DNA from: Rhodanobacter sp. Root480
GTDB lineage: Bacteria; Pseudomonadota; Gammaproteobacteria; Xanthomonadales; Rhodanobacteraceae
NCBI RefSeq assembly: GCF_001426645.1
Contig: NZ_LMEX01000002.1
Coordinates: 124,001-188,000 of the forward strand
Direction of reading: 5' to 3'
Length of the DNA stretch: 64,000 nucleotides
This document shows, in pieces, positions 1 to 64,000 of this stretch. The stretch's first letter is position 1. Each line of letters starts with the position of its first letter. Position numbers and translations under genes: made by a program. The notes under the pieces were generated by a model. It searched no databases, was not told the DNA's origin, and was given only the letters and a program-made list of their open reading frames with translations.

Positions 1-1610
1 CCCAGCACCTCGCACAACACCGCATCCACCGCCGGCGCCATGCCCTGCAGGCTGCCGCAGACCTGGATCGCCGCCCCGGCGGCCACCCATTCGCGCAACG
101 TGCCCGCCTGCTCATGCAGGCGCCGCTGCACGTAGATGCGCTCGGCCTGTTCGCGCGACCAGGCAAAATCCGCGCGTTCCAGCTGGCCCTGAGCCAGCCA
201 GCGGTTGATCTCGTCGCGGTAGGGCAAGTCGTGCGCCTGCTGGCGCTCGCCGTACAGCAGCCAGTTGCGGTAGCGGCCCGCGTCGATCCGCTCCTTCAGC
301 AACGCGCGCAGGGCGGCCATGCCGGTGCCGTTGCCGATCAGGATCAGCGGCCGCGCATCGGCGGGCGCATGGAAGGCGGCGTTGCGGCGCACGCGCAAGG
401 CGATCTCGCTTCCGATCGGCGCATGCATGGTCAGCCAGCCCGAGCCAATGCCCGGCGTTCCATCCGGCGTGTTCTGCTGGCGCACCAGCAGGTGGATGGC
501 ACCATCGGCCGGTACCGAGGCGATCGAATATTCGCGGTGCGGCAACAGTTGCAGCCGGGCCGCCACCGCAGCCTCGTCCAGCCCCGTCATCTCGCCGGGC
601 GCCGGCAGGCGACAGCGTGCCAGCAGGCTGGACAGGGTCAGTGATTCCTTTCCAAACATCACCATGGCGTTGCCGTCGAGCGCGTGCGCCGACAGCCACT
701 GCACCACGTCGGCGGGCGCATGCCGCGGCCCGATGTCCACCAGGTCGCCAGCCTGCCACGACGCCGCGCCGTGCAGCGGTCGCAAGGCCAGATGGAAGCA
801 GGGGCCGCCCAGGCTGCCGGCATTGAGTAGTTGCCGTTCCGCCAGCTGCCATGGCTGATAGCGCGGCGGCTGCCAATCCGGCAGGTCGCGCACGTCGCAC
901 AGCGCGGCCAGATGGTGCTGCCAGTGGCGCAGCGCGGCGGCGTCCTCGTCGTCCACTTCCACCGGATCGAACAGCGCCTGCGCGCCGCTGGCCCGCAGCC
1001 AGCGCTGCAACTGGCGGCCGAAACCGCAGAACTCGTCGTAGTCGCTGTCGCCCAGCGCCAGCAGGCCGTAACGCACGCCGGCCAGATCCGCCGCGTTCGC
1101 CATCGCCTGATGGGCGAAGGCGACGGCCATGTCCGGCGGCTCGCCATCACCGGTGGTACTGACCACGAACAGCGCACGCGAGGTATCGCGCAGGGCCGCC
1201 ACGGTCGACGCGTCGATGGCATCCACGCGCGACGGCACGCCCGCCGTTTGCAGGCTTTGCCAGGTTTGCCGCGCCAGTTGCTCGGCCAGGCCGGTCTGGC
1301 TGGCGTAGAACACGCGCACCGTATCCGCCGCGGCCGGCACGGGTGCCACGGCGGTTTGCGCTGCCGGGGCGGCCGCTACGGTTTCACCGCCTTCGGTCCG
1401 TCCGCGGCGGTGACGGAACCAGCCCACCAGCGCCATCCAGCTGCCCAGCAATCCTGCCGCAGCCAGCCAGCAGTGGCGGCCCGGATCGTGCCACTGCACC
1501 ACTTCGACGCGGCAGTACCACAGCAGTGCGGCCAGCAGGCCGAACGTCGCCAGCAACATGCCGTTGCTGACGGCGGCCAGCCGGCCGAACGTGTCGTGAT
1601 CGCGTTTCAT
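1..1610 (-). CDS. Membrane-anchored flavodoxin/ferredoxin-reductase-like flavoprotein (sulfite reductase alpha-like), 3' end cut by window
   Basis: Predicted to move electrons from NAD(P)H through FAD and FMN to a membrane or periplasmic acceptor. About 536 residues are visible. The frame starts with MKRDHDTFG, then two hydrophobic segments (about residues 18-36 and 47-63), an Ala/Pro linker, and a flavodoxin domain from about residue 98 with the FMN phosphate loop VFYASQTGLAEQL. An FAD/NAD(P) reductase module follows, with REYSIAS (FAD binding) and LIGNGTGMAALRALL (nucleotide binding). The start overlaps the apbE stop as ATGA, so it is the last visible gene of the operon. The C-terminus runs off the window but looks nearly complete. 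Soluble CysJ lacks such a membrane anchor, so I do not call it cysJ; a role in reducing iron or periplasmic flavoproteins is inferred from its neighbours. Confidence 0.85.
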   Translation of the reverse strand, partial: MKRDHDTFGRLAAVSNGMLLATFGLLAALLWYCRVEVVQWHDPGRHCWLAAAGLLGSWMALVGWFRHRRGRTEGGETVAAAPAAQTAVAPVPAAADTVRVFYASQTGLAEQLARQTWQSLQTAGVPSRVDAIDASTVAALRDTSRALFVVSTTGDGEPPDMAVAFAHQAMANAADLAGVRYGLLALGDSDYDEFCGFGRQLQRWLRASGAQALFDPVEVDDEDAAALRHWQHHLAALCDVRDLPDWQPPRYQPWQLAERQLLNAGSLGGPCFHLALRPLHGAASWQAGDLVDIGPRHAPADVVQWLSAHALDGNAMVMFGKESLTLSSLLARCRLPAPGEMTGLDEAAVAARLQLLPHREYSIASVPADGAIHLLVRQQNTPDGTPGIGSGWLTMHAPIGSEIALRVRRNAAFHAPADARPLILIGNGTGMAALRALLKERIDAGRYRNWLLYGERQQAHDLPYRDEINRWLAQGQLERADFAWSREQAERIYVQRRLHEQAGTLREWVAAGAAIQVCGSLQGMAPAVDAVLCEVL

Positions 1611-2641
1611 CGGCGCACCGCCGCAGCGAATGCCGGCGACATCCGCTGCACGAAACCGTCTGCCGTTCGCACGATCATCAACACGGCCAGCCCGTGCGCC
1701 CGCGCGTACGCCATGCCCTTGTCGGCGCCCATCACGCTGAGCGTGGTGCCCAGCGGATCGGCCTGCATGCACTCGTCCGCCAGCACGCTCACCGAAGCCA
1801 CTTCGTGCGGCACCGGGTAGCCGCTGCGCGGATCGATGTGGTGCGAGTAGTAGCGGCCGCCGTCCTCGAACACGTGGCGGTAGTCGCCCGAGGTGGCGAT
1901 GGCGTGCTCGTCCAGTGAGACCGTGTCGATCAGTTCATCGGCATCGACCACCGCGCCGGCTGCCGCGTCCGGCCGCTCGATGCCCACCCGCCACACGCTG
2001 CCGTCCGGCTTGCGTCCATGCGCCCGCAGCTCGCCGCCCACTTCCACCAGGTACGCGCCCACGCCCATCCGCTGCAGGTAGCGCGCGACCTGATCCACGC
2101 CATAGCCCTTGGCCACCGCGGACAGATCCAGGTACACGTTGCCCGGCTGGCGCACGCGGCGGGTGGCAGGATCGGTCTGCACTTTCCACCAGCCCACCCG
2201 CGTTTGCGCCGCTGCGATCGCCTGCACCGTGGGTGGATGACGCGGGCGCTGGTCGGGGCCGAAACCCCACAGGTTCACCAGCGGCCCCACGGTGGGGTCG
2301 TAAGCGCCGTCGCTGTCCTTCGCCAGTTGCAGCGCATGCCGCAGCACGGTGAAGAATTCCGGCGGCAGCTGCTGCCAGCTGCCGGCCGGCGCGCGGTTGA
2401 AGCGCGACAGGTCGGAGTCCGGCTTGTACGTGCTCATCTGGCCATCCACCCGATCCAGCTCAGCCTGGATGCCCCGCTGCAACACGTCCGTGGCGTGCGT
2501 CGGCGACAGCACCACCAGTACCGACCAGGTGGTGCCCATGGTGCGCCCATGCAGGCGCTGCAGTTCCGCCGCCGCGACGGGTGCGGCCGCAATCAGTGCA
2601 ATGAGGAAAACCAGGCAGGCGAGCAGACGGAACCGCATCAT
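1607..2641 (-). CDS. apbE: FAD:protein FMN transferase (ApbE)
   Basis: ApbE attaches FMN from FAD to a Thr or Ser in exported target proteins. The 344-residue product has a signal peptide (about residues 1-25, ending APVAAA) without a lipobox, then the family motifs GRTMGTTWSV near residue 32 and LDLSAVAKGYGVDQVA in the middle, a typical ApbE length and order. Two adjacent ATG codons could start it. It overlaps the following flavoprotein by ATGA and begins 3 bp after the DUF4198 stop. A likely substrate lies in the same operon: the DUF2271 protein contains DGVSGAT, which fits the known flavinylation signature. The family call is firm; the substrate is inferred. Confidence 0.95.
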   Translation of the reverse strand: MMRFRLLACLVFLIALIAAAPVAAAELQRLHGRTMGTTWSVLVVLSPTHATDVLQRGIQAELDRVDGQMSTYKPDSDLSRFNRAPAGSWQQLPPEFFTVLRHALQLAKDSDGAYDPTVGPLVNLWGFGPDQRPRHPPTVQAIAAAQTRVGWWKVQTDPATRRVRQPGNVYLDLSAVAKGYGVDQVARYLQRMGVGAYLVEVGGELRAHGRKPDGSVWRVGIERPDAAAGAVVDADELIDTVSLDEHAIATSGDYRHVFEDGGRYYSHHIDPRSGYPVPHEVASVSVLADECMQADPLGTTLSVMGADKGMAYARAHGLAVLMIVRTADGFVQRMSPAFAAAVRR

Positions 2642-2644
2642 CGA

Positions 2645-3457
2645 TTACTCGGGCAAGACCTCGAGCGTGGCGGTGTACGACAGCCGGCGCTTGCTGGCCT
2701 GCTTCACGCCGGCCTTGTCGTCCTGCGTGGCCGCGTTGACCCAATACATGCCCGGGTGCGGCCAGGTCAGCGTGAACCGGCCGTCCGCACCGGTCTGCGC
2801 GGTCATCTCCTCCTGCGCATTGCGGTAACGGGTGGCGCCGGCGATGGCGCTGACCTTGAGGCCCGCGGCCGGCTTGCCGTCCAGCAGCAACTGGAACGTG
2901 GCCGGCTCGCCTTCCACCAGATCGGTAACGCCGGAAACCGGCAACAGTTCCAGCCCCTGCCCGCTGGGCTTCAGCGCGGTGGCGTTGGGCTTGCCGTTGG
3001 TGACGAAGGTTTCCACGCGACTGCTGGAGGCGGTGACCTCGACGTCCTTCGCGCCTGCAGGAATCGCCGTGGCCAGCTCAGCGGCATCGCCGCGCCAGCG
3101 CTTCTTCTGGCCGTTCAACTCATAACGGGCGAACAGGCCCCGGTTCACCAGCGCCAGCTTGTAGGTGCCTTGCTGGCTCAGCTCGACGTCGAACACGCTG
3201 CGGTACTTGCCGGTGGCCGCGTTCTGCGGTTTGGCCGTCTGGCCGTCCGGTGCGGTGATCACCAGCTGCTCCAGCGGAGCCGCATGGTGGTCGGGAAAAA
3301 ACAGGTCGTTGGAGATCGCCGCATCCACCGTTACCCACGGATCGGCGCCAGCCACGTTGGTGGCCGAGGGCACCATCCACATCTTGTGCGCCTGGGCCGC
3401 CAGCGGCGTGGCGATGGCGGCGGCAAGGACGATCCACTTCAGTGTGCGCTTGTGCAT
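2645..3457 (-). CDS. DUF4198 family periplasmic protein
   Basis: This 270-residue exported protein has a signal peptide (KRTLKWIVLAAAIATPLAA) and a mature N-terminus starting with HKMWMVPS, as usual for DUF4198. The fold is probably two beta-sandwich domains; near the C-terminus GADGRFTLTWPHPGMYWVNA resembles a carboxypeptidase-regulatory-like domain. An ATG 21 bp upstream is possible, but the start at 3457 follows GGAG at good spacing. DUF4198 proteins have been linked to nickel or iron uptake and to extracytosolic flavin clusters, and the flanking apbE and DUF2271 genes fit the latter. No catalytic residues can be assigned. It sits between DUF2271 (24 bp upstream) and apbE (3 bp downstream), in one operon. 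Confidence 0.85.
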   Translation of the reverse strand: MHKRTLKWIVLAAAIATPLAAQAHKMWMVPSATNVAGADPWVTVDAAISNDLFFPDHHAAPLEQLVITAPDGQTAKPQNAATGKYRSVFDVELSQQGTYKLALVNRGLFARYELNGQKKRWRGDAAELATAIPAGAKDVEVTASSSRVETFVTNGKPNATALKPSGQGLELLPVSGVTDLVEGEPATFQLLLDGKPAAGLKVSAIAGATRYRNAQEEMTAQTGADGRFTLTWPHPGMYWVNAATQDDKAGVKQASKRRLSYTATLEVLPE

Positions 3458-3481
3458 GTTCGCTCCAGGGTTCGGCATGTT

Positions 3482-3997
3482 CTAGGGGTTGAGGTCGAGA
3501 CTGACGGCGCCGAGTTCGCTGCTGCCTTGCGCGCTCAGGTGTTGGGTGGCGCTGACCGGCCAGGTGAACGGCAAGCGCACCACTTCGCGGCCACCGACCT
3601 CGCGCGCGGCCTCGACCACCAGCGTGTAATCGCCCGGCGCCAGCGTGCCCAGCGGCGCCTGGCCGTCGACGAACTTCAGCTGGTACTGTCCGGCCGGCCG
3701 GGTGGCGCCGGACACGCCATCGACCGGCAGCGACAGTTCGCGGCCACCGCGTCGCCACCATTGGCGCAGGTCGGGTAGCCACTTGGTGCCGGCGCCTTCC
3801 TTGCTGTCTTTCTGCGCGTACCACGCCGCGAGCTGGGCGGCCACGCTGCGGTCGGAGCGCTCGATCCAGATGGCGGCGTAGGGCCGGTGGTACTCGGCGA
3901 CCTTCTGCTCCGGAATCTGCACGGTAAGGTCCAGCTCGGCCGCCGCCAGCGGCGTGGCCAGCAACAGCGCGAGGGTGCAACACAGCAAACGACGCAT
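3482..3997 (-). CDS. DUF2271 family periplasmic protein, candidate flavinylated electron carrier
   Basis: The 171-residue product has a short signal peptide (RRLLCCTLALLLATPLAAA) and a DUF2271 body. Residues 93-99 read DGVSGAT, matching the D-x-x-[ST]-G-A-[ST] signature recognised by ApbE; Thr99 would carry the FMN. ApbE is encoded two genes downstream. The frame is open further upstream, but that stretch lies inside the PepSY gene in another frame, so the start at 3997 before the signal peptide is preferred. In a working model the protein receives electrons from the membrane PepSY and flavoreductase partners and passes them to periplasmic Fe(III). The family and motif are seen; the electron route is inference. 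Confidence 0.88.
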   Translation of the reverse strand: MRRLLCCTLALLLATPLAAAELDLTVQIPEQKVAEYHRPYAAIWIERSDRSVAAQLAAWYAQKDSKEGAGTKWLPDLRQWWRRGGRELSLPVDGVSGATRPAGQYQLKFVDGQAPLGTLAPGDYTLVVEAAREVGGREVVRLPFTWPVSATQHLSAQGSSELGAVSLDLNP

Positions 3998-4011
3998 AGG
4001 CGTGGGCCTCG

Positions 4012-4656
4012 TCAGTGAATGAAAAGCAGCGCCAGCAACGCGGGCAGCACCAACCCCAGCGCCACCAGCGGCCAGGTGGATGCGCGGCGCGCGGCGTGGA
4101 ACTTCAGCAGGAACAGCCCGGTGATCGAAAACACCAGGCAGGCCAGCGCGAAGACATCGATGAACCAGCCCCACACCGGCCCGGCATGCCGGCCCTTGTG
4201 CAGGTCGTTGAGGTAGGCCACCGCGCCGCGACGGGTCACCTCGAATTCCACCGCGCCGCTGGCGCGATCGATGCTGAGCCAGCCATCGCCGCCGGGGCGC
4301 GGCAGCGACAGATAGATCTCGTCCGCCGACCATTCGCCCGCATGGCCGGCAACATGGGCCGACAGGGATTCATCCAGCCAGTCGGCCACCGCGTCCGGTA
4401 GCGGCGCCGCCTTGCGCGCATCCTCGCCCGTCACCATCGCCAGCAGCGCCGGCGGCAACGTCGCCGCGCGGTCGACGACCTTCGGCGTGGCCTCGATCTG
4501 CCGCGCGTGATTCAGGGTGATGCCGGTCAGCGCGAACAGCAGCAGACCGATCAGGCACAGCGCCGAGCTGATCCAGTGCCATTGATAGAGCTGGCGCATC
4601 CAGAACGCACGGCGTTGCGGGCGAATTGAATCGGCAGATGCTTGCAGCTGAGCCAT
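4012..4656 (-). CDS. PepSY-associated transmembrane helix protein
   Basis: This 214-residue membrane protein starts the redox operon. A first hydrophobic helix (about residues 24-48, ending LTGITLNH) is followed by a periplasmic PepSY-like stretch. The motif DLHKGRHAGPVWGWFIDV then leads into two further helices, the last being LVALGLVLPALLALLF. His residues at the helix borders (YQWHW, LNH, DLHKGRH) are typical of heme-coordinating PepSY_TM ferric reductase-like proteins. The chosen ATG (MAQLQ) is 9 codons inside a longer open frame. A Fur-box-like sequence lies about 120 bp upstream, so iron starvation is the likely inducer. Transmembrane electron transfer to iron or to DUF2271 is inferred from family and context. 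Confidence 0.85.
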   Translation of the reverse strand: MAQLQASADSIRPQRRAFWMRQLYQWHWISSALCLIGLLLFALTGITLNHARQIEATPKVVDRAATLPPALLAMVTGEDARKAAPLPDAVADWLDESLSAHVAGHAGEWSADEIYLSLPRPGGDGWLSIDRASGAVEFEVTRRGAVAYLNDLHKGRHAGPVWGWFIDVFALACLVFSITGLFLLKFHAARRASTWPLVALGLVLPALLALLFIH

Positions 4657-4774
4657 GGTTATCCGTAGTTCGCACACCCGCACTCACGCCGGGAACTGCG
4701 GCGAACAGGCAGGGTCAGGATGAGCGCACACTCGCCTCGGGGCGAGCGCGCCGACTAGTGCATATTAGACAGTA

Positions 4775-4793
4775 AATAAGAATCAATCTCAAC
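4775..4793 (-). promoter_or_regulatory. Fur box candidate for the PepSY-DUF2271-DUF4198-apbE-flavoreductase operon
   Basis: AATAAGAATCAATCTCAAC matches 15 of 19 positions of the classic AATGAGAATCATTCTCATT Fur site and differs only slightly from the second box at 52398. On the minus strand it lies just upstream of a possible -10 (TAATAT, complement of 4762-4767) and about 120 bp before the start at 4656. The position fits repression of the operon by Fe-Fur. Confidence 0.65.
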
Positions 4794-4842
4794 TTCAAAC
4801 GCCCTGAAACAGTCCGTGGTTTCCCACCCTGCGGGGTAACCC

Positions 4843-5130
4843 ATGCGAATTCTTCTGGGCCGAGGACGATGGCTCCATCGCCGAAGGCATCAGTGCGGCG
4901 CTGCGCCATGGCGGCCACACCGTGGATCACGCCGCACGCGGCAATCTCGCCGATGCGGCGCTGCGCGAGCACGACTACGACATGGTGGTACTGGACCTGG
5001 GCCTGCCCGCGCTCGACGGCAGCGAAGTGTTGCGCAGGTTGCGCAGTCGCGGCACCAGCATGCCGGTATTGGTGGTGACCGCACGCGATGGCCTGGCCGA
5101 ACGTATCCGCGTGCTCGACCTGGGTGCGGC
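4843..5130 (+). pseudogene. Remnant of an OmpR-type response regulator (receiver domain only, frameshifted and truncated)
   Basis: Read with one base removed from the GGG run at 4857-4859, the sequence gives MRILLAEDDGSIAEGISAAL and continues with VVLDLGLPALDGSEVLRRL and PVLVVTARDGLAERIRVLDL: the acidic pocket EDD, the phospho-acceptor Asp in LDLGLP, and the Thr of VTAR. Homology stops at LDLGA, just before the KPF motif and the whole DNA-binding half. Beyond that point the DNA encodes the opposite strand of a HAD phosphatase. The gene therefore has two lesions, a +1 frameshift at codon 6 and loss of its 3' half. It probably once regulated a nearby transporter, but no sensor kinase is present. 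Confidence 0.8.
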
Positions 5131-5314
5131 TCATCTGCAGCAGGTCGACCTGGCCGGCCATGCCTTCGCACGAGCCGATGCGGCTGGCGCGCCAGTTCTG
5201 CTCCAGCACTTCCCAACCGGGTCGGCCGAAACGATCGAGCAGCGAGTCGATCACGTCCTCGACGGAAATGGTGCCGTCGAAATCGCACAGGATGGTCCAG
5301 CCGGATACGGGCAT
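5128..5314 (-). pseudogene. Remnant of a HAD-family phosphatase (MtnX/phosphoserine-phosphatase-like), N-terminal ~60 residues only
   Basis: The minus strand from 5314 reads MPVSGWTILCDFDGTISVED, containing the HAD motif I DFDGT, then VIDSLLDRFGRPGWEVLEQN and EGMAGQVDLLQMSR, as in the N-terminal part of MtnX-like phosphatases. At MSR the reading passes into the reverse complement of the response regulator fragment. The open frame continues to 4715 but is meaningless there. Motifs II and III are missing, so the product cannot be active. Together with the regulator fragment this looks like a deletion or inversion endpoint. Confidence 0.75.
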
Positions 5315-5512
5315 CGCGAGCTCACATCGGCAGCAGTCCAGCAAAGCTTAGGAAGGCTGCCTTCCTGCGCCTTTCCTGGTTTCTAAGCCAACGAAAAGCT
5401 GGCGCGCGTAGCGTCGCCCGATAGAAACCAGCGGGCTTGCTGGCCGGGAGGGTGTGGACATGCGCGCTGCCAATCCTGTTGTTCGGCCTCGACAATCGCC
5501 ACTGATCATCGA
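5315..5512. other. Region without a recognisable gene, between the gene scar and the efflux operon
   Basis: It contains a compact palindrome, AGGAAGGCTGCCTTCCT (about 5351-5367). A minus-strand frame can be read through it (MDEADLEAAWQPFDDQWRLS and onward) and a short plus-strand frame starts at 5461 (MRAANPVVRP). I recognise neither as a known family. No ribosome site or promoter is convincing. It probably belongs to the rearranged segment that truncated both flanking remnants. Confidence 0.4.
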
Positions 5513-7030
5513 ATGGCTGCCAGGCGGCTTCCAGATCGGCTTCATCCATCATTTCACGTGACCACCAGAATCCGCCCGCCGCACGCCAACCCTCGTCGCA
5601 CGCGTACCGATCCGGTCGCGACACCCACCGCCGTGCGCCCGCGCCCGGCCGTTCGCAGCCGTTCACTTCGCCACGGCATCCGCATAGGCCTGTTGATCGG
5701 CACCATGCTGATCCTGACCGGCTGCGCCACCTACTCCGCACTGCCGCTGGGCGACGGGCACGGCGCATCCAGCGTGGCGCAACTCACGACGCCGACGTCG
5801 GCGATGCCGCTGCCCGCGCTGTCGACCCATCGCTTCGATCCGTCCGATGGCCTGGATGCAACCGAGGTGGCGATGCTGGCGGTGGCGAACAGCCCGGCGC
5901 TGAAACTCCGGCGCGACGAACTGGGGCTGGCCCGCGCGCAGGCGTTCGCGGCCGGCCTGCTGCCCGACCCGCAGCTGAGTCTGGGTGCGGATTTTCCGCA
6001 GCACTCCGGGCCGGGCCTGAGCAAGGCATTCAACCTCGGCATCAGCGAGGACATCAGCGCGCTGCTCACGCGCTCCTCGCGCACAGCCGAGGCGCGCAGC
6101 CACGTCGAGCAGGTCAACCTCGAGCTGCTGTGGGTGGAATGGCAGACGGTGACGCAGGCGCGCCAGCTGTTCGACCAAGTCGTCGCGTTGCGCGCGCAAC
6201 AACATCGGTTGCAGCTGGAAGCGGATGCGCTGGCGCCGGTGGACCGCCATGTGCAAATGGCGCTGCAAGAAGGCAACCTCAGCTACGACACGGCCAGCGC
6301 CGGGCTCAATGCCGACGCCGACGTGCGCAAACGTCTCGGCGACACGGCAACACAATTGCACCAGGCGCAGAGCGATCTGCACGTGTTGCTGGGGCTGGCC
6401 GCCAGCGCGCCGATCGAACTGGTGGAGGGTACCGATCCCGTTGAACCCACTGCCGCGCAAATCCAGCAGGCATTGACCGACCTGCCCGCGCGGCGGCCGG
6501 ACCTGCTCGCGCTGAAGGCCGGCTATGCGGCGCAGGACGCCGCGCTGCGCGGCGCCATCCTGGCGCAATTCCCTGCGCTTACGCTGGGCTTCAACACCGC
6601 ACGCGACACCAGCGCCGTGTACACCAAGGGTTTCAGCATCGGCATCAACCTGCCCTTGTTCAACCGCAACCGCGGCAACATCGCGATCGAACGCGCCACC
6701 CGCGTGCAGCTGAAGGATGCGTACGACGAGCGCGTGCTCACCGCCCGCAGCGACGTGGCGCGGTTGCAGGCCGACCTGGCCACGCTGGATGCGCAACGCG
6801 CGCCACTCGTCGCCCACGTTGGCCAGCTGGACGCGGCGCGCCGCGCAGCCGAAACGGCGTGGCGCGGGCAGTTGCTGGATTGGCCCACCTACCTTGCCAT
6901 CCGCAGCAACGCGCTCAGCGCCGACCTCGATCTGCTCGGCTTCCGTCAGCAGCGCGCCAACGCTGCCGTTGCACTGCAGGCGCTGCTGGGCAGCACCGAC
7001 ATTCCCGCCGCCAGGAAATCTTCCCCATGA
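5513..7030 (+). CDS. Outer-membrane efflux lipoprotein of the TolC/CzcC family
   Basis: The outer-membrane channel of a tripartite efflux pump. The protein has a lipobox-like LILTGC after a hydrophobic stretch, then two TolC-type repeats rich in long helices (for example NSPALKLRRDELGLARAQA, and a second half with GFSIGINLPLFNRNRGNI, the usual INLPLF motif). The start is uncertain: with the ATG at 5513 the lipobox lies too deep for a signal peptide, so a GTG at 5558 or especially at 5633 is more likely. None has a clear ribosome site. The stop overlaps the adaptor start by ATGA, marking an operon. The family is sure; the substrate class (metal or drug) cannot be told from the sequence. Confidence 0.88.
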   Translation: MAARRLPDRLHPSFHVTTRIRPPHANPRRTRTDPVATPTAVRPRPAVRSRSLRHGIRIGLLIGTMLILTGCATYSALPLGDGHGASSVAQLTTPTSAMPLPALSTHRFDPSDGLDATEVAMLAVANSPALKLRRDELGLARAQAFAAGLLPDPQLSLGADFPQHSGPGLSKAFNLGISEDISALLTRSSRTAEARSHVEQVNLELLWVEWQTVTQARQLFDQVVALRAQQHRLQLEADALAPVDRHVQMALQEGNLSYDTASAGLNADADVRKRLGDTATQLHQAQSDLHVLLGLAASAPIELVEGTDPVEPTAAQIQQALTDLPARRPDLLALKAGYAAQDAALRGAILAQFPALTLGFNTARDTSAVYTKGFSIGINLPLFNRNRGNIAIERATRVQLKDAYDERVLTARSDVARLQADLATLDAQRAPLVAHVGQLDAARRAAETAWRGQLLDWPTYLAIRSNALSADLDLLGFRQQRANAAVALQALLGSTDIPAARKSSP

Positions 7031-8145
7031 TTCGCCGTCGCCTGACCTCATACCTCGGCGCCCTGGCCGTGCTCGGCTTGCTGGCCGGCTGCGACGGCGC
7101 CAGCACACCCCAGCCCACTGACGACAGCAACACGGTGACTGTCACCACCATGACGCCGCGGCAGCAGCTGTTCCACGACACGATCGAGGCCATCGGCACG
7201 GCCGTAGGCGATCCGAACCGCGCGCGCACCTTGAGCCTGGCCCATGGCGGTCAGGTCGTCAGCGTGGCCGCCAATGCGGGGCAACGCGTGCAGCGTGGCG
7301 GGACGCTGTTGACCATCAGTCCCGACCCGACCACGCGCCAGGCCTTCCAGCAGGCGCAGACAGCGCTGGACCTGGCGCGCGGCGACCTGCAGCGCACCGA
7401 AAAACTTGTCGTGCAGCGGCTGGCCACGCAATCCCAGCTGGCCGCCGCCCGCAAGAGCCTGGCTGATGCGCAGGCCGCACTGGAGGCCCAGAAGGCTATC
7501 GGCGGCAGCAGCGCCAGCGAAGCGGTAACGGCACCGGCCGACGGTGTGGTGACCGCGTTGCGCGTGGGCATGGGTGAGCGCGTGGCGGCGAACGCGCCGC
7601 TGCTGGATTTCACGCCGGCGCAAGCCCTGGTGGCGCAACTCGGCGTGCAGCCGCAAAGCGGCGGGAAGCTGAAGGCGGGCATGCCGGTGCAATTGAAAAA
7701 CGTCTACGCGCCCGCGGAAACTTTTGTCGGCACGCTGCGCATGATCGGCCAATCCATCGATCCGCAGAGCCATCTGCTGCCCGCGCAGGTCGAGCTGCCA
7801 GCCAGTACGGGCACCAGGCTGCTGGCCGGCACGGCCGTGACGGCGCAGATCGACGCCGGCGATTTCCGCGCATGGGCCGTGCCGCGCAAGGCCGTGCTGC
7901 ACGACGACCAGGGCGACTATCTGTTTCAGGTGCACGATGGCCACGCCAAGCGCGTCGACGTGACGGTGCGCAGCCCCGATGGCGACACCGTCGGGGTGCA
8001 GGGATCGATCGACCCACGTGCGCCGATCGTGGTGCTTGGCGTCTACGAACTCGGTGATGGTGACGCGGTAACGGTCGGCGCGCCGAAGGAGGGCGTAGCG
8101 GCCGCCGCCATGCAGCCCCCAGCCAGCTCGAGTTCGTCGACGTGA
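7027..8145 (+). CDS. RND efflux periplasmic adaptor (membrane fusion protein), lipoprotein
   Basis: A 372-residue adaptor joining the inner-membrane pump to the outer-membrane channel. The N-terminus RRRLTSYLGALAVLGLLAGC ends in a lipobox (LAGC), so it is probably lipid-anchored. A lipoyl half (SLAHGGQVVSVAANAGQRV), a helical hairpin (FQQAQTALDLARGDLQRTEK through LAAARKSLADAQAALEAQKA), the second lipoyl half (VTAPADGVVTALRVGMGERV) and beta-barrel and proximal domains follow in the expected order. The start overlaps the channel gene by ATGA, and its stop overlaps the permease start by GTGA. No His-rich or Met-rich metal-binding segments are visible, which speaks mildly against a copper/silver exporter. 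Confidence 0.92.
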   Translation: MIRRRLTSYLGALAVLGLLAGCDGASTPQPTDDSNTVTVTTMTPRQQLFHDTIEAIGTAVGDPNRARTLSLAHGGQVVSVAANAGQRVQRGGTLLTISPDPTTRQAFQQAQTALDLARGDLQRTEKLVVQRLATQSQLAAARKSLADAQAALEAQKAIGGSSASEAVTAPADGVVTALRVGMGERVAANAPLLDFTPAQALVAQLGVQPQSGGKLKAGMPVQLKNVYAPAETFVGTLRMIGQSIDPQSHLLPAQVELPASTGTRLLAGTAVTAQIDAGDFRAWAVPRKAVLHDDQGDYLFQVHDGHAKRVDVTVRSPDGDTVGVQGSIDPRAPIVVLGVYELGDGDAVTVGAPKEGVAAAAMQPPASSSSST

Positions 8146-11100
8146 ACTTCAGCCTGTGGATGCAGCGGCATCGCCGCTCGTTGCTGTTCCTGGTTTTCAT
8201 GCTGGCCGTGGGCGGCATCGCCAGCGCGTTCTTCATGCCGGTGGCGCTGTTTCCCGACGTCGCCTTTCCGCGGGTGCAGATGAGCCTCGATGCGGGCGAC
8301 CGGCCAGCCGACCAGATGGCCATCCAGGTGACCACGCCGGTTGAAGTGGCGGTGCGTCGGGTACGTGGCGTGCGCGATGTGAAGTCCACCACCAGCCGCG
8401 GCAGTGCGCAGATCGAGGTCAGTTTCGACTGGGGCTTCGACATGAACGCGGCGCTGCAGGAGATCAACGGCGCCGCCAGCCAGGTGCTGGCGCAGCTGCC
8501 CGCCGGCACGCAGCTGACCACCCGGCGGATGGACCCCACCACCTTCCCCGAACTCGGCTTCAGCCTGCGCTCGCACACGCTGTCGCCAAGCGACCTGCAT
8601 GACCTGGCCCAGTACCAGTTGCGGCCGTTGCTCAGCTCCGTCACCGGTGTGGCGAACGTCGACGTGCAAGGCGGCGCCGCGGCCGAATTCCATGCCGACG
8701 TGGACCCGCAGAAGTTGCGCGCGCTGGACCTGAGCCTGGCCGACGTGACCACGGCGGTGAGCCACGCGGCCACGATCCAGGCGATGGGCCGCGTGTCGGA
8801 TCACTACAAGCTGTACCTGCTGCTGGCCGACAACCAACCGACCACGCTTGCCGCGCTGGGCGACATCGTGGTGCGGGCGAACCTGGGTGGCGTCATTCGC
8901 CTGAAGGATGTGGCGCGGGTCAGCCTCGGCCATGTGCCGCAGTGGATCCGGGTCAACGCCGACGGCCAGAACGCGGTGCTGCTGCAGGTCTATCAGCAAC
9001 CCGGCGGCAACAGCGTGCAGATCGCCAGGGACGTGAGGCAGAGGCTGGCCGACTACGCGCCACAACTGCCCGCGGGCGTGCACATCGCCAACTGGTACGA
9101 CCAGACCCAGCTGGTGACGGCGGCGGCCGGCAGCGTGCGTGATGCGATCCTTATCGGCATCGTGCTGGCGGGGCTGGTGCTGTTCGTGTTCCTGCGCAAC
9201 ACGCGGGTGATCCTGATCGCGCTGATCGTGGTGCCGGCGGTGCTGGCCATCACCGTGCTGCTGCTGTCCGTGCTGGGCATGAGTTTCAACATGATGACCC
9301 TGGGTGGCATGGCGGCCGCCGTAGGCCTGATCATCGACGACATCATCGTGATGCTGGAACACATCATGCGCCGGGTTGCCGGCGGTGCTGGCGAGATCCA
9401 CCAACGCGTGGCCGAAGCGGCGTGGGAATTCACCCGGCCGCTGAGCGGTTCCAGCGCCGCCACCATCGTGATCTTCCTGCCGCTGGCGTTCCTGACCGGC
9501 GTTACCGGCGCGTTCTTCAAGGCGCTGTCGCTGACCATGGCCAGCGCGCTGATCATTTCCTACCTGCTGACCTGGGTGGCGGTGCCCCTGCTGGCCGAGC
9601 GCTTTCTCGATCGGAAACATCTTGCCGAGCCCACGCAAGACCGATTCGCCCGCCGCATGATGGCCGGCTACCAGAACACGCTGGCGCGCGGGTTGAAGCG
9701 GCCGTGGCTGGTGCTGGTCATCATCGTCCCGCTGCTCGCGCTTGGCGGCCTGGCTTTCACCCAGGTCGGCTCCGGCTTCATGCCGAAGATGGACGAGGGC
9801 GGTTTCATCCTCGATTACCTGTCGCCGCCGGGCACCTCGCTGGAGGAAACCGACCGCCTGCTGCACCAGGTCGAAACCATCATCCGCGCCAATCCCCACG
9901 TCGACACCTACTCGCGGCGCACCGGCCTGCAACTCGGCGGCGGCCTGACCGAAGCGAACACCGGTGATTTCTTCGTGCGCCTGAAGAACGGCGCGCGGCC
10001 CTCGACCGAGCTGGTGATGGAAACGGTACGCAGCCAGATAGAAAAGCAGGTGCCGGGGCTGGACGTCGACGTGGCGCAGTTGATGGAGGACCTGATCGGC
10101 GACCTGGTCGCGGTGCCGCAACCGATCGACGTGCAGCTTTCCGGCGCCGACGCCGCCACCTTGAACGCCACCGCGAAAAAAGTCGCGGCGAAAATCAGCA
10201 GGATCGATGGCGTGGTCAGCGTGCTCGACGGCATCAACCCGGCCGGCGATGCGCTGACCATCAAGGTGGACGAAACCAGGGCCGCACTCGAAGGGCTCGA
10301 CCCGGTCAGCGTCACCGACCAGGTGGCCGCGGCAGTCGACGGCACGGCCGCCGCCAGCATGCCCGAGGGCGACAAGCTGGTGGGCGTGCGCGTGCGGCTG
10401 CCGGAAAGCGCGCATCGGCGCATCGAGCAGATCGACCAGTTGCTGATCCGCGCCCCCGATGGCCACATGGTGCCGCTGTCGCGCGTGGCCACCATCACCC
10501 CCGTGCAGGGCCAGCCGGAGATCACGCGGATCAACCTGAAGCGGACGGTCTCGGTGACCGGCCGCCTCAGCGGCCGCAGCCTGGGCGCCGCCGTCGCCGA
10601 TGTGAAAAAGGTGATGAGCACCCCGGGCCTGCTGCCCAGGGGCGTGGTCTATCAGCTGGGCGGCACTTATCAGCAGCAGCAACAGGCGTTTCGCGGATTG
10701 ATGATCGTGATGGCGGCGGCGATCGCGCTGGTGTTCACCCTGCTGCTGTTCCTGTACGAAAGTTTCCGCGTGGCCATCACCATCCTGGCGATGCCGCTGC
10801 TGGCCATTCCCGCCGTGTTCGTGGGGCTGTGGGTTACCGGCATCGAGCTCAACATCTCGGCGATGATGGGCATGACGATGATCGTCGGCATCGTCACCGA
10901 GCTGGCGATCTTCTATTTCTCGGAGCTGCAGGAAGCGGAGAAGAAACACGAACTGCACGCCGCACTGCACGCGGCCGGCGAACACCGCATCCGGCCGATC
11001 CTGATGTCCACGCTGGCGGCGGTCCTGACCCTGCTGCCGCTGGCGCTTGCCATCGGCCGGGGTTCGCAGATGCAGCAGCCGCTGGCCATCGCGATCATCT

Positions 11101-11207
11101 CCGGCATGCTGGTGCAGCTGCCGCTGGTGCTGCTGGTGATGCCGGTGCTGTATGCGCTGCTGCGTCGCCGTGACAACACGCAGGGTCCGGATTCGACGCG
11201 TCAGTGA
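8142..11207 (+). CDS. RND efflux permease
   Basis: A 1021-residue inner-membrane proton antiporter of the AcrB/CusA superfamily, the motor of this pump. The GTG start overlaps the adaptor stop. It shows the family layout: TM1 (LLFLVFMLAVGGIASAFFM), a porter domain, six helices with the proton-relay pair Asp399-Asp400 in AAAVGLIIDDIIVMLEH, a second porter domain (SGFMPKMDEGGFILDYLSPP) and six more helices. The phrase MDEGGF is common in the heavy-metal/hydrophobe divisions of RND proteins, but no methionine relay as in CusA is obvious. A response-regulator remnant upstream suggests the pump once had a two-component controller. Confidence 0.95.
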   Translation: MNFSLWMQRHRRSLLFLVFMLAVGGIASAFFMPVALFPDVAFPRVQMSLDAGDRPADQMAIQVTTPVEVAVRRVRGVRDVKSTTSRGSAQIEVSFDWGFDMNAALQEINGAASQVLAQLPAGTQLTTRRMDPTTFPELGFSLRSHTLSPSDLHDLAQYQLRPLLSSVTGVANVDVQGGAAAEFHADVDPQKLRALDLSLADVTTAVSHAATIQAMGRVSDHYKLYLLLADNQPTTLAALGDIVVRANLGGVIRLKDVARVSLGHVPQWIRVNADGQNAVLLQVYQQPGGNSVQIARDVRQRLADYAPQLPAGVHIANWYDQTQLVTAAAGSVRDAILIGIVLAGLVLFVFLRNTRVILIALIVVPAVLAITVLLLSVLGMSFNMMTLGGMAAAVGLIIDDIIVMLEHIMRRVAGGAGEIHQRVAEAAWEFTRPLSGSSAATIVIFLPLAFLTGVTGAFFKALSLTMASALIISYLLTWVAVPLLAERFLDRKHLAEPTQDRFARRMMAGYQNTLARGLKRPWLVLVIIVPLLALGGLAFTQVGSGFMPKMDEGGFILDYLSPPGTSLEETDRLLHQVETIIRANPHVDTYSRRTGLQLGGGLTEANTGDFFVRLKNGARPSTELVMETVRSQIEKQVPGLDVDVAQLMEDLIGDLVAVPQPIDVQLSGADAATLNATAKKVAAKISRIDGVVSVLDGINPAGDALTIKVDETRAALEGLDPVSVTDQVAAAVDGTAAASMPEGDKLVGVRVRLPESAHRRIEQIDQLLIRAPDGHMVPLSRVATITPVQGQPEITRINLKRTVSVTGRLSGRSLGAAVADVKKVMSTPGLLPRGVVYQLGGTYQQQQQAFRGLMIVMAAAIALVFTLLLFLYESFRVAITILAMPLLAIPAVFVGLWVTGIELNISAMMGMTMIVGIVTELAIFYFSELQEAEKKHELHAALHAAGEHRIRPILMSTLAAVLTLLPLALAIGRGSQMQQPLAIAIISGMLVQLPLVLLVMPVLYALLRRRDNTQGPDSTRQ

Positions 11208-11306
11208 CCCAGCTCGACCTCGCCGCGTTCGGGCGCTGGCGGTGTGCTGACCGCGGGACGATCGTGATCGCATCCGGCGTGGATTCGCACCGCGTGGCGA
11301 GGCAGG

Positions 11307-12473
11307 TCAGCCCCGCGACGACGTGCCGCCGGCCACCTGTTTCGGCGAGAGCTTCGCGCACCATTCGGCGGCGGCTGTCGCCACCACCACGGCATGCATC
11401 CCGCGGGTATCCAGCGCGGCGTTGGCACCGCCGCAGGGCGCGTACTTGGTCGGGTCGGTCACCGAAAACAAGCCAAGCGTCGGCGTGCCGCTGGCGGCAG
11501 CCAGGTGCATGACGCCGCAGTCGGCGCTGATGAAGCCATCCATGCAGGCAATCATCGCGGCCAGCCGGCGCAGGTTCTGCGAGTAGAACGGCGTCAGCCG
11601 CGACCCCAGTTGCGAGTGCCCATGCGCGGCCAGCAAATCCACCAGCTGCACATGCGGGCACAACGCCTGGAACGTGTCCACGAACTGGTTCCACCAGCTT
11701 TCGCTGTAACACTTGGCGCCGGTGGCATTGGGAAAGATCGCCACCGTCATGCTGTGCGACCCACGCGACGCGCCACAAACGCGGCCCATGACCTTGGCCG
11801 CCTCCTGTATTTCGCGCGGCGTCAGATCGAGATTGAGTGGCGGGTAATCCGCACGCGTGGGGCCGGCATATGCCTGGCGCAGCAGGAAAACACTTCGATC
11901 GGCGAGATGGCGCGGCCATGCCAGCGCATGCCATGCCGACCCCGGGTTCATCCTCGGGTCCGGAAACCCCAGTTTGTATCGCGCATGCGACAGGGCCAGC
12001 GCGATCCGCCCGGACTGCGACCCATGGCAGGCGTCGATGGCCAGATCGTAATGACACCGCCGCAGCGCCCGAAGCGCGCGTATCGAAACCCACAGATGGC
12101 GGGCGATCTTCTGCGGCAGCACGAACACCTCGTGCACGCTGAACCGGTTGTCGTAGAGGCAGGCGGTGGCGTGGCTGCCCAGAATGTCGATCTCGGCCCC
12201 CGGGTACAGCGTCTCGATCTCGGCGATCAGCGGACTGATCAACACGCTGTTGCCAAGCCGATGGTTCGGCCGGCAGACCAGTACCCGATGGATGCCGACC
12301 GTCGGCAGGCCACCCGGCTCGCACAAGCCACGGCCCACCTTGCGAAACATGTGGCCAAGCACCCGCGCCACCGAATCCCGCCGCCACGCATCCCAGGGGA
12401 ACGAACATCGGAAAGCGCGCGGCAACGCGGGTCGCGCAATGGTGACGTGGCGAGCGAAGGGCACGATAGTCAT
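11307..12473 (-). CDS. Glycosyltransferase family 9 protein (LPS heptosyltransferase-like)
   Basis: GT9 enzymes add ADP-heptose or related sugars to lipopolysaccharide core on the inner face of the inner membrane. The 388-residue protein has a Rossmann start at about residue 60 (RVLVCRPNHRLGNSVLISPL; classic form NHLGD) and the C-terminal nucleotide-sugar segment ADCGVMHLAAASGTPTLGLF. The N-terminal ~55 residues before the fold are basic and longer than in WaaC or WaaF. The ATG at 12473 is preferred to an upstream TTG. It stands alone on the minus strand with no other LPS genes nearby, so the acceptor is unknown. The 99 bp between its stop and the RND stop hold no gene. Confidence 0.85.
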   Translation of the reverse strand: MTIVPFARHVTIARPALPRAFRCSFPWDAWRRDSVARVLGHMFRKVGRGLCEPGGLPTVGIHRVLVCRPNHRLGNSVLISPLIAEIETLYPGAEIDILGSHATACLYDNRFSVHEVFVLPQKIARHLWVSIRALRALRRCHYDLAIDACHGSQSGRIALALSHARYKLGFPDPRMNPGSAWHALAWPRHLADRSVFLLRQAYAGPTRADYPPLNLDLTPREIQEAAKVMGRVCGASRGSHSMTVAIFPNATGAKCYSESWWNQFVDTFQALCPHVQLVDLLAAHGHSQLGSRLTPFYSQNLRRLAAMIACMDGFISADCGVMHLAAASGTPTLGLFSVTDPTKYAPCGGANAALDTRGMHAVVVATAAAEWCAKLSPKQVAGGTSSRG

Positions 12474-12580
12474 GACCAAAGCATGAAACCGCTCGCTTTC
12501 AATCTGCTTACGCTGGTGTGTGCTGGACGTTAACGCCGGCGCGCATTCTCGCTACGCCTGCAACACCGCGACCCGGGGCT

Positions 12581-12910
12581 TTACCGGTCGTCGCGGGTCC
12601 AGATGGCGCCGTCTTCCTCGCGCACGGGGAAGCTGGCGATCGGCTCGTAGGCCGGTGGTTTTGTGACCGCGCCGGTGCGCACGTCGAAGCGCGCGCCGTG
12701 GCGCGGGCATTCCACTTCGAAACCGAATACCTCGCCACCGGCGAGGTCACCGCCGTCGTGGGTGCAGGTGTCTTCGATGGCATACAGCGCGCCGTCGATG
12801 TTGTACACGGCGATCGGCGTGTCGCCATCCCACACGACCTTGTACTCGCCGGGCAGGAAATCGCTGCGCGTGCCAACGCGGATCCAGTCGTGCACGTTCC
12901 AGTCGCTCAT
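12581..12910 (-). CDS. Rieske [2Fe-2S] ferredoxin-like protein
   Basis: A 109-residue soluble Rieske protein of the NirD/BphF type. Cluster ligands are in CTHDGGDL (Cys and His) and CPRHGARFDV (Cys and His), 17-18 residues apart, as in the ferredoxin subunits of non-heme oxygenases and the small subunit of nitrite reductase. No oxygenase alpha subunit or nitrite reductase is nearby, so its electron partner is unknown. Its ATG overlaps the stop of the GNAT gene (ATGA), so the two are translated together. The Rieske assignment is firm; the pathway is open. Confidence 0.92.
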   Translation of the reverse strand: MSDWNVHDWIRVGTRSDFLPGEYKVVWDGDTPIAVYNIDGALYAIEDTCTHDGGDLAGGEVFGFEVECPRHGARFDVRTGAVTKPPAYEPIASFPVREEDGAIWTRDDR

Positions 12911-13464
12911 GCCGCGGCCTCCGTCAGGTTCTTCAGCAGTACTTCGAAGCGCAGGTCGTCGCGGCGGGGGATGCCGAAACGCTCGTCGCCATACGGGAAC
13001 GGCTCGAACTGGCCGGTGCGCCGGTAGCCGCGGCGGCCATACCAGGCGATGAGTTCATCGCGCTGCACGATCACCGTCATGCGCAACGTGGCGCAGCCCC
13101 AGGTTTCGCCCACGATGCGCTCGGCCTCGGCCAGCACGCGTTTGCCCAGGCCCGCGCCCTGCGCCAGCGGGTCGACGGCGAACATGCCGAAATAGCCGCT
13201 GTCGCCGCGTTGTTCCAGCTGGCAGCAGGCCATCAACTTGCCATCGCGTTCGGCCAGCAGCAGCTGGCTATGCGGCCCGGCGATCAATGCCAGCACGTCA
13301 TCGACATTGGTTCGCCGGCCATCGAGCAGGTTGGATTCGGTGGTCCAGCCGCGCAGGCCGGATTCGCCGCGATAGGCGGATTCCACCAGGTCGACAATGG
13401 CGGCGGCATCGGCGGCGCGCGCCGTGCGAAAGGTCAGGGCTTCAGTTTCCGTCATGCCCGACAT
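12907..13464 (-). CDS. GNAT-family N-acetyltransferase
   Basis: The 185-residue protein has the GNAT fold: the first strand and helix ALTFRTARAADAAAIVDLVE, and the acetyl-CoA motif A region GMFAVDPLAQGAGLGKRVLA (pattern Q/R-x-x-G-x-G/A), followed by AERIVGETWGCATLRMTVI and the final GYRRTGQFEPFPYGD. Such enzymes acetylate small molecules or protein termini; the substrate cannot be read here. Starts at 13464 or 13455 are both possible. It is the first gene of a two-gene operon with the Rieske protein. Confidence 0.88.
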   Translation of the reverse strand: MSGMTETEALTFRTARAADAAAIVDLVESAYRGESGLRGWTTESNLLDGRRTNVDDVLALIAGPHSQLLLAERDGKLMACCQLEQRGDSGYFGMFAVDPLAQGAGLGKRVLAEAERIVGETWGCATLRMTVIVQRDELIAWYGRRGYRRTGQFEPFPYGDERFGIPRRDDLRFEVLLKNLTEAAA

Positions 13465-13591
13465 GATAGTGGGCGGCCGCGTTCCGCCACCATGACCTGC
13501 GGCATGACCTTGGGCACTTCTGGCACCCTGCGTTGCTGCCTACGGTGCGGTTTCGACATTGACCATGCGCCGCGCGCACCCAGGAGATTCC

Positions 13592-15628
13592 ATGACCTTC
13601 CGCATCGTCCGGCCGCTCGCCCTCGCCATCGGACTGGCCCTGTCCGTCCCGGTCGTCGCCGCATCGCACAGCGCGTTCGACGTGAGCGAGATCGACACCA
13701 CGCTCAACGCCTGCAACGACTTCAACGGCTACGTCAACGCCAAGTGGGTGGCGGCCAACCCGATTCCGGACGACCGCACCCGCTGGGGCTCGTTCGACCT
13801 GCTGCGCGAAGACAGCCTGAACGTGCAGCGCACCATCGTGGAGAACGCCGCGCACCACGCGGCCACCGCGAAGCCCGGCTCGATCGAGCAGAAAATCGGC
13901 TACCTGTACGCGTCGGGCATGGACGAGGCCGCCATCGACAAAGCCGGCTTTGCGCCGATCAAGCCTCGCCTGGCGCAGATCGCCGCGCTGCGCGACAGCG
14001 ACGACGTGGTGCGCTACATCCGCGACAGCCATGCGCAGGGCGAGCCGGTACTGTTCCGCTTCGGCGGCAATGCCGACTTCAAGGATTCCAACCGGCAGAT
14101 CGCCTACGCCAACCAGGGCGGCCTGGGCCTGCCCACGGCGGACTATTACCGCAAACCCGAACAGGCGGCGATCCGCAGCGCCTACGTGAAGCACATCGCC
14201 AGACTGTTCGAACTCACCGGCACCGCCAGCGCCGACGCGCAACGCCAGGCCACCGCCGTGCTGGCCTTCGAAACCCGTCTTGCCGCCGCCTCGCTGGTAC
14301 CCGTGCAATTGCGCCAGCCGGAAAACCGCTACCACTACGTCAGCCTCGCCGAGGCCGACAAGGTGACGCCGAGCTTCGACTGGGCCGCCTTCTTCAAGAC
14401 ACAGAACGCCAACGTCACCGACGGCTTCTCGCTGTCGCAGCCGAAGTTTTTCGCCGAAGTGCAGCAGATGCTCGGCGACGAGCCGGTCGCCACCTGGCAG
14501 GCCTACCTGCGTTATCACGCCATCGACAACGCAGCGCCCTACTTGTCCACACCGTTCCAGCAGGCGGATTTTGCATTCCACGAGCAGGCGCTGAACGGGC
14601 AGAAGGACATCAAGCCACGCTGGAAACGCGTGCTGGAAGCCACCAACGATGCGATGGGCATGGCGCTGGGCCAACTCTACGTGGCCGACCATTTCTCGCC
14701 GGTGGCCAAGCAGCGCGCCCAGCAACTGGTCGACAACCTGCGCGCCGCCTTCCGCACCCGCATCGAACAGCTGCCGTGGATGAGCGATGCCACCAAGCAG
14801 AAGGCGCTGCAGAAATGGGCCACCTTCGTGCCCAAGATCGGTTACCCGGACAAGTGGCGTGACTGGTCCGGGCTGACGCTGGCGCCGGACAACTACTACG
14901 CCAACATGCAGGCCGCGTCGAAGTTCGACCACAACTACCGCATGGCCAAGATCGGCAAGCCGGTGGATCGCGACGAATGGGGCATGACGCCGCAGACGGT
15001 GAATGCGTATTACAGCGCGCAGAAAAACGAGATCGTGTTTCCCGCGGCGATCCTGCAGCCGCCGTTCTTCGACGCCAACGCGGATGACGCGATCAACTAC
15101 GGCGGCATCGGCGCCGTGATCGGCCACGAGATGGGCCACGGCTACGACGACCAGGGCAGCAAGTTCGACGCGCAGGGCAACAACGTCAACTGGTGGACCG
15201 ACGCCGACCGCGCCGCATTCGAGGCACGCACCAAAAAGCTGGGCGCGCAATTCGACGCCTACGAACCGCTGCCCGGCAAACACGTCAACGGCCAGCTGAC
15301 GATGGGCGAAAACATCGGCGACCTGGGCGGGCTCAACGCGGCCTACACCGCGCTGCAGATGGCATTGTCGAAAAACCCGGCCGAGGCCAACCGCAAGATA
15401 GACGGCTATACGCAAGACCAGCGCTTCTTCCTCAACTGGGCGCGCGTGTGGCGCGGCAACATCCGCCCCAAGGCACAACTCACCCTGCTCAACACCGACC
15501 CGCACGCGCCCGCACCATTCCGCGCCATCGGCGCACCATCGAACATGCCGGAGTTCGCCAGGGCATTTCAGTGCAGGAGCGGCGACGCGATGGTGCGCGA
15601 TGGGGAGAAGCAGGTGAAGATCTGGTAG
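13592..15628 (+). CDS. M13 family zinc metallopeptidase (neprilysin/PepO-like)
   Basis: An exported endopeptidase of 678 residues. A signal peptide (RPLALAIGLALSVPVVAASH) is followed by the M13 N-terminal domain (NDFNGYVNAKWVAANPIPDD) and the catalytic domain with the zinc motif HEMGH at residues 512-516 in VIGHEMGHGYDDQG. The third ligand Glu sits in GENIGDLGGL, and the conserved NAYYSAQKNEIVFPAAILQP precedes them. The protein ends in the usual motif C/W (KIW here). The start at 13592 has AGGAG at good spacing; upstream in-frame codons do not. It probably digests peptides in the periplasm. No operon partner. Confidence 0.95.
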   Translation: MTFRIVRPLALAIGLALSVPVVAASHSAFDVSEIDTTLNACNDFNGYVNAKWVAANPIPDDRTRWGSFDLLREDSLNVQRTIVENAAHHAATAKPGSIEQKIGYLYASGMDEAAIDKAGFAPIKPRLAQIAALRDSDDVVRYIRDSHAQGEPVLFRFGGNADFKDSNRQIAYANQGGLGLPTADYYRKPEQAAIRSAYVKHIARLFELTGTASADAQRQATAVLAFETRLAAASLVPVQLRQPENRYHYVSLAEADKVTPSFDWAAFFKTQNANVTDGFSLSQPKFFAEVQQMLGDEPVATWQAYLRYHAIDNAAPYLSTPFQQADFAFHEQALNGQKDIKPRWKRVLEATNDAMGMALGQLYVADHFSPVAKQRAQQLVDNLRAAFRTRIEQLPWMSDATKQKALQKWATFVPKIGYPDKWRDWSGLTLAPDNYYANMQAASKFDHNYRMAKIGKPVDRDEWGMTPQTVNAYYSAQKNEIVFPAAILQPPFFDANADDAINYGGIGAVIGHEMGHGYDDQGSKFDAQGNNVNWWTDADRAAFEARTKKLGAQFDAYEPLPGKHVNGQLTMGENIGDLGGLNAAYTALQMALSKNPAEANRKIDGYTQDQRFFLNWARVWRGNIRPKAQLTLLNTDPHAPAPFRAIGAPSNMPEFARAFQCRSGDAMVRDGEKQVKIW

Positions 15629-15693
15629 GCGACGTGGTTTGCTGACCGACTTACCGTTCGGGCCGCGCGGTTGCGAAAATCGGAGGACCCGCT

Positions 15694-15835
15694 TGCTTCC
15701 CCTGCGTAGCGGGGGAAGCTGCCCGGAGGGCTGATGGGGGCGCTCCTCAGTCGGCGTAAAAAGCCAACAGCGGCGCGGCTTTTGCCGCGTGCCCCTTCCG
15801 CCTTCCGGCACCTTTCCCCCGCAAGCGGGGGAAGG
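15694..15835. repeat. Dispersed C-rich palindromic repeats (CCCCCGCAAGCGGGGG type)
   Basis: Two small palindromes, CTTCCCCTGCGTAGCGGGG (around 15694-15717) and CCTTTCCCCCGCAAGCGGGG (from 15811), lie between the convergent M13 peptidase and panE genes. Copies with the same C-run, GC-rich loop and G-run occur at 25906-26056 and 47171-47345. In this convergent gap they could act as bidirectional transcription ends, but no T-tract follows. The rest of the 257-bp gap holds no gene I recognise. Confidence 0.6.
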
Positions 15836-15885
15836 AACAGCATCGCGCTTCGCGACTGCTCAGACCGACCGGCGAGCGCTCAGGG

Positions 15886-16821
15886 TCAGACTGATCGCGT
15901 CTCCGCCATGCCCGCCTCGTACACCTTCAGATTCGCGTAAACCACCGCCAGCAGCGACGACGTGGCGTGTTGCGAATCAGCTCGCGCCAGCATGTCGCCG
16001 ATGACGTGATCGGCCTCGATCGCATGGCCATGTTGCAGGTCGCGCAGCATCGACGCGGTTAGGCTCGAGCCGGCTTCGGTGAGTATCCCGCGGGCACGTT
16101 GCAACGTGGCCTCGCCCGACGCATGCCCGGCGCGTTCCGCCACCGCGCGGCACTCTTCCAGCAGCGCCAGCGCCGCCGCGATGCCGCCGGGTGCGGCGAC
16201 GATATCGCCGACCGGGCCGCGCATCAGGCAGGTGATGCCCGCCAGCGACGCCAGGAACACCCATTTGTCCCACATGTCCTGCAGCACGTGCTGGCTGGGG
16301 CGGGCGTCGAAACCGGCATCGCTCAGCTCGCGCGTGATGCGCTGCATGCGTTCGGACGCGCTGCCATCGCGTTCGCCAAAGGTGAGCCCGTGCGTCTGGT
16401 TCAGATGCCGCACGGCGCCGGCCCCATCCAGCGTGGCGGCGATCACGCACTGCCCGCCCAGCACATGCTGTGCGCCGAAACGCGCCTCCAGCAGATCGAG
16501 CTGGCGCATGCCGTTCAACAACGGAAGGATCGCGGTATCCGGCCCCACCGCCGGCGCGATGTCGGCCATTGCCTGTTCCAGGCCGTAGGCCTTGCAGCTG
16601 AGCAGGATCAGGTCGTACGGCTCGCGCAGCGCCGCCGCCACTACGGTCGGCGGCGCCGGCAGGTTCACATCGCCGGCGAAGCTGTGGATCGCCAGGCCAT
16701 GCTGCGCCAGTTGCGCCGCACGGCGCTCGCGCACCAGGAAGGTGACATCGCGCCCGTGCTGCAACAGACGCCCGCCGAAATAACCGCCGGTGGCACCGGC
16801 ACCGATAACCAGAATACGCAT
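15886..16821 (-). CDS. panE: 2-dehydropantoate 2-reductase (ketopantoate reductase)
   Basis: Reduces ketopantoate to pantoate with NADPH in pantothenate and CoA biosynthesis. The 311-residue protein begins with the Rossmann motif MRILVIGAGATGGYFGG, has LLSCKAYGLEQAM (with the conserved Lys) and NGMRQLDLLEARFG, and in the C-terminal domain DMWDKWVFLASLAGITCLMRG, where the catalytic Lys is expected. Ketopantoate reductase paralogues are common, so the exact substrate is not certain. A long non-coding gap lies upstream (16822-17298). Confidence 0.88.
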   Translation of the reverse strand: MRILVIGAGATGGYFGGRLLQHGRDVTFLVRERRAAQLAQHGLAIHSFAGDVNLPAPPTVVAAALREPYDLILLSCKAYGLEQAMADIAPAVGPDTAILPLLNGMRQLDLLEARFGAQHVLGGQCVIAATLDGAGAVRHLNQTHGLTFGERDGSASERMQRITRELSDAGFDARPSQHVLQDMWDKWVFLASLAGITCLMRGPVGDIVAAPGGIAAALALLEECRAVAERAGHASGEATLQRARGILTEAGSSLTASMLRDLQHGHAIEADHVIGDMLARADSQHATSSLLAVVYANLKVYEAGMAETRSV

Positions 16822-17298
16822 GACTCAAGCTCCGTGGAGATTGCGGTCGATCGGGAGGCATTGATGTTCTGAATGCCGCCACAGCATTGCCCGACGGCAA
16901 GCGAATAAATCGATCGTGAAACAAATCCCAGAATAGCCGTTCGACGATTGACGGTCGGAAATCACGAGGTCGCCACGATCAACCCTTCGACAACTTCCAT
17001 TGGCAAGCCTTTGTGCAGCAACCCGTTGTTCCCTGAACGACCTCAAGAGTTATTCCCTGGCGCCGATGAATTGACAAGGGAGATACCGTTCGGCGCAAAA
17101 ACGGCAAATCGGCCTCCCTGAAATCGAAAGAAATGAGATGTGCATCACATTTTGTTCTTTCTCATGGGTTCAATGCACGAAACGCAAATGCTTTAGCCCA
17201 TTTCTTGCTTATGGATTCAAACCGGCCAACAAGCCATCGAAGTTTCACGCCACCAGCAGTTGAAAGTGGTGGCCACCTTACTTACTGGGGAAAGAAAC
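16822..17298. other. Long intergenic region between panE and the pilus operon, with a large dyad
   Basis: This 477-bp stretch is clearly richer in A+T than its surroundings and has no convincing gene on either strand. Transcription diverges here, panE to the left and the pilus operon to the right. The 5' untranslated region of the first pilin ends with GGGGAAAGAAAC before the ATG at 17299. The only obvious structure is the dyad at 17126-17161. A TTGACA at 17071-17076 has no good -10 at the right distance. Confidence 0.6.
17126..17161. promoter_or_regulatory. Nested near-palindrome upstream of the chaperone-usher operon (candidate operator)
   Basis: Outer arms GAAAGAA (17126-17132) and TTCTTTC (17155-17161) surround an inner ATGTG-CAT-CACAT (17138-17150). 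Both dyads share almost the same centre (17143.5-17144). It lies about 140 bp before the first pilin gene. The inner part resembles half-sites of Crp/Clp-type regulators, but the 3-bp spacing is shorter than the usual 6, so the binding protein is unknown. Confidence 0.45.
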
Positions 17299-17808
17299 AT
17301 GCGAACCAAGACCCGCTTTACCCGTTCCATCCTGGCTGCGACATTGGCCATGGCATTCGCCGCAGCCAGCAGCACCGCGGTCGCCGGTACGGCCACGGAC
17401 AATATCAATGTGAGTGCCTCTGTCGTCGCCAGTTGCACCATCGCCGTTTCCACTCAGCTCGCCTTTGGCGATTACGATCCGATCGTCGCCAACAAGTCCA
17501 CTCCTCTGGACGCGCAGGCGGCGATCGACACGACGTGCTCCACCGGCGCGACGCCCACGATCACGTTGGGCCTGGGCGACAACGCCGTGGGTTCGGTCCG
17601 GAACATGGCCAACGGGGCCAATACCCTGAGCTACGAGATTTACACGGAGAACACGCATACCAACGTCTGGGACGACACCACGGGGCTTGATTTGGCCACT
17701 GGTACCGGGACGCTGGTTACCACTCCCGTATACGGACGGGTAGCCGCGGATCAGAACGTCGCCGTCGGTGACTACACGGATATCGTGGTTGCCACCGTTA
17801 CCTTCTGA
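17299..17808 (+). CDS. SCPU (spore coat U) domain pilin, major subunit candidate
   Basis: A 169-residue exported pilin of the archaic (Csu-like) chaperone-usher class. The signal peptide ends near STAVAG, and the mature part begins TATDNINVSASVVASCTIAV, followed by LAFGDYDP, the SCPU hallmark, with Cys residues for the conserved disulphide, and ends VVATVTF, the donor/acceptor C-terminal strand. GGGGAAAGAAAC precedes the ATG at 17299. It opens a four-gene operon and overlaps the chaperone start by TGATG. First position and strong translation signals suggest the most abundant subunit. Confidence 0.9.
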   Translation: MRTKTRFTRSILAATLAMAFAAASSTAVAGTATDNINVSASVVASCTIAVSTQLAFGDYDPIVANKSTPLDAQAAIDTTCSTGATPTITLGLGDNAVGSVRNMANGANTLSYEIYTENTHTNVWDDTTGLDLATGTGTLVTTPVYGRVAADQNVAVGDYTDIVVATVTF

Positions 17809-18539
17809 TGACGATGAAACTGCTTTTCCGCCGGGCCGCTTGCGGCCTGGCGCTTTCTCTCCTGGGAGCCGCCGGGATGGCGTCGGCCGGCTCGTTCCAG
17901 GTAAGTCCAATCAACCCCACGCTCTCGACGGGCAAGCCGGTCAGCGCGCTGACGGTGCGCAACAACGGTGCGAGTCCCGTCGTCATCCAACTGGAAGCCC
18001 TGAGCTGGTCGCAGCCAGACGGCAAGGACAACTATCGTCCGGCACCGGAGATCCTGGCCACTCCTCCGATCTTCACCATCCCCGCTGGTTCCAGCCAGAT
18101 CATACGGGTGGGCTCGCGGGTCCCTTCGGATGCCCGTAGCGAACGCGCTTACCGCCTGATCCTGCGCGAGATTCCGCCACCAGCCAAGCCCGGTTTCAAC
18201 GGCCTGCGGATGGCGCTGCAGGTCAGCCTGCCACTATTCATCCTGCCTGTTGCGCCCGCCACGCCACAACTGCAGTGGCAAGCCACCCGTACGGCGGACG
18301 GCCAACTGCGGATCAGCGCAACCAACGCGGGTCAGATGCATGCTCATCTGAGCGGATTCAAACTTGTCACGGCGGCGGCCAAGCCCCTGCACATGCCAGC
18401 TGGCGCCGTTTATGTGCTTCCCGGCGCATCGCGCGAGTGGCTGGTGAATGCGGACGTGGCAAGTGGCACCGCCTTGAAGCTCGTTGCCCAGAATGATGCC
18501 CGCCCCGTGCAGGCTGATCTGGTCGTGGCCGACCGCTAG
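17808..18539 (+). CDS. Periplasmic pilus chaperone (CsuC/FimC-like)
   Basis: A 243-residue chaperone that donates its G1 strand to SCPU pilins and delivers them to the usher. A signal peptide (ACGLALSLLGAAGMASA) is followed by the PapD-like domain 1 (FQVSPINPTLSTGKPVSALT, then IFTIPAGSSQIIRVGSRVP and RAYRLILREIPPP) and a domain 2 with NAGQMHAHLSGFKL and ending VQADLVVADR. The start at 17808 overlaps the pilin stop; a second ATG lies at 17814. The usher gene begins 22 bp after its stop. Confidence 0.93.
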   Translation: MTMKLLFRRAACGLALSLLGAAGMASAGSFQVSPINPTLSTGKPVSALTVRNNGASPVVIQLEALSWSQPDGKDNYRPAPEILATPPIFTIPAGSSQIIRVGSRVPSDARSERAYRLILREIPPPAKPGFNGLRMALQVSLPLFILPVAPATPQLQWQATRTADGQLRISATNAGQMHAHLSGFKLVTAAAKPLHMPAGAVYVLPGASREWLVNADVASGTALKLVAQNDARPVQADLVVADR

Positions 18540-18560
18540 CGGCGTGGCCGGGGCTCACGC

Positions 18561-21500
18561 ATGGATCGATCAGGGCGAGCCTTCAACGGTCGGGCAATGA
18601 CAGGTTGGTGGCCAACCTGCGCTATTCCGCATGCACGCCCGCTCGTCGTCCGTCGTCACGCGTCGCGGACGGCCGCACACCGTACCTGCCGCCCAAACCA
18701 CGGCTGTGCCGTCCTCGTGGGCGCGGCACTGCTGCTGATCGCTTCCGAACCACTCCGCGCAGGCGTGCCGGTGCGTGCCGTCAGAGTCGGCCTGGACACA
18801 AGCCATTCCCGGCTGGTGCTGGTATCGGATCAACCCATTCGCGGCCGGATGACGCGCGATCCGGCCACAGGTGCAGTGCTCATCGATCTGGATGGCGTGG
18901 ACAACGGCCCGACGCTGGCCGGGCTGGGCAAGATGGTTGGCGCCAACAATCCGTTCATTGCCGGCGTCAGGCTCTGCACGACGAGTACAGGCACCCGCCT
19001 TCAACTGGCCGCACCGGCCGCCGTTGTCCCGCGACTCTCGTACTTGCAGCCGGCCGGCGGCTATGCCAATCGCCTGATCATCGACCTGTATCCGGACTCC
19101 GAAGCGTGGAGGCCCAGGTACGCGTCGCCCGCACAACGCCAAGCCATGCCGGCATGCTCCTCCATGCCAACATCACCAGGACATGGCCCTGCAACAACTG
19201 CCACGCCAGCGGTTGCCCCTGCGGCGCGTATCAGCACGGTGGGCGTCGCCATTGCGCCCGACCGCCTGCGACTGGTGTTCGAATCGGACCGTGTGTTGAA
19301 GGCCAGCATCGCCCACCCCACGGAATCGGGCGACCCACTCTCCATCGATCTGGGCCACCTGGCAACGACGGACGCGCTGGCAAGCTTGCCTGGCAAGATC
19401 GCCGACAATCCCTTCCTGACCACGATCAGGCTTCACCGCGAAGGCAACAACACCCGGCTGGAACTGGTGACGCCCTCAGCCGTGACGCCGCAGATTTTTC
19501 ACGTCGACCCGGTCAATGGACGCGGCGACCGACTCGTGGTCGATATTGTTCCGGACATATTGCCGACCGCCCCGCCAACAGAGGTAACAGCAGCGCCGGT
19601 CTCGGCGTCCCCCGCCGCGGTCGCGACACCCGCGCCCGCACCCCCTCCAGCCGGGCCGGCGACCTCCGACGCGTTGGCGGAGGCCTGGCTGGAAGCACAC
19701 GTCAATGGCACGCCCGCGGACACGGTGCTGGTACTGCGCGATGCCGCAGGGGACGTGCTGGTGCGTGGGACGGATTTGCAACACTGGCGCATCCAGACCC
19801 CCACGATGGGTGCACTAACCCGCGATGGCGACGACTTCTGGCCGTTGTCCGCCATTCCTGGATTGACGTATCGCGTCGACGACGCCCAGGGGACGCTGCT
19901 ACTGGATGTGCCGGCCACGCTGTTCGCCGACACTCGCTTCAGCGGCGTATCGCGTGCAGCGGACGCGGCGACACCCCCGCCGCCAGGTGGCTACGTCAAC
20001 TACGATCTGTTCGCCGCTCGTGGCGTCCATGGATCGTCAAGCGCCAGCGCCCTCGTGGAGACCGGGGTGTTCGGCCGCTGGGGCAGCGGTTCCAACACGT
20101 GGCTCATTCGTGATGTCGGTGGCGACCGTCGTGGTACCCGCCTGGACACCACCTGGACCTACGACCGCCCCGCGGACATGGCCAGCCTGCGCGTCGGCGA
20201 CGTGATCAGCGCGCCCAGCAGTTGGGGCCGCGGCGTGCGTTTCGGTGGCGTGCAGTGGGGCACCAACTTTGCGACCCAGCCGGGCTTCATCAGCTTTCCG
20301 CTGCCCACGCTGGACGGCGTGGCCGCGGAACCGTCCACCGTGGATTTCTACGTCAACAACGTCCTGCGACTGCGGCGCAACGTGCCCAGCGGGCCGTTCA
20401 CCATCCAGGATCTCCCTATCGTCACCGGCCAGGGCGACATCCGCATGGTGGTGCGCGACATGCTGGGGCGCGAGCAAGTGGTGACCCAACCGTTCTACGC
20501 AAGCGGCGGCTTGCTGGCGGCGGGGCTGCGCGATTATTCCTATGAACTGGGTTTCGAGCGCGAAAATTACGGCCGGGTCAGCAACGACTACGGACGGCTG
20601 GTTGCCGCCGCCACCGAGCGACGTGGCTTCTCCGACAGCTTCACCGGCGAGCTGCATGTGGAGGCCACGCACGATCAGCAGAGCCTGGGCATCGGCAGCA
20701 CCGTGTTGCTGGGCAATGTCGGCGTGCTGACGGCATCGGTGGCCGGCAGCCACGCCCGTGCCGGCACGGGCGCGCTGATGGAGCTGGGCATCCAGCATCA
20801 GTCGCGCTACCTCAGTTACGGTGCGCGCACCCGGGTGACCACCGACGGCTTCACCCAGCTGGGCTACCTGCCGACGACACGTCCACCGCAGCAGACGTCC
20901 AGCGCCTTCGTGAGCATGTCCGCCGGCCGCGTCGGCTCGCTGAGCCTGAATTACACGCACCAGGATCTTCGCGACCAGGACGACGTCGAGCTGGTCGGCC
21001 TCAGCTACAGCCGTTCGCTCGGCTGGCTTGGTTATCTCTCGCTGTCGGCACTACGCTTTCTTGGCGACGATCCCGCGCCACTGTTCTCACTCAACCTCAC
21101 CGTGCCGTTGGGCGCGGCCGACAGCGTCAGTTTCAGCGGTCAGAGCCACGCCGGTGACAGCCACGGCAGCGTGCAGTATCGGCGTAGCCTGCCGGTGGGT
21201 ACCGGCGTGGGCTATCGCCTGCAGGCGGGGCTTGCCGCGAACGATCCGCGCCAGGCCGACCTCACTTTGCAGAACGACGTAGGTACGTACAGCGTTGGCG
21301 TTGCATCGAACCCGGACGGGCAGGCATATCGGATGGGCGTCCGCGGCGGCATCGCGCTGCTGAGCGGCAAGGTATTTCCCAGCCGCCACATCGATGGCAG
21401 CTTTGCGGTAGTCCAGGTGCCCGGTTTTGCCGACGTGCGCGTCTACGCCGACAATCAGCAAGTCGCCACCACCGACAGCGATGGTTACGCGCTGGTGCCG

Positions 21501-21896
21501 CGCCTGCGCCCATATCAGAAGAACCCGATCCGCATCGAACAGGCCGACCTGCCGATGGATGCACAGATCAAAGGGCTGCAACTCGACGCGGTGCCGTACT
21601 ACCACAGTGCGCTGGCGCTGACCTTCCCCGTCACGCGTTCGCGCGGGGCGATCGTCGTCATCAAGCTGGATGACGGCAGCGATCTTCCCGCTGGTGCCGA
21701 AGTGACCGTCGACACTCAGGCAGCGGCTTTCCCGGTCGGCCTGCGCGGCGAGGTTTACCTGACCGGGCTGGACGAAACCAGCCAGCTGCGCGCTAGCTGG
21801 AACGGACAGAGTTGCGACATGACGATAAGCTTTCCCGATACCACCGACCCACTGCCCCGCCTGGGGCCGGTCACCTGCCAAGGGATCGATCCATGA
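18561..21896 (+). CDS. Outer-membrane usher with two N-terminal AMIN-like domains (unusual fusion)
   Basis: A pilus assembly pore of 1111 residues, about 300 longer than the usual 780-800 for SCPU ushers. After a long basic leader and hydrophobic segment (VLVGAALLLIASEPLRA, near residues 51-67) come two AMIN-like units at about 71-178 and 222-331. Each has the pattern S/D-R-L-x-L-V, then IDL, NPF[IL]xx[VI]RL, and R-L-[IV]-[IV]-D at its end, as in the AMIN domains of AmiC and PilQ. A Pro/Ala linker (332-368) leads to the usher N-domain (LAEAWLEAHVNGTPADTVLV), the barrel (GGYVNYDLFAARG, GDVISAPSSWGRGVRFGGVQ) and the C-terminal domains. Starts at 18561 (GGGG upstream) or 18597 are possible. The stop overlaps the next pilin by ATGA. 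AMIN domains bind peptidoglycan in known proteins; wall tethering of this usher is inference. Confidence 0.9.
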   Translation: MDRSGRAFNGRAMTGWWPTCAIPHARPLVVRRHASRTAAHRTCRPNHGCAVLVGAALLLIASEPLRAGVPVRAVRVGLDTSHSRLVLVSDQPIRGRMTRDPATGAVLIDLDGVDNGPTLAGLGKMVGANNPFIAGVRLCTTSTGTRLQLAAPAAVVPRLSYLQPAGGYANRLIIDLYPDSEAWRPRYASPAQRQAMPACSSMPTSPGHGPATTATPAVAPAARISTVGVAIAPDRLRLVFESDRVLKASIAHPTESGDPLSIDLGHLATTDALASLPGKIADNPFLTTIRLHREGNNTRLELVTPSAVTPQIFHVDPVNGRGDRLVVDIVPDILPTAPPTEVTAAPVSASPAAVATPAPAPPPAGPATSDALAEAWLEAHVNGTPADTVLVLRDAAGDVLVRGTDLQHWRIQTPTMGALTRDGDDFWPLSAIPGLTYRVDDAQGTLLLDVPATLFADTRFSGVSRAADAATPPPPGGYVNYDLFAARGVHGSSSASALVETGVFGRWGSGSNTWLIRDVGGDRRGTRLDTTWTYDRPADMASLRVGDVISAPSSWGRGVRFGGVQWGTNFATQPGFISFPLPTLDGVAAEPSTVDFYVNNVLRLRRNVPSGPFTIQDLPIVTGQGDIRMVVRDMLGREQVVTQPFYASGGLLAAGLRDYSYELGFERENYGRVSNDYGRLVAAATERRGFSDSFTGELHVEATHDQQSLGIGSTVLLGNVGVLTASVAGSHARAGTGALMELGIQHQSRYLSYGARTRVTTDGFTQLGYLPTTRPPQQTSSAFVSMSAGRVGSLSLNYTHQDLRDQDDVELVGLSYSRSLGWLGYLSLSALRFLGDDPAPLFSLNLTVPLGAADSVSFSGQSHAGDSHGSVQYRRSLPVGTGVGYRLQAGLAANDPRQADLTLQNDVGTYSVGVASNPDGQAYRMGVRGGIALLSGKVFPSRHIDGSFAVVQVPGFADVRVYADNQQVATTDSDGYALVPRLRPYQKNPIRIEQADLPMDAQIKGLQLDAVPYYHSALALTFPVTRSRGAIVVIKLDDGSDLPAGAEVTVDTQAAAFPVGLRGEVYLTGLDETSQLRASWNGQSCDMTISFPDTTDPLPRLGPVTCQGIDP

Positions 21897-22366
21897 ACCC
21901 TTCACCATGCGGACAGGTTGCCTTTCACCCTGCGCGCCGGCGTCTCGCGCGCCTGCTGGGCGCCATGGGAATGCTGGCGATCGCGCCGCTTCACGCAGCC
22001 ACCTGCAGCCTCAGCGTCCAACCACTGGCTTTCGGCAACTACGACTTCCAGAGCAGCCAGGATCTGGAGAGTGTCGGTCACGTCATCGTGACCTGCGATG
22101 TCAGCAGCAGTTTCACCATCGCGTTAAGCCCAGGCAACGGCAGCTTCGCCGTACGCAGCATGCAGAACGGCGCGCACCAACTCTTCTACAACCTCTACAC
22201 CGACCCCACGCGAACCATGGTCTGGGGCGATGGCAGTGGCGGCAGCACGGTGGTTGGCGACAGTGGCATCGAGGTGGACCGGGCCGTGTACGGAAGCGTG
22301 CCAGCGGGGCAAAACCCGTATATCGGCGTGTACAGCGACGCGATCACCGTGACGCTTTCCTTCTGA
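21893..22366 (+). CDS. SCPU domain pilin, second subunit (possible tip or minor pilin)
   Basis: A 157-residue exported protein with a signal peptide (ARLLGAMGMLAIAPLHA) and one SCPU domain: ATCSLSVQPLAFGNYDFQSS, VTCDVSSSFTIALSPGNGSF, and the C-terminal strand YSDAITVTLSF. It shares the family with the first pilin but is clearly divergent. It is the last gene of the operon, the place of the tip adhesin CsuE in Csu systems, yet it has a single domain where CsuE has two. It may cap the fibre or be a minor subunit. The start overlaps the usher stop (ATGA). Confidence 0.88.
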   Translation: MNPSPCGQVAFHPARRRLARLLGAMGMLAIAPLHAATCSLSVQPLAFGNYDFQSSQDLESVGHVIVTCDVSSSFTIALSPGNGSFAVRSMQNGAHQLFYNLYTDPTRTMVWGDGSGGSTVVGDSGIEVDRAVYGSVPAGQNPYIGVYSDAITVTLSF

Positions 22367-22461
22367 GCGACAGCCACGGGGCGGTGCGCCGTGCAGGCTT
22401 TCACTCCCCCTCAGCACCCGTCCGAACAGAATCCACCGGTCGTCGCTGCGCAGAAACTCCC

Positions 22462-23199
22462 ATGCCAGAAGGTCCATCCATCGTCATCCTGCGCGAGGAA
22501 GCTGCCCGCTTCGTCGGCCAGCGCATCCTCACGGCCGAAGGCAACGCGAAGATCGACATGACGCGGCTGCCGGGCAAGCGCATCGAAAGTCTGCGCAGTT
22601 TCGGCAAGCAGACGCTGATCGAACTCCCCGACGTCACCATCCGCATCCATCTGCTGATGTTCGGCAGTTACCGCATCAACGAACACAAGGATGCGGCACC
22701 GCGGCTGGGTCTGGGTTTCGACAATGGCGAGCTGAACTTCTATAGCTGCTCGGTGCGCTTGCTGGACGGCGACCTGGACGAACTCTACGACTGGCGCGGC
22801 GACGTGATGTCGGAGGCGTGGGACCCCGCGCTGGCCCGGCGCAAGTTGCGCGCGATGCCCGACACGCTGGTCTGCGATGCGCTGCTGGACCAGAACGTAT
22901 TCGCTGGCGTGGGCAACATCATCAAGAACGAGGTGCTGTACCGCATCCACGTGCATCCCCTGTCCACCGTGGGCGCTTTGCCGCCGCGCAAGCTGGGTGA
23001 ACTGGTGAAGCAGGCGCGCGAATACAGCTTCGAATTTTTGGCGTGGAAGAAGGCGTATGTGCTGCGCAAGCACTGGCTGGTGCACAACCGGAAATGCTGC
23101 CCGCGCCATGACATACCGTTGACCCGCGCGTATCTCGGCAAGACCAACCGGCGCACGTTCTTTTGCGAGAAGTGCCAGAAACGCTACGGCGACGGATGA
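22462..23199 (+). CDS. nei: Fpg/Nei-family DNA glycosylase (endonuclease VIII-like)
   Basis: Removes oxidised bases from DNA and nicks the strand by beta/delta elimination. The 245-residue protein starts with MPEGPSIV (catalytic Pro2 and Glu3), has the helix-two-turn-helix LLDQNVFAGVGNIIKNEVLY with the conserved Lys, and ends with a zinc finger: CCPRHDIPL with later FFCEKCQKRYG (C-x-x-C). The finger and PEGP support Nei rather than Fpg, whose start is normally PELPE. No partner gene. Its 3' end overlaps the convergent decarboxylase gene by 16 bp. Confidence 0.88.
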   Translation: MPEGPSIVILREEAARFVGQRILTAEGNAKIDMTRLPGKRIESLRSFGKQTLIELPDVTIRIHLLMFGSYRINEHKDAAPRLGLGFDNGELNFYSCSVRLLDGDLDELYDWRGDVMSEAWDPALARRKLRAMPDTLVCDALLDQNVFAGVGNIIKNEVLYRIHVHPLSTVGALPPRKLGELVKQAREYSFEFLAWKKAYVLRKHWLVHNRKCCPRHDIPLTRAYLGKTNRRTFFCEKCQKRYGDG

Positions 23200-24596
23200 A
23201 CCGCCGCAGTCGCCAGCCGTTTCAGCGCCGCATAGGTCTGCTCGACATCGGCATCGGTGGTGCGCCAGTTGCACAGCGCCGCGCGCAGCATCGGCTGGCC
23301 GTCCAGCACCGATGGTGAAAGGTACGCGGTGCCGTCCTCATGCAACGCCTTGTGCAGCCGCTGCAGGGCCGCCGCATCGCCGTTGGCCAGCGTGAAGCAC
23401 ACCACGTTGAGCCGCACCGGCGCGGCCAGCCGGAACAGCGGATCGGCCGCCAGCAATTCACCCAGGTAACGGGCCGACGCGCAATTGCGTTCGACCAGCT
23501 CGGCGTGGCCCTCGCGGCCGTAGGCCAGCAGCGTCATCCACAGTGGCAGGGCGCGGAAGCGGCGGGAGTTCTCCGGCGCCAGGTGCAGGTAGTTGTCCTC
23601 CACCGCCAACGGCGCCGGCAGGTAGGCGGAGCGGTTCTGGAAGACTTCCAGTTGCAGTGGCAAATGCGCGGTGTACGTCAGCGCGCAGTCGTAGGGCACG
23701 TTGAGCCACTTGTGCGCATCCACGGTCACCGAATCGGCGGCCTCGATACCCGCCAGCAGGCCGCGATACTTGTCGGAAGCCGCGGCAATGCCGCCGAACG
23801 CGGCATCCACGTGCAGCCAGAACGGGTGGCGCGCCTTCAAGGCGGCGATGGCCGCGAGGTCGTCGAAATCCACCGTGTTCACCGTGCCGGCGCTGGCCAC
23901 CACGGTACACGGCGCACCGCCGTGTGCCGCCAGTGCGCGTTCGAGCGCAGCCACGTCCAGCGCCTCGCGCCCCGGCAGCAAGGGCAGCGCATGCAATTGC
24001 CCATGACCGATGCCAGTCATGCTCAACGCCTTCGATGTACTCGAATGGCTCGCGCCGGCGAACACCGTCATTGGCGGCAAACCCCACACACCGTCGACGG
24101 CGACATCGCGGCCATGCTGTTTGCCGTACCACTGCCGCGCCAGCGCCATACCCACGTAGTTGGCCATGGTGGCGCCGGTGACGCACAGGCCCGTCCAGTG
24201 TTCCGGCCAATGCAGCAGCTGGCGCAGCAAGTCCACCGCCTGCGCCTCGATCGCCGCCGCGCCGGTGTCGCCGTTGCGCTGGGCGTTCTGGTCGTAGCTG
24301 CTCACCAGCCAGTCGGCCGCCAGCGCGGCGGGCGTGGCGCCACCGACCACGAAACCGAAATAGCGCGGGCCGGGGCTGCCAGACATCAACGGCAGCCAGT
24401 CCTTCTCGAAACGCTGCAGCGCGGCGTGCGCACCAAGGCCGTGCGTCGGCAGAGGTGTGCGCAATGACAGATCGGCCGGCAGGTTGGCCGCGACCGGACG
24501 TTGCGGCAGTTCGTGCAGATAGGTGCCGGCCATCTCGCGAGCACGATCAAGGATGGCGTCGAAGTCGGCGAGGTCGCTGCTCAGCGTGGGATGCAT
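23184..24596 (-). CDS. PLP-dependent group II amino-acid decarboxylase
   Basis: The 470-residue enzyme has the fold-type I decarboxylase features: PRYFGFVVGGATPAALAADW, DVAVDGVWGLPPMTVFAGAS with the stacking region SHSS, TVVASAGTVNTVDFDDLAAI, LHVDAAFGG (the Asp that binds the pyridine nitrogen) and VDAHKWLNVPYDC, in which Lys forms the Schiff base. Relatives act on aromatic amino acids, glutamate or diaminobutyrate; the substrate here is not assignable. It follows sufS on the same strand after 46 bp and might be read from the suf transcript, though no functional link is known. Confidence 0.88.
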   Translation of the reverse strand: MHPTLSSDLADFDAILDRAREMAGTYLHELPQRPVAANLPADLSLRTPLPTHGLGAHAALQRFEKDWLPLMSGSPGPRYFGFVVGGATPAALAADWLVSSYDQNAQRNGDTGAAAIEAQAVDLLRQLLHWPEHWTGLCVTGATMANYVGMALARQWYGKQHGRDVAVDGVWGLPPMTVFAGASHSSTSKALSMTGIGHGQLHALPLLPGREALDVAALERALAAHGGAPCTVVASAGTVNTVDFDDLAAIAALKARHPFWLHVDAAFGGIAAASDKYRGLLAGIEAADSVTVDAHKWLNVPYDCALTYTAHLPLQLEVFQNRSAYLPAPLAVEDNYLHLAPENSRRFRALPLWMTLLAYGREGHAELVERNCASARYLGELLAADPLFRLAAPVRLNVVCFTLANGDAAALQRLHKALHEDGTAYLSPSVLDGQPMLRAALCNWRTTDADVEQTYAALKRLATAAVHPSP

Positions 24597-24642
24597 GGAT
24601 TCGCCCTTGGAAAAACGCGGTCTGCCGATGGCTTCGCCACAG

Positions 24643-25887
24643 TCACATCAGCAGCTTGCGCACCTTCAGCAAGGCCACCACGAACGCGTCGATTTCCTCA
24701 CGCGTGTTGTAGAACGCCAGCGATGCCCGCAGCGTGGCGGGCACGCCGTAGAACTGCATCAGCGGATGGGCGCAGTGATGGCCCGAGCGCACAGCTACGC
24801 CCTGCAGGTCGAGCAGCGTGGCCATGTCGCTGGCCTGTGCACCGTCGAGCAGGAACGAGATCACCGGTTCCTTCTGCGCCGCTTCGCCGAAAATGCGCAG
24901 GCCCGGTACTTCGCGCAGGCGTTCGGTGGCGTAGGTCAGCAGTTGCTGCTCCCACGCGTGGATCGCCTCGAAACCCAGCGAATCGTAATAGTCGATAGCT
25001 GCACTCAAGCCCACGAAGCCGGCGATGTTCGGCGTGCCGGCCTCGAACTTGTGCGGCACGTCGGCGAAGGTGGTGCCGCTGAAACGTACTTCGCGGATCA
25101 TGTCGCCGCCACCGAAGAACGGCGGCATCGCCTCCAGGTGTTCGCGCTTCGCCCACAGCGCGCCGGTGCCGGTGGGGCCCAGCATCTTGTGGCCGGTGAT
25201 GGCGTAGAAATCGCAACCCAGCGCCTGCACGTCCACCGGCCGGTGCGGCACCGCCTGCGAGCCATCCACCAATAGCGGGATGCCGCGCTTGTGGCATGCC
25301 TTGGCGATCTCGCGTACGGGGTTCACCGTGCCCAGCACGTTGGAGACGTGTGCCACGCAGGCCAGCTTCACCTCCGACGTGAGCATGGCGATGTATTGCT
25401 CCACGTCCAGTTCGCCGCGCTCGTCGATCGGCGCAGCCTTCACCGTGGCGCCGCTGCGCGCGGCCACCAGCTGCCACGGCACGATGTTGGCGTGATGCTC
25501 CATCACCGTGGTGAGGATGGCGTCGCCGGGTTCAAGCCGCGGCAGCGCATAGCTGTAGGCCACCAGGTTGATCGACTGGGTGGTGCCGGAAGTGAGGATC
25601 AGTTCATCGCGCGACGGCGCGTTGATGAAACGCGCCAGCTTGTCGCGCGCGCCTTCGTACGCCGCGGTGGATTCCTCACCCAGCTGGTGCACCGCGCGCG
25701 CCACGTTGGCGTTGTGGCGGCGGTAATGCTCGTCCATCGCCTCGATCACCGAGGCCGGTTTCTGGCTGGTGTTGGCGTTGTCGAAATACACCAACGGCTT
25801 GCCGTGCACGCTGCGCGTCAGCAGCGGGAAATCCGCGCGGACGCGCTGGACGTCGAAGACGGTGGAAGGCGTGGGTTGTGCATTCAT
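24643..25887 (-). CDS. sufS: Cysteine desulfurase SufS
   Basis: Supplies sulfur as a persulfide for Fe-S cluster assembly. The 414-residue protein has VYFDNANTSQKPASVIEAMD at the start, LTSGTTQSINLVAYSY, VDGSQAVPHRPVDVQALGCD, the PLP lysine in FYAITGHKMLGPTGTGALW, and the catalytic Cys in VRSGHHCAHPLMQFYG, all features of class II NifS/SufS enzymes. The start at 25887 (MNAQPT) is chosen because upstream in-frame sequence is the C-rich repeat. SufS usually needs SufE or SufU, and neither is in this window. Confidence 0.96.
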   Translation of the reverse strand: MNAQPTPSTVFDVQRVRADFPLLTRSVHGKPLVYFDNANTSQKPASVIEAMDEHYRRHNANVARAVHQLGEESTAAYEGARDKLARFINAPSRDELILTSGTTQSINLVAYSYALPRLEPGDAILTTVMEHHANIVPWQLVAARSGATVKAAPIDERGELDVEQYIAMLTSEVKLACVAHVSNVLGTVNPVREIAKACHKRGIPLLVDGSQAVPHRPVDVQALGCDFYAITGHKMLGPTGTGALWAKREHLEAMPPFFGGGDMIREVRFSGTTFADVPHKFEAGTPNIAGFVGLSAAIDYYDSLGFEAIHAWEQQLLTYATERLREVPGLRIFGEAAQKEPVISFLLDGAQASDMATLLDLQGVAVRSGHHCAHPLMQFYGVPATLRASLAFYNTREEIDAFVVALLKVRKLLM

Positions 25888-25905
25888 CTTCGATGTTTTC
25901 CATGA

Positions 25906-26056
25906 GTGGCCCCTCCCTGCTTCGCAGGGGGGGAGAAAAGCTTCAGATGTGGCTCCCTCCCCTGCTTCGCAGGGGAGGGCTGGGGAGGGGGGCTTTTGAT
26001 CTTGAAAGTCAAAAGCGTAACCCCCTCCCAACCTCCCCCTGCGTAGCAGGGGGAGG
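25906..26056. repeat. Cluster of C-rich palindromic repeats between sufD and sufS
   Basis: Three copies of CCCTCCCTGCTTCGCAGGG-like units: about 25907-25929, 25955-25979 and, with a GCGTAGC loop, 26034-26056. They fill most of the 179-bp gap inside the suf operon. Related units are at 15694 and 47171. Stem-loops here could slow transcription or protect the upstream mRNA and so set the ratio of SufBCD to SufS. I see no gene. Confidence 0.65.
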
Positions 26057-26066
26057 AGCTAGAGCA

Positions 26067-27371
26067 TCAGCCAGGAAGCTGCGCGATCAGCAGCGACGAC
26101 AAGTGCTCGCGCAATACCGCGTTCGGCAGATCGTCGAGCACGGTCCGACAGAACGCCGCCGTCAGCAACGCCCGCGCCTCGGCCAGTGGAATGCCGCGCG
26201 AACGCAGGTAAAACAGCGAGCGTTCGTCGAGCTGGCCCACCGTGGCGCCGTGTGCCGCTTTCACCTCGTCGGCGTAGATCTCGAGCTCGGGCTTGGTGTC
26301 GATCTCGGCGCTGCCGGACAGCAGCAGATTCTTGTTGCTGAGACTGGCATCGCTGCCATCGGCACCGGGCGCCACCACGATCGCGCCGCGGAATACACCA
26401 CGGGCGCGATCGCTGGCCACGCCGCGCCAGGTCGAGTTGGAGGCGGTGTTCAGCGCCTGGTGACGGATCGCCAGCTGCGTGTCCACATGCTGGCGGCCAT
26501 GCGGCATGAACACGCCGCGGGTTTCCAGTTGCGCACCATCGCCGATCAGTTCGGCACGCAGGTCGTGCCGCACCAGCGCGCCGCCCAGTTCCGCCAGATG
26601 CAGCGTGGCGTGGGCACGTGCGTGCAGACGCAAGCCGGTGCGGCGGATCAGGCTGGTGCCGCTGGCGGCCTGCTGCAGCACGGTGTGGTGCAGGTGCGCG
26701 CCTTCGCGCAATTCGATGTCGCCGACCACGGTGGAAAGATGTGCCTGCTCGCCGCTGGCCAGATGATGCTCGACCAGCGTCAGCGCGGCACCCTCGCCCA
26801 GTTCGATCACGTTGCGCAGATGCCAGGCCAAGTCGCCCTCGGCAGGCGCGCCCAGGAAGACAAGATGCAGCGGCGCGTCGATCCTCACGCCATCGGCCAC
26901 GCGCAACACGGCGCCGTCGCGGGCGTGCGCCGCGTTGATCTGGGTGAACGCCTCATCGGCTTCGTAATGCCGGCGCGACAGCACGAAACGCAAGGGGTCC
27001 GGATCGGCATGCAACGCCTGCGACAGCGGCTGCAGCGTGAGGCCGGCCGGCAAGGCGTCCAGTGCGGACAAGTCGGCACGGAACGCGCCATTGACGAACA
27101 CCAGCCGCGCACCATCGACACCGGGCAATGCCAGCGCCGACGGGTCGACCGCCCGCGTCAGTGCGGCCGCGTCGCCATCGACGAACGGCCGCCGCGCCAG
27201 GCCGCGCAGCGCGGTGTACTTCCACGCTTCCACCCGCGCCAGCGGCAGGCCGCCGGCGACGAAGACCTCGCGGTTGTCGCGCCGCATCGCATCCAGCCAG
27301 GCGATGCCGCTGACGGGCAGCGGTGCATCGACCAGTGAGGCGACCAGCGGCAGCAGTGCCGGTTCGCTCAT
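26067..27371 (-). CDS. sufD: Fe-S cluster assembly protein SufD
   Basis: A scaffold subunit of the SufBC2D complex. The 434-residue protein has the SufD N-terminal segment with VEAWKYTALRGLARRPF (typical E-x-W-K-Y-T), and a right-handed beta-helix core, ending with EIYADEVKAAHGATVGQLDE, LFYLRSRGIPLAEARALLTA, the shared SufB/SufD C-terminal signature with the His of KAAHGAT. The stop of sufD lies after the repeat cluster, and its start overlaps the sufC stop as ATGA. Confidence 0.95.
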   Translation of the reverse strand: MSEPALLPLVASLVDAPLPVSGIAWLDAMRRDNREVFVAGGLPLARVEAWKYTALRGLARRPFVDGDAAALTRAVDPSALALPGVDGARLVFVNGAFRADLSALDALPAGLTLQPLSQALHADPDPLRFVLSRRHYEADEAFTQINAAHARDGAVLRVADGVRIDAPLHLVFLGAPAEGDLAWHLRNVIELGEGAALTLVEHHLASGEQAHLSTVVGDIELREGAHLHHTVLQQAASGTSLIRRTGLRLHARAHATLHLAELGGALVRHDLRAELIGDGAQLETRGVFMPHGRQHVDTQLAIRHQALNTASNSTWRGVASDRARGVFRGAIVVAPGADGSDASLSNKNLLLSGSAEIDTKPELEIYADEVKAAHGATVGQLDERSLFYLRSRGIPLAEARALLTAAFCRTVLDDLPNAVLREHLSSLLIAQLPG

Positions 27372-28132
27372 GCCGATGCCCTCGCCGGCTGGCGTTCGGC
27401 GAGGCCGGCGTAGCCGTGGGCCTCAAGCTTCAGCGCCAGCGACTTGTCGCCGGTTTCCACGATGCGCCCGCCGGCCAGCACGTGCACCACGTCGGGCACC
27501 ACGTAGTCGAGCAGGCGTTGGTAGTGGGTGATCATCAGGAACGCGCGATCGGGCGAACGCAGCGCGTTGACGCCGTCGGCCACGTGCTTCAGCGCGTCGA
27601 TGTCCAGCCCCGAGTCGGTCTCGTCGAGGATCGCCAGTTGCGGCTCGAGCACCGCCATCTGGAAGATCTCGTTGCGCTTCTTTTCGCCGCCGGAAAAACC
27701 TTCATTGACGGCGCGGTGCAGCAGCTCGTCGGAGATCTGCATCACCTTCAGCTTCTCACGCACCAGCTTCAGGAACTGCATCGAATCGAGCTCCTTCTCG
27801 CCGCGCGACTTGCGCTGCGCGTTGAGCGCCGCGCGCAGGAAATAGGTGTTGTTGACGCCGGGGATTTCCACCGGGTACTGGAACGCCAGGAACACGCCGG
27901 CGGCGGCGCGCTCCTCCGGCGCCAGCGCCAGCAGGTCGACGCCGTTGTAGATCACGGTGCCCGCGGTGACTTCGTAGCCGTCGCGACCGGAGAGCACGTT
28001 GCCCAGCGTGGATTTGCCCGCGCCATTCGGCCCCATGATGGCGTGCACCTCACCCGCATTCACGGTGAGGCTGAGCCCCTTGAGGATTTCCTTGCCCTCG
28101 ACACGGGCGTGCAGGTTTTCGATTTTAAGCAT
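27368..28132 (-). CDS. sufC: Fe-S cluster assembly ATPase SufC
   Basis: The ABC-type ATPase that drives conformational change in SufBC2D. The 254-residue protein has Walker A GPNGAGKST, the SufC-specific signature motif FSGGEKKRNEIFQMA, Walker B LAILDETDSGLDIDAL and the switch His in LMITHYQRLLDYVVPD. The TDSGLD form, with Asp/Glu after Walker B, is characteristic of SufC. The ATG overlaps nothing upstream; a repeat region separates it from sufB. Confidence 0.97.
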   Translation of the reverse strand: MLKIENLHARVEGKEILKGLSLTVNAGEVHAIMGPNGAGKSTLGNVLSGRDGYEVTAGTVIYNGVDLLALAPEERAAAGVFLAFQYPVEIPGVNNTYFLRAALNAQRKSRGEKELDSMQFLKLVREKLKVMQISDELLHRAVNEGFSGGEKKRNEIFQMAVLEPQLAILDETDSGLDIDALKHVADGVNALRSPDRAFLMITHYQRLLDYVVPDVVHVLAGGRIVETGDKSLALKLEAHGYAGLAERQPARASA

Positions 28133-28139
28133 TTCAGTA

Positions 28140-28236
28140 TCCGGGAATGGGGAATCGGGAATGGGGAATCGTCAGAAGCGAAATCGGGCCGCATCGAAGC
28201 TCTTGCGATTCCCGATTCCCCATTCCCGACTCCCGT
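28140..28236. repeat. GGGAATC/GATTCCC tandem and inverted repeat between sufB and sufC
   Basis: Tandem units GGGAATGGGGAATCGGGAA (from 28142) face the reverse copy GATTCCCGATTCCCCATTCC (from 28209), with about 35 bp between. The transcript can form a long hairpin. The same unit occurs at 30768-30794 (inside the amtB start) and 46560-46662. It is a dispersed element inside an otherwise tight operon. Confidence 0.75.
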
Positions 28237-28241
28237 TTCAA

Positions 28242-29716
<1,475 letters not shown>

Positions 29717-29720
<4 letters not shown>

Positions 29721-30193
29721 TCCGTGGTGGCCGCGCCGGCGGGGATGGGCGCGCTCTCGATCATTTGCATGGCGATGCGGCGTTTCTTCGGCGGCGGTTT
29801 CATCATGTCGGCCAGGCTTACCGCGCGCAGTGCGTCGTCCAGCACGTGGTTGATCTGTTGCCAGCTGCCGCGCACGCCGCATTGCGCCTCGCGGTCGCAC
29901 TGGCCTTCGGCGATGCTGCATTCGGTCATGCCCAGCGGGCCTTCCAGCGCCTCGACGATTTCGGCCAGCGAAATCTCGGTGGCGGGCCGGGCCAGCCGGT
30001 AACCGCCGTTGGCGCCGCGAAAGGATTCCACCAGCGTGGCGTGCCCCAGCGCCTTCAGCAATTTGCTCACCGTCGGCAGCTCCAGCCGGGTTTCTTCGGC
30101 GATCTGCACGGCGCTGTGCACGTGGTCCGGGTGGGTGGCGATGAAGGCCATTACCACGGTGGCGTAATCGGTCAATCGGCTGACGCGGAGCAT
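29717..30193 (-). CDS. sufR: Rrf2-family SUF system regulator (IscR/SufR-like)
   Basis: A 158-residue transcription regulator that senses Fe-S status. The N-terminal winged helix [20 protein letters not shown] is followed by the wing [20 protein letters not shown] and a cluster-binding region [17 protein letters not shown] with three Cys, as in IscR. It is the first gene of sufR-sufB-sufC-sufD-sufS and overlaps sufB by 4 bp. By analogy it represses its own operon when loaded with a cluster; a dyad over the -10 (30218-30228) is a possible operator. The C-terminal tail is basic. Confidence 0.93.
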
Positions 30194-30217
30194 GGAAACC
30201 GGCCGGATTCAATCGGG

Positions 30218-30252
30218 ACCAAAATGGTACTGATTAGCGCCGTCGCGGTCAA
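30218..30252 (-). promoter_or_regulatory. suf operon promoter with an ACC-ATTTT-GGT dyad over the -10
   Basis: On the minus strand TTGACC (30247-30252) and TACCAT (30224-30229) are spaced by exactly 17 bp, so a sigma70 promoter 31 bp before sufR is plausible. The dyad ACCATTTTGGT (30218-30228) overlaps the -10 and would suit a repressor site for SufR. It does not match the known E. coli IscR type 1 or 2 motifs well. Confidence 0.5.
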
Positions 30253-30373
30253 TGCCGCTGCAGCGCACCATCGGGGGGAAAGCATGGATCGCAATGCCCG
30301 ATCACCGTGCAAATTTTCGCGCGGGTGAGCCGCAAGTCATTGAAAAACATGTTGCCGGCCGGGTACGACGAGG

Positions 30374-30389
30374 TGGCACGCATCGTGCT
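30374..30389 (+). promoter_or_regulatory. Sigma54 (-24/-12) promoter of glnK-amtB
   Basis: TGGCACGCATCGTGCT matches the consensus TGGCAC-N5-TTGCW except for one base, with GG and GC separated by exactly 10 bp. It lies 33 bp before the glnK start. Sigma54 with NtrC control of glnK-amtB is the rule in proteobacteria. I did not find a clear NtrC site upstream. Confidence 0.75.
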
Positions 30390-30391
30390 GA

Positions 30392-32114
<1,723 letters not shown>

Positions 32115-32132
32115 GCAACGGTCATGGAGATG

Positions 32133-32174
32133 GGTAGCGGACGGTCGACGGATCGACAAGAATCGTCCGCTGCC
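32133..32174 (+). terminator. Hairpin after amtB, possible terminator or attenuator
   Basis: AGCGGACG (32136-32143) and CGTCCGCT (32164-32171) form a perfect 8-bp stem, extended by flanking G/C pairs. The loop contains a smaller GTCG/CGAC stem. It is followed by a pyrimidine-rich CCTCTTCTCC rather than a clean T-run, so termination may be partial. It separates the nitrogen genes from amgK-murU. Confidence 0.45.
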
Positions 32175-32225
32175 CTCTTCTCCGGAGTAACCCTTGCGCA
32201 CCCACCTTCAATCCGATCTCGCGCG

Positions 32226-33272
32226 ATGAGCTCCGGCCTTCCGGACCGCGCCGCCAGCCGCCTAGCCTGGACCCGCGACGTACTCGCCGACCCCGGGCTG
32301 ACGCTGGAGCCCGCCTCCGCCGACGCCAGCTTCCGCAGCTATTGGCGGACCCGCCATGCGGGGCAGAGCTGGATCGTGATGGATTCGCCGCCGGCGCTGG
32401 AAGACCCCGCGCCGTGGCTGGCCATCGGCACCCGCCTGGCCGCTGCCGGCCTGCATGTGCCGACGGTACGCGCGCAGGATCTGCAGCAGGGTTTCCTGCT
32501 GATCGAGGACCTGGGCTCACAGCTGTACCTGCCTGCGTTGAACGACGCCACTGTGGACGCCCTGTACGGCGACGCGTTGCGCGCGCTGCTGCACATGCAG
32601 CGCGACGTGGATACCGCGGGCATGCAGCGCTACACCCGCGACTTCCTGCTGCGCGAGCTGGAAATCATGCCCGAATGGTTTCTGCGCCGGCACCTGGGCC
32701 ACACCCCGACCTGTGCGGAATGGGACGTGCTGGAAGCGGGCTTCACCACGCTGCTGCACAACGCGCTGGCGCAGCCGCAAGGCTTCGTGCATCGCGATTA
32801 CCACAGCCGCAACCTGCTGATCGTGCCGCACGACCAGCCGCAGAACATCGCCACGCGATTGCCCAACCCCGGCATCATCGATTACCAGGGCGCGCTGATC
32901 GGCCCGATCACCTACGACCTCGCCTCGCTGCTGCGCGACTGCTATATCGCGTGGGATCGCCAGCGGGTGGAAGCGTGGGCGGACGGCTATCGTCTGCACC
33001 TGCAAACCGCCCAGTTGATCGACGGCTCGGTGGACCGCGGCCAGTTCCTGCGCTGGTTCGACCTGACCGGCCTGCAGCGCCACATCAAGGTGCTCGGCAT
33101 CTTCTGCCGCCTCTGCTATCGCGACAACAAACCCGGCTACCTCGATGACCTGCCGCGCGTATACGACTACGTCATCGACGTCGCCGCGCGTTACCCCGAG
33201 CTGGCCGACTTCGCAGCGCTGCTGCAGCGCTGCGTGGGAACGCGCGACCTGCGCCAGGTGACGACCGCATGA
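32226..33272 (+). CDS. amgK: N-acetylmuramate/N-acetylglucosamine kinase (AmgK), phosphotransferase family
   Basis: Phosphorylates MurNAc at C1 in the cell-wall recycling route that bypasses de novo UDP-MurNAc synthesis, giving fosfomycin tolerance in Pseudomonas. The 348-residue protein has an aminoglycoside-phosphotransferase fold: SADASFRSYWRT near the N-terminus, LLIEDLGSQLY, the catalytic HRDYHSRNLL (Brenner motif) and GIIDYQGALIGPITYDLASL with the metal Asp. The ATG at 32226 is preferred to 32124, since the upstream part looks non-coding. The overlap with murU as ATGA strongly supports the AmgK identity. Confidence 0.9.
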   Translation: MSSGLPDRAASRLAWTRDVLADPGLTLEPASADASFRSYWRTRHAGQSWIVMDSPPALEDPAPWLAIGTRLAAAGLHVPTVRAQDLQQGFLLIEDLGSQLYLPALNDATVDALYGDALRALLHMQRDVDTAGMQRYTRDFLLRELEIMPEWFLRRHLGHTPTCAEWDVLEAGFTTLLHNALAQPQGFVHRDYHSRNLLIVPHDQPQNIATRLPNPGIIDYQGALIGPITYDLASLLRDCYIAWDRQRVEAWADGYRLHLQTAQLIDGSVDRGQFLRWFDLTGLQRHIKVLGIFCRLCYRDNKPGYLDDLPRVYDYVIDVAARYPELADFAALLQRCVGTRDLRQVTTA

Positions 33273-33973
33273 GGCATGCACTGATCTTTGCCGCCGGCCG
33301 CGGTGAACGCATGCGGCCGTTGACCGACACCACGCCCAAGCCGTTGCTGCCGGTGGGCGGCAAACCGCTGATCGTCTGGCACCTGGAAAAGCTGGCCGCC
33401 GCCGGCGTGAACTACGTGGTGATCAACACCTCGCACCTGGCCGAACAATTCCCCGACGCGCTGGGCGACGGTTCGCGCTGGGGCCTGCGCATCCGCTATG
33501 CCTACGAAGGCGCGGAGCCGCTGGAAACCGGCGGCGGCATGCTCAATGCGCTGTCGCTGCTTGGCGATGCACCCTTCATCGCCATCAGTGGCGACATCTG
33601 GACCGACGCCGACTTCACTACCTTGCCGCTTGAACCGACCGGCCTCGCCCACCTGTTGCTGGTCGACAACCCGCCCCATCATCCCGACGGCGATTTCGCG
33701 CTGGATGCGCATGGGTTGGTGCACGACACAGGCACGGCGCGGCTGACCTTCAGCGGCATCGGCGTCTACCGCCCGCAGCTGTTGAACAACTGGCGTGATG
33801 TGGTGGAGGCGACGGATACCCAACCAACTCGCTTCAAGCTGGCCCCGCTGTTGCGCGCAGCGATGGCCGATGCTGCGGTCAGCGGTACGCATTTTCGGGG
33901 TACCTGGACTGACGTGGGCACGCCGCAGCGACTGCAGGAATTGGGGCAGACCTTGGACTCCAGGCAAACCTAA
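33269..33973 (+). CDS. murU: N-acetylmuramate alpha-1-phosphate uridylyltransferase (MurU)
   Basis: Joins UTP and MurNAc-1-P to UDP-MurNAc. The 234-residue protein begins with the nucleotidyltransferase signature LIFAAGRGERMRPLTDTTPK, then PLLPVGGKPLIVWHLEKLAA, LETGGGMLNAL and FIAISGDIWTDADF with the metal-binding Asp, and ends GTWTDVGTPQRLQEL. It is directly coupled to amgK, matching the known amgK-murU pair. The following 385 bp contain only repeats and a terminator for slyD. Confidence 0.93.
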   Translation: MRHALIFAAGRGERMRPLTDTTPKPLLPVGGKPLIVWHLEKLAAAGVNYVVINTSHLAEQFPDALGDGSRWGLRIRYAYEGAEPLETGGGMLNALSLLGDAPFIAISGDIWTDADFTTLPLEPTGLAHLLLVDNPPHHPDGDFALDAHGLVHDTGTARLTFSGIGVYRPQLLNNWRDVVEATDTQPTRFKLAPLLRAAMADAAVSGTHFRGTWTDVGTPQRLQELGQTLDSRQT

Positions 33974-33982
33974 CTCGCCGCG

Positions 33983-34271
33983 TAGGAGCGCACCCTGTGC
34001 GCGATGCTTTTGATGTTGCTTTGCGCATTTGTGGGAGCGACTTCAGTCGCGATGCTTTTTGATTTGGTGTGGTTTAGAGCAAAGAGCTTTCGATCGCCTG
34101 CGGCGCTCGAGTCACTTTCTCTTTGCGTGCTCAAAGAGAAAGTAACTCGGCTGCCGTAGGCAGACGAAAGCTCTTCCTCGGAGCCACATCCAAGAGCAAA
34201 GGCGTCGCGACTGAAGTCGCTCCTACAGAAAGCCAAAGAACAAGAGCATCGCGGCCAAAGCCGCTTCCACA
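33983..34271. repeat. Array of REP-like GTAGGAGCGACTTCAGTCGCGAT elements
   Basis: Four members lie in the gap after murU: a variant, GTAGGAGCGCACCCTGTGCG (33983 on), GTGGGAGCGACTTCAGTCGC (34031 on), an inverted copy, GCGACTGAAGTCGCTCCTAC (34207 on), and a variant, ATCGCGGCCAAAGCCGCTTC (34249 on). Each is a small palindrome with a conserved head GTAGGAGC and tail GATGCTTTT. No RAYT-type transposase is in the window. The gap has no other gene. Confidence 0.75.
34082..34175. repeat. Long imperfect inverted repeat (about 94 nt)
   Basis: Outer arms AAGAGCTTTCG (34082-34092) and CGAAAGCTCTT (34165-34175) are perfect. Inner arms GAGTCACTTTCTCTTTG (34109-34125) and CAAAGAGAAAGTAACTC (34132-34148) differ at one pair, with the loop CGTGCT. 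The segments between also pair in part. It is nested within the REP array. Confidence 0.7.
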
Positions 34272-34305
34272 AGGACCGACGGACCGCCGCCCGTTCGGCA
34301 ACCGC

Positions 34306-34333
34306 AAAACAAAAACGGCACCGCGAGGTGCCG
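34306..34333 (-). terminator. Rho-independent terminator of slyD
   Basis: On the minus strand the stem CGGCACC-TCGC-GGTGCCG (34316-34333) is followed by TTTTTGTTTT (34306-34315), 26 bp after the slyD stop. It is a textbook intrinsic terminator. A weaker T-rich tract on the other side could let it end transcripts from murU as well. Confidence 0.85.
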
Positions 34334-34358
34334 TTCTTGTTTCATCAGAAGCGCAGGC

Positions 34359-34844
34359 TCAGTGTGCCGCAGCATCCGGCGCATGAGCGTGGCCGTGCTT
34401 CAGCTCATCCTCGGTCGGCTCGCGCACTTCGCTGATGCTCACGTCGAAATGCAGCGTCTGGCCGGCCATCGGGTGGTTCATGTCCACATCGATGGTGCTC
34501 ATGCCCACCTTGTGCACGGTGACCGCGCGCTGGCCGCCTTCTTTCATCCGCAGCACGGTGACGTCGCCGGGCTTGAGGCGGTTGGCCTGCGGCACGTACT
34601 TCTTCGACAGGCGCTGGACCTGGCCTTCCTGGCGCACACCGTAGCCTTCCTCCGGTGACACGTCGACCGCCAGCGTCTCGCCGGCTTCGTGGCCTTCCAG
34701 TGCTGTTTCCAGCCCCGGAATCAGCTGGCCGTGGCCCAGCAAAATCCACAGCTGCTGATCGCGATCGCGCGAGCTTTCCACCGCTTCGCCGTTCACCGTG
34801 AGGGTGTAGTGGAACGCGATGACCTTGTCCTTGCCAGCCTTCAT
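34359..34844 (-). CDS. slyD: FKBP-type peptidyl-prolyl isomerase, SlyD-like
   Basis: A cytosolic folding helper of 161 residues. It shows the SlyD layout: a split FKBP domain (VIAFHYTLTVNGEAVESSRD; LLGHGQLIPGLETALEGHEA), an insert-in-flap chaperone domain (PEEGYGVRQEGQVQRLSKKY to HKVGMSTIDVDMNHPMAG), and the second FKBP half (LHFDVSISEVREPTEDELKH). The tail HGHAHAPDAAAH is short and His-rich, a weak version of the metal-binding tail of E. coli SlyD. The start at 34844 follows AGACAGGCA; an upstream in-frame start adds 8 residues. Confidence 0.93.
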   Translation of the reverse strand: MKAGKDKVIAFHYTLTVNGEAVESSRDRDQQLWILLGHGQLIPGLETALEGHEAGETLAVDVSPEEGYGVRQEGQVQRLSKKYVPQANRLKPGDVTVLRMKEGGQRAVTVHKVGMSTIDVDMNHPMAGQTLHFDVSISEVREPTEDELKHGHAHAPDAAAH

Positions 34845-35030
34845 TGCCTGTCTCGTCGATGGGAACAAACGACGGATTCTAGCTTACCCTTGGCTCGCCG
34901 GGACCCTGCGGGGGCACCTCGCCGCCGCCGGCCATCATCCGCCCGTCACGCCGCAGCCGGACATTGCAATGCGCAGTGCCTGCCGTAACTGGTAAATGGC
35001 GGCGCTTCCCCCACTGCAATGGAGACAGGC

Positions 35031-35711
35031 ATGGCGCTCGATCGCGCACAGCGAAACGACATCGCCCACCATTACGCCCACCGCGGCCACCAATGGTATG
35101 CGCGCTGGAAACTCGCCTGCGATCCGGCCTACGGCGCCGTGGACCCTCTGTTGCGCGGCTCGTCGCTGCCGCTGCTCGACATCGGTTGCGGCATCGGCCT
35201 GCTGGGCCAGTACCTGCACGCTGCGGGGATACGGGCGCCTTACATCGGCGTCGACCACGACCCGCGCAAGATCACCGCGGCACGCGAAGCCGCTGCGGCT
35301 GCAGGGCTTGGCGATCAGATGGACCTGCGCTGCGCCGATGCCGCCACGCTGCCACCGGTGCATGGCCACGTGGCGCTGCTGGACGTGCTGCACTACCTGG
35401 GCGCCGCGCAGCAGCAGGCGTTGTTGCAGGTGGCCATCGCGCATCTGGCACCGGCGGGCACGCTGGTGATCCGCAATGTCCTGCGCGAACCCAACTGGCG
35501 TTTCCACGCCACCCGGGTGGAGGAATTCTTCCTGCGGGTGTCGGGCTGGATTCCCGGTGGCGCGCAGCACTACCCGGATGCGCAGGAACTGTGCGCGCCG
35601 CTGCGCCAGGCCGGCCTCGACGTGCAGGTGGGTTCCCTGCGCGGTCGCACGCCGTACAACAGCTATCTGCTGGTGGCCCGATTTCACGATACGGAACAAA
35701 AACGCGCGTGA
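35031..35711 (+). CDS. Class I SAM-dependent methyltransferase
   Basis: A 226-residue Rossmann-fold methyltransferase with motif I LLDIGCGIGLLGQYL, the acidic residue after strand 2 in YIGVDHDPRKITAAREAAAA, LRCADAATLP (motif II), and VALLDVLHYLGAAQQQALLQ. The C-terminal part includes WRFHATRVEEFFLRVSGWIP. The substrate is unknown; similar proteins occur near lipid or polyketide genes, but none is here. The ATG at 35031 is preceded by GGAGACAGGC. Confidence 0.88.
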   Translation: MALDRAQRNDIAHHYAHRGHQWYARWKLACDPAYGAVDPLLRGSSLPLLDIGCGIGLLGQYLHAAGIRAPYIGVDHDPRKITAAREAAAAAGLGDQMDLRCADAATLPPVHGHVALLDVLHYLGAAQQQALLQVAIAHLAPAGTLVIRNVLREPNWRFHATRVEEFFLRVSGWIPGGAQHYPDAQELCAPLRQAGLDVQVGSLRGRTPYNSYLLVARFHDTEQKRA

Positions 35712-35800
35712 GCGGCCCCAACCCGTTATACTCGGCGGCGCAGTCCCCCTGATTGCTGCGGCATTGCCGCCCTTTCCCCCTTAGTCTGCAACACGGTATG

Positions 35801-35826
35801 AACACTCCGGGTTGCTCAGGAGTGTT
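35801..35826 (+). promoter_or_regulatory. Hairpin sequestering the rhlE Shine-Dalgarno
   Basis: AACACTCC (35801-35808) pairs perfectly with GGAGTGTT (35819-35826), leaving a 10-nt loop GGGTTGCTCA. The Shine-Dalgarno AGGAG (35818-35822) lies in the 3' arm and the ATG begins 3 nt after the stem. Translation should therefore need opening of the helix, by heat, by a protein such as the helicase itself, or by a small RNA. Confidence 0.7.
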
Positions 35827-35828
35827 AC

Positions 35829-37145
35829 ATGTCTTTTGATTCGCTGGGCCTTGCGCCCGCGTTGTTGCGTGCGCTTGCCGAATACGGCTACACGCAGGCT
35901 ACCCCGATCCAGGCCGCCGCCATTCCGGCCGCGCTGGAAGGCCACGATCTGCTCGCCGCCGCCCAGACCGGCACCGGCAAGACCGCCGCGTTCGCGCTGC
36001 CGTTGCTGCAGAAGCTTTCCACCAGCGGTCAGACCATGACGCGCCGCCCGCGCGCGCTGATCCTCACCCCCACCCGCGAGCTGGCCGCGCAGATCCACGA
36101 CAACATGCGCAGCTACGGCAAGCACATCCAGGTCAGCGCCACCACCATCTTCGGCGGCGTCAGCATGGGCCCGCAGATCAACGCGCTGCGTCGTGGCGTG
36201 GACGTCGTCATTGCCACCCCCGGTCGATTGATGGACCACATGCAGCAGCGCACGCTGGACCTGTCCGCGGTGGAAACGCTGGTGCTGGATGAAGCCGACC
36301 GCATGCTGGACATGGGCTTCCTGCCGGCCCTGAAGCGCATCCTGCAGTCGGTGCCGAAGCGCCGCCAGACGCTGCTGTTCTCGGCCACCTTCGCGCCGGC
36401 GATCAAGACGCTGGCGATGGAGTTCATGCACAACCCGAAGGAGATCTCGGTCTCCGCGCCGAACACCGTCACCACCCTGGTCAGCCACCAGGTGCATCCG
36501 GTCGACGCCGCGCGCAAGCGCGACCTGCTGCTGCACGTGCTGTCGCAGGACAGCCGCCGCCAGACCCTGGTGTTCAGCCGCACCAAGCATGGCGCCGACA
36601 AGCTGGTGACGTACCTCAACGCCTCGGGCCTGCGCAGCGCCGCGATCCACGGCAACAAGAGCCAGAACGCCCGCACCCGCGCACTCAGCGATTTCAAGAG
36701 CGGCCGCGTCACCGTGCTGGTGGCCACCGACATCGCCGCCCGCGGCATCGACATCGAGCAGTTGCCGATCGTGATCAACTTCGACCTGCCCTCGGTGGCC
36801 GAGGATTACGTGCACCGCATCGGCCGCACCGGCCGCGCCGGCATGGAAGGCCTGGCGCTGTCGCTGGTCAGCCATGACGAGAGCGGCCTGCTGTACGACA
36901 TCCGCAAGCTGCTGAAGCAGGAGATCGCGATCACCGCGGTGACCGGTTTCGAGCCGTCCGCGCCGCTGCGCATCGATGCCGGCGCGCCGCGTCCGAAGCA
37001 GGGTGGCGGCGGTCAGCGCCAGCCGCGCCAGGGCAAACCCTCCGGCTCGGCCCGCCCGAACGGCTACGCCGCGCAAGGCCGTGGCGAGCATGCCGCCGGC
37101 AACCAGCGTCGTCGCTCCAGCCATCGGCCTGCTGCCAAGGCTTGA
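35829..37145 (+). CDS. rhlE: DEAD-box RNA helicase RhlE
   Basis: An ATP-dependent RNA helicase that remodels ribosome intermediates and structured RNA. The 438-residue protein has the Q motif [14 protein letters not shown], motif I AQTGTGKT, motif II DEAD ([16 protein letters not shown]), motif III SAT ([10 protein letters not shown]), and motifs V-VI ([25 protein letters not shown]). The basic, Gly/Gln/Arg-rich tail ([18 protein letters not shown]) is typical of RhlE. The 5' untranslated region forms a hairpin over the ribosome site (35801-35826). Confidence 0.95.
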
Positions 37146-37154
37146 CCGTAATTT

Positions 37155-37225
37155 GTAGGAGCGGCTTCAGCCGCGACCGCCCTTCCATCGAACCGGAGAG
37201 CGTCGCGGCTGAAGCCGCTCCTACA
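37155..37225. repeat. Inverted pair of REP-like elements between rhlE and fghA
   Basis: GTAGGAGCGGCTTCAGCCGC (37155 on) and its mirror GCGGCTGAAGCCGCTCCTAC (37206 on) enclose about 25 bp. The pair lies between convergent genes and can fold as one large cruciform, probably the transcription end for both. Confidence 0.85.
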
Positions 37226-37233
37226 TTGGTTGG

Positions 37234-38076
37234 CTATGCCAGCGCCTCCGCGTGATGGCGCAGGTGATCGTCGATGAAGCTGCTGATGAACCAATAGCTG
37301 TGGTCGTAGCCGGCGTGCCGGCGCAGCAGCAGCGGCTGACCGGCTTCGGCGCAGGCCTGGTCGAACAGCTCGGGTTTCAGCTGGGCTTCCAGGAACGTAT
37401 CCGCTTCGCCCTGATCGATCAGGATCGTGCCGGGAAAGGTTTGCCGCCGCACCAGTTCGCAGGCGTCGTAACCGGCCCAGGCTTCCGGGTTTTCGCCCAG
37501 GTAACGCGGCAACGCCTTGCGCCCCCACGGCACCTGGCTGGGCGCCACGATCGGTGCGAAGGCGGAAACCGAGCGGTAACGCGCGGGATGTTTCAGCGCG
37601 ATGGTCAGCGCGCCGTGACCGCCCATAGAATGGCCGCAGATGCCGCTTCGCGTGGTATCGGCGGGGAAGTTGGCGGCGATCAACGCGGGCAGTTCATCGA
37701 CCACGTAGCTGTGCATGCGGAAGCGCGCTGACCACGGCGCCTCCGTGGCATCGACATAGAAACCTGCGCCTTCGCCGAATTCCCAGTCGCCGGTGGCGCC
37801 GTCGAAACCGGTGTCGCGCGGGCTGGTGTCGGGCATCACCAGGATCAGCCCCAGCTCCGCGGCCAGCCGCTGCGCGCCGGCCTTGATGGCGGCGGTTTCC
37901 TCGGTGCAGGTGAGCCCGGCCAGGAAATACAGCACCGGGCAAGGCCGATATTCGGCCTGCGGCGGCTGGTACAGCGCGAAACGCATCGGTCCGGCGCAAG
38001 CCGTCGAGGCGTGGCGATAAAACCCCTGCACACCGCCGTGACAGCGGTGGCGGGACATTGTTTCAAGCGTGCTCAT
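37234..38076 (-). CDS. fghA: S-formylglutathione hydrolase
   Basis: Hydrolyses S-formylglutathione to formate and glutathione in formaldehyde detoxification. The 280-residue alpha/beta hydrolase has the esterase-D layout: YFLAGLTCTEETAAIKAGAQ (oxyanion region), MPDTSPRDTGFDG, the nucleophile Ser in GICGHSMGGHGALTIAL, the Asp in ILIDQGEADTFLE, and the His in HAGYDHSYWFISSFIDDHL. The start at 38076 has AGGA upstream. The usual partner, the glutathione-dependent alcohol dehydrogenase AdhC/FrmA, is not adjacent. Confidence 0.95.
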   Translation of the reverse strand: MSTLETMSRHRCHGGVQGFYRHASTACAGPMRFALYQPPQAEYRPCPVLYFLAGLTCTEETAAIKAGAQRLAAELGLILVMPDTSPRDTGFDGATGDWEFGEGAGFYVDATEAPWSARFRMHSYVVDELPALIAANFPADTTRSGICGHSMGGHGALTIALKHPARYRSVSAFAPIVAPSQVPWGRKALPRYLGENPEAWAGYDACELVRRQTFPGTILIDQGEADTFLEAQLKPELFDQACAEAGQPLLLRRHAGYDHSYWFISSFIDDHLRHHAEALA

Positions 38077-38231
38077 CGTGATTCCTGTGGGTCCCGATGT
38101 GCCGAGCATATCCGCGCGTGGCTGAAGCACCCGTTCAGCCCGCGCCCGTAACGCGGCGCCAGCAGGCCTGATAGAATGGCCGGCTTGCGCGCCGCCTCTC
38201 CGACGCTGCTTTCTGTTTTGAGGTACCCCCC

Positions 38232-40100
38232 ATGTCATCCCCCGTTTCCGACAACGCCCCGGTTCCGTCCGGCTTCGGCGCACTTGCGCTGCATCCCGAT
38301 GTTCTGCGCGTGCTGGCCGATGTCGGCTATGAATCGCCCTCGCCGATCCAGGCCGCCACCATCCCGCCGCTGCTGGAAGGCCGCGACGTGCTGGGCCAGG
38401 CGCAGACCGGCACCGGCAAGACCGCCGCGTTCGCGCTGCCGATCCTGTCGCGAATCACCCCGCGCGCCGGCAAGCCACAGGCGCTGGTGCTGGCGCCCAC
38501 GCGCGAGCTGGCCATCCAGGTGGCTGAAGCGTTCCAGCGCTACGCCGCGCACATCCCCGGTTTCCAGGTGCTGCCGATCTACGGCGGCCAGAGCTACGGC
38601 CCGCAATTGCACGCGCTCAAGCGCGGCGTGCACGTGGTGGTGGGTACGCCCGGGCGCGTGATCGATCACCTGGACAAGGGCACGCTCGATCTCTCCGAGC
38701 TGCGTTTCCTGGTGCTCGACGAAGCCGACGAAATGCTGCGCATGGGCTTCATCGACGACGTCGAGAAAGTGCTGCAGGCCACGCCGCCCGAGCGCCAGGT
38801 GGCGCTGTTCTCGGCCACCATGCCCACGGTGATCCGCAAGATCGCCCAGCGTCACCTGAAGGACCCGGTCGAGGTCATCATCAAGTCCTCCACCACCACC
38901 GCGGCCAACATCCACCAGCGCTACTGGTTCGTCAGCGGCATGCACAAGCTCGATGCGATGACACGCATCCTGGAAGCCGAGCCGTTCGACGCGATGATCA
39001 TCTTCGCGCGCACCAAGCAGGCCACCGAGGAGCTGGCCGGCAAGCTGCAGGCACGCGGCCTGGCCGCTGCCGCGATCAACGGCGACATCGCCCAGGCGCA
39101 GCGCGAGCGGGTGATCCAGCAGCTGAAGGACGGCAAGCTCGACATCCTGGTGGCCACTGATGTGGCCGCCCGCGGCCTCGACGTGGAGCGCATCAGCCAC
39201 GTGCTGAACTACGACATCCCGTACGACACCGAGAGCTATGTGCACCGCATCGGCCGTACCGGTCGCGCCGGGCGCAACGGCGAGGCGATCCTGTTCGTCA
39301 GCCCGCGCGAGCGCGGCATGCTGCACGCGATCGAGCGCGCCACGCGCCAGCCGATCGAGCAGATGCAGTTGCCGTCGGTGGAAGTGGTCAACGACGTGCG
39401 CATCGGCAAATTCAAGCAGCGCATCAGCGATACCCTGGCCGTGGGCGAACTGGGTGATTTCCAGAAACTGATCGAGCAGTACGAGCAGGAGTACAACGTA
39501 CCCGCGATCGAGATCGCCGCCGCGCTGGCGCGCATCGCGCAAGGCGACCAGCCGCTGCTGCTGGCGCCGCCGCCGAAGCGCGAGAAGTACGAGCCGGCCA
39601 CGCGCGAGCGCAGCGATCGCACCTCGCGTGAACGCAGCGACACCCGCGCACCGCGCGAGCACAAGCCGCACCTTCACGAGCGCGCCGCACACGATCGCAC
39701 CGGACAGGAGCAGGCACCGCGCGAATTCGGCCAGCGCCCCGTGCGCGCCCACGCCACCGAGCAGGGCAAGCGCACCTACCGCATCGAGGTGGGCCACGAA
39801 CACGGCGTGAAACCCGGCAACATCATCGGTGCGATCGCCAACGAGGCCGGCCTGGACAGCCAGTACATCGGCCGCCTCAGCATCCGCGACCACTACAGCC
39901 TGATCGACCTGCCCGACGGCATGCCGCCGGAAGTGTTCGATCACCTGAAGAAGGTGTGGGTGGTGCAGCAGCAACTGCGCATCCACGAATGGGACGGCAA
40001 CGACACCGCATCCAGCAACGCGCCGCCCACGCGCAAGCCTGGCGGCTACAAGAAACCCGGTGGCTTCAAGCCCGGCGGCAAGCCGCCGCATCGGCGGTAA
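38232..40100 (+). CDS. deaD: ATP-dependent RNA helicase DeaD (CsdA)
   Basis: A cold-shock RNA helicase acting in ribosome assembly and mRNA decay. The 622-residue protein has AQTGTGKT (motif I), VLDEADEMLRMGFIDDVEKV (motif II), LFSATMPTVIRKIA (III), ATDVAARGLDVERISHVLNY (V) and [10 protein letters not shown] (VI). It then shows the DeaD-specific dimerisation region and the DbpA-like RNA-binding domain TYRIEVGHEHGVKPGNIIGA with IGRLSIRDHYSLIDLP, and a Lys/Gly-rich tail. A charged repeat stretch with ERSDRTSRERSD lies between. It is one of two DEAD-box genes here, with only fghA between them. Confidence 0.97.
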   Translation: MSSPVSDNAPVPSGFGALALHPDVLRVLADVGYESPSPIQAATIPPLLEGRDVLGQAQTGTGKTAAFALPILSRITPRAGKPQALVLAPTRELAIQVAEAFQRYAAHIPGFQVLPIYGGQSYGPQLHALKRGVHVVVGTPGRVIDHLDKGTLDLSELRFLVLDEADEMLRMGFIDDVEKVLQATPPERQVALFSATMPTVIRKIAQRHLKDPVEVIIKSSTTTAANIHQRYWFVSGMHKLDAMTRILEAEPFDAMIIFARTKQATEELAGKLQARGLAAAAINGDIAQAQRERVIQQLKDGKLDILVATDVAARGLDVERISHVLNYDIPYDTESYVHRIGRTGRAGRNGEAILFVSPRERGMLHAIERATRQPIEQMQLPSVEVVNDVRIGKFKQRISDTLAVGELGDFQKLIEQYEQEYNVPAIEIAAALARIAQGDQPLLLAPPPKREKYEPATRERSDRTSRERSDTRAPREHKPHLHERAAHDRTGQEQAPREFGQRPVRAHATEQGKRTYRIEVGHEHGVKPGNIIGAIANEAGLDSQYIGRLSIRDHYSLIDLPDGMPPEVFDHLKKVWVVQQQLRIHEWDGNDTASSNAPPTRKPGGYKKPGGFKPGGKPPHRR

Positions 40101-40112
40101 GCCGCCCACTTT

Positions 40113-40190
40113 GTGGGAGCGGCTTCAGCCGCGATGCTTTTGCCTTGGAGCTTCAGGGCAAGAGCGTCGCGACTGAAGTCGCTCCCACAG
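40113..40190. repeat. Inverted pair of REP-like elements after deaD
   Basis: GTGGGAGCGGCTTCAGCCGC (40113 on), with GATGCTTTT, faces GCGACTGAAGTCGCTCCCAC (40170 on). It lies between the convergent deaD and ykgJ genes, like the pair at 37155. Confidence 0.85.
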
Positions 40191-40202
40191 GTCCATCGGG
40201 CT

Positions 40203-40589
40203 TCAGGCGCTTTGCGGCAACGGCGGCGTGTCCGCCGTAGACGGGTCCAGCCAGTCCTGCGGCGTCAGCACCGCCAACCCGTGCGCAAGTCTTGCCTTGT
40301 CGCATTGCGGGCTGACCGCACCGAATTCCCACGACGGCGCCACCTCGCGACACACCGATGGTCGTTGCGGGTAGATGCTGCAATGCGCCGCCTCGCCCAC
40401 CGTGCCCTGCAATGCGGTGCAGCGCGGCGCCGCGGTATAGGTGCCGCGCATGGCCAGCCGGTGCGGATCGAGTTTTTCGGTGAGTTCGGCCGGTACCACG
40501 CCACCGAGGAACGGCTCGGCTTCCGACCAGTGAAACGCCACGCGGAAATACGCGCAGCAGGCGCCACAGCGCAGGCAGGGATGATCCAT
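40203..40589 (-). CDS. YkgJ-type cysteine cluster protein (putative Zn or Fe binding)
   Basis: A 128-residue protein of the YkgJ/UPF0153 family with the N-terminal CLRCGACCAYFRV, then RCTALQGTVGEAAHCSIYPQ and RPSVCREVAPS and a further Cys in PQCDKARL. About eight Cys are positioned to bind zinc or an Fe-S cluster. Function in the family is unknown. It stands alone between the deaD repeats and the ars operon. Confidence 0.88.
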   Translation of the reverse strand: MDHPCLRCGACCAYFRVAFHWSEAEPFLGGVVPAELTEKLDPHRLAMRGTYTAAPRCTALQGTVGEAAHCSIYPQRPSVCREVAPSWEFGAVSPQCDKARLAHGLAVLTPQDWLDPSTADTPPLPQSA

Positions 40590-40677
40590 CGAACGAACCA
40601 GGGCGCACCCCGAGGCGCGCAGCGGCGCATTCTAGAACGTGCCGCGTTCGCGTGACAGGGTATCCATGCAAGCCGGG

Positions 40678-41772
40678 TCAGGTGCGATTGCGGTCGCTTC
40701 CTGCCGCCGCAAACGACCCCGCACCGGCGAACCAGCCTTCCGTCCGGTTCACGATGCGCACCACCGACAGCATCACCGGCACTTCGACCAGCACCCCCAC
40801 CACCGTCGCCAGCGCGGCGCCGGAGCGCAGGCCGAACACGCTGATGGCGGCGGCGACGGCCAGCTCGAAGAAATTGCTGGCCCCGATGAGCGCAGCCGGC
40901 CCGGCGACGCAGTGTGGCACCTTCAGCCAGCGGCTGAGGCCGTAGGCGATACCGGCGTTGAGATAGACCTGGATGATGATCGGCACCGCGAGCATGGCGA
41001 TGATCAGCGGTTGCGCCAGGATCGCCTCGCCCTGGAAGCCGAACAGCAACACCAGCGTGGCGAGCAAGGCGATGGTCGACAGCGGATCCATGCGTTTCAG
41101 CGTCGCTTCCAGGGCCGCGTGCCCGCCGCGGCGCAACAGGCTGGCGCGCCACGACTGCGCCACCACCACCGGCACCACGATGTACAGCAACACCGACAGC
41201 AGCAGCGTGCCCCACGGCACATGGATCGAGGCCACACCCAGCAGCAGCGCCACGATCGGCGCAAACGCGACCACCATGATGGTGTCGTTGAGCGCCACCT
41301 GCGCCAGCGTGAAATTCGGCTCGCCGCCACACAACCGCGACCACACGAAAACCATCGCCGTGCATGGCGCCGCCGCCAGCAGGATCAACCCGGCGATGTA
41401 CGAATCATGCTGATCGAGCGGCAGCCAACCGGCAAACACATGCCGCACGAACAGCCAGCCCAGCAAGGCCATCGAAAACGGCTTGATCGCCCAGTTCACC
41501 AGCAAGGTGACGCCGATGCCGCGCACCTGATGGCGCACGCCCGCCAGTTGCGCAAAATCGACCTTGAGCAGCATCGGCACGATCATCAACCACACCAGCC
41601 CGGCCACCGGCAGGTTGATGTGCTGAATTTCCGCACGCGCCAGGGCCGCGAACACCCCGGGCAACCCGTGCCCAAGCGCAATGCCGACCACGATGCACAA
41701 CCCGACCCATAGGCTGAGGTAACGGGCGAAGCGGCCGATCGGCGCAGGCGCGGCGAGCACCGCGTCGCTCAT
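40678..41772 (-). CDS. acr3: Arsenite efflux transporter of the ACR3 family
   Basis: An inner-membrane carrier that exports As(III), with about 10 helices in 364 residues. Family marks are VGLCIVVGIALGHGLPGVFA in helix 1, APCTAMVFVWSRLCGGEPNF with the conserved Cys of helix 4 (AAAPCTAMVFVWS), and FQGEAILAQPLIIAMLAVPI, SNFFELAVAAAISVFGLRSG. ACR3 rather than ArsB is clear from this pattern. The start overlaps the arsC stop as ATGA. It is the last gene of arsR-arsI-arsC-acr3. Confidence 0.95.
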   Translation of the reverse strand: MSDAVLAAPAPIGRFARYLSLWVGLCIVVGIALGHGLPGVFAALARAEIQHINLPVAGLVWLMIVPMLLKVDFAQLAGVRHQVRGIGVTLLVNWAIKPFSMALLGWLFVRHVFAGWLPLDQHDSYIAGLILLAAAPCTAMVFVWSRLCGGEPNFTLAQVALNDTIMVVAFAPIVALLLGVASIHVPWGTLLLSVLLYIVVPVVVAQSWRASLLRRGGHAALEATLKRMDPLSTIALLATLVLLFGFQGEAILAQPLIIAMLAVPIIIQVYLNAGIAYGLSRWLKVPHCVAGPAALIGASNFFELAVAAAISVFGLRSGAALATVVGVLVEVPVMLSVVRIVNRTEGWFAGAGSFAAAGSDRNRT

Positions 41773-42272
41773 GCGGATTCCACCCTGCCGATGTCACGCA
41801 ACGCCTGCTGCAACGCCGCGCGATCGAGCGTCTCCAGCGGCAATGCCAGCAACTGCTCGATACGCTGGCGCAGCATCGCCCAGGCCGACTGGAATGCGCT
41901 CCGGCGCTGTGCGTCGGAGCCTTGCACGCCTGCCGGATCGGGCACGCCCCAATGTGCGCTTACCGGCTGGCCGGGCCAGATCGGGCACACCTCGCCGGCC
42001 GCGTTGTCGCAAACGGTGATCACGATATCGATCGCCGGCGCATGCGGCCCGGCAAACTCGTCCCAGGATTTGCTGCGCAATGGCGCGGCGTAGTCGAACG
42101 CGCGCGCCAGCTCCGCCGCGATCGGCTGCACCGCGCCGCTGGGAAAACTGCCGGCGCTGAATGCCTGGAAGCGGCCCTCGCCCAGCACATTGAGCAAGGC
42201 CTCGGCCATCACGCTGCGGGCGGAATTGCCGGTGCAGAGGAACAGCACCTTGATCGGTGGACGCACGACCAT
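41769..42272 (-). CDS. arsC: Arsenate reductase ArsC, low-molecular-weight phosphatase type
   Basis: Reduces arsenate to arsenite for export by Acr3. The 167-residue protein has the P-loop VLFLCTGNSARSVMAEALLN (C-x5-R), the later Cys in VITVCDNAAGEVCPIWPG, where the cascade cysteines of the thioredoxin-linked class lie, and HWGVPDPAG with the general acid Asp. The frame is open further upstream, but the ATG at 42272 sits right at the P-loop strand and just past the arsI stop. It overlaps acr3. Confidence 0.93.
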   Translation of the reverse strand: MVVRPPIKVLFLCTGNSARSVMAEALLNVLGEGRFQAFSAGSFPSGAVQPIAAELARAFDYAAPLRSKSWDEFAGPHAPAIDIVITVCDNAAGEVCPIWPGQPVSAHWGVPDPAGVQGSDAQRRSAFQSAWAMLRQRIEQLLALPLETLDRAALQQALRDIGRVESA

Positions 42273-42273
42273 C

Positions 42274-42738
42274 TCAGCAGCAACCCGTATTCGGGCCGCA
42301 CCCGGATGCGGTGCGTTTCGTGGTCGCCGGCCCACAACACGCGACGCCCGCTTCGTTCGGCGCGCCGGTGTAAGTGGTGGCCTCACCGTGTGTGTGGAAG
42401 CTTTCCCAGCGCACGCCCTGCGGATCCTCGGCCCAGAACTTGTCGGAGTGGGCGTAGCAGCAGGTGGTGCCCTGTTCCGCCAGCGCCACCGCGTCGGCTG
42501 CCTGCAGGCGTGCGCCGATGGCAGCCAGGTCGGCGGGATCGCCCGCTTGCAAACCCAGGTGATCGACGCCGGGCTGGCGGCAGCGTTGCGAGATCGCGAA
42601 GTTGACGTGCGGATCGTCCAGCATCCATTTGGCGTAATCGGGCCGGGTCACATCCGGGGCCGCGCCGAACAGCGTGGTGTAGAAGCGGATGCTGTCGTCC
42701 AGCCGCGCGACGTTGAGATGCACATGGAAGCGTTTCAT
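42274..42738 (-). CDS. arsI: ArsI/CadI-type VOC metalloenzyme (C-As lyase or heavy-metal resistance)
   Basis: A 154-residue vicinal-oxygen-chelate protein. It starts MKRFHVHLNVARLDDSIRFY with the first metal His, has GVDHLGLQAG with another His, the vicinal thiol pair in GTTCCYAHSDKFWAEDPQG, and WESFHTHGE with the Glu ligand, as in ArsI, which cleaves methyl-As(III). The tail carries five Cys (ACCGPATT, GCGPNTGCC), a common ArsI/CadI feature. The ars context favours ArsI. The ATG at 42738 overlaps the arsR stop; 42762 is a weaker start. Confidence 0.88.
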   Translation of the reverse strand: MKRFHVHLNVARLDDSIRFYTTLFGAAPDVTRPDYAKWMLDDPHVNFAISQRCRQPGVDHLGLQAGDPADLAAIGARLQAADAVALAEQGTTCCYAHSDKFWAEDPQGVRWESFHTHGEATTYTGAPNEAGVACCGPATTKRTASGCGPNTGCC

Positions 42739-43076
42739 GGTTTTTTCCGTGGAGGTTTGCATGCCACCGTCGTGCAGCCATCAGCTGCCGCCGAGCCCGC
42801 GCAGCAGTTTTCGGTGAGGAAGCCCAGCAAGCCGTTCATCTGCGTGTAGCGCGCGCGGCACTGGATGACGCGACCACGGCGCTCGTCGCTGACCATGCCG
42901 GCACGACGCAGTACGTGCAGATGACTGGTCAGGGTCGCGCCGGCCAGGCCGGTTGCGGCGGCCAGCTCGCCCACCGAAAGGCCTTCATCGCCCGCCTCCA
43001 CCAGCAGGCGGAACAGGTTCAGGCGATGTTCCTGGGCGAGCGCCGCGAGACAGGCGAGGGCTTCTTTTGATTTCAT
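42735..43076 (-). CDS. arsR: ArsR-family arsenic-responsive repressor
   Basis: A 113-residue winged-helix repressor: ALAQEHRLNLFRLLVEAGDE, the recognition region LAAATGLAGATLTSHLHVLR, and wing VSDERRGRVIQCRARY. The As(III) site is not the classical CVC in helix 3. Instead the C-terminus has a vicinal pair and a third Cys (ENCCAGSAAADGC), as in the Acidithiobacillus-type ArsR. The ATG at 43076 has no ribosome site and lies directly beside the operator dyad. It overlaps arsI by 4 bp. Confidence 0.93.
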   Translation of the reverse strand: MKSKEALACLAALAQEHRLNLFRLLVEAGDEGLSVGELAAATGLAGATLTSHLHVLRRAGMVSDERRGRVIQCRARYTQMNGLLGFLTENCCAGSAAADGCTTVACKPPRKKP

Positions 43077-43112
43077 ATTTCTAATATTATAGAAATAATA
43101 AAAAGCCGTCAA
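43077..43112 (-). promoter_or_regulatory. arsR promoter and operator, probably leaderless transcript
   Basis: On the minus strand TTGACG (43107-43112), a 17-bp spacer and TAATAT (43084-43089) form a promoter whose start point would fall at or within a base or two of the arsR ATG. A perfect 7-bp dyad ATTTCTA-N6-TAGAAAT (43077-43096) covers the -10 and abuts the ATG. It is AT-rich in a GC-rich genome, as ArsR operators are. Confidence 0.75.
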
Positions 43113-43194
43113 GCGCCCGCCGAAAAACCGAAAGGTCGGCATTCGCGATTTGCAGAAGCAGGAGCATCGTCCGCGGGAGGGCCCTAGCTACCTG

Positions 43195-43264
43195 GGGGCG
43201 ACTTCAGTCGCGATGCTTTTGGAATGCGGAGGCGAAAGGCATCGCGGCTGAAGCCGCTCCTACA
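43195..43264. repeat. Inverted pair of REP-like elements upstream of arsR and after ypfJ
   Basis: GGGGGCGACTTCAGTCGCGA (43195 on), followed by GATGCTTTT, faces CATCGCGGCTGAAGCCGCTC (43240 on) with CTACAG. It lies 16 bp after the ypfJ stop on the minus strand, so it may end that transcript. Confidence 0.8.
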
Positions 43265-43280
43265 GGGATGTCGCCGATGT

Positions 43281-44141
43281 TCAGAGCGCGCCGGCAAACG
43301 TGTCGCACTGGTCCATGTCGCCGCTGTCGAAGCCGGTCTTGAACCAGTGCACGCGCTGCGCCGAGGTGCCGTGGGTGAAGGTGTCCGGCCGCACGCGTCC
43401 CTGCGCCTGTTGCTGCAAGGTGTCGTCGCCGATATGGCTGGCGGCGTTCAGCGCCTCCTCGATGTCGCCCGGCTGCAGCCACTGCAGGCGTTGCTGGCTG
43501 TGATTGGCCCACACGCCCGCGTAGCAATCGGCCTGCAGTTCCTGTCGCACCGAAAGTCCGCTGGCGCCCTCCATCGGCGCACCGCGGCGGCGGGCGGCAT
43601 CGGTGCGGGCGAACACGCCGGTGAGGTTCTGCACGTGGTGGCCCACCTCGTGCGCGATCACGTAGGCGCGGGCGAAATCGCCGGATGACTGCAGTTCATC
43701 CTGCAGTTGCTGGAAGAAGGCCAGGTCCAGATAAACCTTCTGGTCGCCGGGGCAATAGAACGGCCCCACCGCCGTGGTGGCACCGCCGCAGGCCGTGTTC
43801 ACGCCGCCACTGAAGATGTGCAGCTTCGGCTCCACGTAGGTGGCGCCATGGGCCTGGAAGATCGCGCCCCAGGTCTGTTCCGTGGAATGCAGGATGGCGC
43901 TGACGAATGCCTTCTGCTCCGGATCGACCTGGGTCGGCACGCTGTTCTGGGAGCCCGAGTCCAGCGCGGCGCCACCCTGATCCAGCAGCGCCATCGGGTT
44001 CTTGAAGAAGATCCAGCCGATCAGGGCCATCACCACCAGCCCGCCCAGGCCCATGCCGCGACCGCCGCCGAAACGCCTTCCGCCGCCGCCACCGCTGCCG
44101 ACTTCGATGTTGCTGCTGCTGCCGCCTTTGCGCCAATCCAT
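43281..44141 (-). CDS. ypfJ: YpfJ-family neutral zinc metallopeptidase, membrane-anchored
   Basis: A 286-residue protein with a Gly-rich cytoplasmic N-terminus (GSGGGGGRRFGGGRGMGLGG), one membrane helix (LVVMALIGWIFF) and a periplasmic zincin domain. The metal motif is HEVGHHV in YVIAHEVGHHVQNLTGVF, with the third ligand likely in LSVRQELQADCYAGVWANHS. The signature ACGGATTAVGPFYCPGDQKV is typical. The physiological substrate is unknown. The start at 44141 is chosen because the family begins MDWRxGxxSxN. Confidence 0.92.
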   Translation of the reverse strand: MDWRKGGSSSNIEVGSGGGGGRRFGGGRGMGLGGLVVMALIGWIFFKNPMALLDQGGAALDSGSQNSVPTQVDPEQKAFVSAILHSTEQTWGAIFQAHGATYVEPKLHIFSGGVNTACGGATTAVGPFYCPGDQKVYLDLAFFQQLQDELQSSGDFARAYVIAHEVGHHVQNLTGVFARTDAARRRGAPMEGASGLSVRQELQADCYAGVWANHSQQRLQWLQPGDIEEALNAASHIGDDTLQQQAQGRVRPDTFTHGTSAQRVHWFKTGFDSGDMDQCDTFAGAL

Positions 44142-44268
44142 GAGAAACCTCGTTGAGCGATGCATGCGTCGGAGTACGCACGGCGAAGATAGCGACTGAC
44201 GGGTGATCGCGCCATGCACGCGCACCGGCGTGGCCGCTACAGTAGGGGCTACTTCCGAGGAGCCGCCC

Positions 44269-44661
44269 ATGACCCATCTGCCCGCGCTGGTGACCTTGCT
44301 CACCGTATTGCTGTTGTCCGGCACCATGTTCATTGTCGGCAAGATGCGTGGGCGCCACGGCATCAAGGCGCCCGCAACCAGCGGCCATCCGGCCTTCGAC
44401 CGCGCCTACCGCGTGCAGATGAACACGCTGGAAGGCGCGGTGATGTTTCTGCCCACGCTGTGGCTGGCGGCCACGTACGGCTTCAGTGGCTGGGCCGGCA
44501 TCGCGGGCCTGGTCTGGGTGGTGGGCCGCGTGTGGTACGCGTGGAGCTACATGAAAGACCCGGCTTCGCGTGGGCCGGGCTTCGCCGTCGCCATGATGGC
44601 CTGGGTGGCCTTGCTGGTGATGGCCGCGATCGGCGTATGCCGCGCGCTGATGCTGGGCTGA
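44269..44661 (+). CDS. MAPEG-family membrane protein
   Basis: A 130-residue, four-helix membrane protein of the eicosanoid/glutathione-metabolism superfamily. Features: TLLTVLLLSGTMFIVGKMRG, AYRVQMNTLEGAVMFLPTLW, with the family motif R-x-Q-x-N-x-x-E, and GRVWYAWSYMKDPASRGPG. Bacterial members can have glutathione transferase or peroxidase activity, but this is not shown for this type. GAGGAGCCGCCC precedes the ATG. It lies 43 bp before the CPBP protease gene. Confidence 0.9.
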   Translation: MTHLPALVTLLTVLLLSGTMFIVGKMRGRHGIKAPATSGHPAFDRAYRVQMNTLEGAVMFLPTLWLAATYGFSGWAGIAGLVWVVGRVWYAWSYMKDPASRGPGFAVAMMAWVALLVMAAIGVCRALMLG

Positions 44662-44704
44662 CAGCCGTGGCCGGATACGGGCACCACGCCAGGCACGCAG
44701 GCTG

Positions 44705-45547
44705 ATGGAAACGGCGCCGGACGCCACCCCGCCCTTGCCGCCCTCACGCCCATGGCCGGTGCCCGTGCTACGGGCGCCCGGCCTGCTGACGGCGCTGGGT
44801 TTCATCGCGCTGTACTTCCTGCTGCAGGCCACGGTGGGCGCGCTGGTGGCGTTCGTGCTTGGCCTGTGGCTCGGCCTGCGTGCCGGTCTGCAGCATCTGG
44901 CCTACGACGCCAAGACCATCGGACACCAGGTGCGGACCCTGCTGGCGCAGCCGGATGCGCGCGCCGCGATGGTCATGCTGGTGTTGTGCGTGGCGGCCGG
45001 GTCGATGCTGTGGCTGGTGCATCGCAAATGGCCACAGCTGTGGTCGCTGGCGTCACCGCCGGGTTTCGCCGTGGCACGGCCCGCACAACCGCTGTTCTAC
45101 CTGCTGGCTGTCGTCATCGGCCTGGCCGCACCGGTGCTGGGCGGCTGGCTGACCCAGCTGCTGGCGCACGGCCACAAGGTGCCGCAGGACATCCAGCGGG
45201 TCGGCGCCGAAGCGGCGTTGTCGCTGCGGGTGGCGCTGATGGTCATCGTGGTGACGGTCGGCCCGTTGGTGGAAGAGTTGCTCTTTCGCGGCGTGCTGCT
45301 CTCGGCACTGATGCGGCGACTGCGCGTGGGCTGGGCCGTGGCCGCGTGCTCGCTGTTGTTCGCCCTGGTGCACCTGCCCGACCTGGGTTTCCTGTGGTAC
45401 GCGCTGCCCGGCCTGGCACTGCTGGCGGCAGCACTGGCGTGGCTGCGCTTGCGCTCTGGCTCCATCTGGCCGGCGGTGGTGGCGCATGGCGTCAACAACC
45501 TGCTGGCGGTGGCGGCGTGGTTTCTGGCGGTCAAGCCGGCGGGTTGA
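44705..45547 (+). CDS. CPBP-family intramembrane glutamic endopeptidase
   Basis: A 280-residue multi-spanning protein. The Abi/CPBP (Rce1-like) core has the motif [16 protein letters not shown] (catalytic Glu pair and Arg), the second motif [13 protein letters not shown] (His) and the third [12 protein letters not shown] (His, Asn). The N-terminal third holds extra helices and a soluble loop. In bacteria these enzymes process membrane or peptide substrates; the target is unknown. Its 3' end overlaps the convergent maf gene by 17 bp. Confidence 0.9.
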
Positions 45548-46100
45548 TGCCGAAGCCGCGCAGCAGGCGCGCGGTCTCGAACAGCGGCAGGCCCATCACG
45601 CCGGAATAGCTGCCTTCGAGGTGTTCGATCAACACCGCGCCACGGCCCTGGATCGCATACGCACCGGCCTTGCCGAACGGCTCGCCGGTGGCCACATAGA
45701 CGGCTATATCGTTCTCGTCCAGCGCGGCGAAACGCACCTGCGATACGCAGACGGCGCACTCCTGCCGTCCGTCGCCCAGCGCCCAGACCGTGGAGATCAC
45801 CGCATGCGTGCGCCCGCTCAGGCGACGCAGCATGGCCACCGCATCGGCCGCATCGCGCGGCTTGCCGAACACGTCGTCGCCCAGCACCACTTCGGTATCC
45901 GCACCCAGTACCACGCCACCCGGCTTCACCAGCAGCGCGCCCGCGGCGGCCTTGTCGCGCGCCACGCGGCTTACGTAAGCCGGCGGTGTTTCGCCGGCGG
46001 CGCGCTGCTCGGGCACATCGACATCCAGCACATCGAACGCCACGCCAAGCTGCTGCAGCAACTGATGCCGGCGCGGTGATTTGGAGGCGAGATGGAGCAT
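45531..46100 (-). CDS. maf: Maf-family nucleoside triphosphate pyrophosphatase
   Basis: A 189-residue house-cleaning enzyme that hydrolyses non-canonical or pyrimidine NTPs (dTTP/UTP type). It starts [19 protein letters not shown] (the Maf S/A-x-S-P-R-R motif), has [20 protein letters not shown] with the catalytic Asp, and [14 protein letters not shown], and ends [20 protein letters not shown]. It belongs to the rsfS-rlmH-maf group, with a GNAT gene inserted before it. It is convergent with the CPBP gene. Confidence 0.93.
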
Positions 46101-46103
46101 GGG

Positions 46104-46553
46104 TCAGAGCGTCAGGTTGTAATCGCAGAACTGCTGGTCGCGCTGCCAACCCAGCGACGCGTACAACGCCTGCGCCGAGGCGTTGTCGCGCGCGGTCGAC
46201 AGCGACAGGCTGGCGGCGCCCAGCGCGCGGGCGTGGTCGGCGGCAGCCGTCAGCAAGGCGGCGGCCACGCCCTGGCGGCGTACGCGCAGCAACACGAACA
46301 CATCGTTGAGCACATAGGTGCGCACCGTGCGCACCGACGAAAACAGCGGATAAAGCTGCACGAAACCTACCCCTTCGCGCTGCGGGTCGAGCGCCAGCAG
46401 GATCAGCGATTCATGGTGGCGGAACCGCTCGGCCAGGAACTCACGCGCCCGCGACAAGTCGCCCGGCTGACCGTAGAACTGGCGATATTCGTCGAACAAC
46501 GGCGCCAGCTTGTCGAGATGGTGGATGGTGGCCTGGCAGATATGGAATGACAT
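46104..46553 (-). CDS. GNAT-family N-acetyltransferase
   Basis: A 149-residue acetyltransferase: HICQATIHHLDKLAPLFDEY at the start, YVLNDVFVLLRVRRQGVAAA with the acetyl-CoA motif (R-R-Q-G-V-A), and SLSLSTARDNASAQALYASL with LGWQRDQQFCDYNL at the end. The substrate is unknown. It lies between rlmH and maf, 3 bp from maf, so it shares their transcript; in most relatives rlmH and maf are adjacent. Confidence 0.9.
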   Translation of the reverse strand: MSFHICQATIHHLDKLAPLFDEYRQFYGQPGDLSRAREFLAERFRHHESLILLALDPQREGVGFVQLYPLFSSVRTVRTYVLNDVFVLLRVRRQGVAAALLTAAADHARALGAASLSLSTARDNASAQALYASLGWQRDQQFCDYNLTL

Positions 46554-46559
46554 GGGGCG

Positions 46560-46662
46560 GGATTCGGGAATCGGGATTCAGAAGCATACCTTCACGCGCG
46601 GCGGCTTTTGCCTTTGCTGTTGCCTTTACGATTCCCCATTCCCGATTCCCCATTCCCGGCAC
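46560..46662. repeat. GGGATTC/GAATCCC dispersed repeat between rlmH and the GNAT gene
   Basis: CGGGATTCGGGAATCGGGAT (46559 on) and the reverse-facing GATTCCCCATTCCCGATTCC (46631 on) form an inverted arrangement over the gap. Same family as at 28140 and 30764. Confidence 0.75.
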
Positions 46663-47133
46663 TCAAGCCCGATGATACGGATGCCCGGCCATGATCGTGG
46701 TGGCCCGGTACAGCTGTTCGGCCAGCACCAGTCGCACCAGCATGTGCGGCAAGGTCAGCGGGCCCAGCGACCAGGTCTGGTCGGCGCGGGCCAGCACTTC
46801 GGGCGCGTGGCCATCGGGGCCGCCGATCAAGAAGGCCAGATCGCGCCCGGCCATGCGCCATTGCGCCAGCTGCTCGGCCAGCGCTTCGCTGGACCAGGGC
46901 TTGCCGCCGCCATCGAGTGCTATCACATGGGTATCGCGCGGCAGCGCGGCGAGAATCGCGGCGCCTTCGTCCTGCATCGCCCGCGCATCGTCGCGACCCT
47001 TGCCGCGCGTGCCGGGCTTCAACTCCAGCAACTCCAGCGGCAGCTCATGCGACAGGCGCTTGCGGTATTCGGCAAAACCCTCGGCCACCCAGCCAGGCAT
47101 GCGCTCACCGACAGCAATGATGCGCGCGCGCAT
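46663..47133 (-). CDS. rlmH: 23S rRNA (pseudouridine1915-N3)-methyltransferase RlmH
   Basis: A SPOUT-class methyltransferase acting on helix 69 of 23S rRNA in 70S ribosomes. The 156-residue protein has MRARIIAVGERMPGWVAEGF, ILAALPRDTHVIALDGGGKP, the knot LAFLIGGPDGHAPEVLARAD and SLGPLTLPHMLVRLVLAEQL, ending YHRA, the usual HPYHR end. The second of two ATGs (47133) gives the standard length. It lies downstream of rsfS, as usual, but with a repeat-filled gap. Confidence 0.96.
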   Translation of the reverse strand: MRARIIAVGERMPGWVAEGFAEYRKRLSHELPLELLELKPGTRGKGRDDARAMQDEGAAILAALPRDTHVIALDGGGKPWSSEALAEQLAQWRMAGRDLAFLIGGPDGHAPEVLARADQTWSLGPLTLPHMLVRLVLAEQLYRATTIMAGHPYHRA

Positions 47134-47170
47134 CATTGCCGTGGGGCCAGGAAACACCGGTGCGCAGCAC

Positions 47171-47345
47171 CCGCGTTCGCTTCCTCTCCCCTGTGGCGAC
47201 CGAAGGGAGTCCCCTTGCGGGTGGAGGAGGATCGAGGAGAGGGGGCGGGGCTAGCGGGGACATTCATCGGATGGGCTCGCTTCGTAGCAAATGCGTCGCA
47301 AGAGCGTCCCCTCTCCCCGGCCCTCTCCCCACGGGGGAGAGGGAG
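47171..47345. repeat. C-rich repeats between rsfS and rlmH
   Basis: The gap of 223 bp contains CTTCCTCTCCCCTGTGGCGA and GGAGGATCGAGGAGAGGGGG (about 47177-47249), and CCCTCTCCCCACGGGGGAGA (about 47322-47341), self-complementary in the last case. They resemble the other C-rich repeats in this window. No gene. Confidence 0.6.
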
Positions 47346-47356
47346 AAAGTCATGCG

Positions 47357-47746
47357 CTATCCAGCCTGCGCCGCTTCGCTTTCATCCTCATCGCGATCAC
47401 CCACCGTCCACAGCCGCTCCAGGCCATAGAACTCGCGGATGCGCGGCAGCATCACGTGCACGATCACGTCGCCCAGGTCCACCAGCACCCACTCGCCTTC
47501 GCCCTCGCCTTCCACGCCCAGCGGATGCACACCCGCTTTCTTGGCGAATTTCTGGACTTCGTCGGCAATGGATTTGACGTGGCGGGCCGAGGTGCCGGAG
47601 GCGATCACCAGCAGGTCGGCGATGGAGGTTTTGCCGCGGACGTCGATCTCGCGCACGTCCTTGGCTTTCAGTTCGTCCAGCGCGTCGACGACGGATTGAC
47701 GCAGGGTGGCCGTGGTGACGGCCTTGTTGGTGCGGGCAGTACTCAA
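47357..47746 (-). CDS. rsfS: Ribosome silencing factor RsfS
   Basis: Binds ribosomal protein uL14 and blocks subunit joining during starvation. The 129-residue protein has the core VVDALDELKAKDVREIDVRG, LLVIASGTSARHVKSIADEV, VLVDLGDVIVHVMLPRIREF and YGLERLW, all diagnostic. I chose a TTG start at 47746 preceded by GAGG; no ATG lies near, and the ATG at 47845 would add 33 unrelated residues. In relatives nadD lies directly upstream, whereas here it is about 9 kb away. Confidence 0.92.
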   Translation of the reverse strand: MSTARTNKAVTTATLRQSVVDALDELKAKDVREIDVRGKTSIADLLVIASGTSARHVKSIADEVQKFAKKAGVHPLGVEGEGEGEWVLVDLGDVIVHVMLPRIREFYGLERLWTVGDRDEDESEAAQAG

Positions 47747-47831
47747 AAGGGAGAGCCTCGATGGCGGTATCGCTGCGCAAAATGGCGCAGCCGCAGTATA
47801 CCGTCCCGGCCGCAAAGGGAAGTCAAGGCGG

Positions 47832-47866
47832 CCATGCCGCCGCACGGTGACCGTGCGGCGGCATGG
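47832..47866. terminator. Perfect 16-bp stem, 3-nt loop hairpin between the Met-rich gene and rsfS
   Basis: CCATGCCGCCGCACGG (47832-47847), loop TGA, then CCGTGCGGCGGCATGG (47851-47866). There is no T-run on either side, so it is not a classical terminator, though such a stable stem could stop polymerase or protect mRNA ends. It lies at one border of the block that splits the nadD-rsfS cluster. Confidence 0.6.
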
Positions 47867-47939
47867 GGATGGCCCGAAAACGACGCTCGAACGGGCCTGG
47901 CTGTTCGCGGCAGCGCTACACCAGCCCAGCGCAGCGCGT

Positions 47940-48239
47940 TCAGTCGCCCATCTTCCCGTCGGTTTTCTTCATGCCGGCTTTTTTCATGGCGCCCATCTTT
48001 CCGGCGTCGTGCTTCATGGCACCGTGGTGCATGGCATCCATCTTCATGCCGTCTTTCTGCATGCTGTTTTTCTGCATGGCGTCGTGCGACATGGCGCCCT
48101 TCATGGCGTTCGCGTGCATGGCATCGCCGTGCGCCATCGCGGTGCTGGAACTGGGGGCCATCGCGTCCTGTGCGAAAGCCGAGGTAAAGGCGAGGCCACT
48201 GGCGGCGAGGATCAGGGCGGCAAACAACGTGGTTTTCAT
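47940..48239 (-). CDS. Methionine-rich periplasmic peptide (pentapeptide MXKDX-type; MrpX-like candidate)
   Basis: A 99-residue protein with a signal peptide (KTTLFAALILAASGLAFTSA, cut after AFA) and a 76-residue mature part with 15 Met, 6 His, many Lys and Asp and no Cys, in loose repeats such as DAMQKNSMQKDGMKMDAM. AGGAG precedes the ATG at 48239. It is the third gene of sigF-nrsF-peptide. Proteins of this kind are named pentapeptide MXKDX proteins. In Azospira a comparable Met-rich peptide, MrpX, controlled by SigF/NrsF, scavenges hypochlorite and is regenerated by a methionine sulfoxide reductase. The same role here is inference; metal binding is an alternative. Confidence 0.85.
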   Translation of the reverse strand: MKTTLFAALILAASGLAFTSAFAQDAMAPSSSTAMAHGDAMHANAMKGAMSHDAMQKNSMQKDGMKMDAMHHGAMKHDAGKMGAMKKAGMKKTDGKMGD

Positions 48240-48351
48240 GGCGTTGACTCCTGCAGGAAAGGGATGGAGACAGGCGTCTCCATCCTTTTCTTCGCCAGCG
48301 TCGCGACCGTGGTTACGTCCTGGATCGTTGCCGCCAGCCCGCAAGCACCGC

Positions 48352-49005
48352 TCAGTGCCTCGACAGCAATCGCCCACCCATGGCGGCATTCGCCGCCACC
48401 ACCACGACCACGGCGGCGGCGTGGGCCAGCAGGTCGGTGGCGGCGGCGCCGTAGGCGTGGCAGATCTCCAGCAGGCTGGCCGAGGCCGCCGCGCTGGCCA
48501 GGCCGATCAGCACCGCGGTGAGCACCGGCCGCAACGGGCAGGCGCGGCGCAGCAGCCAGATCAGCAGAGCCGACAGCGGGATCGAGAAGGCCAGGATGAA
48601 ATACAGGCAGTCGGGCGCGGGATGGGTGCGGGTCAACTGCGCCGCTGGCTCCACCCAGGTACGCAGGCACCCCAGGCCGCTGGCGCCGATCCACAGCAGG
48701 GCCGGCGGTAGCGGCAGCCAGGCCCAGATCGCCCGCCGCCCGGGCATGCCCGAGACGAACGCCGCCCACGCCGCGCAGATCGCGGTAAGCACCGCCCCGG
48801 CGGTGGCCCAGCCCATGTCCGGCGACGCCTGCCAGCGCTCCATCGCGATGCCGGTGCCGTAGCGCAGCAGCAAGGCCACGGCCAGCGCCGCCACCACCAG
48901 CAGCCACCCCAGCGTACGCAGCCACGGCGGCGGCAACCGGCGCACCGGCACCAGGCCAGCGCCCAGCGCGTGGATCAGGGTTTCATGGCGGGGTGAGTCG
49001 GACAT
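48352..49005 (-). CDS. nrsF: NrsF family anti-sigma factor (DUF1109)
   Basis: A 217-residue inner-membrane protein with about six helices (WLLVVAALAVALLLRY, AVLTAICAAWAAFVSGMPG, CLYFILAFSIPLSALLIWLL, AVLIGLASAAASASLLEICH and others). It begins with the DUF1109 cytosolic head DSPRHETLIHALGAGLVPVR. NrsF holds SigF inactive at the membrane until stress; conserved Cys in the helices are thought to be the sensor, and here Cys occur at GLGCLRTW, APDCLYF, RACPLRP and LEICHAY. The ATG at 49005 lies 5 bp after the sigF stop; a TTG at 49014 would overlap it. Confidence 0.9.
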   Translation of the reverse strand: MSDSPRHETLIHALGAGLVPVRRLPPPWLRTLGWLLVVAALAVALLLRYGTGIAMERWQASPDMGWATAGAVLTAICAAWAAFVSGMPGRRAIWAWLPLPPALLWIGASGLGCLRTWVEPAAQLTRTHPAPDCLYFILAFSIPLSALLIWLLRRACPLRPVLTAVLIGLASAAASASLLEICHAYGAAATDLLAHAAAVVVVVAANAAMGGRLLSRH

Positions 49006-49010
49006 GCTGC

Positions 49011-49673
49011 TCAAGGTTCTCCGTTGAAATGGCGGCGCAGCGATTTCAGCCCGCGATGCAGGTTCACTTTCAGCGAGCCGGCGCTGCGCCCGGTCTGCCC
49101 GGAGGCTTCGGCCAGTGTGCGTTCGCGCAAGCCCAGTTGTTCGACCGCCTCGCGCTGGCCCGGCGGCAATTCATCGATGGCCGCGCGCAGGCGTTGCGCG
49201 TCCTGCTGGCGCTCGCTGGCGGCACTGGCATCGTCGGCGTCGGGGTGGCGATCCAACGCGAACTCGTCGTGCAACTCGCGGCTGTCGCGACGCCCGCGGC
49301 TGCGCAGCGCATCGATGGCGCGGCGGCTGGCGATGGCATTGAGCCAGGCGTCGTACGAGCGCGACGGGTCGTAGGTATGCCGCACGCGATCCACGGTGAT
49401 CAGGGTTTCCTGCACCACGTCATCGACGTGATCCCGCGCCACACCCTGCCGCCGTGCGGCCGCGCGGATCAGCGGGATCGAGTCGGCCAGCAGCTTCTCG
49501 TACGCGATCCGATCGCCGGCCTGCGCGGCCGCCATCCACGCCGCCCGCCGCTGGTCGGCGGTTTCGATGGCGCTGGTGGCGGGGCTGGCTGGCACGCGGT
49601 ATCTGACGCTCGATCGACGGGGGAGCGCATCATCAGAGACCATCGGGCCCGCGGCGGTCAAGGGCTGCAACAT
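49011..49673 (-). CDS. sigF: ECF sigma factor, SigF-like
   Basis: A 220-residue ECF sigma factor. Region 2 is IPLIRAAARRQGVARDHVDD followed by VVQETLITVDRVRHTYDPSR and WLNAIASRRAIDALR. Region 4 is LPPGQREAVEQLGLRERTLA and RSAGSLKVNLHRGLKSLRRH. The start is set by the promoter: an upstream ATG at 49703 lies inside the -10 element, so it cannot be translated from that promoter, whereas the ATG at 49673 follows GGAGAAA. NrsF, its anti-sigma factor, is next. Predicted to recognise GTAACC-N16-CGAA and to drive itself. Confidence 0.92.
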   Translation of the reverse strand: MLQPLTAAGPMVSDDALPRRSSVRYRVPASPATSAIETADQRRAAWMAAAQAGDRIAYEKLLADSIPLIRAAARRQGVARDHVDDVVQETLITVDRVRHTYDPSRSYDAWLNAIASRRAIDALRSRGRRDSRELHDEFALDRHPDADDASAASERQQDAQRLRAAIDELPPGQREAVEQLGLRERTLAEASGQTGRSAGSLKVNLHRGLKSLRRHFNGEP

Positions 49674-49702
49674 TTTCTCCGACCAGACTTTCTCACCCTG
49701 CA

Positions 49703-49728
49703 TTCGCTGCGCACGCGACCAGGGTTAC
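49703..49728 (-). promoter_or_regulatory. SigF-type promoter of sigF-nrsF-(Met-rich peptide)
   Basis: On the minus strand GTAACC (49723-49728), exactly 16 bp, then CGAA (49703-49706). This is the GTAACC-N16-CGAA element I recall for sigma-F of Caulobacter. It predicts a start point near 49697, about 24 nt before the sigF ATG at 49673, i.e. autoregulation. Confidence 0.8.
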
Positions 49729-49741
49729 CTCGTCACCGCAT

Positions 49742-49767
49742 GTAACCGCACAGCGCCGCCCGGCGAA
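49742..49767 (+). promoter_or_regulatory. SigF-type promoter of dipZ-msrB
   Basis: GTAACC (49742-49747), exactly 16 bp, then CGAA (49764-49767), the same element as in the opposite direction at 49703-49728. It lies 30 bp before the dipZ start. The two -35 elements are back to back, 13 bp apart, so both operons should respond to SigF together. Confidence 0.8.
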
Positions 49768-49797
49768 TAGCTGACAAACCCCTCGCGGACGACGCTC

Positions 49798-51519
49798 ATG
49801 CTCGTACTGATCATTGCCTACCTCGGCGGCGTGCTGACCATCCTCAGCCCGTGCATCCTGCCGGTGCTGCCCTTCGTGTTCGCCCGCTCGGACCGCCCGT
49901 TCAAGCGCAACGGCCTGCCGATGCTGCTAGGCATGGCGATCACGTTTGCGGCGGTGGCCACGCTGGCCGCGCTGGGTGGCGGCTGGGTCATCCACGCCAA
50001 CCAGTACGGCCGCTACGTGGCGATGCTGGTGCTGGCGTTCCTGGGCCTGGCGCTGCTGTCCACGCGGGTGGCCGAGTGGATCAGCCGGCCGTTCGTGGCG
50101 CTGGGCGGACGGCTGACCCGGCAAGCGGGCGAGCGCGATTCGATCTGGGCCTCCGCCGGCCTGGGCGTCGCCACCGGCCTGCTGTGGGCGCCGTGCGCGG
50201 GGCCGATCCTGGGCCTGCTGCTGACCGGCGCGGCATTGAACGGTGCCAGCGTGCAGACCACCCTGTTGCTGCTGACCTACGCCGCCGGCGCCGCCACTTC
50301 GCTGGGCCTGGCGTTGCTGCTGGGCGGCAAGGTGTTCGCGCTGATGAAGCGCTCGCTGGGCGCGGGTGAATGGGTGCGTCGCGGACTGGGCGCGCTGGTG
50401 CTGTGCGGCGTGGCGGCGATCGCGCTGGGCCTGGATACCGGCCTGCTGACGCGCGTATCGCTGGCCAGCACCGGCGGCATCGAGCAGAAGCTGCTGGATG
50501 CGGTGCGGCCGGCGCCGGTGAACGCCGCCACCGTGGTGAAACCCGGCGAACCGCTGCCGGTGGAAGGCGAACTGCCGTCGCTGGCTGGCGCCACGCAGTG
50601 GCTCAACAGCCCGCCGCTGACCGCGCAGTCGCTGCGCGGCAAGGTGGTACTGGTGGATTTCTGGACCTACTCCTGCATCAACTGCCTGCGTTCGCTGCCC
50701 TACGTGCGCGGCTGGGCCGACAAGTACAAGGACCACGGCCTGGTGGTGATCGGCGTGCACGCGCCAGAGTTCGCCTTCGAAAAGGATCCAGCCAACGTGG
50801 CCAAGGCGGTGAAGGACCTGGGCGTGGATTACCCGGTAGCGCTGGATAACAACTACGCCATCTGGCAAGGCTTCAACAATCAATACTGGCCGGCGCATTA
50901 CTTCATCGACGCCCAGGGCCGCATCCGGCACCACCATTTCGGCGAGGGCGCCTACCCGGAAAGCGAGGACGTGATCCGCCGGTTGCTGAGCGAAGCGGGC
51001 TACAAGAACCTGCCCGGCGGCTATGTCAGCGCGGACCACCGCGGCGTGGAAGCGGCCGATTCGGGTGATGCCACCCGCTCGCCCGAGACCTACGTGGGCT
51101 ACGCCCGCGCCCGCAACTTCGTCAGCGGTCGCGTCGCCCATGACGACGCCTGGAACTACCGCGCGCCCGACGCGCTGGGCACCAACCAGTGGTCGCTGGA
51201 CGGCCGCTGGAACGTGCACGCGGAAAACGCGCAACTGCTGCAGGCCGGCGGCCGCATCGTCTACCGCTTCCGCGGCCGCGACCTGCACCTGGTGCTGGGC
51301 CCGGCCAGCGACGGCAAGCCCGTGCGCTTCCGCGTCACCCTCGACGGCAAGGCGCCCGGCGCCGACCACGGCATGGATACCGACGCCGGGGGCAACGGCG
51401 TCATCACCGGCCAGCGGCTGTACCAGCTGGTGCGCCAGGCCAACGGCAGCGGCGAGCGGGTGTTCGAGATCACCTTCCTCGACCCGGGTGTACAAGCGTT
51501 CGCGTTCACCTTCGGCTGA
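49798..51519 (+). CDS. dipZ: DipZ-type thiol-disulfide transporter: CcdA domain fused to a periplasmic thioredoxin
   Basis: Moves electrons from cytosolic thioredoxin across the membrane to periplasmic thiols. The 573-residue protein has an N-terminal CcdA domain with the redox Cys19 in LSPCILPVLPFVF and Cys133 in LWAPCAGPILGLLL, among about six helices. A thioredoxin/TlpA-like domain follows with WTYSCINC (Cys293, Cys296) and GVHAPEFAFEKDPANVAKAV, then a C-terminal beta domain of about 150 residues (NQWSLDGRWNVHAENAQLLQ) as in mycobacterial DipZ. A SigF-type promoter precedes it, and msrB follows after a REP pair. It is the likely electron donor for MsrB. Confidence 0.93.
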   Translation: MLVLIIAYLGGVLTILSPCILPVLPFVFARSDRPFKRNGLPMLLGMAITFAAVATLAALGGGWVIHANQYGRYVAMLVLAFLGLALLSTRVAEWISRPFVALGGRLTRQAGERDSIWASAGLGVATGLLWAPCAGPILGLLLTGAALNGASVQTTLLLLTYAAGAATSLGLALLLGGKVFALMKRSLGAGEWVRRGLGALVLCGVAAIALGLDTGLLTRVSLASTGGIEQKLLDAVRPAPVNAATVVKPGEPLPVEGELPSLAGATQWLNSPPLTAQSLRGKVVLVDFWTYSCINCLRSLPYVRGWADKYKDHGLVVIGVHAPEFAFEKDPANVAKAVKDLGVDYPVALDNNYAIWQGFNNQYWPAHYFIDAQGRIRHHHFGEGAYPESEDVIRRLLSEAGYKNLPGGYVSADHRGVEAADSGDATRSPETYVGYARARNFVSGRVAHDDAWNYRAPDALGTNQWSLDGRWNVHAENAQLLQAGGRIVYRFRGRDLHLVLGPASDGKPVRFRVTLDGKAPGADHGMDTDAGGNGVITGQRLYQLVRQANGSGERVFEITFLDPGVQAFAFTFG

Positions 51520-51542
51520 GGAAACGCCCACCAATCCCCCCT

Positions 51543-51616
51543 GTAGGAGCGACTTCAGTCGCGACCGCTTTTCGCGGACCCAAGCCAAGAGCGTCGCGGC
51601 TGAAGCCGCTCCTACC
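51543..51616. repeat. REP-like inverted pair inside the dipZ-msrB operon
   Basis: GTAGGAGCGACTTCAGTCGC (51543 on) and GTCGCGGCTGAAGCCGCTCC (51592 on) fold toward each other. Elsewhere in the window such pairs separate convergent genes; here the pair lies between two co-directional genes and may lower msrB expression relative to dipZ, or stabilise dipZ mRNA. Confidence 0.8.
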
Positions 51617-51650
51617 GAAGTGCCGATCCACGTCCCAACGGAGGCAAGCC

Positions 51651-52250
51651 ATGTCACGCATCGATGAAACCCTCGCGATGGACCGGCGCCGCTTTCTGCG
51701 CGCCGCACTGACCGGTGGCGCCGTGCTGGCGGTGGGCGGTGGTCTGCTGGCGCCGAGGTTGTTCGCGGCCGCCGCTACACCGGTCGGCAAGCCGGGCAAG
51801 GTGTTGCTGGAGATTTTCGCCGACGACGGCCGCGACCTCGGTGCGCGCGAGGTGCCCAGGCTGGTGCTCAGCAACGCGCAGTGGCGGCAGCGGCTGTCGC
51901 CGCCGGCATTCGGCATCCTGCGCCAGGCGGGTACCGAGCGGGCGTTCACCGGCGCCTATTGGAACCTGTTCGCGCCCGGCCTGTACCGCTGCGCCGGTTG
52001 CGGCACCGCGCTGTACGACGCGGCCACCAAGTTCCACTCCGGCACCGGCTGGCCCAGCTTCTACCAGCCGATCGCCCGCACCAATGTCACCCGCCACAGC
52101 GACCACCAGTTCGGCATGCAACGCACGGCCATCAACTGCGCCTGCTGCGGCGGCCACTTGGGCCATGTCTTCAACGACGGCCCGCGGCCCACCGGCCTGC
52201 GCTACTGCATGAACTCGGCGGCGCTGCACTTCATTCCGCACGCCGCCTGA
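51651..52250 (+). CDS. msrB: Peptide-methionine (R)-S-oxide reductase MsrB, Tat-exported
   Basis: Repairs the R form of methionine sulfoxide in proteins. The 199-residue protein has a Tat-type leader, MDRRRFLRAALTGGAVLAVG, ending near LFAAAA. The MsrB domain then follows: AFTGAYWNLFAPGLYRCAGC, FHSGTGWPSFYQPI, zinc pairs CAGC and CACC in NCACCGGHLGHVFNDGP, and catalytic Cys186 in RYCMNSAALHF. The usual RFC[IV]N is RYCMN here. The enzyme should act in the periplasm, where DipZ could re-reduce it. No msrA or msrP is in the window, so the S epimer would need another enzyme. Confidence 0.95.
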   Translation: MSRIDETLAMDRRRFLRAALTGGAVLAVGGGLLAPRLFAAAATPVGKPGKVLLEIFADDGRDLGAREVPRLVLSNAQWRQRLSPPAFGILRQAGTERAFTGAYWNLFAPGLYRCAGCGTALYDAATKFHSGTGWPSFYQPIARTNVTRHSDHQFGMQRTAINCACCGGHLGHVFNDGPRPTGLRYCMNSAALHFIPHAA

Positions 52251-52397
52251 GCCCAGCCCAGCACGTCGCGATGCGGGTGCGCTGAAACGACGCACCCCGA
52301 CCGAAGCGCGCCACGCCTTGCGTGGCGTGCGTTCCCGCGTGGATCCCCCGCAAAAAGTGACGCGGGCGCAATTGCCGTCCGTCGCGCCCACTTCTAC

Positions 52398-52416
52398 AAT
52401 AAGAATCATTCTCACT
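52398..52416 (+). promoter_or_regulatory. Fur box of the siderophore receptor operon
   Basis: AATAAGAATCATTCTCACT matches 17 of 19 positions of AATGAGAATCATTCTCATT. It lies 130 bp before the receptor start. The rest of the gap 52251-52545 shows no gene. Confidence 0.8.
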
Positions 52417-52545
52417 TCCGATACGCCGGTTGCTCACCGTCGTCTTGGCAGTGCGGAAACAACCTCGCGCGCCTGGCGCGGTCGATCCATCGACCACGCG
52501 GCGCTTGCGCGGCTGCCTCTCCCACGTCTCAGAAACAGGGCCTCC

Positions 52546-54711
52546 ATGTCATCGTCCCCCGCTCCGACCGCCGCTGCGCGCCGCCACTCATCCCTACACC
52601 GTGCCATCCGCGCCGCCCTGCTCGGCGTGCCGCTGCTCGCCGCACTGACGATGGTGACTCCGGCCCACGCCGATGACGCCGACGCATCCACACCGCAATC
52701 CGCCACCGCGCTGTCGGGCGTGCAAGTCACGGCGCCGATCGCGCGGGAAAGCGATTCGGTGACCAAGACCGACACGCCGATCATCGAGATCCCGCAGTCG
52801 GTGTCGGTGATCACCGCCGAGCAATTGAGCCAGCGCGGCATCCAAGGCATCGAGGAGGCCGTGTGGTACACCGCCGGCGCCCAAGGCGGCGGCTACGGTG
52901 CCGACGCGCGCAGCGACTGGATGCTGGTGCGCGGCTTCACTCCCGCCCGCTATCTCGACGGTTTGGCGCTGCCCGAAGGTTCGGGCACCAGCATCACCCG
53001 TATCGAGCCCTACGGGCTGGAGCGGCTGGAGGTGATCAAGGGCCCGTCGTCGGTGGTTTACGGCGCGATGCCGCCCGGCGGCATGGTCAACATGGTGAGC
53101 AAGCGCCCCACCGCGCAGCCGCTGCACGAAGTGGGCGTGGAGGTGGGCAGTTTCGACTTGCGCCAGGGCACGTTCGATTTCGCCGGCCCGCTGAACGATT
53201 CGGGCACGCTGCTCTATCGCCTCACCGGCCTGGCCCGCAACAGCGACACCATGACCGACTACATCAAGGACGACCGCTACTACCTCGCCCCCGCGCTGAC
53301 CTGGAAGCCGGACGACAACACCTCGTTGACCGTGCTGTCGCGCTACCAGAAGGCCGAGACCGCCTCCGGCGCCGGCTTCCTGCCCGCGGAAGGCACCTTG
53401 CTGCCCAGCCCGCACGGCAAGATCCCGCGCGACCGCTTCACCGGCGAGCCGGGCCAGAACGACTACGACAAGACGCTGGCCTCGATCGGCTACGAATTCC
53501 ACCACGACTTCGCCAACGGCCTGGCGTTCAACCAGAACCTGCGCTACGGCACCGCCGACGTGGACAACAACGGCGCCAACGTGGGCGCCTTCGGCCTGCT
53601 CGGCGACGGCCGCACCCTGCTGCGCTACCTGTTCCCGAACGAGAACCACACCAGGACCTTCGGCGTCGACAACAACCTGCAATACGTGTTCGACAACGGC
53701 CGCGTGCAGCACACGCTGCTGGCCGGCGTGGACTACCGCCGCGCCAACGACGACTACGCCTCCGCGTTCGACTTCGGCGTTGGCGGGCTGGACGTGTTCG
53801 ACCCGGTCTACGGCAGCCCGGTCACCGTGCCTGCGTACACCGTCCACACCGTGCAGGTGCAGTCGCAACTGGGCGTCTATCTGCAGGACCAGATCAAGGT
53901 CGGCCGCTGGAGCATCACCGCGGGCGGGCGCCAGGATCATGTCCGCACCGACACCGACAACCAGCTGGCCGGCACCAGCGCCGGTCAGACCGACCGCGCG
54001 TTCTCCGGCCGCGTGGGCATCAACTACCTGTTCGACAACGGACTGGCACCGTACGTGTCGTGGTCGCATTCGTTCCAGCCCACGGTAGGCACGAACTTCG
54101 ACGGCAACGCGTTCAAACCCACTACCGGCGACCAGTACGAAGCCGGCCTCAAATACCAGCCCGCCGGCGGCAACGGCCTGGTCACCCTGGCGGCCTACCA
54201 GATCACCCAGCAGAACTCGCTGACGGTCGACCCGAACCATGCACTGTTCCAGGTGCAGCAGGGCGAAACGCGGTTGCGCGGCGTGGAGCTGGAAGGCCGC
54301 TGGAATCTCGGCACGCACCTGGCCATCTACGGCGGCTACACCTGGAGCGATTCGGAAGTCACCCGCACCAACGACCTGCCCTCGCTGGGCAAGCAGATCG
54401 CGCTGTTGCCCAAACAGCAGGCTTCGCTGGGGCTTGATTACACCGTGGTCGCCGGGCCGCTGGCGGGCCTCGGTTTCGGCGGCGGCGTGCGCTACATCGG
54501 CAGCCATTACGGCGACATCTACAACGAGTGGAAGACGCCTTCGTACACCCTGTTCGACGCCGCCGTGCATTACGACGTGGGCGACTGGCGGCTGCAGTTG
54601 AATGCCAGCAACCTGTTCGACAAGGAGTACGTCTCCGCCTGCAACAGCGCCGCGTGGTGCTACTACGGCTACGAGCGCAGCGTGACCGTCAGCGCGCGCT
54701 ACCGCTGGTAA
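52546..54711 (+). CDS. TonB-dependent siderophore receptor (FhuE/FhuA-like)
   Basis: An outer-membrane receptor of 721 residues. A signal peptide (LLGVPLLAALTMVTPAHADD) is followed by the plug domain IIEIPQSVSVITAEQLSQRG, MLVRGFTPARYLDGLALPEG, IEPYGLERLEVIKGPSSVVY and PPGGMVNMVSKRPT, typical of hydroxamate siderophore receptors. A 22-strand barrel follows and ends in the aromatic RYRW. The Fur box at 52398 supports iron control. Downstream genes (two small membrane proteins and a PepSY protein) form the usual companion set. The ligand cannot be told from the sequence. Confidence 0.95.
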   Translation: MSSSPAPTAAARRHSSLHRAIRAALLGVPLLAALTMVTPAHADDADASTPQSATALSGVQVTAPIARESDSVTKTDTPIIEIPQSVSVITAEQLSQRGIQGIEEAVWYTAGAQGGGYGADARSDWMLVRGFTPARYLDGLALPEGSGTSITRIEPYGLERLEVIKGPSSVVYGAMPPGGMVNMVSKRPTAQPLHEVGVEVGSFDLRQGTFDFAGPLNDSGTLLYRLTGLARNSDTMTDYIKDDRYYLAPALTWKPDDNTSLTVLSRYQKAETASGAGFLPAEGTLLPSPHGKIPRDRFTGEPGQNDYDKTLASIGYEFHHDFANGLAFNQNLRYGTADVDNNGANVGAFGLLGDGRTLLRYLFPNENHTRTFGVDNNLQYVFDNGRVQHTLLAGVDYRRANDDYASAFDFGVGGLDVFDPVYGSPVTVPAYTVHTVQVQSQLGVYLQDQIKVGRWSITAGGRQDHVRTDTDNQLAGTSAGQTDRAFSGRVGINYLFDNGLAPYVSWSHSFQPTVGTNFDGNAFKPTTGDQYEAGLKYQPAGGNGLVTLAAYQITQQNSLTVDPNHALFQVQQGETRLRGVELEGRWNLGTHLAIYGGYTWSDSEVTRTNDLPSLGKQIALLPKQQASLGLDYTVVAGPLAGLGFGGGVRYIGSHYGDIYNEWKTPSYTLFDAAVHYDVGDWRLQLNASNLFDKEYVSACNSAAWCYYGYERSVTVSARYRW

Positions 54712-54720
54712 GGTGGCGCG

Positions 54721-55008
54721 ATGATCAGCCTGCTCGGCTTCGTGCTCGCGGTGTGCGCCGCCATCGCCTGGTACGCCGGCTCGCCGCATTGCATGTGGTC
54801 CGCGCTGCGCGGCCACTCGCGCGCGGCGCGCATCGCCGGCAGCGTCTTGATGCTGCTGTCGCTGGCGTGCTGGATCGGTGTGGCCGGCATCGCGGTCGGG
54901 CTATGTGCCACGCTGGCCAGCGGCATGCTGGGCCTGATGGCGCAGCCGTGGCTGGCGATGTTCTTCGGCACGCCGGCCGCGGATGTCACCGCAGTGGAGA
55001 AAGAGTGA
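54721..55008 (+). CDS. Small membrane protein of the siderophore operon (DUF3325-like, tentative)
   Basis: A 95-residue protein with three predicted helices (ISLLGFVLAVCAAIAWYAGS, IAGSVLMLLSLACWIGVAGI and GLMAQPWLAMFFG). The middle loop CMWSALRGHSRAARI holds a Cys and a His. Size, topology and location between receptor and PepSY gene fit the DUF3325-type iron-uptake companions; I make this call from context more than from motifs. Its stop TGA overlaps the ATG of a 14-codon frame (55008). Confidence 0.7.
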   Translation: MISLLGFVLAVCAAIAWYAGSPHCMWSALRGHSRAARIAGSVLMLLSLACWIGVAGIAVGLCATLASGMLGLMAQPWLAMFFGTPAADVTAVEKE

Positions 55009-55052
55009 TGTGCAACGGGGATAATCCCCACGCCGGCGAGGCATCGCACTGA
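55008..55052 (+). CDS. 14-codon mini-ORF linking two membrane-protein genes (possible coupling peptide)
   Basis: The frame MCNGDNPHAGEASH begins in a TGATG overlap with the gene before and ends in a TGATG overlap with the gene after. A ribosome leaving the 95-residue gene can restart here and then again at 55052. The peptide has one Cys and two His. It could be accidental; the double overlap is what makes it notable. Confidence 0.3.
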   Translation: MCNGDNPHAGEASH

Positions 55053-55315
55053 TGTGGGCGCGCGCCAGCGCCGGTGTGCTGCCGGGTTTCTTTCTCGCCG
55101 CCGCGCTGGTCGGGCTGGGTTGCTGGCTGCTGCCTGGTGCATGGCAGTCGACCATCGTGGTGGGTCTGCTGGCGTTTTTCCCGGTGTGGATCGGCGTGAT
55201 CTGCGCGGCGTTCCGTTTCCCCAGTGGCGCTCGCGCGTGGCGCTGGCTGAGTGCGCTGGCGCTGCTCGGGCTGGGCCTGCTGTGGTTGTTGCAGCTGTCC
55301 GGCTGGGTCCGCTGA
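55052..55315 (+). CDS. Small membrane protein of the siderophore operon (DUF3649-like, tentative)
   Basis: An 87-residue protein with three hydrophobic helices: GVLPGFFLAAALVGLGCWLL, TIVVGLLAFFPVWIGVICAA and WLSALALLGLGLLWLLQLSG. The short loop FRFPSGARAWR is basic. In similar Fur-controlled operons a DUF3649-type iron transporter companion has this size and place. Function is not known. The start is coupled to the mini-ORF at 55008. Confidence 0.7.
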   Translation: MWARASAGVLPGFFLAAALVGLGCWLLPGAWQSTIVVGLLAFFPVWIGVICAAFRFPSGARAWRWLSALALLGLGLLWLLQLSGWVR

Positions 55316-55325
55316 GGTTGTCACC

Positions 55326-55343
55326 ATGAAGTTGCCCACATGA
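55326..55343 (+). CDS. Five-codon mini-ORF (MKLPT) overlapping the PepSY start
   Basis: ATGAAGTTGCCCACATGA ends in an ATGA overlap with the start of the PepSY gene at 55340, which begins ATGAAATTGAAGCCC. The similarity of the two starts suggests a local duplication of the initiation site, in which the first ATG became a short upstream frame feeding the second. Confidence 0.3.
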   Translation: MKLPT

Positions 55344-56902
55344 AATTGAAGCCCACCACCTTGCGCACCTTCACCAGCCTGCATTCGTGGATGGGGCTGG
55401 TGGCCGGGTTCGCGCTGTTCGTGGCGTTCTACGCCGGCGCGATCACGGTGTTCCAGCCGGATGTGCAGCGCTGGGCGAACCCGCATGCCACGCCGTCGAC
55501 CGCCACGCTGGCCGATGCGCAACAGCTGCTCGACGAAGTGCTGGCGCAGCACCCCGAAGCGCGCGATCACGTGGGCATGACCTTTCCCGGCTACGAGCTG
55601 GCGCAGCCGATGGCCTACTGGCAGGACAGCGACGGCACCTGGCTGTTTGCCTCGCCGGGCAACACCACCGGCAGCACCGTCGAACCCGGCGTCGCACCGC
55701 TGCCCGAGCTGATCAACGAGCTGCATTACGCGCTGGGCATTCCGCAGGTGGGCACCTGGTTGATGGGCGTGGTCAGCCTGCTGTACGGCGTGGCGCTGGT
55801 GTCCGGTTTCGTGATCCATCTGCCACGGCTGGCGAAGGACCTGTTCGCGCTGCGCCCCGGGCGCAATCTCAAGCGCTTCTGGCAGGACACGCACAACGTC
55901 ATCGGCGTGCTGAGCCTGCCGTTCCACGTGATGTTTGCCGTCACCGGCGCGGTGCTGTGCCTGCTGCTGGTGGCGATGCTGGCGCTGAATCCGCTGATCT
56001 ACGAGGGCAAACTGATGGCGGCCTCGGCAGCGGCGATGAATACCGCACCGACGGTCGCCAAGGCTGGCGTTGCGGCACCACTGGCGCCACTGGCCACTTG
56101 GCATGCGCGCTCGATCACGGTGGCACGCGAGCATGGCGATGCCGCGTTCCAGCCGGGTTATCTCAAGCTGGCCCATGCCGGTGACGCGCACGCCGTGGTC
56201 GAGATCACCGGCAGTTCACCGCACGCGCTGGGTGGCGGCTCGGTGGCGCTGGACGCGGTCAGCGGCGCGGTGCTGGCCACGCAGCTGCCGGGTTCGCGCG
56301 ACGCCAATCACGCCACCCTGGCCGCCGCGTATGCGCTGCATTTCGCCGATTACGGCGGCGCCGCCGTGCGCTGGTTGTACTTCCTGCTGGGGCTGGGCGG
56401 GGCGTTCCTGTTCTATTCCGGCAACCTGCTGTGGATCGAATCGCGCCGCAAGCGACGGCAGGCGGAACAGGGCCGTGCACAACTGGGCATGGCGCGCGCC
56501 ACGGTGGGCATCTGCATCGGTGTTTGCGTGGCGATTTCCGCCGCGTTCGTGGCGGCGCAGATCCTGCCCATGCTGGGTTGGGACGTGGCTGCCGGTCAGC
56601 GCTGGGTCTGCTTCGCGAGCTGGGCCTTGTGCGCGCTGTGGGCCGCACGACGGGCGCCAGTGAAGGCGGCGCGCGAGCTGTTGTGGCTGGCGGCGATCGT
56701 TACCGCACTCGTGCCGGTGGTCCACGGCATCGCCACCGGCTGGTGGCTGTGGCGCAGCGCGGCGGCGGGGCATGGTGCGTTGTTCGCCATCGACGTGGGT
56801 GCGCTGGCGATGGCTTTCGCCTTTGCCTCGTTGGCCCGTGCCGTGGCGCGGCGGGCGCGCCGCGATCAACCGAACAGCGTATGGGCCAGCACGGCGGCCT
56901 GA
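55340..56902 (+). CDS. PepSY domain membrane protein (ferric reductase-like)
   Basis: A 520-residue inner-membrane protein of the PepSY_TM family: SLHSWMGLVAGFALFVAFYA (helix 1, with the conserved His), LHYALGIPQVGTWLMGVVSL, FVIHLPRLAKDLFALRPGRN, DTHNVIGVLSLPFHVMFAVT (two His), and later helices (WLYFLLGLGGAFLFYSGNLL and more). His pairs in these helices probably bind heme and move electrons to periplasmic ferri-siderophore. It is the last gene of the Fur-boxed receptor operon and is convergent with nadD after 7 bp. Confidence 0.9.
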   Translation: MKLKPTTLRTFTSLHSWMGLVAGFALFVAFYAGAITVFQPDVQRWANPHATPSTATLADAQQLLDEVLAQHPEARDHVGMTFPGYELAQPMAYWQDSDGTWLFASPGNTTGSTVEPGVAPLPELINELHYALGIPQVGTWLMGVVSLLYGVALVSGFVIHLPRLAKDLFALRPGRNLKRFWQDTHNVIGVLSLPFHVMFAVTGAVLCLLLVAMLALNPLIYEGKLMAASAAAMNTAPTVAKAGVAAPLAPLATWHARSITVAREHGDAAFQPGYLKLAHAGDAHAVVEITGSSPHALGGGSVALDAVSGAVLATQLPGSRDANHATLAAAYALHFADYGGAAVRWLYFLLGLGGAFLFYSGNLLWIESRRKRRQAEQGRAQLGMARATVGICIGVCVAISAAFVAAQILPMLGWDVAAGQRWVCFASWALCALWAARRAPVKAARELLWLAAIVTALVPVVHGIATGWWLWRSAAAGHGALFAIDVGALAMAFAFASLARAVARRARRDQPNSVWASTAA

Positions 56903-56909
56903 GCCGTCG

Positions 56910-57542
56910 CTACTGCCGATACGGCGCCAGCAGCGCGGGATCGTCGAACACACCGCACGGCAGCAGGTAGCGTGGGTCCCGCCCCGCCGCCAGCAACTCG
57001 CGGATGCGGGTGGCCGAGATTTCCAGCGGCGTCACCGCCAGTTCGATCACCTTGCCCGCCGGCTGATCGCGCAACGCGTCCGCCGTGGTGACGCGACGAC
57101 CGGTCACCGCCTCTTCCAGCTCGGGCGGCAGGATCGATGAAACGCCAGGCCGGCTGAGCACGCCGATGTGCGCAATCTCGAACAACTCGCGCCAGCGATC
57201 CCAGCTGGCGAGGTTGGCGAACGCATCGGCGCCGATCAGCAGCACCAGCGGTCGCGCGCCCTGCTCGGCGCGCAGGCCGGTCAAGGTGTCGACGGTAAAC
57301 GAGGGACCTGCGCGATCCAGCTCGCGTGTATCCAGACTCAATCGCGACTGACCCTGCAGCGCGGCGCGCAGGATCGCTACGCGTTGCGCGGCGCTGGCGA
57401 TCGGCGGCTGGCGGTGCGGCGGGATGCTGGCGGGCATCAGCCGCACTTCGGCATCCAGCAGCTCGGCCGCTTCCCACGCCACGCTGAGGTGGCCCAGATG
57501 CACGGGGTCGAAGGTGCCGCCGAAGAGCGCGAGGGGTTTCAC
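56910..57542 (-). CDS. nadD: Nicotinate-nucleotide adenylyltransferase NadD
   Basis: Adenylates nicotinic acid mononucleotide in NAD synthesis. The 210-residue protein begins PLALFGGTFDPVHLGHLSVA, with GGTFDPVHLGH the nucleotidyltransferase signature, has PHRQPPIASAAQRVAILRAA and ISATRIRELLAAGRDPRYLL (the I-S-x-T-x-I-R motif). In relatives rsfS follows; here the receptor operon lies on the other strand next to it. holA precedes by 7 bp. Confidence 0.95.
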   Translation of the reverse strand: MKPLALFGGTFDPVHLGHLSVAWEAAELLDAEVRLMPASIPPHRQPPIASAAQRVAILRAALQGQSRLSLDTRELDRAGPSFTVDTLTGLRAEQGARPLVLLIGADAFANLASWDRWRELFEIAHIGVLSRPGVSSILPPELEEAVTGRRVTTADALRDQPAGKVIELAVTPLEISATRIRELLAAGRDPRYLLPCGVFDDPALLAPYRQ

Positions 57543-57549
57543 GCTGAAG

Positions 57550-58560
57550 TTACGCCAGCGCCCGCGCGGCGCGCGGCTCGGCGATGGCGGCGATGAGGCG
57601 TTCGGCTTCCTGCCACGGGTTGCCGGCTTCGCGGCCTTTCACCATGCGGTCGATGCGCGAGGCACGGGCCAGGCATTGCAGCCAATGATCGCGCGGGGCG
57701 CGGCGCAGGGCCTGGCGGAACAGTTGCTCGCGCGCCTGCCACAAGCGTTCGGCCTTGGCCTGCGCGGCGAAGTTCTGCGCGTTGGCCAGCCGCAGCGCCA
57801 ACTGCAACTGGTTCACCAGCCAGCCCATCAGCGCCAGCAGTTCATCGCCTTCCGAACGCAGGCCGGCGAGAATGCGCAGCGCGCGGGCGCCATCGCCCAG
57901 GAACGCGGCGTCGGTGAGCTTGAACACGTCGTAGCGGGCGCTGTCGGCCACCAGCGTTTCCATCTCGGCGGCGTCGATGCGGCCCTCGCCGTGCAGTACG
58001 GCCAGCTTGTCGATTTCCTGCGCGGCGGCCAGCAGGTTGCCTTCGACGCGCTCGGCCAGCAGCGCGATGGCGTCAGGCGTGGCGGACAAGCCGCGCGAGG
58101 CCAGCCGCGCACCGATCCAGCTGCTCCACTCGCCGGGCCGCGGTGCGTTGAACACCACCATGGTGCCGCTGGTGTCCAGCTTGCGGCTCCAGGCGCCGTC
58201 GTGCTTGCTGCTCCACTCCATCGCCGTGACCAGCAAGGTCACGTCCGGCGGTGGATCGGCGCAGAACGCAGTGATTGCCTTGGCGCCCTCGACACCCGGC
58301 CGGCCGGTGGGCAGGCGCAGGTCGATCAGGCGTCGGCTGGCGAACAGCGACATGCTGGCGCCGGCACGGGCCAGGTCGTTCCAGTCGAAATGCTGGCCCA
58401 CATCGAACACCTCGCGTTCGCCGTAGCCCAGTTCACGGGCACGTGCACGCAAGGCGTCGGCCGCTTCCAGCACCAGCAACTGCTCACCGGCCAGCATGTA
58501 CACCGCGTCCAGGCGATCGGCCGCCAGCGCCTTCTGCCATTGGCCGGGACTCAGCGGCAT
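57550..58560 (-). CDS. holA: DNA polymerase III subunit delta (HolA)
   Basis: The clamp-loader subunit that opens the sliding clamp. The 336-residue protein starts LSPGQWQKALAADRLDAVYM and LAGEQLLVLEAADALRARAR, has EREVFDVGQHFDWNDLARAG, FASRRLIDLRLPTGRPGVEG and a C-terminal helical domain (LLALMGWLVNQLQLALRLAN). The AAA+ core lacks a Walker A, as usual for delta. Its start overlaps the lptE stop (ATGA-type). Confidence 0.94.
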   Translation of the reverse strand: MPLSPGQWQKALAADRLDAVYMLAGEQLLVLEAADALRARARELGYGEREVFDVGQHFDWNDLARAGASMSLFASRRLIDLRLPTGRPGVEGAKAITAFCADPPPDVTLLVTAMEWSSKHDGAWSRKLDTSGTMVVFNAPRPGEWSSWIGARLASRGLSATPDAIALLAERVEGNLLAAAQEIDKLAVLHGEGRIDAAEMETLVADSARYDVFKLTDAAFLGDGARALRILAGLRSEGDELLALMGWLVNQLQLALRLANAQNFAAQAKAERLWQAREQLFRQALRRAPRDHWLQCLARASRIDRMVKGREAGNPWQEAERLIAAIAEPRAARALA

Positions 58561-59105
58561 CAGTGCGTGCTGGCAGCCGGCGCCGGCGCGGCCAGCTGGT
58601 GTTTGCTGGCGGCCTGCAGCCGGAACAGGATCGCCTGCACCATGTCATCGTTGAGGCTGCGCTGGATTTCCTGCACCTGCGACGCGTCGCCGATGGTGTT
58701 GCCGGCGTCGTAGCTGTATTCGCGCGACATGGTGATCGTCTGCGTGGGCACCAGCGCATTGCCGGCGCCGTCGACCACGTCGAACCTCACCTCGTAGCGG
58801 ATCGCGTACTCGGTGATGCGCACGTAGCCGCCGGCCGATACCTGGTCGGTGCTGAATGTCGCCACCGGCACCCGCAGCTCGGCGATACCGGGGCCGCTGT
58901 CGTCCTCGATGGTGACGCCCGAATGCTGCAGCGCGCGGGTCAGGCTGCGCTGGAAATCACCGCCACGCATGTCCAGGTGAACGCGCTGCATCGACGCCGG
59001 CAGCGCGGCGGTCTGGCGCAGGTGGAAGCCGCAGGCGGTCACCACCGTGGCGACCAGCAACATCAGCAGGGGACGAAACAGACGGCCAAACTGGGTGACA
59101 TTCAT
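58560..59105 (-). CDS. lptE: LPS-assembly lipoprotein LptE
   Basis: The plug lipoprotein of the LptD outer-membrane translocon. The 181-residue protein has a lipoprotein leader with ATVVTACGFHLRQTAALPAS (lipobox TAC), typical CGFHLR, then LDMRGGDFQRSLTRALQHSG, VRITEYAIRYEVRFDVVDGA and the C-terminal YDAGNTIGDASQVQEIQRSL. ATG at 59105 follows AGGAT; the leuS stop lies just upstream (59110). Confidence 0.94.
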   Translation of the reverse strand: MNVTQFGRLFRPLLMLLVATVVTACGFHLRQTAALPASMQRVHLDMRGGDFQRSLTRALQHSGVTIEDDSGPGIAELRVPVATFSTDQVSAGGYVRITEYAIRYEVRFDVVDGAGNALVPTQTITMSREYSYDAGNTIGDASQVQEIQRSLNDDMVQAILFRLQAASKHQLAAPAPAASTH

Positions 59106-59109
59106 GGGT

Positions 59110-61989
<2,880 letters not shown>

Positions 61990-62601
61990 TCACGCCGCCG
62001 GGCAGGCCGCTTTCTGCCCGTCCGCCAGCGCACGCGCGGCGGTGGCGATCTGCGCTGCGATCTGCGCGATCGCCCGTTGATGGCCCTGCACCAGCGCGGG
62101 ATAGCCCGCCCCCACGGCCTCGCGAACGCGGGTGGTGCAGGCCAGCGCGGCGGGCGAATCGCCGGCGGCCGCACGCACGCTCCAGGCCGCGTCGATCAGC
62201 GCGTAGGCGCCGGGTGCGGAATCGAAGCGGCGTACGTCCAGCTTGATCCGCAGCCGCGGCTTTTCACCGACCGCCATGCCGCTGAGGTCGGCGCCATGCA
62301 GTTGCCGCACCAGATCCGCCGACAATGCGCCGCGCACCTCGTCGGCCAGCGGCGCGATCCAGCGCTCGCTGCCCAACAGCGCCACACCCTGGCCGCCTTC
62401 GCGCACCACCAGCTGCGGTTGATCCACCTGCGCTGGCACGTTCACCGGCATCAGTTCGAACGACAGCGGTGAGGCGGCGGCCACCGGTTCCGCTCCACCG
62501 GCCGGTGCCACCAAGGTGTAGTAATGCAGCGGCGCGGAGGCGCACCCGGCCAGCAGCAGGCCCAGGGTCAGCCCATGCAGGCGTGTTCGGATGCGGATCA
62601 T
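61990..62601 (-). CDS. pqiC: PqiC-type lipoprotein (ABC-type transport auxiliary)
   Basis: A 203-residue outer-membrane lipoprotein of the Pqi lipid-transport system. It begins RLHGLTLGLLLAGCASAPLH with the lipobox LAGC, then YYTLVAPAGG, ELMPVNVPAQVDQPQLVVRE and GSERWIAPLADEVRGALSAD, diagnostic of the DUF330 (PqiC/YmbA) domain. The start overlaps the pqiB stop (62598). It receives or anchors the PqiB tube at the outer membrane. Confidence 0.93.
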   Translation of the reverse strand: MIRIRTRLHGLTLGLLLAGCASAPLHYYTLVAPAGGAEPVAAASPLSFELMPVNVPAQVDQPQLVVREGGQGVALLGSERWIAPLADEVRGALSADLVRQLHGADLSGMAVGEKPRLRIKLDVRRFDSAPGAYALIDAAWSVRAAAGDSPAALACTTRVREAVGAGYPALVQGHQRAIAQIAAQIATAARALADGQKAACPAA

Positions 62602-64000
62602 GGCTGGCTCCCCTGGCCGGGTTGGACGGTGGGTTCGGGCGCGGCACTGGCGGGCGGGCTGACGGGCTTGTCGTCGGCGCGGCCGCGGATCAGGGCCTCG
62701 GGATGACCACCGAGGTAATCGGTGAGCACGCGCAGTGAACGCGCCATGCGCTGTACCTGCTGCAAGGTCGAGTTGAGGTTCTGCTGCAACGGCGAGTCGC
62801 CGGACAGCGCATCGTCGGCGGTGCCCATGGTCTTCTTAACACCCTCGAGCGTGTCGCGGAACGCCGGCAGGGTCTGCGCGTTGACCTGCTTGAGCGTGCT
62901 ATTGAGGCTGGCCAGGGTCTGGTCCAGATGCTTGCCAATGCTCTCGAACGGGATCTTGTCGAGCTTGGCGACGATGCCCGCCAGTTGCTCCTGCAGCTTG
63001 TCGAAACTGCCCGGCGCGGTGGGGATGGTCAGCGGCGTGGCATTGGCGTCGAAGGCCACCTTCGGCGTATGCGGCACGAAGTCGAGCGCCACGTACAACT
63101 GGCCGGTCAGCAGGTTGCCGGTGCGTGCCTGCGCGCGCAGGCCATGGGCGATCAGCGGCGCCATCAACTGCGCCAGGTCGGCCTTTTCACCGCGCGCCTT
63201 GGCCAACGCCTCCAGCTTGTCGTAGGCGCTGCCCAGACGCTGGGGATAGACCACCGCGCCCACCACCACCGGGAAACGACCCTTCTTCTCGTCGTAGTCC
63301 AGCCGCACCGACACCACCTTGCCGATGTTGATGCCCAGGAACTCCACCGGTGCATCCACCGCCAGCCCACGCACCGATTGCTCGAAGCGCATGCGCAAGT
63401 AGCGCGGCTCGCCATCGGGTGGCGCCATCGCCAGGGCGCGCTCGCTGAACAGCCTGTATTCCGTGTCTTCCGCCGCCGGCGTGCTGTCATGCGGCCCCGG
63501 CGGGTCCTGGAAGGCCACGCCACCGGCCAGCACCGTGGCCAGCGACTGGGTGTTGAGTTTCAGGCCGTTGGCGCCGATCGACACGTCCACGCCGCTGGCA
63601 TTCCAGAAGCGGGAATCGGTGGTGACGAAGCGGTCGTTGGGGCCGTCCACGAAGATGTTTAGCGAGACGCCCTTGCCATCCTTGTCCAGCTGGTACGACG
63701 CCACGCGGCCCACCTGGATGCGCCGGTAGTAGACCGGCGAGCCGATGTCCAGCGAACCGAGATCGTCGCTGTGCAGGACGAAGCTGCGGCCCGGTGCGCC
63801 GTGGTTGACGGCCGGCGGGCTCTCCAGGCCCTTGAAGGTGTACCGCGACTCCTTCGAATCGCCCACGTCCGCGCCGATGAACGCACCTGACAGCAGCGTG
63901 TCGATGCCGGACACGCCGCCCAGGCCGATGCGCGGGCGCACCACCCAGAAGCGGGTATCGCGGGTGGCGAAACCTTCGGCGCTCTTCTCCAGCGCCACCC
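62598..64000 (-). CDS. pqiB: PqiB-type MCE protein (intermembrane lipid transport), 5' end beyond the window
   Basis: The C-terminal 467 residues of a multi-MCE protein. Two MCE repeats can be seen: one from RSFVLHSDDLGSLDIGSPVY with YYRRIQVGRVASYQLDKDG, and one from RYLRMRFEQSVRGLAVDAPV with EFLGINIGKVVSVRLDYDEK. They are followed by TGNLLTGQLYVALDFVPHTP and a long helix (KLQEQLAGIVAKLDKIPFES, HLDQTLASLNSTLKQVNAQT) that builds the needle in PqiB. It overlaps pqiC by 4 bp. PqiA should lie upstream, outside the window. Confidence 0.93.
   Translation of the reverse strand, partial: VALEKSAEGFATRDTRFWVVRPRIGLGGVSGIDTLLSGAFIGADVGDSKESRYTFKGLESPPAVNHGAPGRSFVLHSDDLGSLDIGSPVYYRRIQVGRVASYQLDKDGKGVSLNIFVDGPNDRFVTTDSRFWNASGVDVSIGANGLKLNTQSLATVLAGGVAFQDPPGPHDSTPAAEDTEYRLFSERALAMAPPDGEPRYLRMRFEQSVRGLAVDAPVEFLGINIGKVVSVRLDYDEKKGRFPVVVGAVVYPQRLGSAYDKLEALAKARGEKADLAQLMAPLIAHGLRAQARTGNLLTGQLYVALDFVPHTPKVAFDANATPLTIPTAPGSFDKLQEQLAGIVAKLDKIPFESIGKHLDQTLASLNSTLKQVNAQTLPAFRDTLEGVKKTMGTADDALSGDSPLQQNLNSTLQQVQRMARSLRVLTDYLGGHPEALIRGRADDKPVSPPASAAPEPTVQPGQGSQP

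Follow-up and report, generated by a model that had tools for sequence, protein, structure and literature searches.

Accounts of methionine repair in the periplasm usually centre on the molybdenum system MsrPQ, MsrAB enzymes being added for a few pathogens. In streptococci, CcdA takes part in the electron supply of the Etrx-MsrAB systems. A hypochlorite cycle formed by SigF/NrsF, MrpX and YedY1 was reportedly described in Azospira suillum by Melnyk in 2015. According to the available part of PMC4623255 (2015), which describes this system, two perchlorate islands carry exported MsrA/MsrB, assigned to the same functional group as sigF/nrsF, yedYZ and mrpX. In Brucella, the BcrS/AbcS-BcrXQP system is induced by HOCl and contributes to HOCl resistance (accessible sections of PMC8315932). 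The Bradyrhizobium EcfF/OsrA system comprises an ECF16 sigma factor controlling three Msr genes, one of which is predicted to be exported, and the DsbD-like Bll1027 and the membrane-anchored thioredoxin Bll1026, members of the same regulon, were proposed as the electron donor (PMC3420878, 2012, as far as its text was available). The MsrAB enzymes of periplasmic repair in a few pathogens are covered in the available part of PMC7907618.

In the window, i.e., the whole analysed stretch of 64,000 nucleotides from Rhodanobacter sp. Root480, five genes, in two divergent runs, were found where the initial annotation had placed them, including the Tat leader on MsrB: mrp, nrsF and sigF run leftward, dipZ and Tat-msrB rightward. 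We consider it rather probable that this locus belongs to a four-unit regulon, under an ECF16-type SigF, devoted to the repair of methionine sulfoxide (MetO) in the periplasm; it seems to stand in for MsrPQ in the family. The features are as follows:

47940..48239, minus strand: mrp, exported Met-rich MXKDX pentapeptide-repeat peptide (TIGR02953)
48291..48316, minus strand: SigF-type promoter for mrp, exact GTAACC-N16-CGAA, 51 nt from -10 end to ATG
48352..49014, minus strand: nrsF, DUF1109/NrsF-type membrane anti-sigma factor (PF06532)
49011..49703, minus strand: sigF, ECF sigma factor (Sigma70_r2 and r4_2)
49703..49728, minus strand: SigF-type promoter, exact, for sigF-nrsF (autoregulation)
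49742..49767, plus strand: SigF-type promoter, exact, for dipZ-msrB, 30 nt from -10 end to dipZ ATG
49798..51519, plus strand: dipZ (DsbD_TM, Redoxin, Thioredoxin_10)
51651..52250, plus strand: msrB, twin-arginine-leader methionine-R-sulfoxide reductase (SelR)

As in A. suillum, to judge from the available description, a sigma/anti-sigma pair of the same type, a Met-rich exported peptide and a periplasmic MetO reductase are placed under one regulator; however, the A. suillum reductase is of the molybdenum MsrP type, whereas Rhodanobacter has Tat-MsrB and a lipoprotein MsrA with DipZ. MsrP, the partner that defines the MrpX-MsrP cycle, has no match (NF003767) in the Rhodanobacter genome. Brucella BcrS/AbcS, in the accessible account, shares the ECF16 sigma factor, the DUF1109 anti-sigma factor, the MXKDX peptide and a MetO reductase; induction and resistance with HOCl were shown in that system, which uses MsrPQ homologues instead of a thiol-type MsrA/MsrB pair. 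Bradyrhizobium EcfF is likewise an autoregulated ECF16 sigma factor with Msr genes and a GTAAC-type promoter; its donor, however, consists of two proteins encoded at another locus, whereas Rhodanobacter has one DipZ fusion adjoining msrB, and the available text of PMC3420878 names no Met-rich peptide. In Neisseria and Haemophilus, SigE/RpoE2 is also an ECF sigma factor controlling an exported thiol-type Msr (MsrAB), with a link to HOCl, but its anti-sigma factor is small and similar to the zinc-binding type of ECF group 13, and there is a single MsrAB enzyme (PMC7907618, in the part available); the term 'methionine-rich' is absent from this paper. The pneumococcal and oral streptococcal CcdA-Etrx-MsrAB systems similarly feed extracytoplasmic Msr via thioredoxin-fold proteins, but belong to the Gram-positive surface, and no peptide is mentioned in the available portions of PMC3914529 and PMC7034828. 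The claim that the combination was undescribed thus has to be narrowed: it holds for the exact combination, in which the novelty lies, but both halves were known before, with precedents in Azospira/Brucella and in Bradyrhizobium.

The published SigF promoter, GTAACC-N16-CGAA, was searched on both strands of the 3.67-Mb genome. Only six exact sites exist genome-wide, three of them at the locus (mrp, sigF and dipZ) and one upstream of msrA. The mrp site, lying between nrsF and the mrp ATG, was absent from the initial annotation. The two other exact sites have no assigned target: one (L006) is located inside other frames, and the other (L007) just where a glycosidase-like frame ends, with a frame carrying a lipoprotein signal about 500 nt further on. 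Among Rhodanobacteraceae loci, GTAACN-N16-CGAA is present upstream of sigF in 105/106 and upstream of dipZ/msrB in 100/104; loci with less than 50% NrsF identity or without match were left out, which removed 10 from the first batch of 100 and 25 from the following 40. By comparison, 300 permuted motifs gave on average 0.02 (sigF) and 0.08 (dipZ/msrB) matches, with maxima of 6 and 12, and control spacers of 14, 15, 17 and 18, applied to the first 91 loci, gave 0/91 for sigF and at most 3/89 for dipZ/msrB. The genome count, the permuted motifs and the spacer controls rule out chance matches. Since a one-mismatch genome scan was too noisy (166 matches versus 128 for the reversed control), near-match sites were considered solely upstream of the genes in question. 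An unbiased list of exact sites in four relatives (G149, G155, G192 and G186) contains 23 sites. In the first three, 7 of 10 are located upstream of dipZ (three), msrA (three) or mrp (one). The remaining three precede an AhpC/TSA gene, rpoH and, in one case, no assigned target. G186 has 13 exact sites, against 8 for the control pattern, including those of dipZ and rpoH, the other 11 being without assigned target.

With regard to the regulator, the domain search revealed only regions 2 and 4 in SigF, an ECF sigma factor. In the sigF frame, the first ATG (49703) falls on the end of the -10 element of its own promoter, and SigF therefore probably starts at M11 (49673) or M21 (49643). NrsF scores 65.8 bits against PF06532 (cut-off 26.8), and 19.1 bits against the NCBI equivalog for Caulobacter NrsF (NF042994), for which the cut-off is 300. 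Simple hydropathy gives five clear transmembrane helices, compared with the six expected for the SigF/NrsF class. Two Cys, C113 and C133, are conserved in 91/91 loci, and C182 in 80/91 (numbering of the 217-aa form; residues 118, 138 and 187 as numbered in the conservation count). The distance of 49 between C133 and C182 resembles that of OsrA C129/C179 (about 50), with which they are equated by spacing only. By its domain content, the predicted regulator of the locus is an ECF16-type SigF with a co-encoded DUF1109/NrsF-family anti-sigma factor.

The divergent dipZ and msrB genes occur in the same order in 91/106 loci with the NrsF type of the window, an arrangement therefore above chance. DipZ comprises a CcdA/DsbD-type membrane domain (Cys19 and Cys133), a thioredoxin domain with a YSCINC motif (Cys293 and Cys296) and a C-terminal Thioredoxin_10 domain. 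Its structural relatives include PDB 2hyx and 5cyy (DipZ) and 5vkv (CcdA), and YSCINC and WAPCAGPIL are kept in 80/80 DipZ proteins. MsrB (161.6 bits against SelR) has the N-terminus MDRRRFLRAALTGG, and its twin-arginine leader, the motif being found in 86/86 MsrB, predicts export via Tat. The four Zn Cys (CxxC pairs) and the catalytic Cys (RYCMN; RxCxN) are also present in 86/86. The classical resolving-Cys motif of MsrB is SGCGW; at this position, all 86 proteins carry SGTGW. Lacking the classical resolving Cys, MsrB would be of the one-Cys type and may therefore depend on an outside thiol donor. From the sequence, DipZ is the likely thiol donor for MsrB, but it cannot be the sole possible one, since msrB occurs without dipZ in 9/91 loci. 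The proposal that MsrB, fed by DipZ, takes the reductase role accordingly stands with regard to the joint promoters, the export signal of MsrB, DipZ as likely donor and the lack of an MsrP match, but is weakened by these loci without dipZ.

A gene elsewhere in the genome, coding for an MsrA with a lipoprotein signal, has an exact SigF-type site 48 nt upstream. This site was found in 60/61 sampled genomes with the NrsF type of the window, versus 2/24 without. The exceptions are G177 and G184 (86 and 91% complete), which have the site without an NrsF match, and G168, in which NrsF is present and the msrA site absent. The initial annotation had limited the cycle to the R epimer unless another enzyme helps; this limit falls, because MsrA, the S-epimer enzyme, is predicted to be exported as a lipoprotein and bears the same promoter. 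The SigF-type regulon appears to span mrp, sigF-nrsF, dipZ-msrB and the distant msrA. The same genome encodes a further MsrB and MsrA, as a pair bearing lipoprotein signals, which could share the repair work; this MsrB2-MsrA2 pair has only a one-mismatch site (GTAACG), and was therefore not counted as a regulon member.

MsrP scored over the cut-off in 0/136 Rhodanobacteraceae genomes with NrsF versus 43/97 others, an exclusion that follows clades, so that independent events are far fewer than genomes. The system seems, by these counts, to stand in for molybdenum-dependent MsrPQ in this family. Co-occurrence across Xanthomonadales had been proposed earlier as a check; in the samples examined, it is confined to Rhodanobacteraceae. 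In other families, 29 genomes have an NrsF match; among 24 NrsF loci taken from 23 of them, several cut by contig ends, none has msrB within about 6 kb, and the idea that dipZ-msrB accompanies SigF throughout Xanthomonadales was dropped. One of these loci contains a weak (31%) DipZ-like match.

The mrp peptide has 99 aa, with 15 Met in 76 mature residues, 6 His and no Cys, the signal peptide and the SAFA-QD cleavage being placed by eye. As a protein, it scores 59 bits against TIGR02953 (MXKDX; cut-off 41), whereas its best piece in a six-frame genome scan scores only 31.3 bits. MXKDX matches occur in 54/117 genomes with the NrsF type of the window versus 7/116 other genomes, and a SigF-type site lies upstream in 33/35 MXKDX loci. 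No match was obtained in 63/117, although at least 6 of these 63 have a Met-rich gene adjoining nrsF, missed by the MXKDX model; of the 28 Rhodanobacter genomes with a match, 26 carry the gene away from nrsF. In the peptide count, 2/106 loci were too short, and a wider Met-rich filter was used, the first having missed some peptides. By gene content, the Met-rich peptide is an optional part of the system, often unlinked to sigF-nrsF, and the core function is therefore probably envelope MetO repair, to which a sacrificial peptide has been added.

A dedicated cycle, in which DipZ-MsrB would mainly regenerate the Met-rich peptide as the true oxidant scavenger, like MrpX/YedY1 in Azospira, is plausible, though not as the core, and we regard it as somewhat unlikely. 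The promoter type common to the peptide, dipZ-msrB and msrA agrees with it, as do the above enrichment of MXKDX and the precedents in the accessible accounts of Brucella and Azospira; however, sigF-nrsF and dipZ-msrB are kept in many genomes without an MXKDX match, which makes other substrates probable. A metal response, mainly to copper, appears unlikely: the Met/His/Lys/Asp peptide would bind periplasmic Cu(I)/Ag, Msr would mend secondary damage, and SigF would be metal-responsive. The numerous Met and the six His of the peptide suit such binding, and the same motif precedes DUF2282-type operons, which we take to be bufferin-type copper systems, at related SigF loci of a second Rhodanobacteraceae genus and of a different Xanthomonadales family. 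In Caulobacter, too, genes are under SigF control during chromium and cadmium stress (PMC3511200, in the part available). Nevertheless, the targets are MetO reductases plus what is likely their donor, not efflux genes, and the Brucella MXKDX peptide of the same regulator class accompanies Msr genes and answers HOCl, according to the accessible text of PMC8315932. Still more doubtful is that DipZ serves another client, such as c-type cytochrome assembly, a DsbC-like isomerase or a periplasmic peroxiredoxin, and adjoins msrB only as a fellow SigF target. The loci with msrB but without dipZ and the exported-looking AhpC/TSA protein bearing a SigF site in one relative are compatible with this, but the conserved order and direction of dipZ and msrB, and an MsrB without the classical resolving Cys that may depend on an outside donor, argue for the pairing.

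For the repair regulon that we favour, gene content, export signals, promoter sites and conservation were read from the sequence, and we infer induction and electron flow. NrsF would sequester SigF at the membrane, releasing it once an oxidant or an oxidation-causing metal acts on the conserved Cys, as proposed by analogy with Bradyrhizobium OsrA. Freed SigF would then direct transcription from the GTAACN-N16-CGAA promoters of sigF-nrsF, dipZ-msrB, the Met-rich peptide and the lipoprotein msrA. The peptide would be exported as a sacrificial methionine sink, while MsrB would be folded with Zn before its export by Tat. MsrB would reduce the R epimer of MetO and the lipoprotein MsrA the S epimer, in the peptide as well as in envelope proteins, with electrons passing from cytosolic thioredoxin to the DipZ membrane domain and on to its periplasmic thioredoxin domain. 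More tentatively, and with slightly less than even confidence, we can propose a complete thiol-driven periplasmic cycle, in which DipZ feeds MsrB and MsrA, of opposite stereochemistry, to re-reduce a renewable peptide sink under one sigma factor; with MsrPQ displaced in Rhodanobacteraceae, two unrelated electron supplies would have evolved for one peptide strategy, in both cases governed by a regulator of one kind.

In Rhodanobacteraceae, another wiring of periplasmic methionine repair can thus be read from the DNA: MsrA and MsrB are exported as two separate enzymes, a DipZ fusion is their likely donor, the bait peptide is optional, and the msrA promoter site comes and goes with its own sigma factor. 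This system of a soil bacterium makes testable whether MXKDX peptides act as recyclable oxidant sinks, what the substrate of DipZ is, and by what means NrsF senses oxidants.

The five genes of the locus were confirmed at the positions and in the orientations originally assigned, namely, mrp (47940-48239), nrsF (48352-49014) and sigF (49011-49703) on the minus strand, and dipZ (49798-51519) and msrB (51651-52250) on the plus strand. The exported peptide encoded by mrp belongs to the MXKDX family (TIGR02953; 59 bits against a cut-off of 41), and its mature form contains 15 Met among 76 residues and no Cys. MsrB harbours a twin-arginine leader. DipZ combines a membrane domain of the CcdA/DsbD type with a thioredoxin and a C-terminal domain; its residues 256-518 match the solved DipZ entries 2hyx and 5cyy, which we take to be mycobacterial. 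The nearest named record to NrsF is that of Rhodanobacter fulvus Jip2 (97% identity), in a set from which the window's own record is possibly absent. A REP-like palindrome, TGTAGGAGCGACTTCAGTCGCGACC ... GTCGCGGCTGAAGCCGCTCCTACC, lies in the dipZ-msrB gap at 51540-51618 and may have an effect on msrB expression. A gene for an FhuA/FoxA-like TonB-dependent siderophore receptor (52540-54711) is found 3' of msrB on the same strand.

The Caulobacter SigF motif is given as GTAACC-N16-CGAA in the excerpts of PMC3511200, and the ECF16 consensus is quoted also in those of PMC3420878. With both strands scanned, the 3.67-Mb genome contains six exact matches, three of which fall within the locus:

48291-48316, minus strand, exact site preceding the peptide gene
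49703-49728, minus strand, exact site preceding sigF
49742-49767, plus strand, exact site preceding dipZ

Since the 3' end of the sigF site falls on the first ATG of the sigF frame, the SigF protein probably begins further downstream. A fourth exact site is located on contig C1, whereas the window belongs to contig C2, and lies 48 nt before an msrA gene whose 236-aa product carries a lipoprotein signal (MIRRTAFRLAPFAAAVMLALSAC). No gene is assigned to the two remaining exact sites, one of which is L007. Contig C1 also carries, near 1041035-1042351, a second exported-looking pair (L064 and L065), an MsrB with a Tat-like lipoprotein signal in tandem with a lipoprotein MsrA, preceded by a one-mismatch site (GTAACG-N16-CGAA).

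NrsF (PF06532) is present in 138 of 233 Rhodanobacteraceae genomes, over the cut-off in 136. From 116 family neighbourhoods, 105 loci encode an NrsF at least 50% identical to that of the window, giving 106 with the latter. In this set, dipZ is found in 95 loci and msrB in 100, and 91 carry both in order and divergent from sigF. The relaxed motif GTAACN-N16-CGAA occurs upstream of sigF in 105/106 loci, 66 of which have exact GTAACC, and in 100/104 loci it precedes the first divergent gene (87 exact), against means of 0.02 and 0.08 hits and maxima of 6 and 12, respectively, for 300 permuted motifs. Spacers of 14, 15, 17 or 18 nt, tried on the first 91 loci, gave 0/91 hits for sigF and at most 3/89 for the first divergent gene. 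In those 91 loci, DipZ keeps YSCINC and WAPCAGPIL in 80/80 proteins, and all 86 MsrB carry a twin-arginine motif and SGTGW, as against SGCGW, presumably the resolving-Cys motif of classical MsrB. Two extra Cys occur in the MsrB N-terminal extension, at position 56 in 41/86 and at position 67 in 40/86, both lacking in the Root480 protein; they possibly represent an alternative resolving or structural pair.

The initial annotation limited the repair to the R epimer, but MsrA is the S-epimer enzyme. Its lipoprotein form has an orthologue in 43 of 45 Rhodanobacter genomes at E 1e-60, and some MsrA match exists in all 45. Upstream of msrA, the best 30 loci of the genus show the exact site in 27, GTAACT in two and none in one. 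G177 and G184 (86% and 91% complete) have the msrA site and no NrsF match, and G168 has NrsF and an msrA lacking the site. In a second set, all 26 genomes from other genera that have this NrsF type show the site before msrA (25 of them exactly), as do seven of seven additional Rhodanobacter genomes; it is absent in all 15 genomes with no NrsF match, for one of which just 200 nt of upstream sequence were available, in 6/6 with another NrsF type and in the single Rhodanobacter genome without NrsF. Both sets pooled, 60/61 genomes with this sigF-nrsF have the msrA site versus 2/24 without. The site thus tracks this sigF-nrsF, and therefore the R-epimer limit falls; on promoter evidence, MsrA is a predicted member of the SigF regulon.

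The proposed peptide cycle is plausible, and the peptide gene bears a SigF-type site, but the peptide is not a constant partner and is frequently encoded apart from nrsF. MXKDX matches (E ≤ 0.001) occur in 61/233 family genomes (41 over the cut-off), that is, in 54/117 with this NrsF type versus 7/116 without, and in at least six more genomes of this type a Met-rich gene missed by the model adjoins nrsF. A Met-rich peptide gene adjoins nrsF in 26/104 loci, and in 22 of these a site occupies the intervening gap; of the 28 Rhodanobacter genomes that have an MXKDX match, 26 carry the gene elsewhere than beside nrsF. By script, 31 of 35 MXKDX loci (34 distinct genes) have an upstream site, starting mostly 73-87 nt before the ATG, and two more if a nearer ATG is taken; in the remaining two, one gene has no intact start found and the other belongs to a genome that lacks an NrsF match. 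Its site frequency and patchy presence make the peptide a predicted, yet optional, SigF regulon member.

The sequences themselves establish the gene content, the export signals, the promoter sites with their conservation, and the rarity of the msrA site in genomes where this SigF/NrsF was not found; the steps of the mechanism are inferred. In that mechanism, oxidants would be sensed by the NrsF cysteines, of which C113 and C133 are conserved in 91/91 proteins and C182 in 80/91, the C133-C182 spacing resembling that of OsrA C129-C179. Electrons would pass from thioredoxin to DipZ and on to MsrB and MsrA, the peptide acting as a putative sacrificial sink. The lack of the classical resolving Cys suggests that MsrB requires an external donor, and, as 9/91 loci have msrB without dipZ, donors besides DipZ can probably serve.

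Across Xanthomonadales, NrsF is found in 121/398 genomes, 29 of them in other families. The co-occurrence sought around SigF/NrsF is not supported there: msrB was not found near NrsF, nor was a Met-rich gene by our filter, in any of the 24 loci sampled from 23 of the 29 genomes, and one locus has a weak DipZ-like match. The same SigF-type motif precedes DUF2282-type genes in L149 and L153 (another genus of the family) and in L367 and L369 (another family), in operons that we take to be bufferin-type. By Pfam, L149 encodes DUF2282, PF05114 and DUF2063 proteins and L367 a DUF2282 protein, the remaining genes being called by resemblance. The known Caulobacter SigF set comprises DUF2282, DUF692 and DUF2063 genes (PMC3511200, in excerpt), and a single type of SigF/NrsF regulator thus appears to drive two different outputs. 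Further, GTAACN-N16-CGAA begins about 156-162 nt upstream of rpoH in 5/30 Rhodanobacter loci (L251, L256, L262, L271 and Root480's own L269, C2 near 703570, in the GTAACT form), and a sixth SigF-like site, with a 15-nt spacer, occurs at L260; a link between envelope oxidation and the heat-shock response is possible in a subclade. In L228 (G149), an exact site lies 101 nt upstream of an AhpC/TSA-family gene, which may be an additional member of the regulon and whose product has a signal-like N-terminus.

In Azospira, the peptide MrpX is reportedly paired with the MsrP-type reductase YedY1 under SigF/NrsF-type control. The excerpted literature describes this MrpX/YedY1 system and, in two perchlorate islands, MsrA and MsrB with predicted export (PMC4623255), Brucella BcrXQP, a peptide and MsrP-type reductase under SigF/NrsF-type control (PMC8315932), Bradyrhizobium EcfF/OsrA, whose targets include Msr genes (one for an enzyme with predicted export) along with a DsbD-like protein and a thioredoxin proposed as donor (PMC3420878), and periplasmic MsrAB under another ECF type in Neisseria and Haemophilus (PMC7907618). 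Among the matches listed from openly licensed PMC texts, no description was found of peptide, DipZ, Tat-MsrB and MsrA as one regulon, so that the novelty initially claimed holds for the exact combination, but both halves were already foreshadowed in print. This last point, together with the inclusion of MsrA and the optional peptide, changes the earlier reading; the finding itself is real, and its support is stronger than the initial annotation could know. Whereas the peptide accompanies an MsrP-type reductase in Azospira and Brucella, in Root480 it accompanies DipZ, Tat-MsrB and MsrA, and the genome has no match to the MsrP model NF003767. This model scores above its cut-off in 43/233 family genomes, none of which is among the 136 whose NrsF match exceeds its own cut-off (Fisher 4e-20, the clades not being independent); this pattern fits a family-level swap of MsrPQ for a thiol-fed system.
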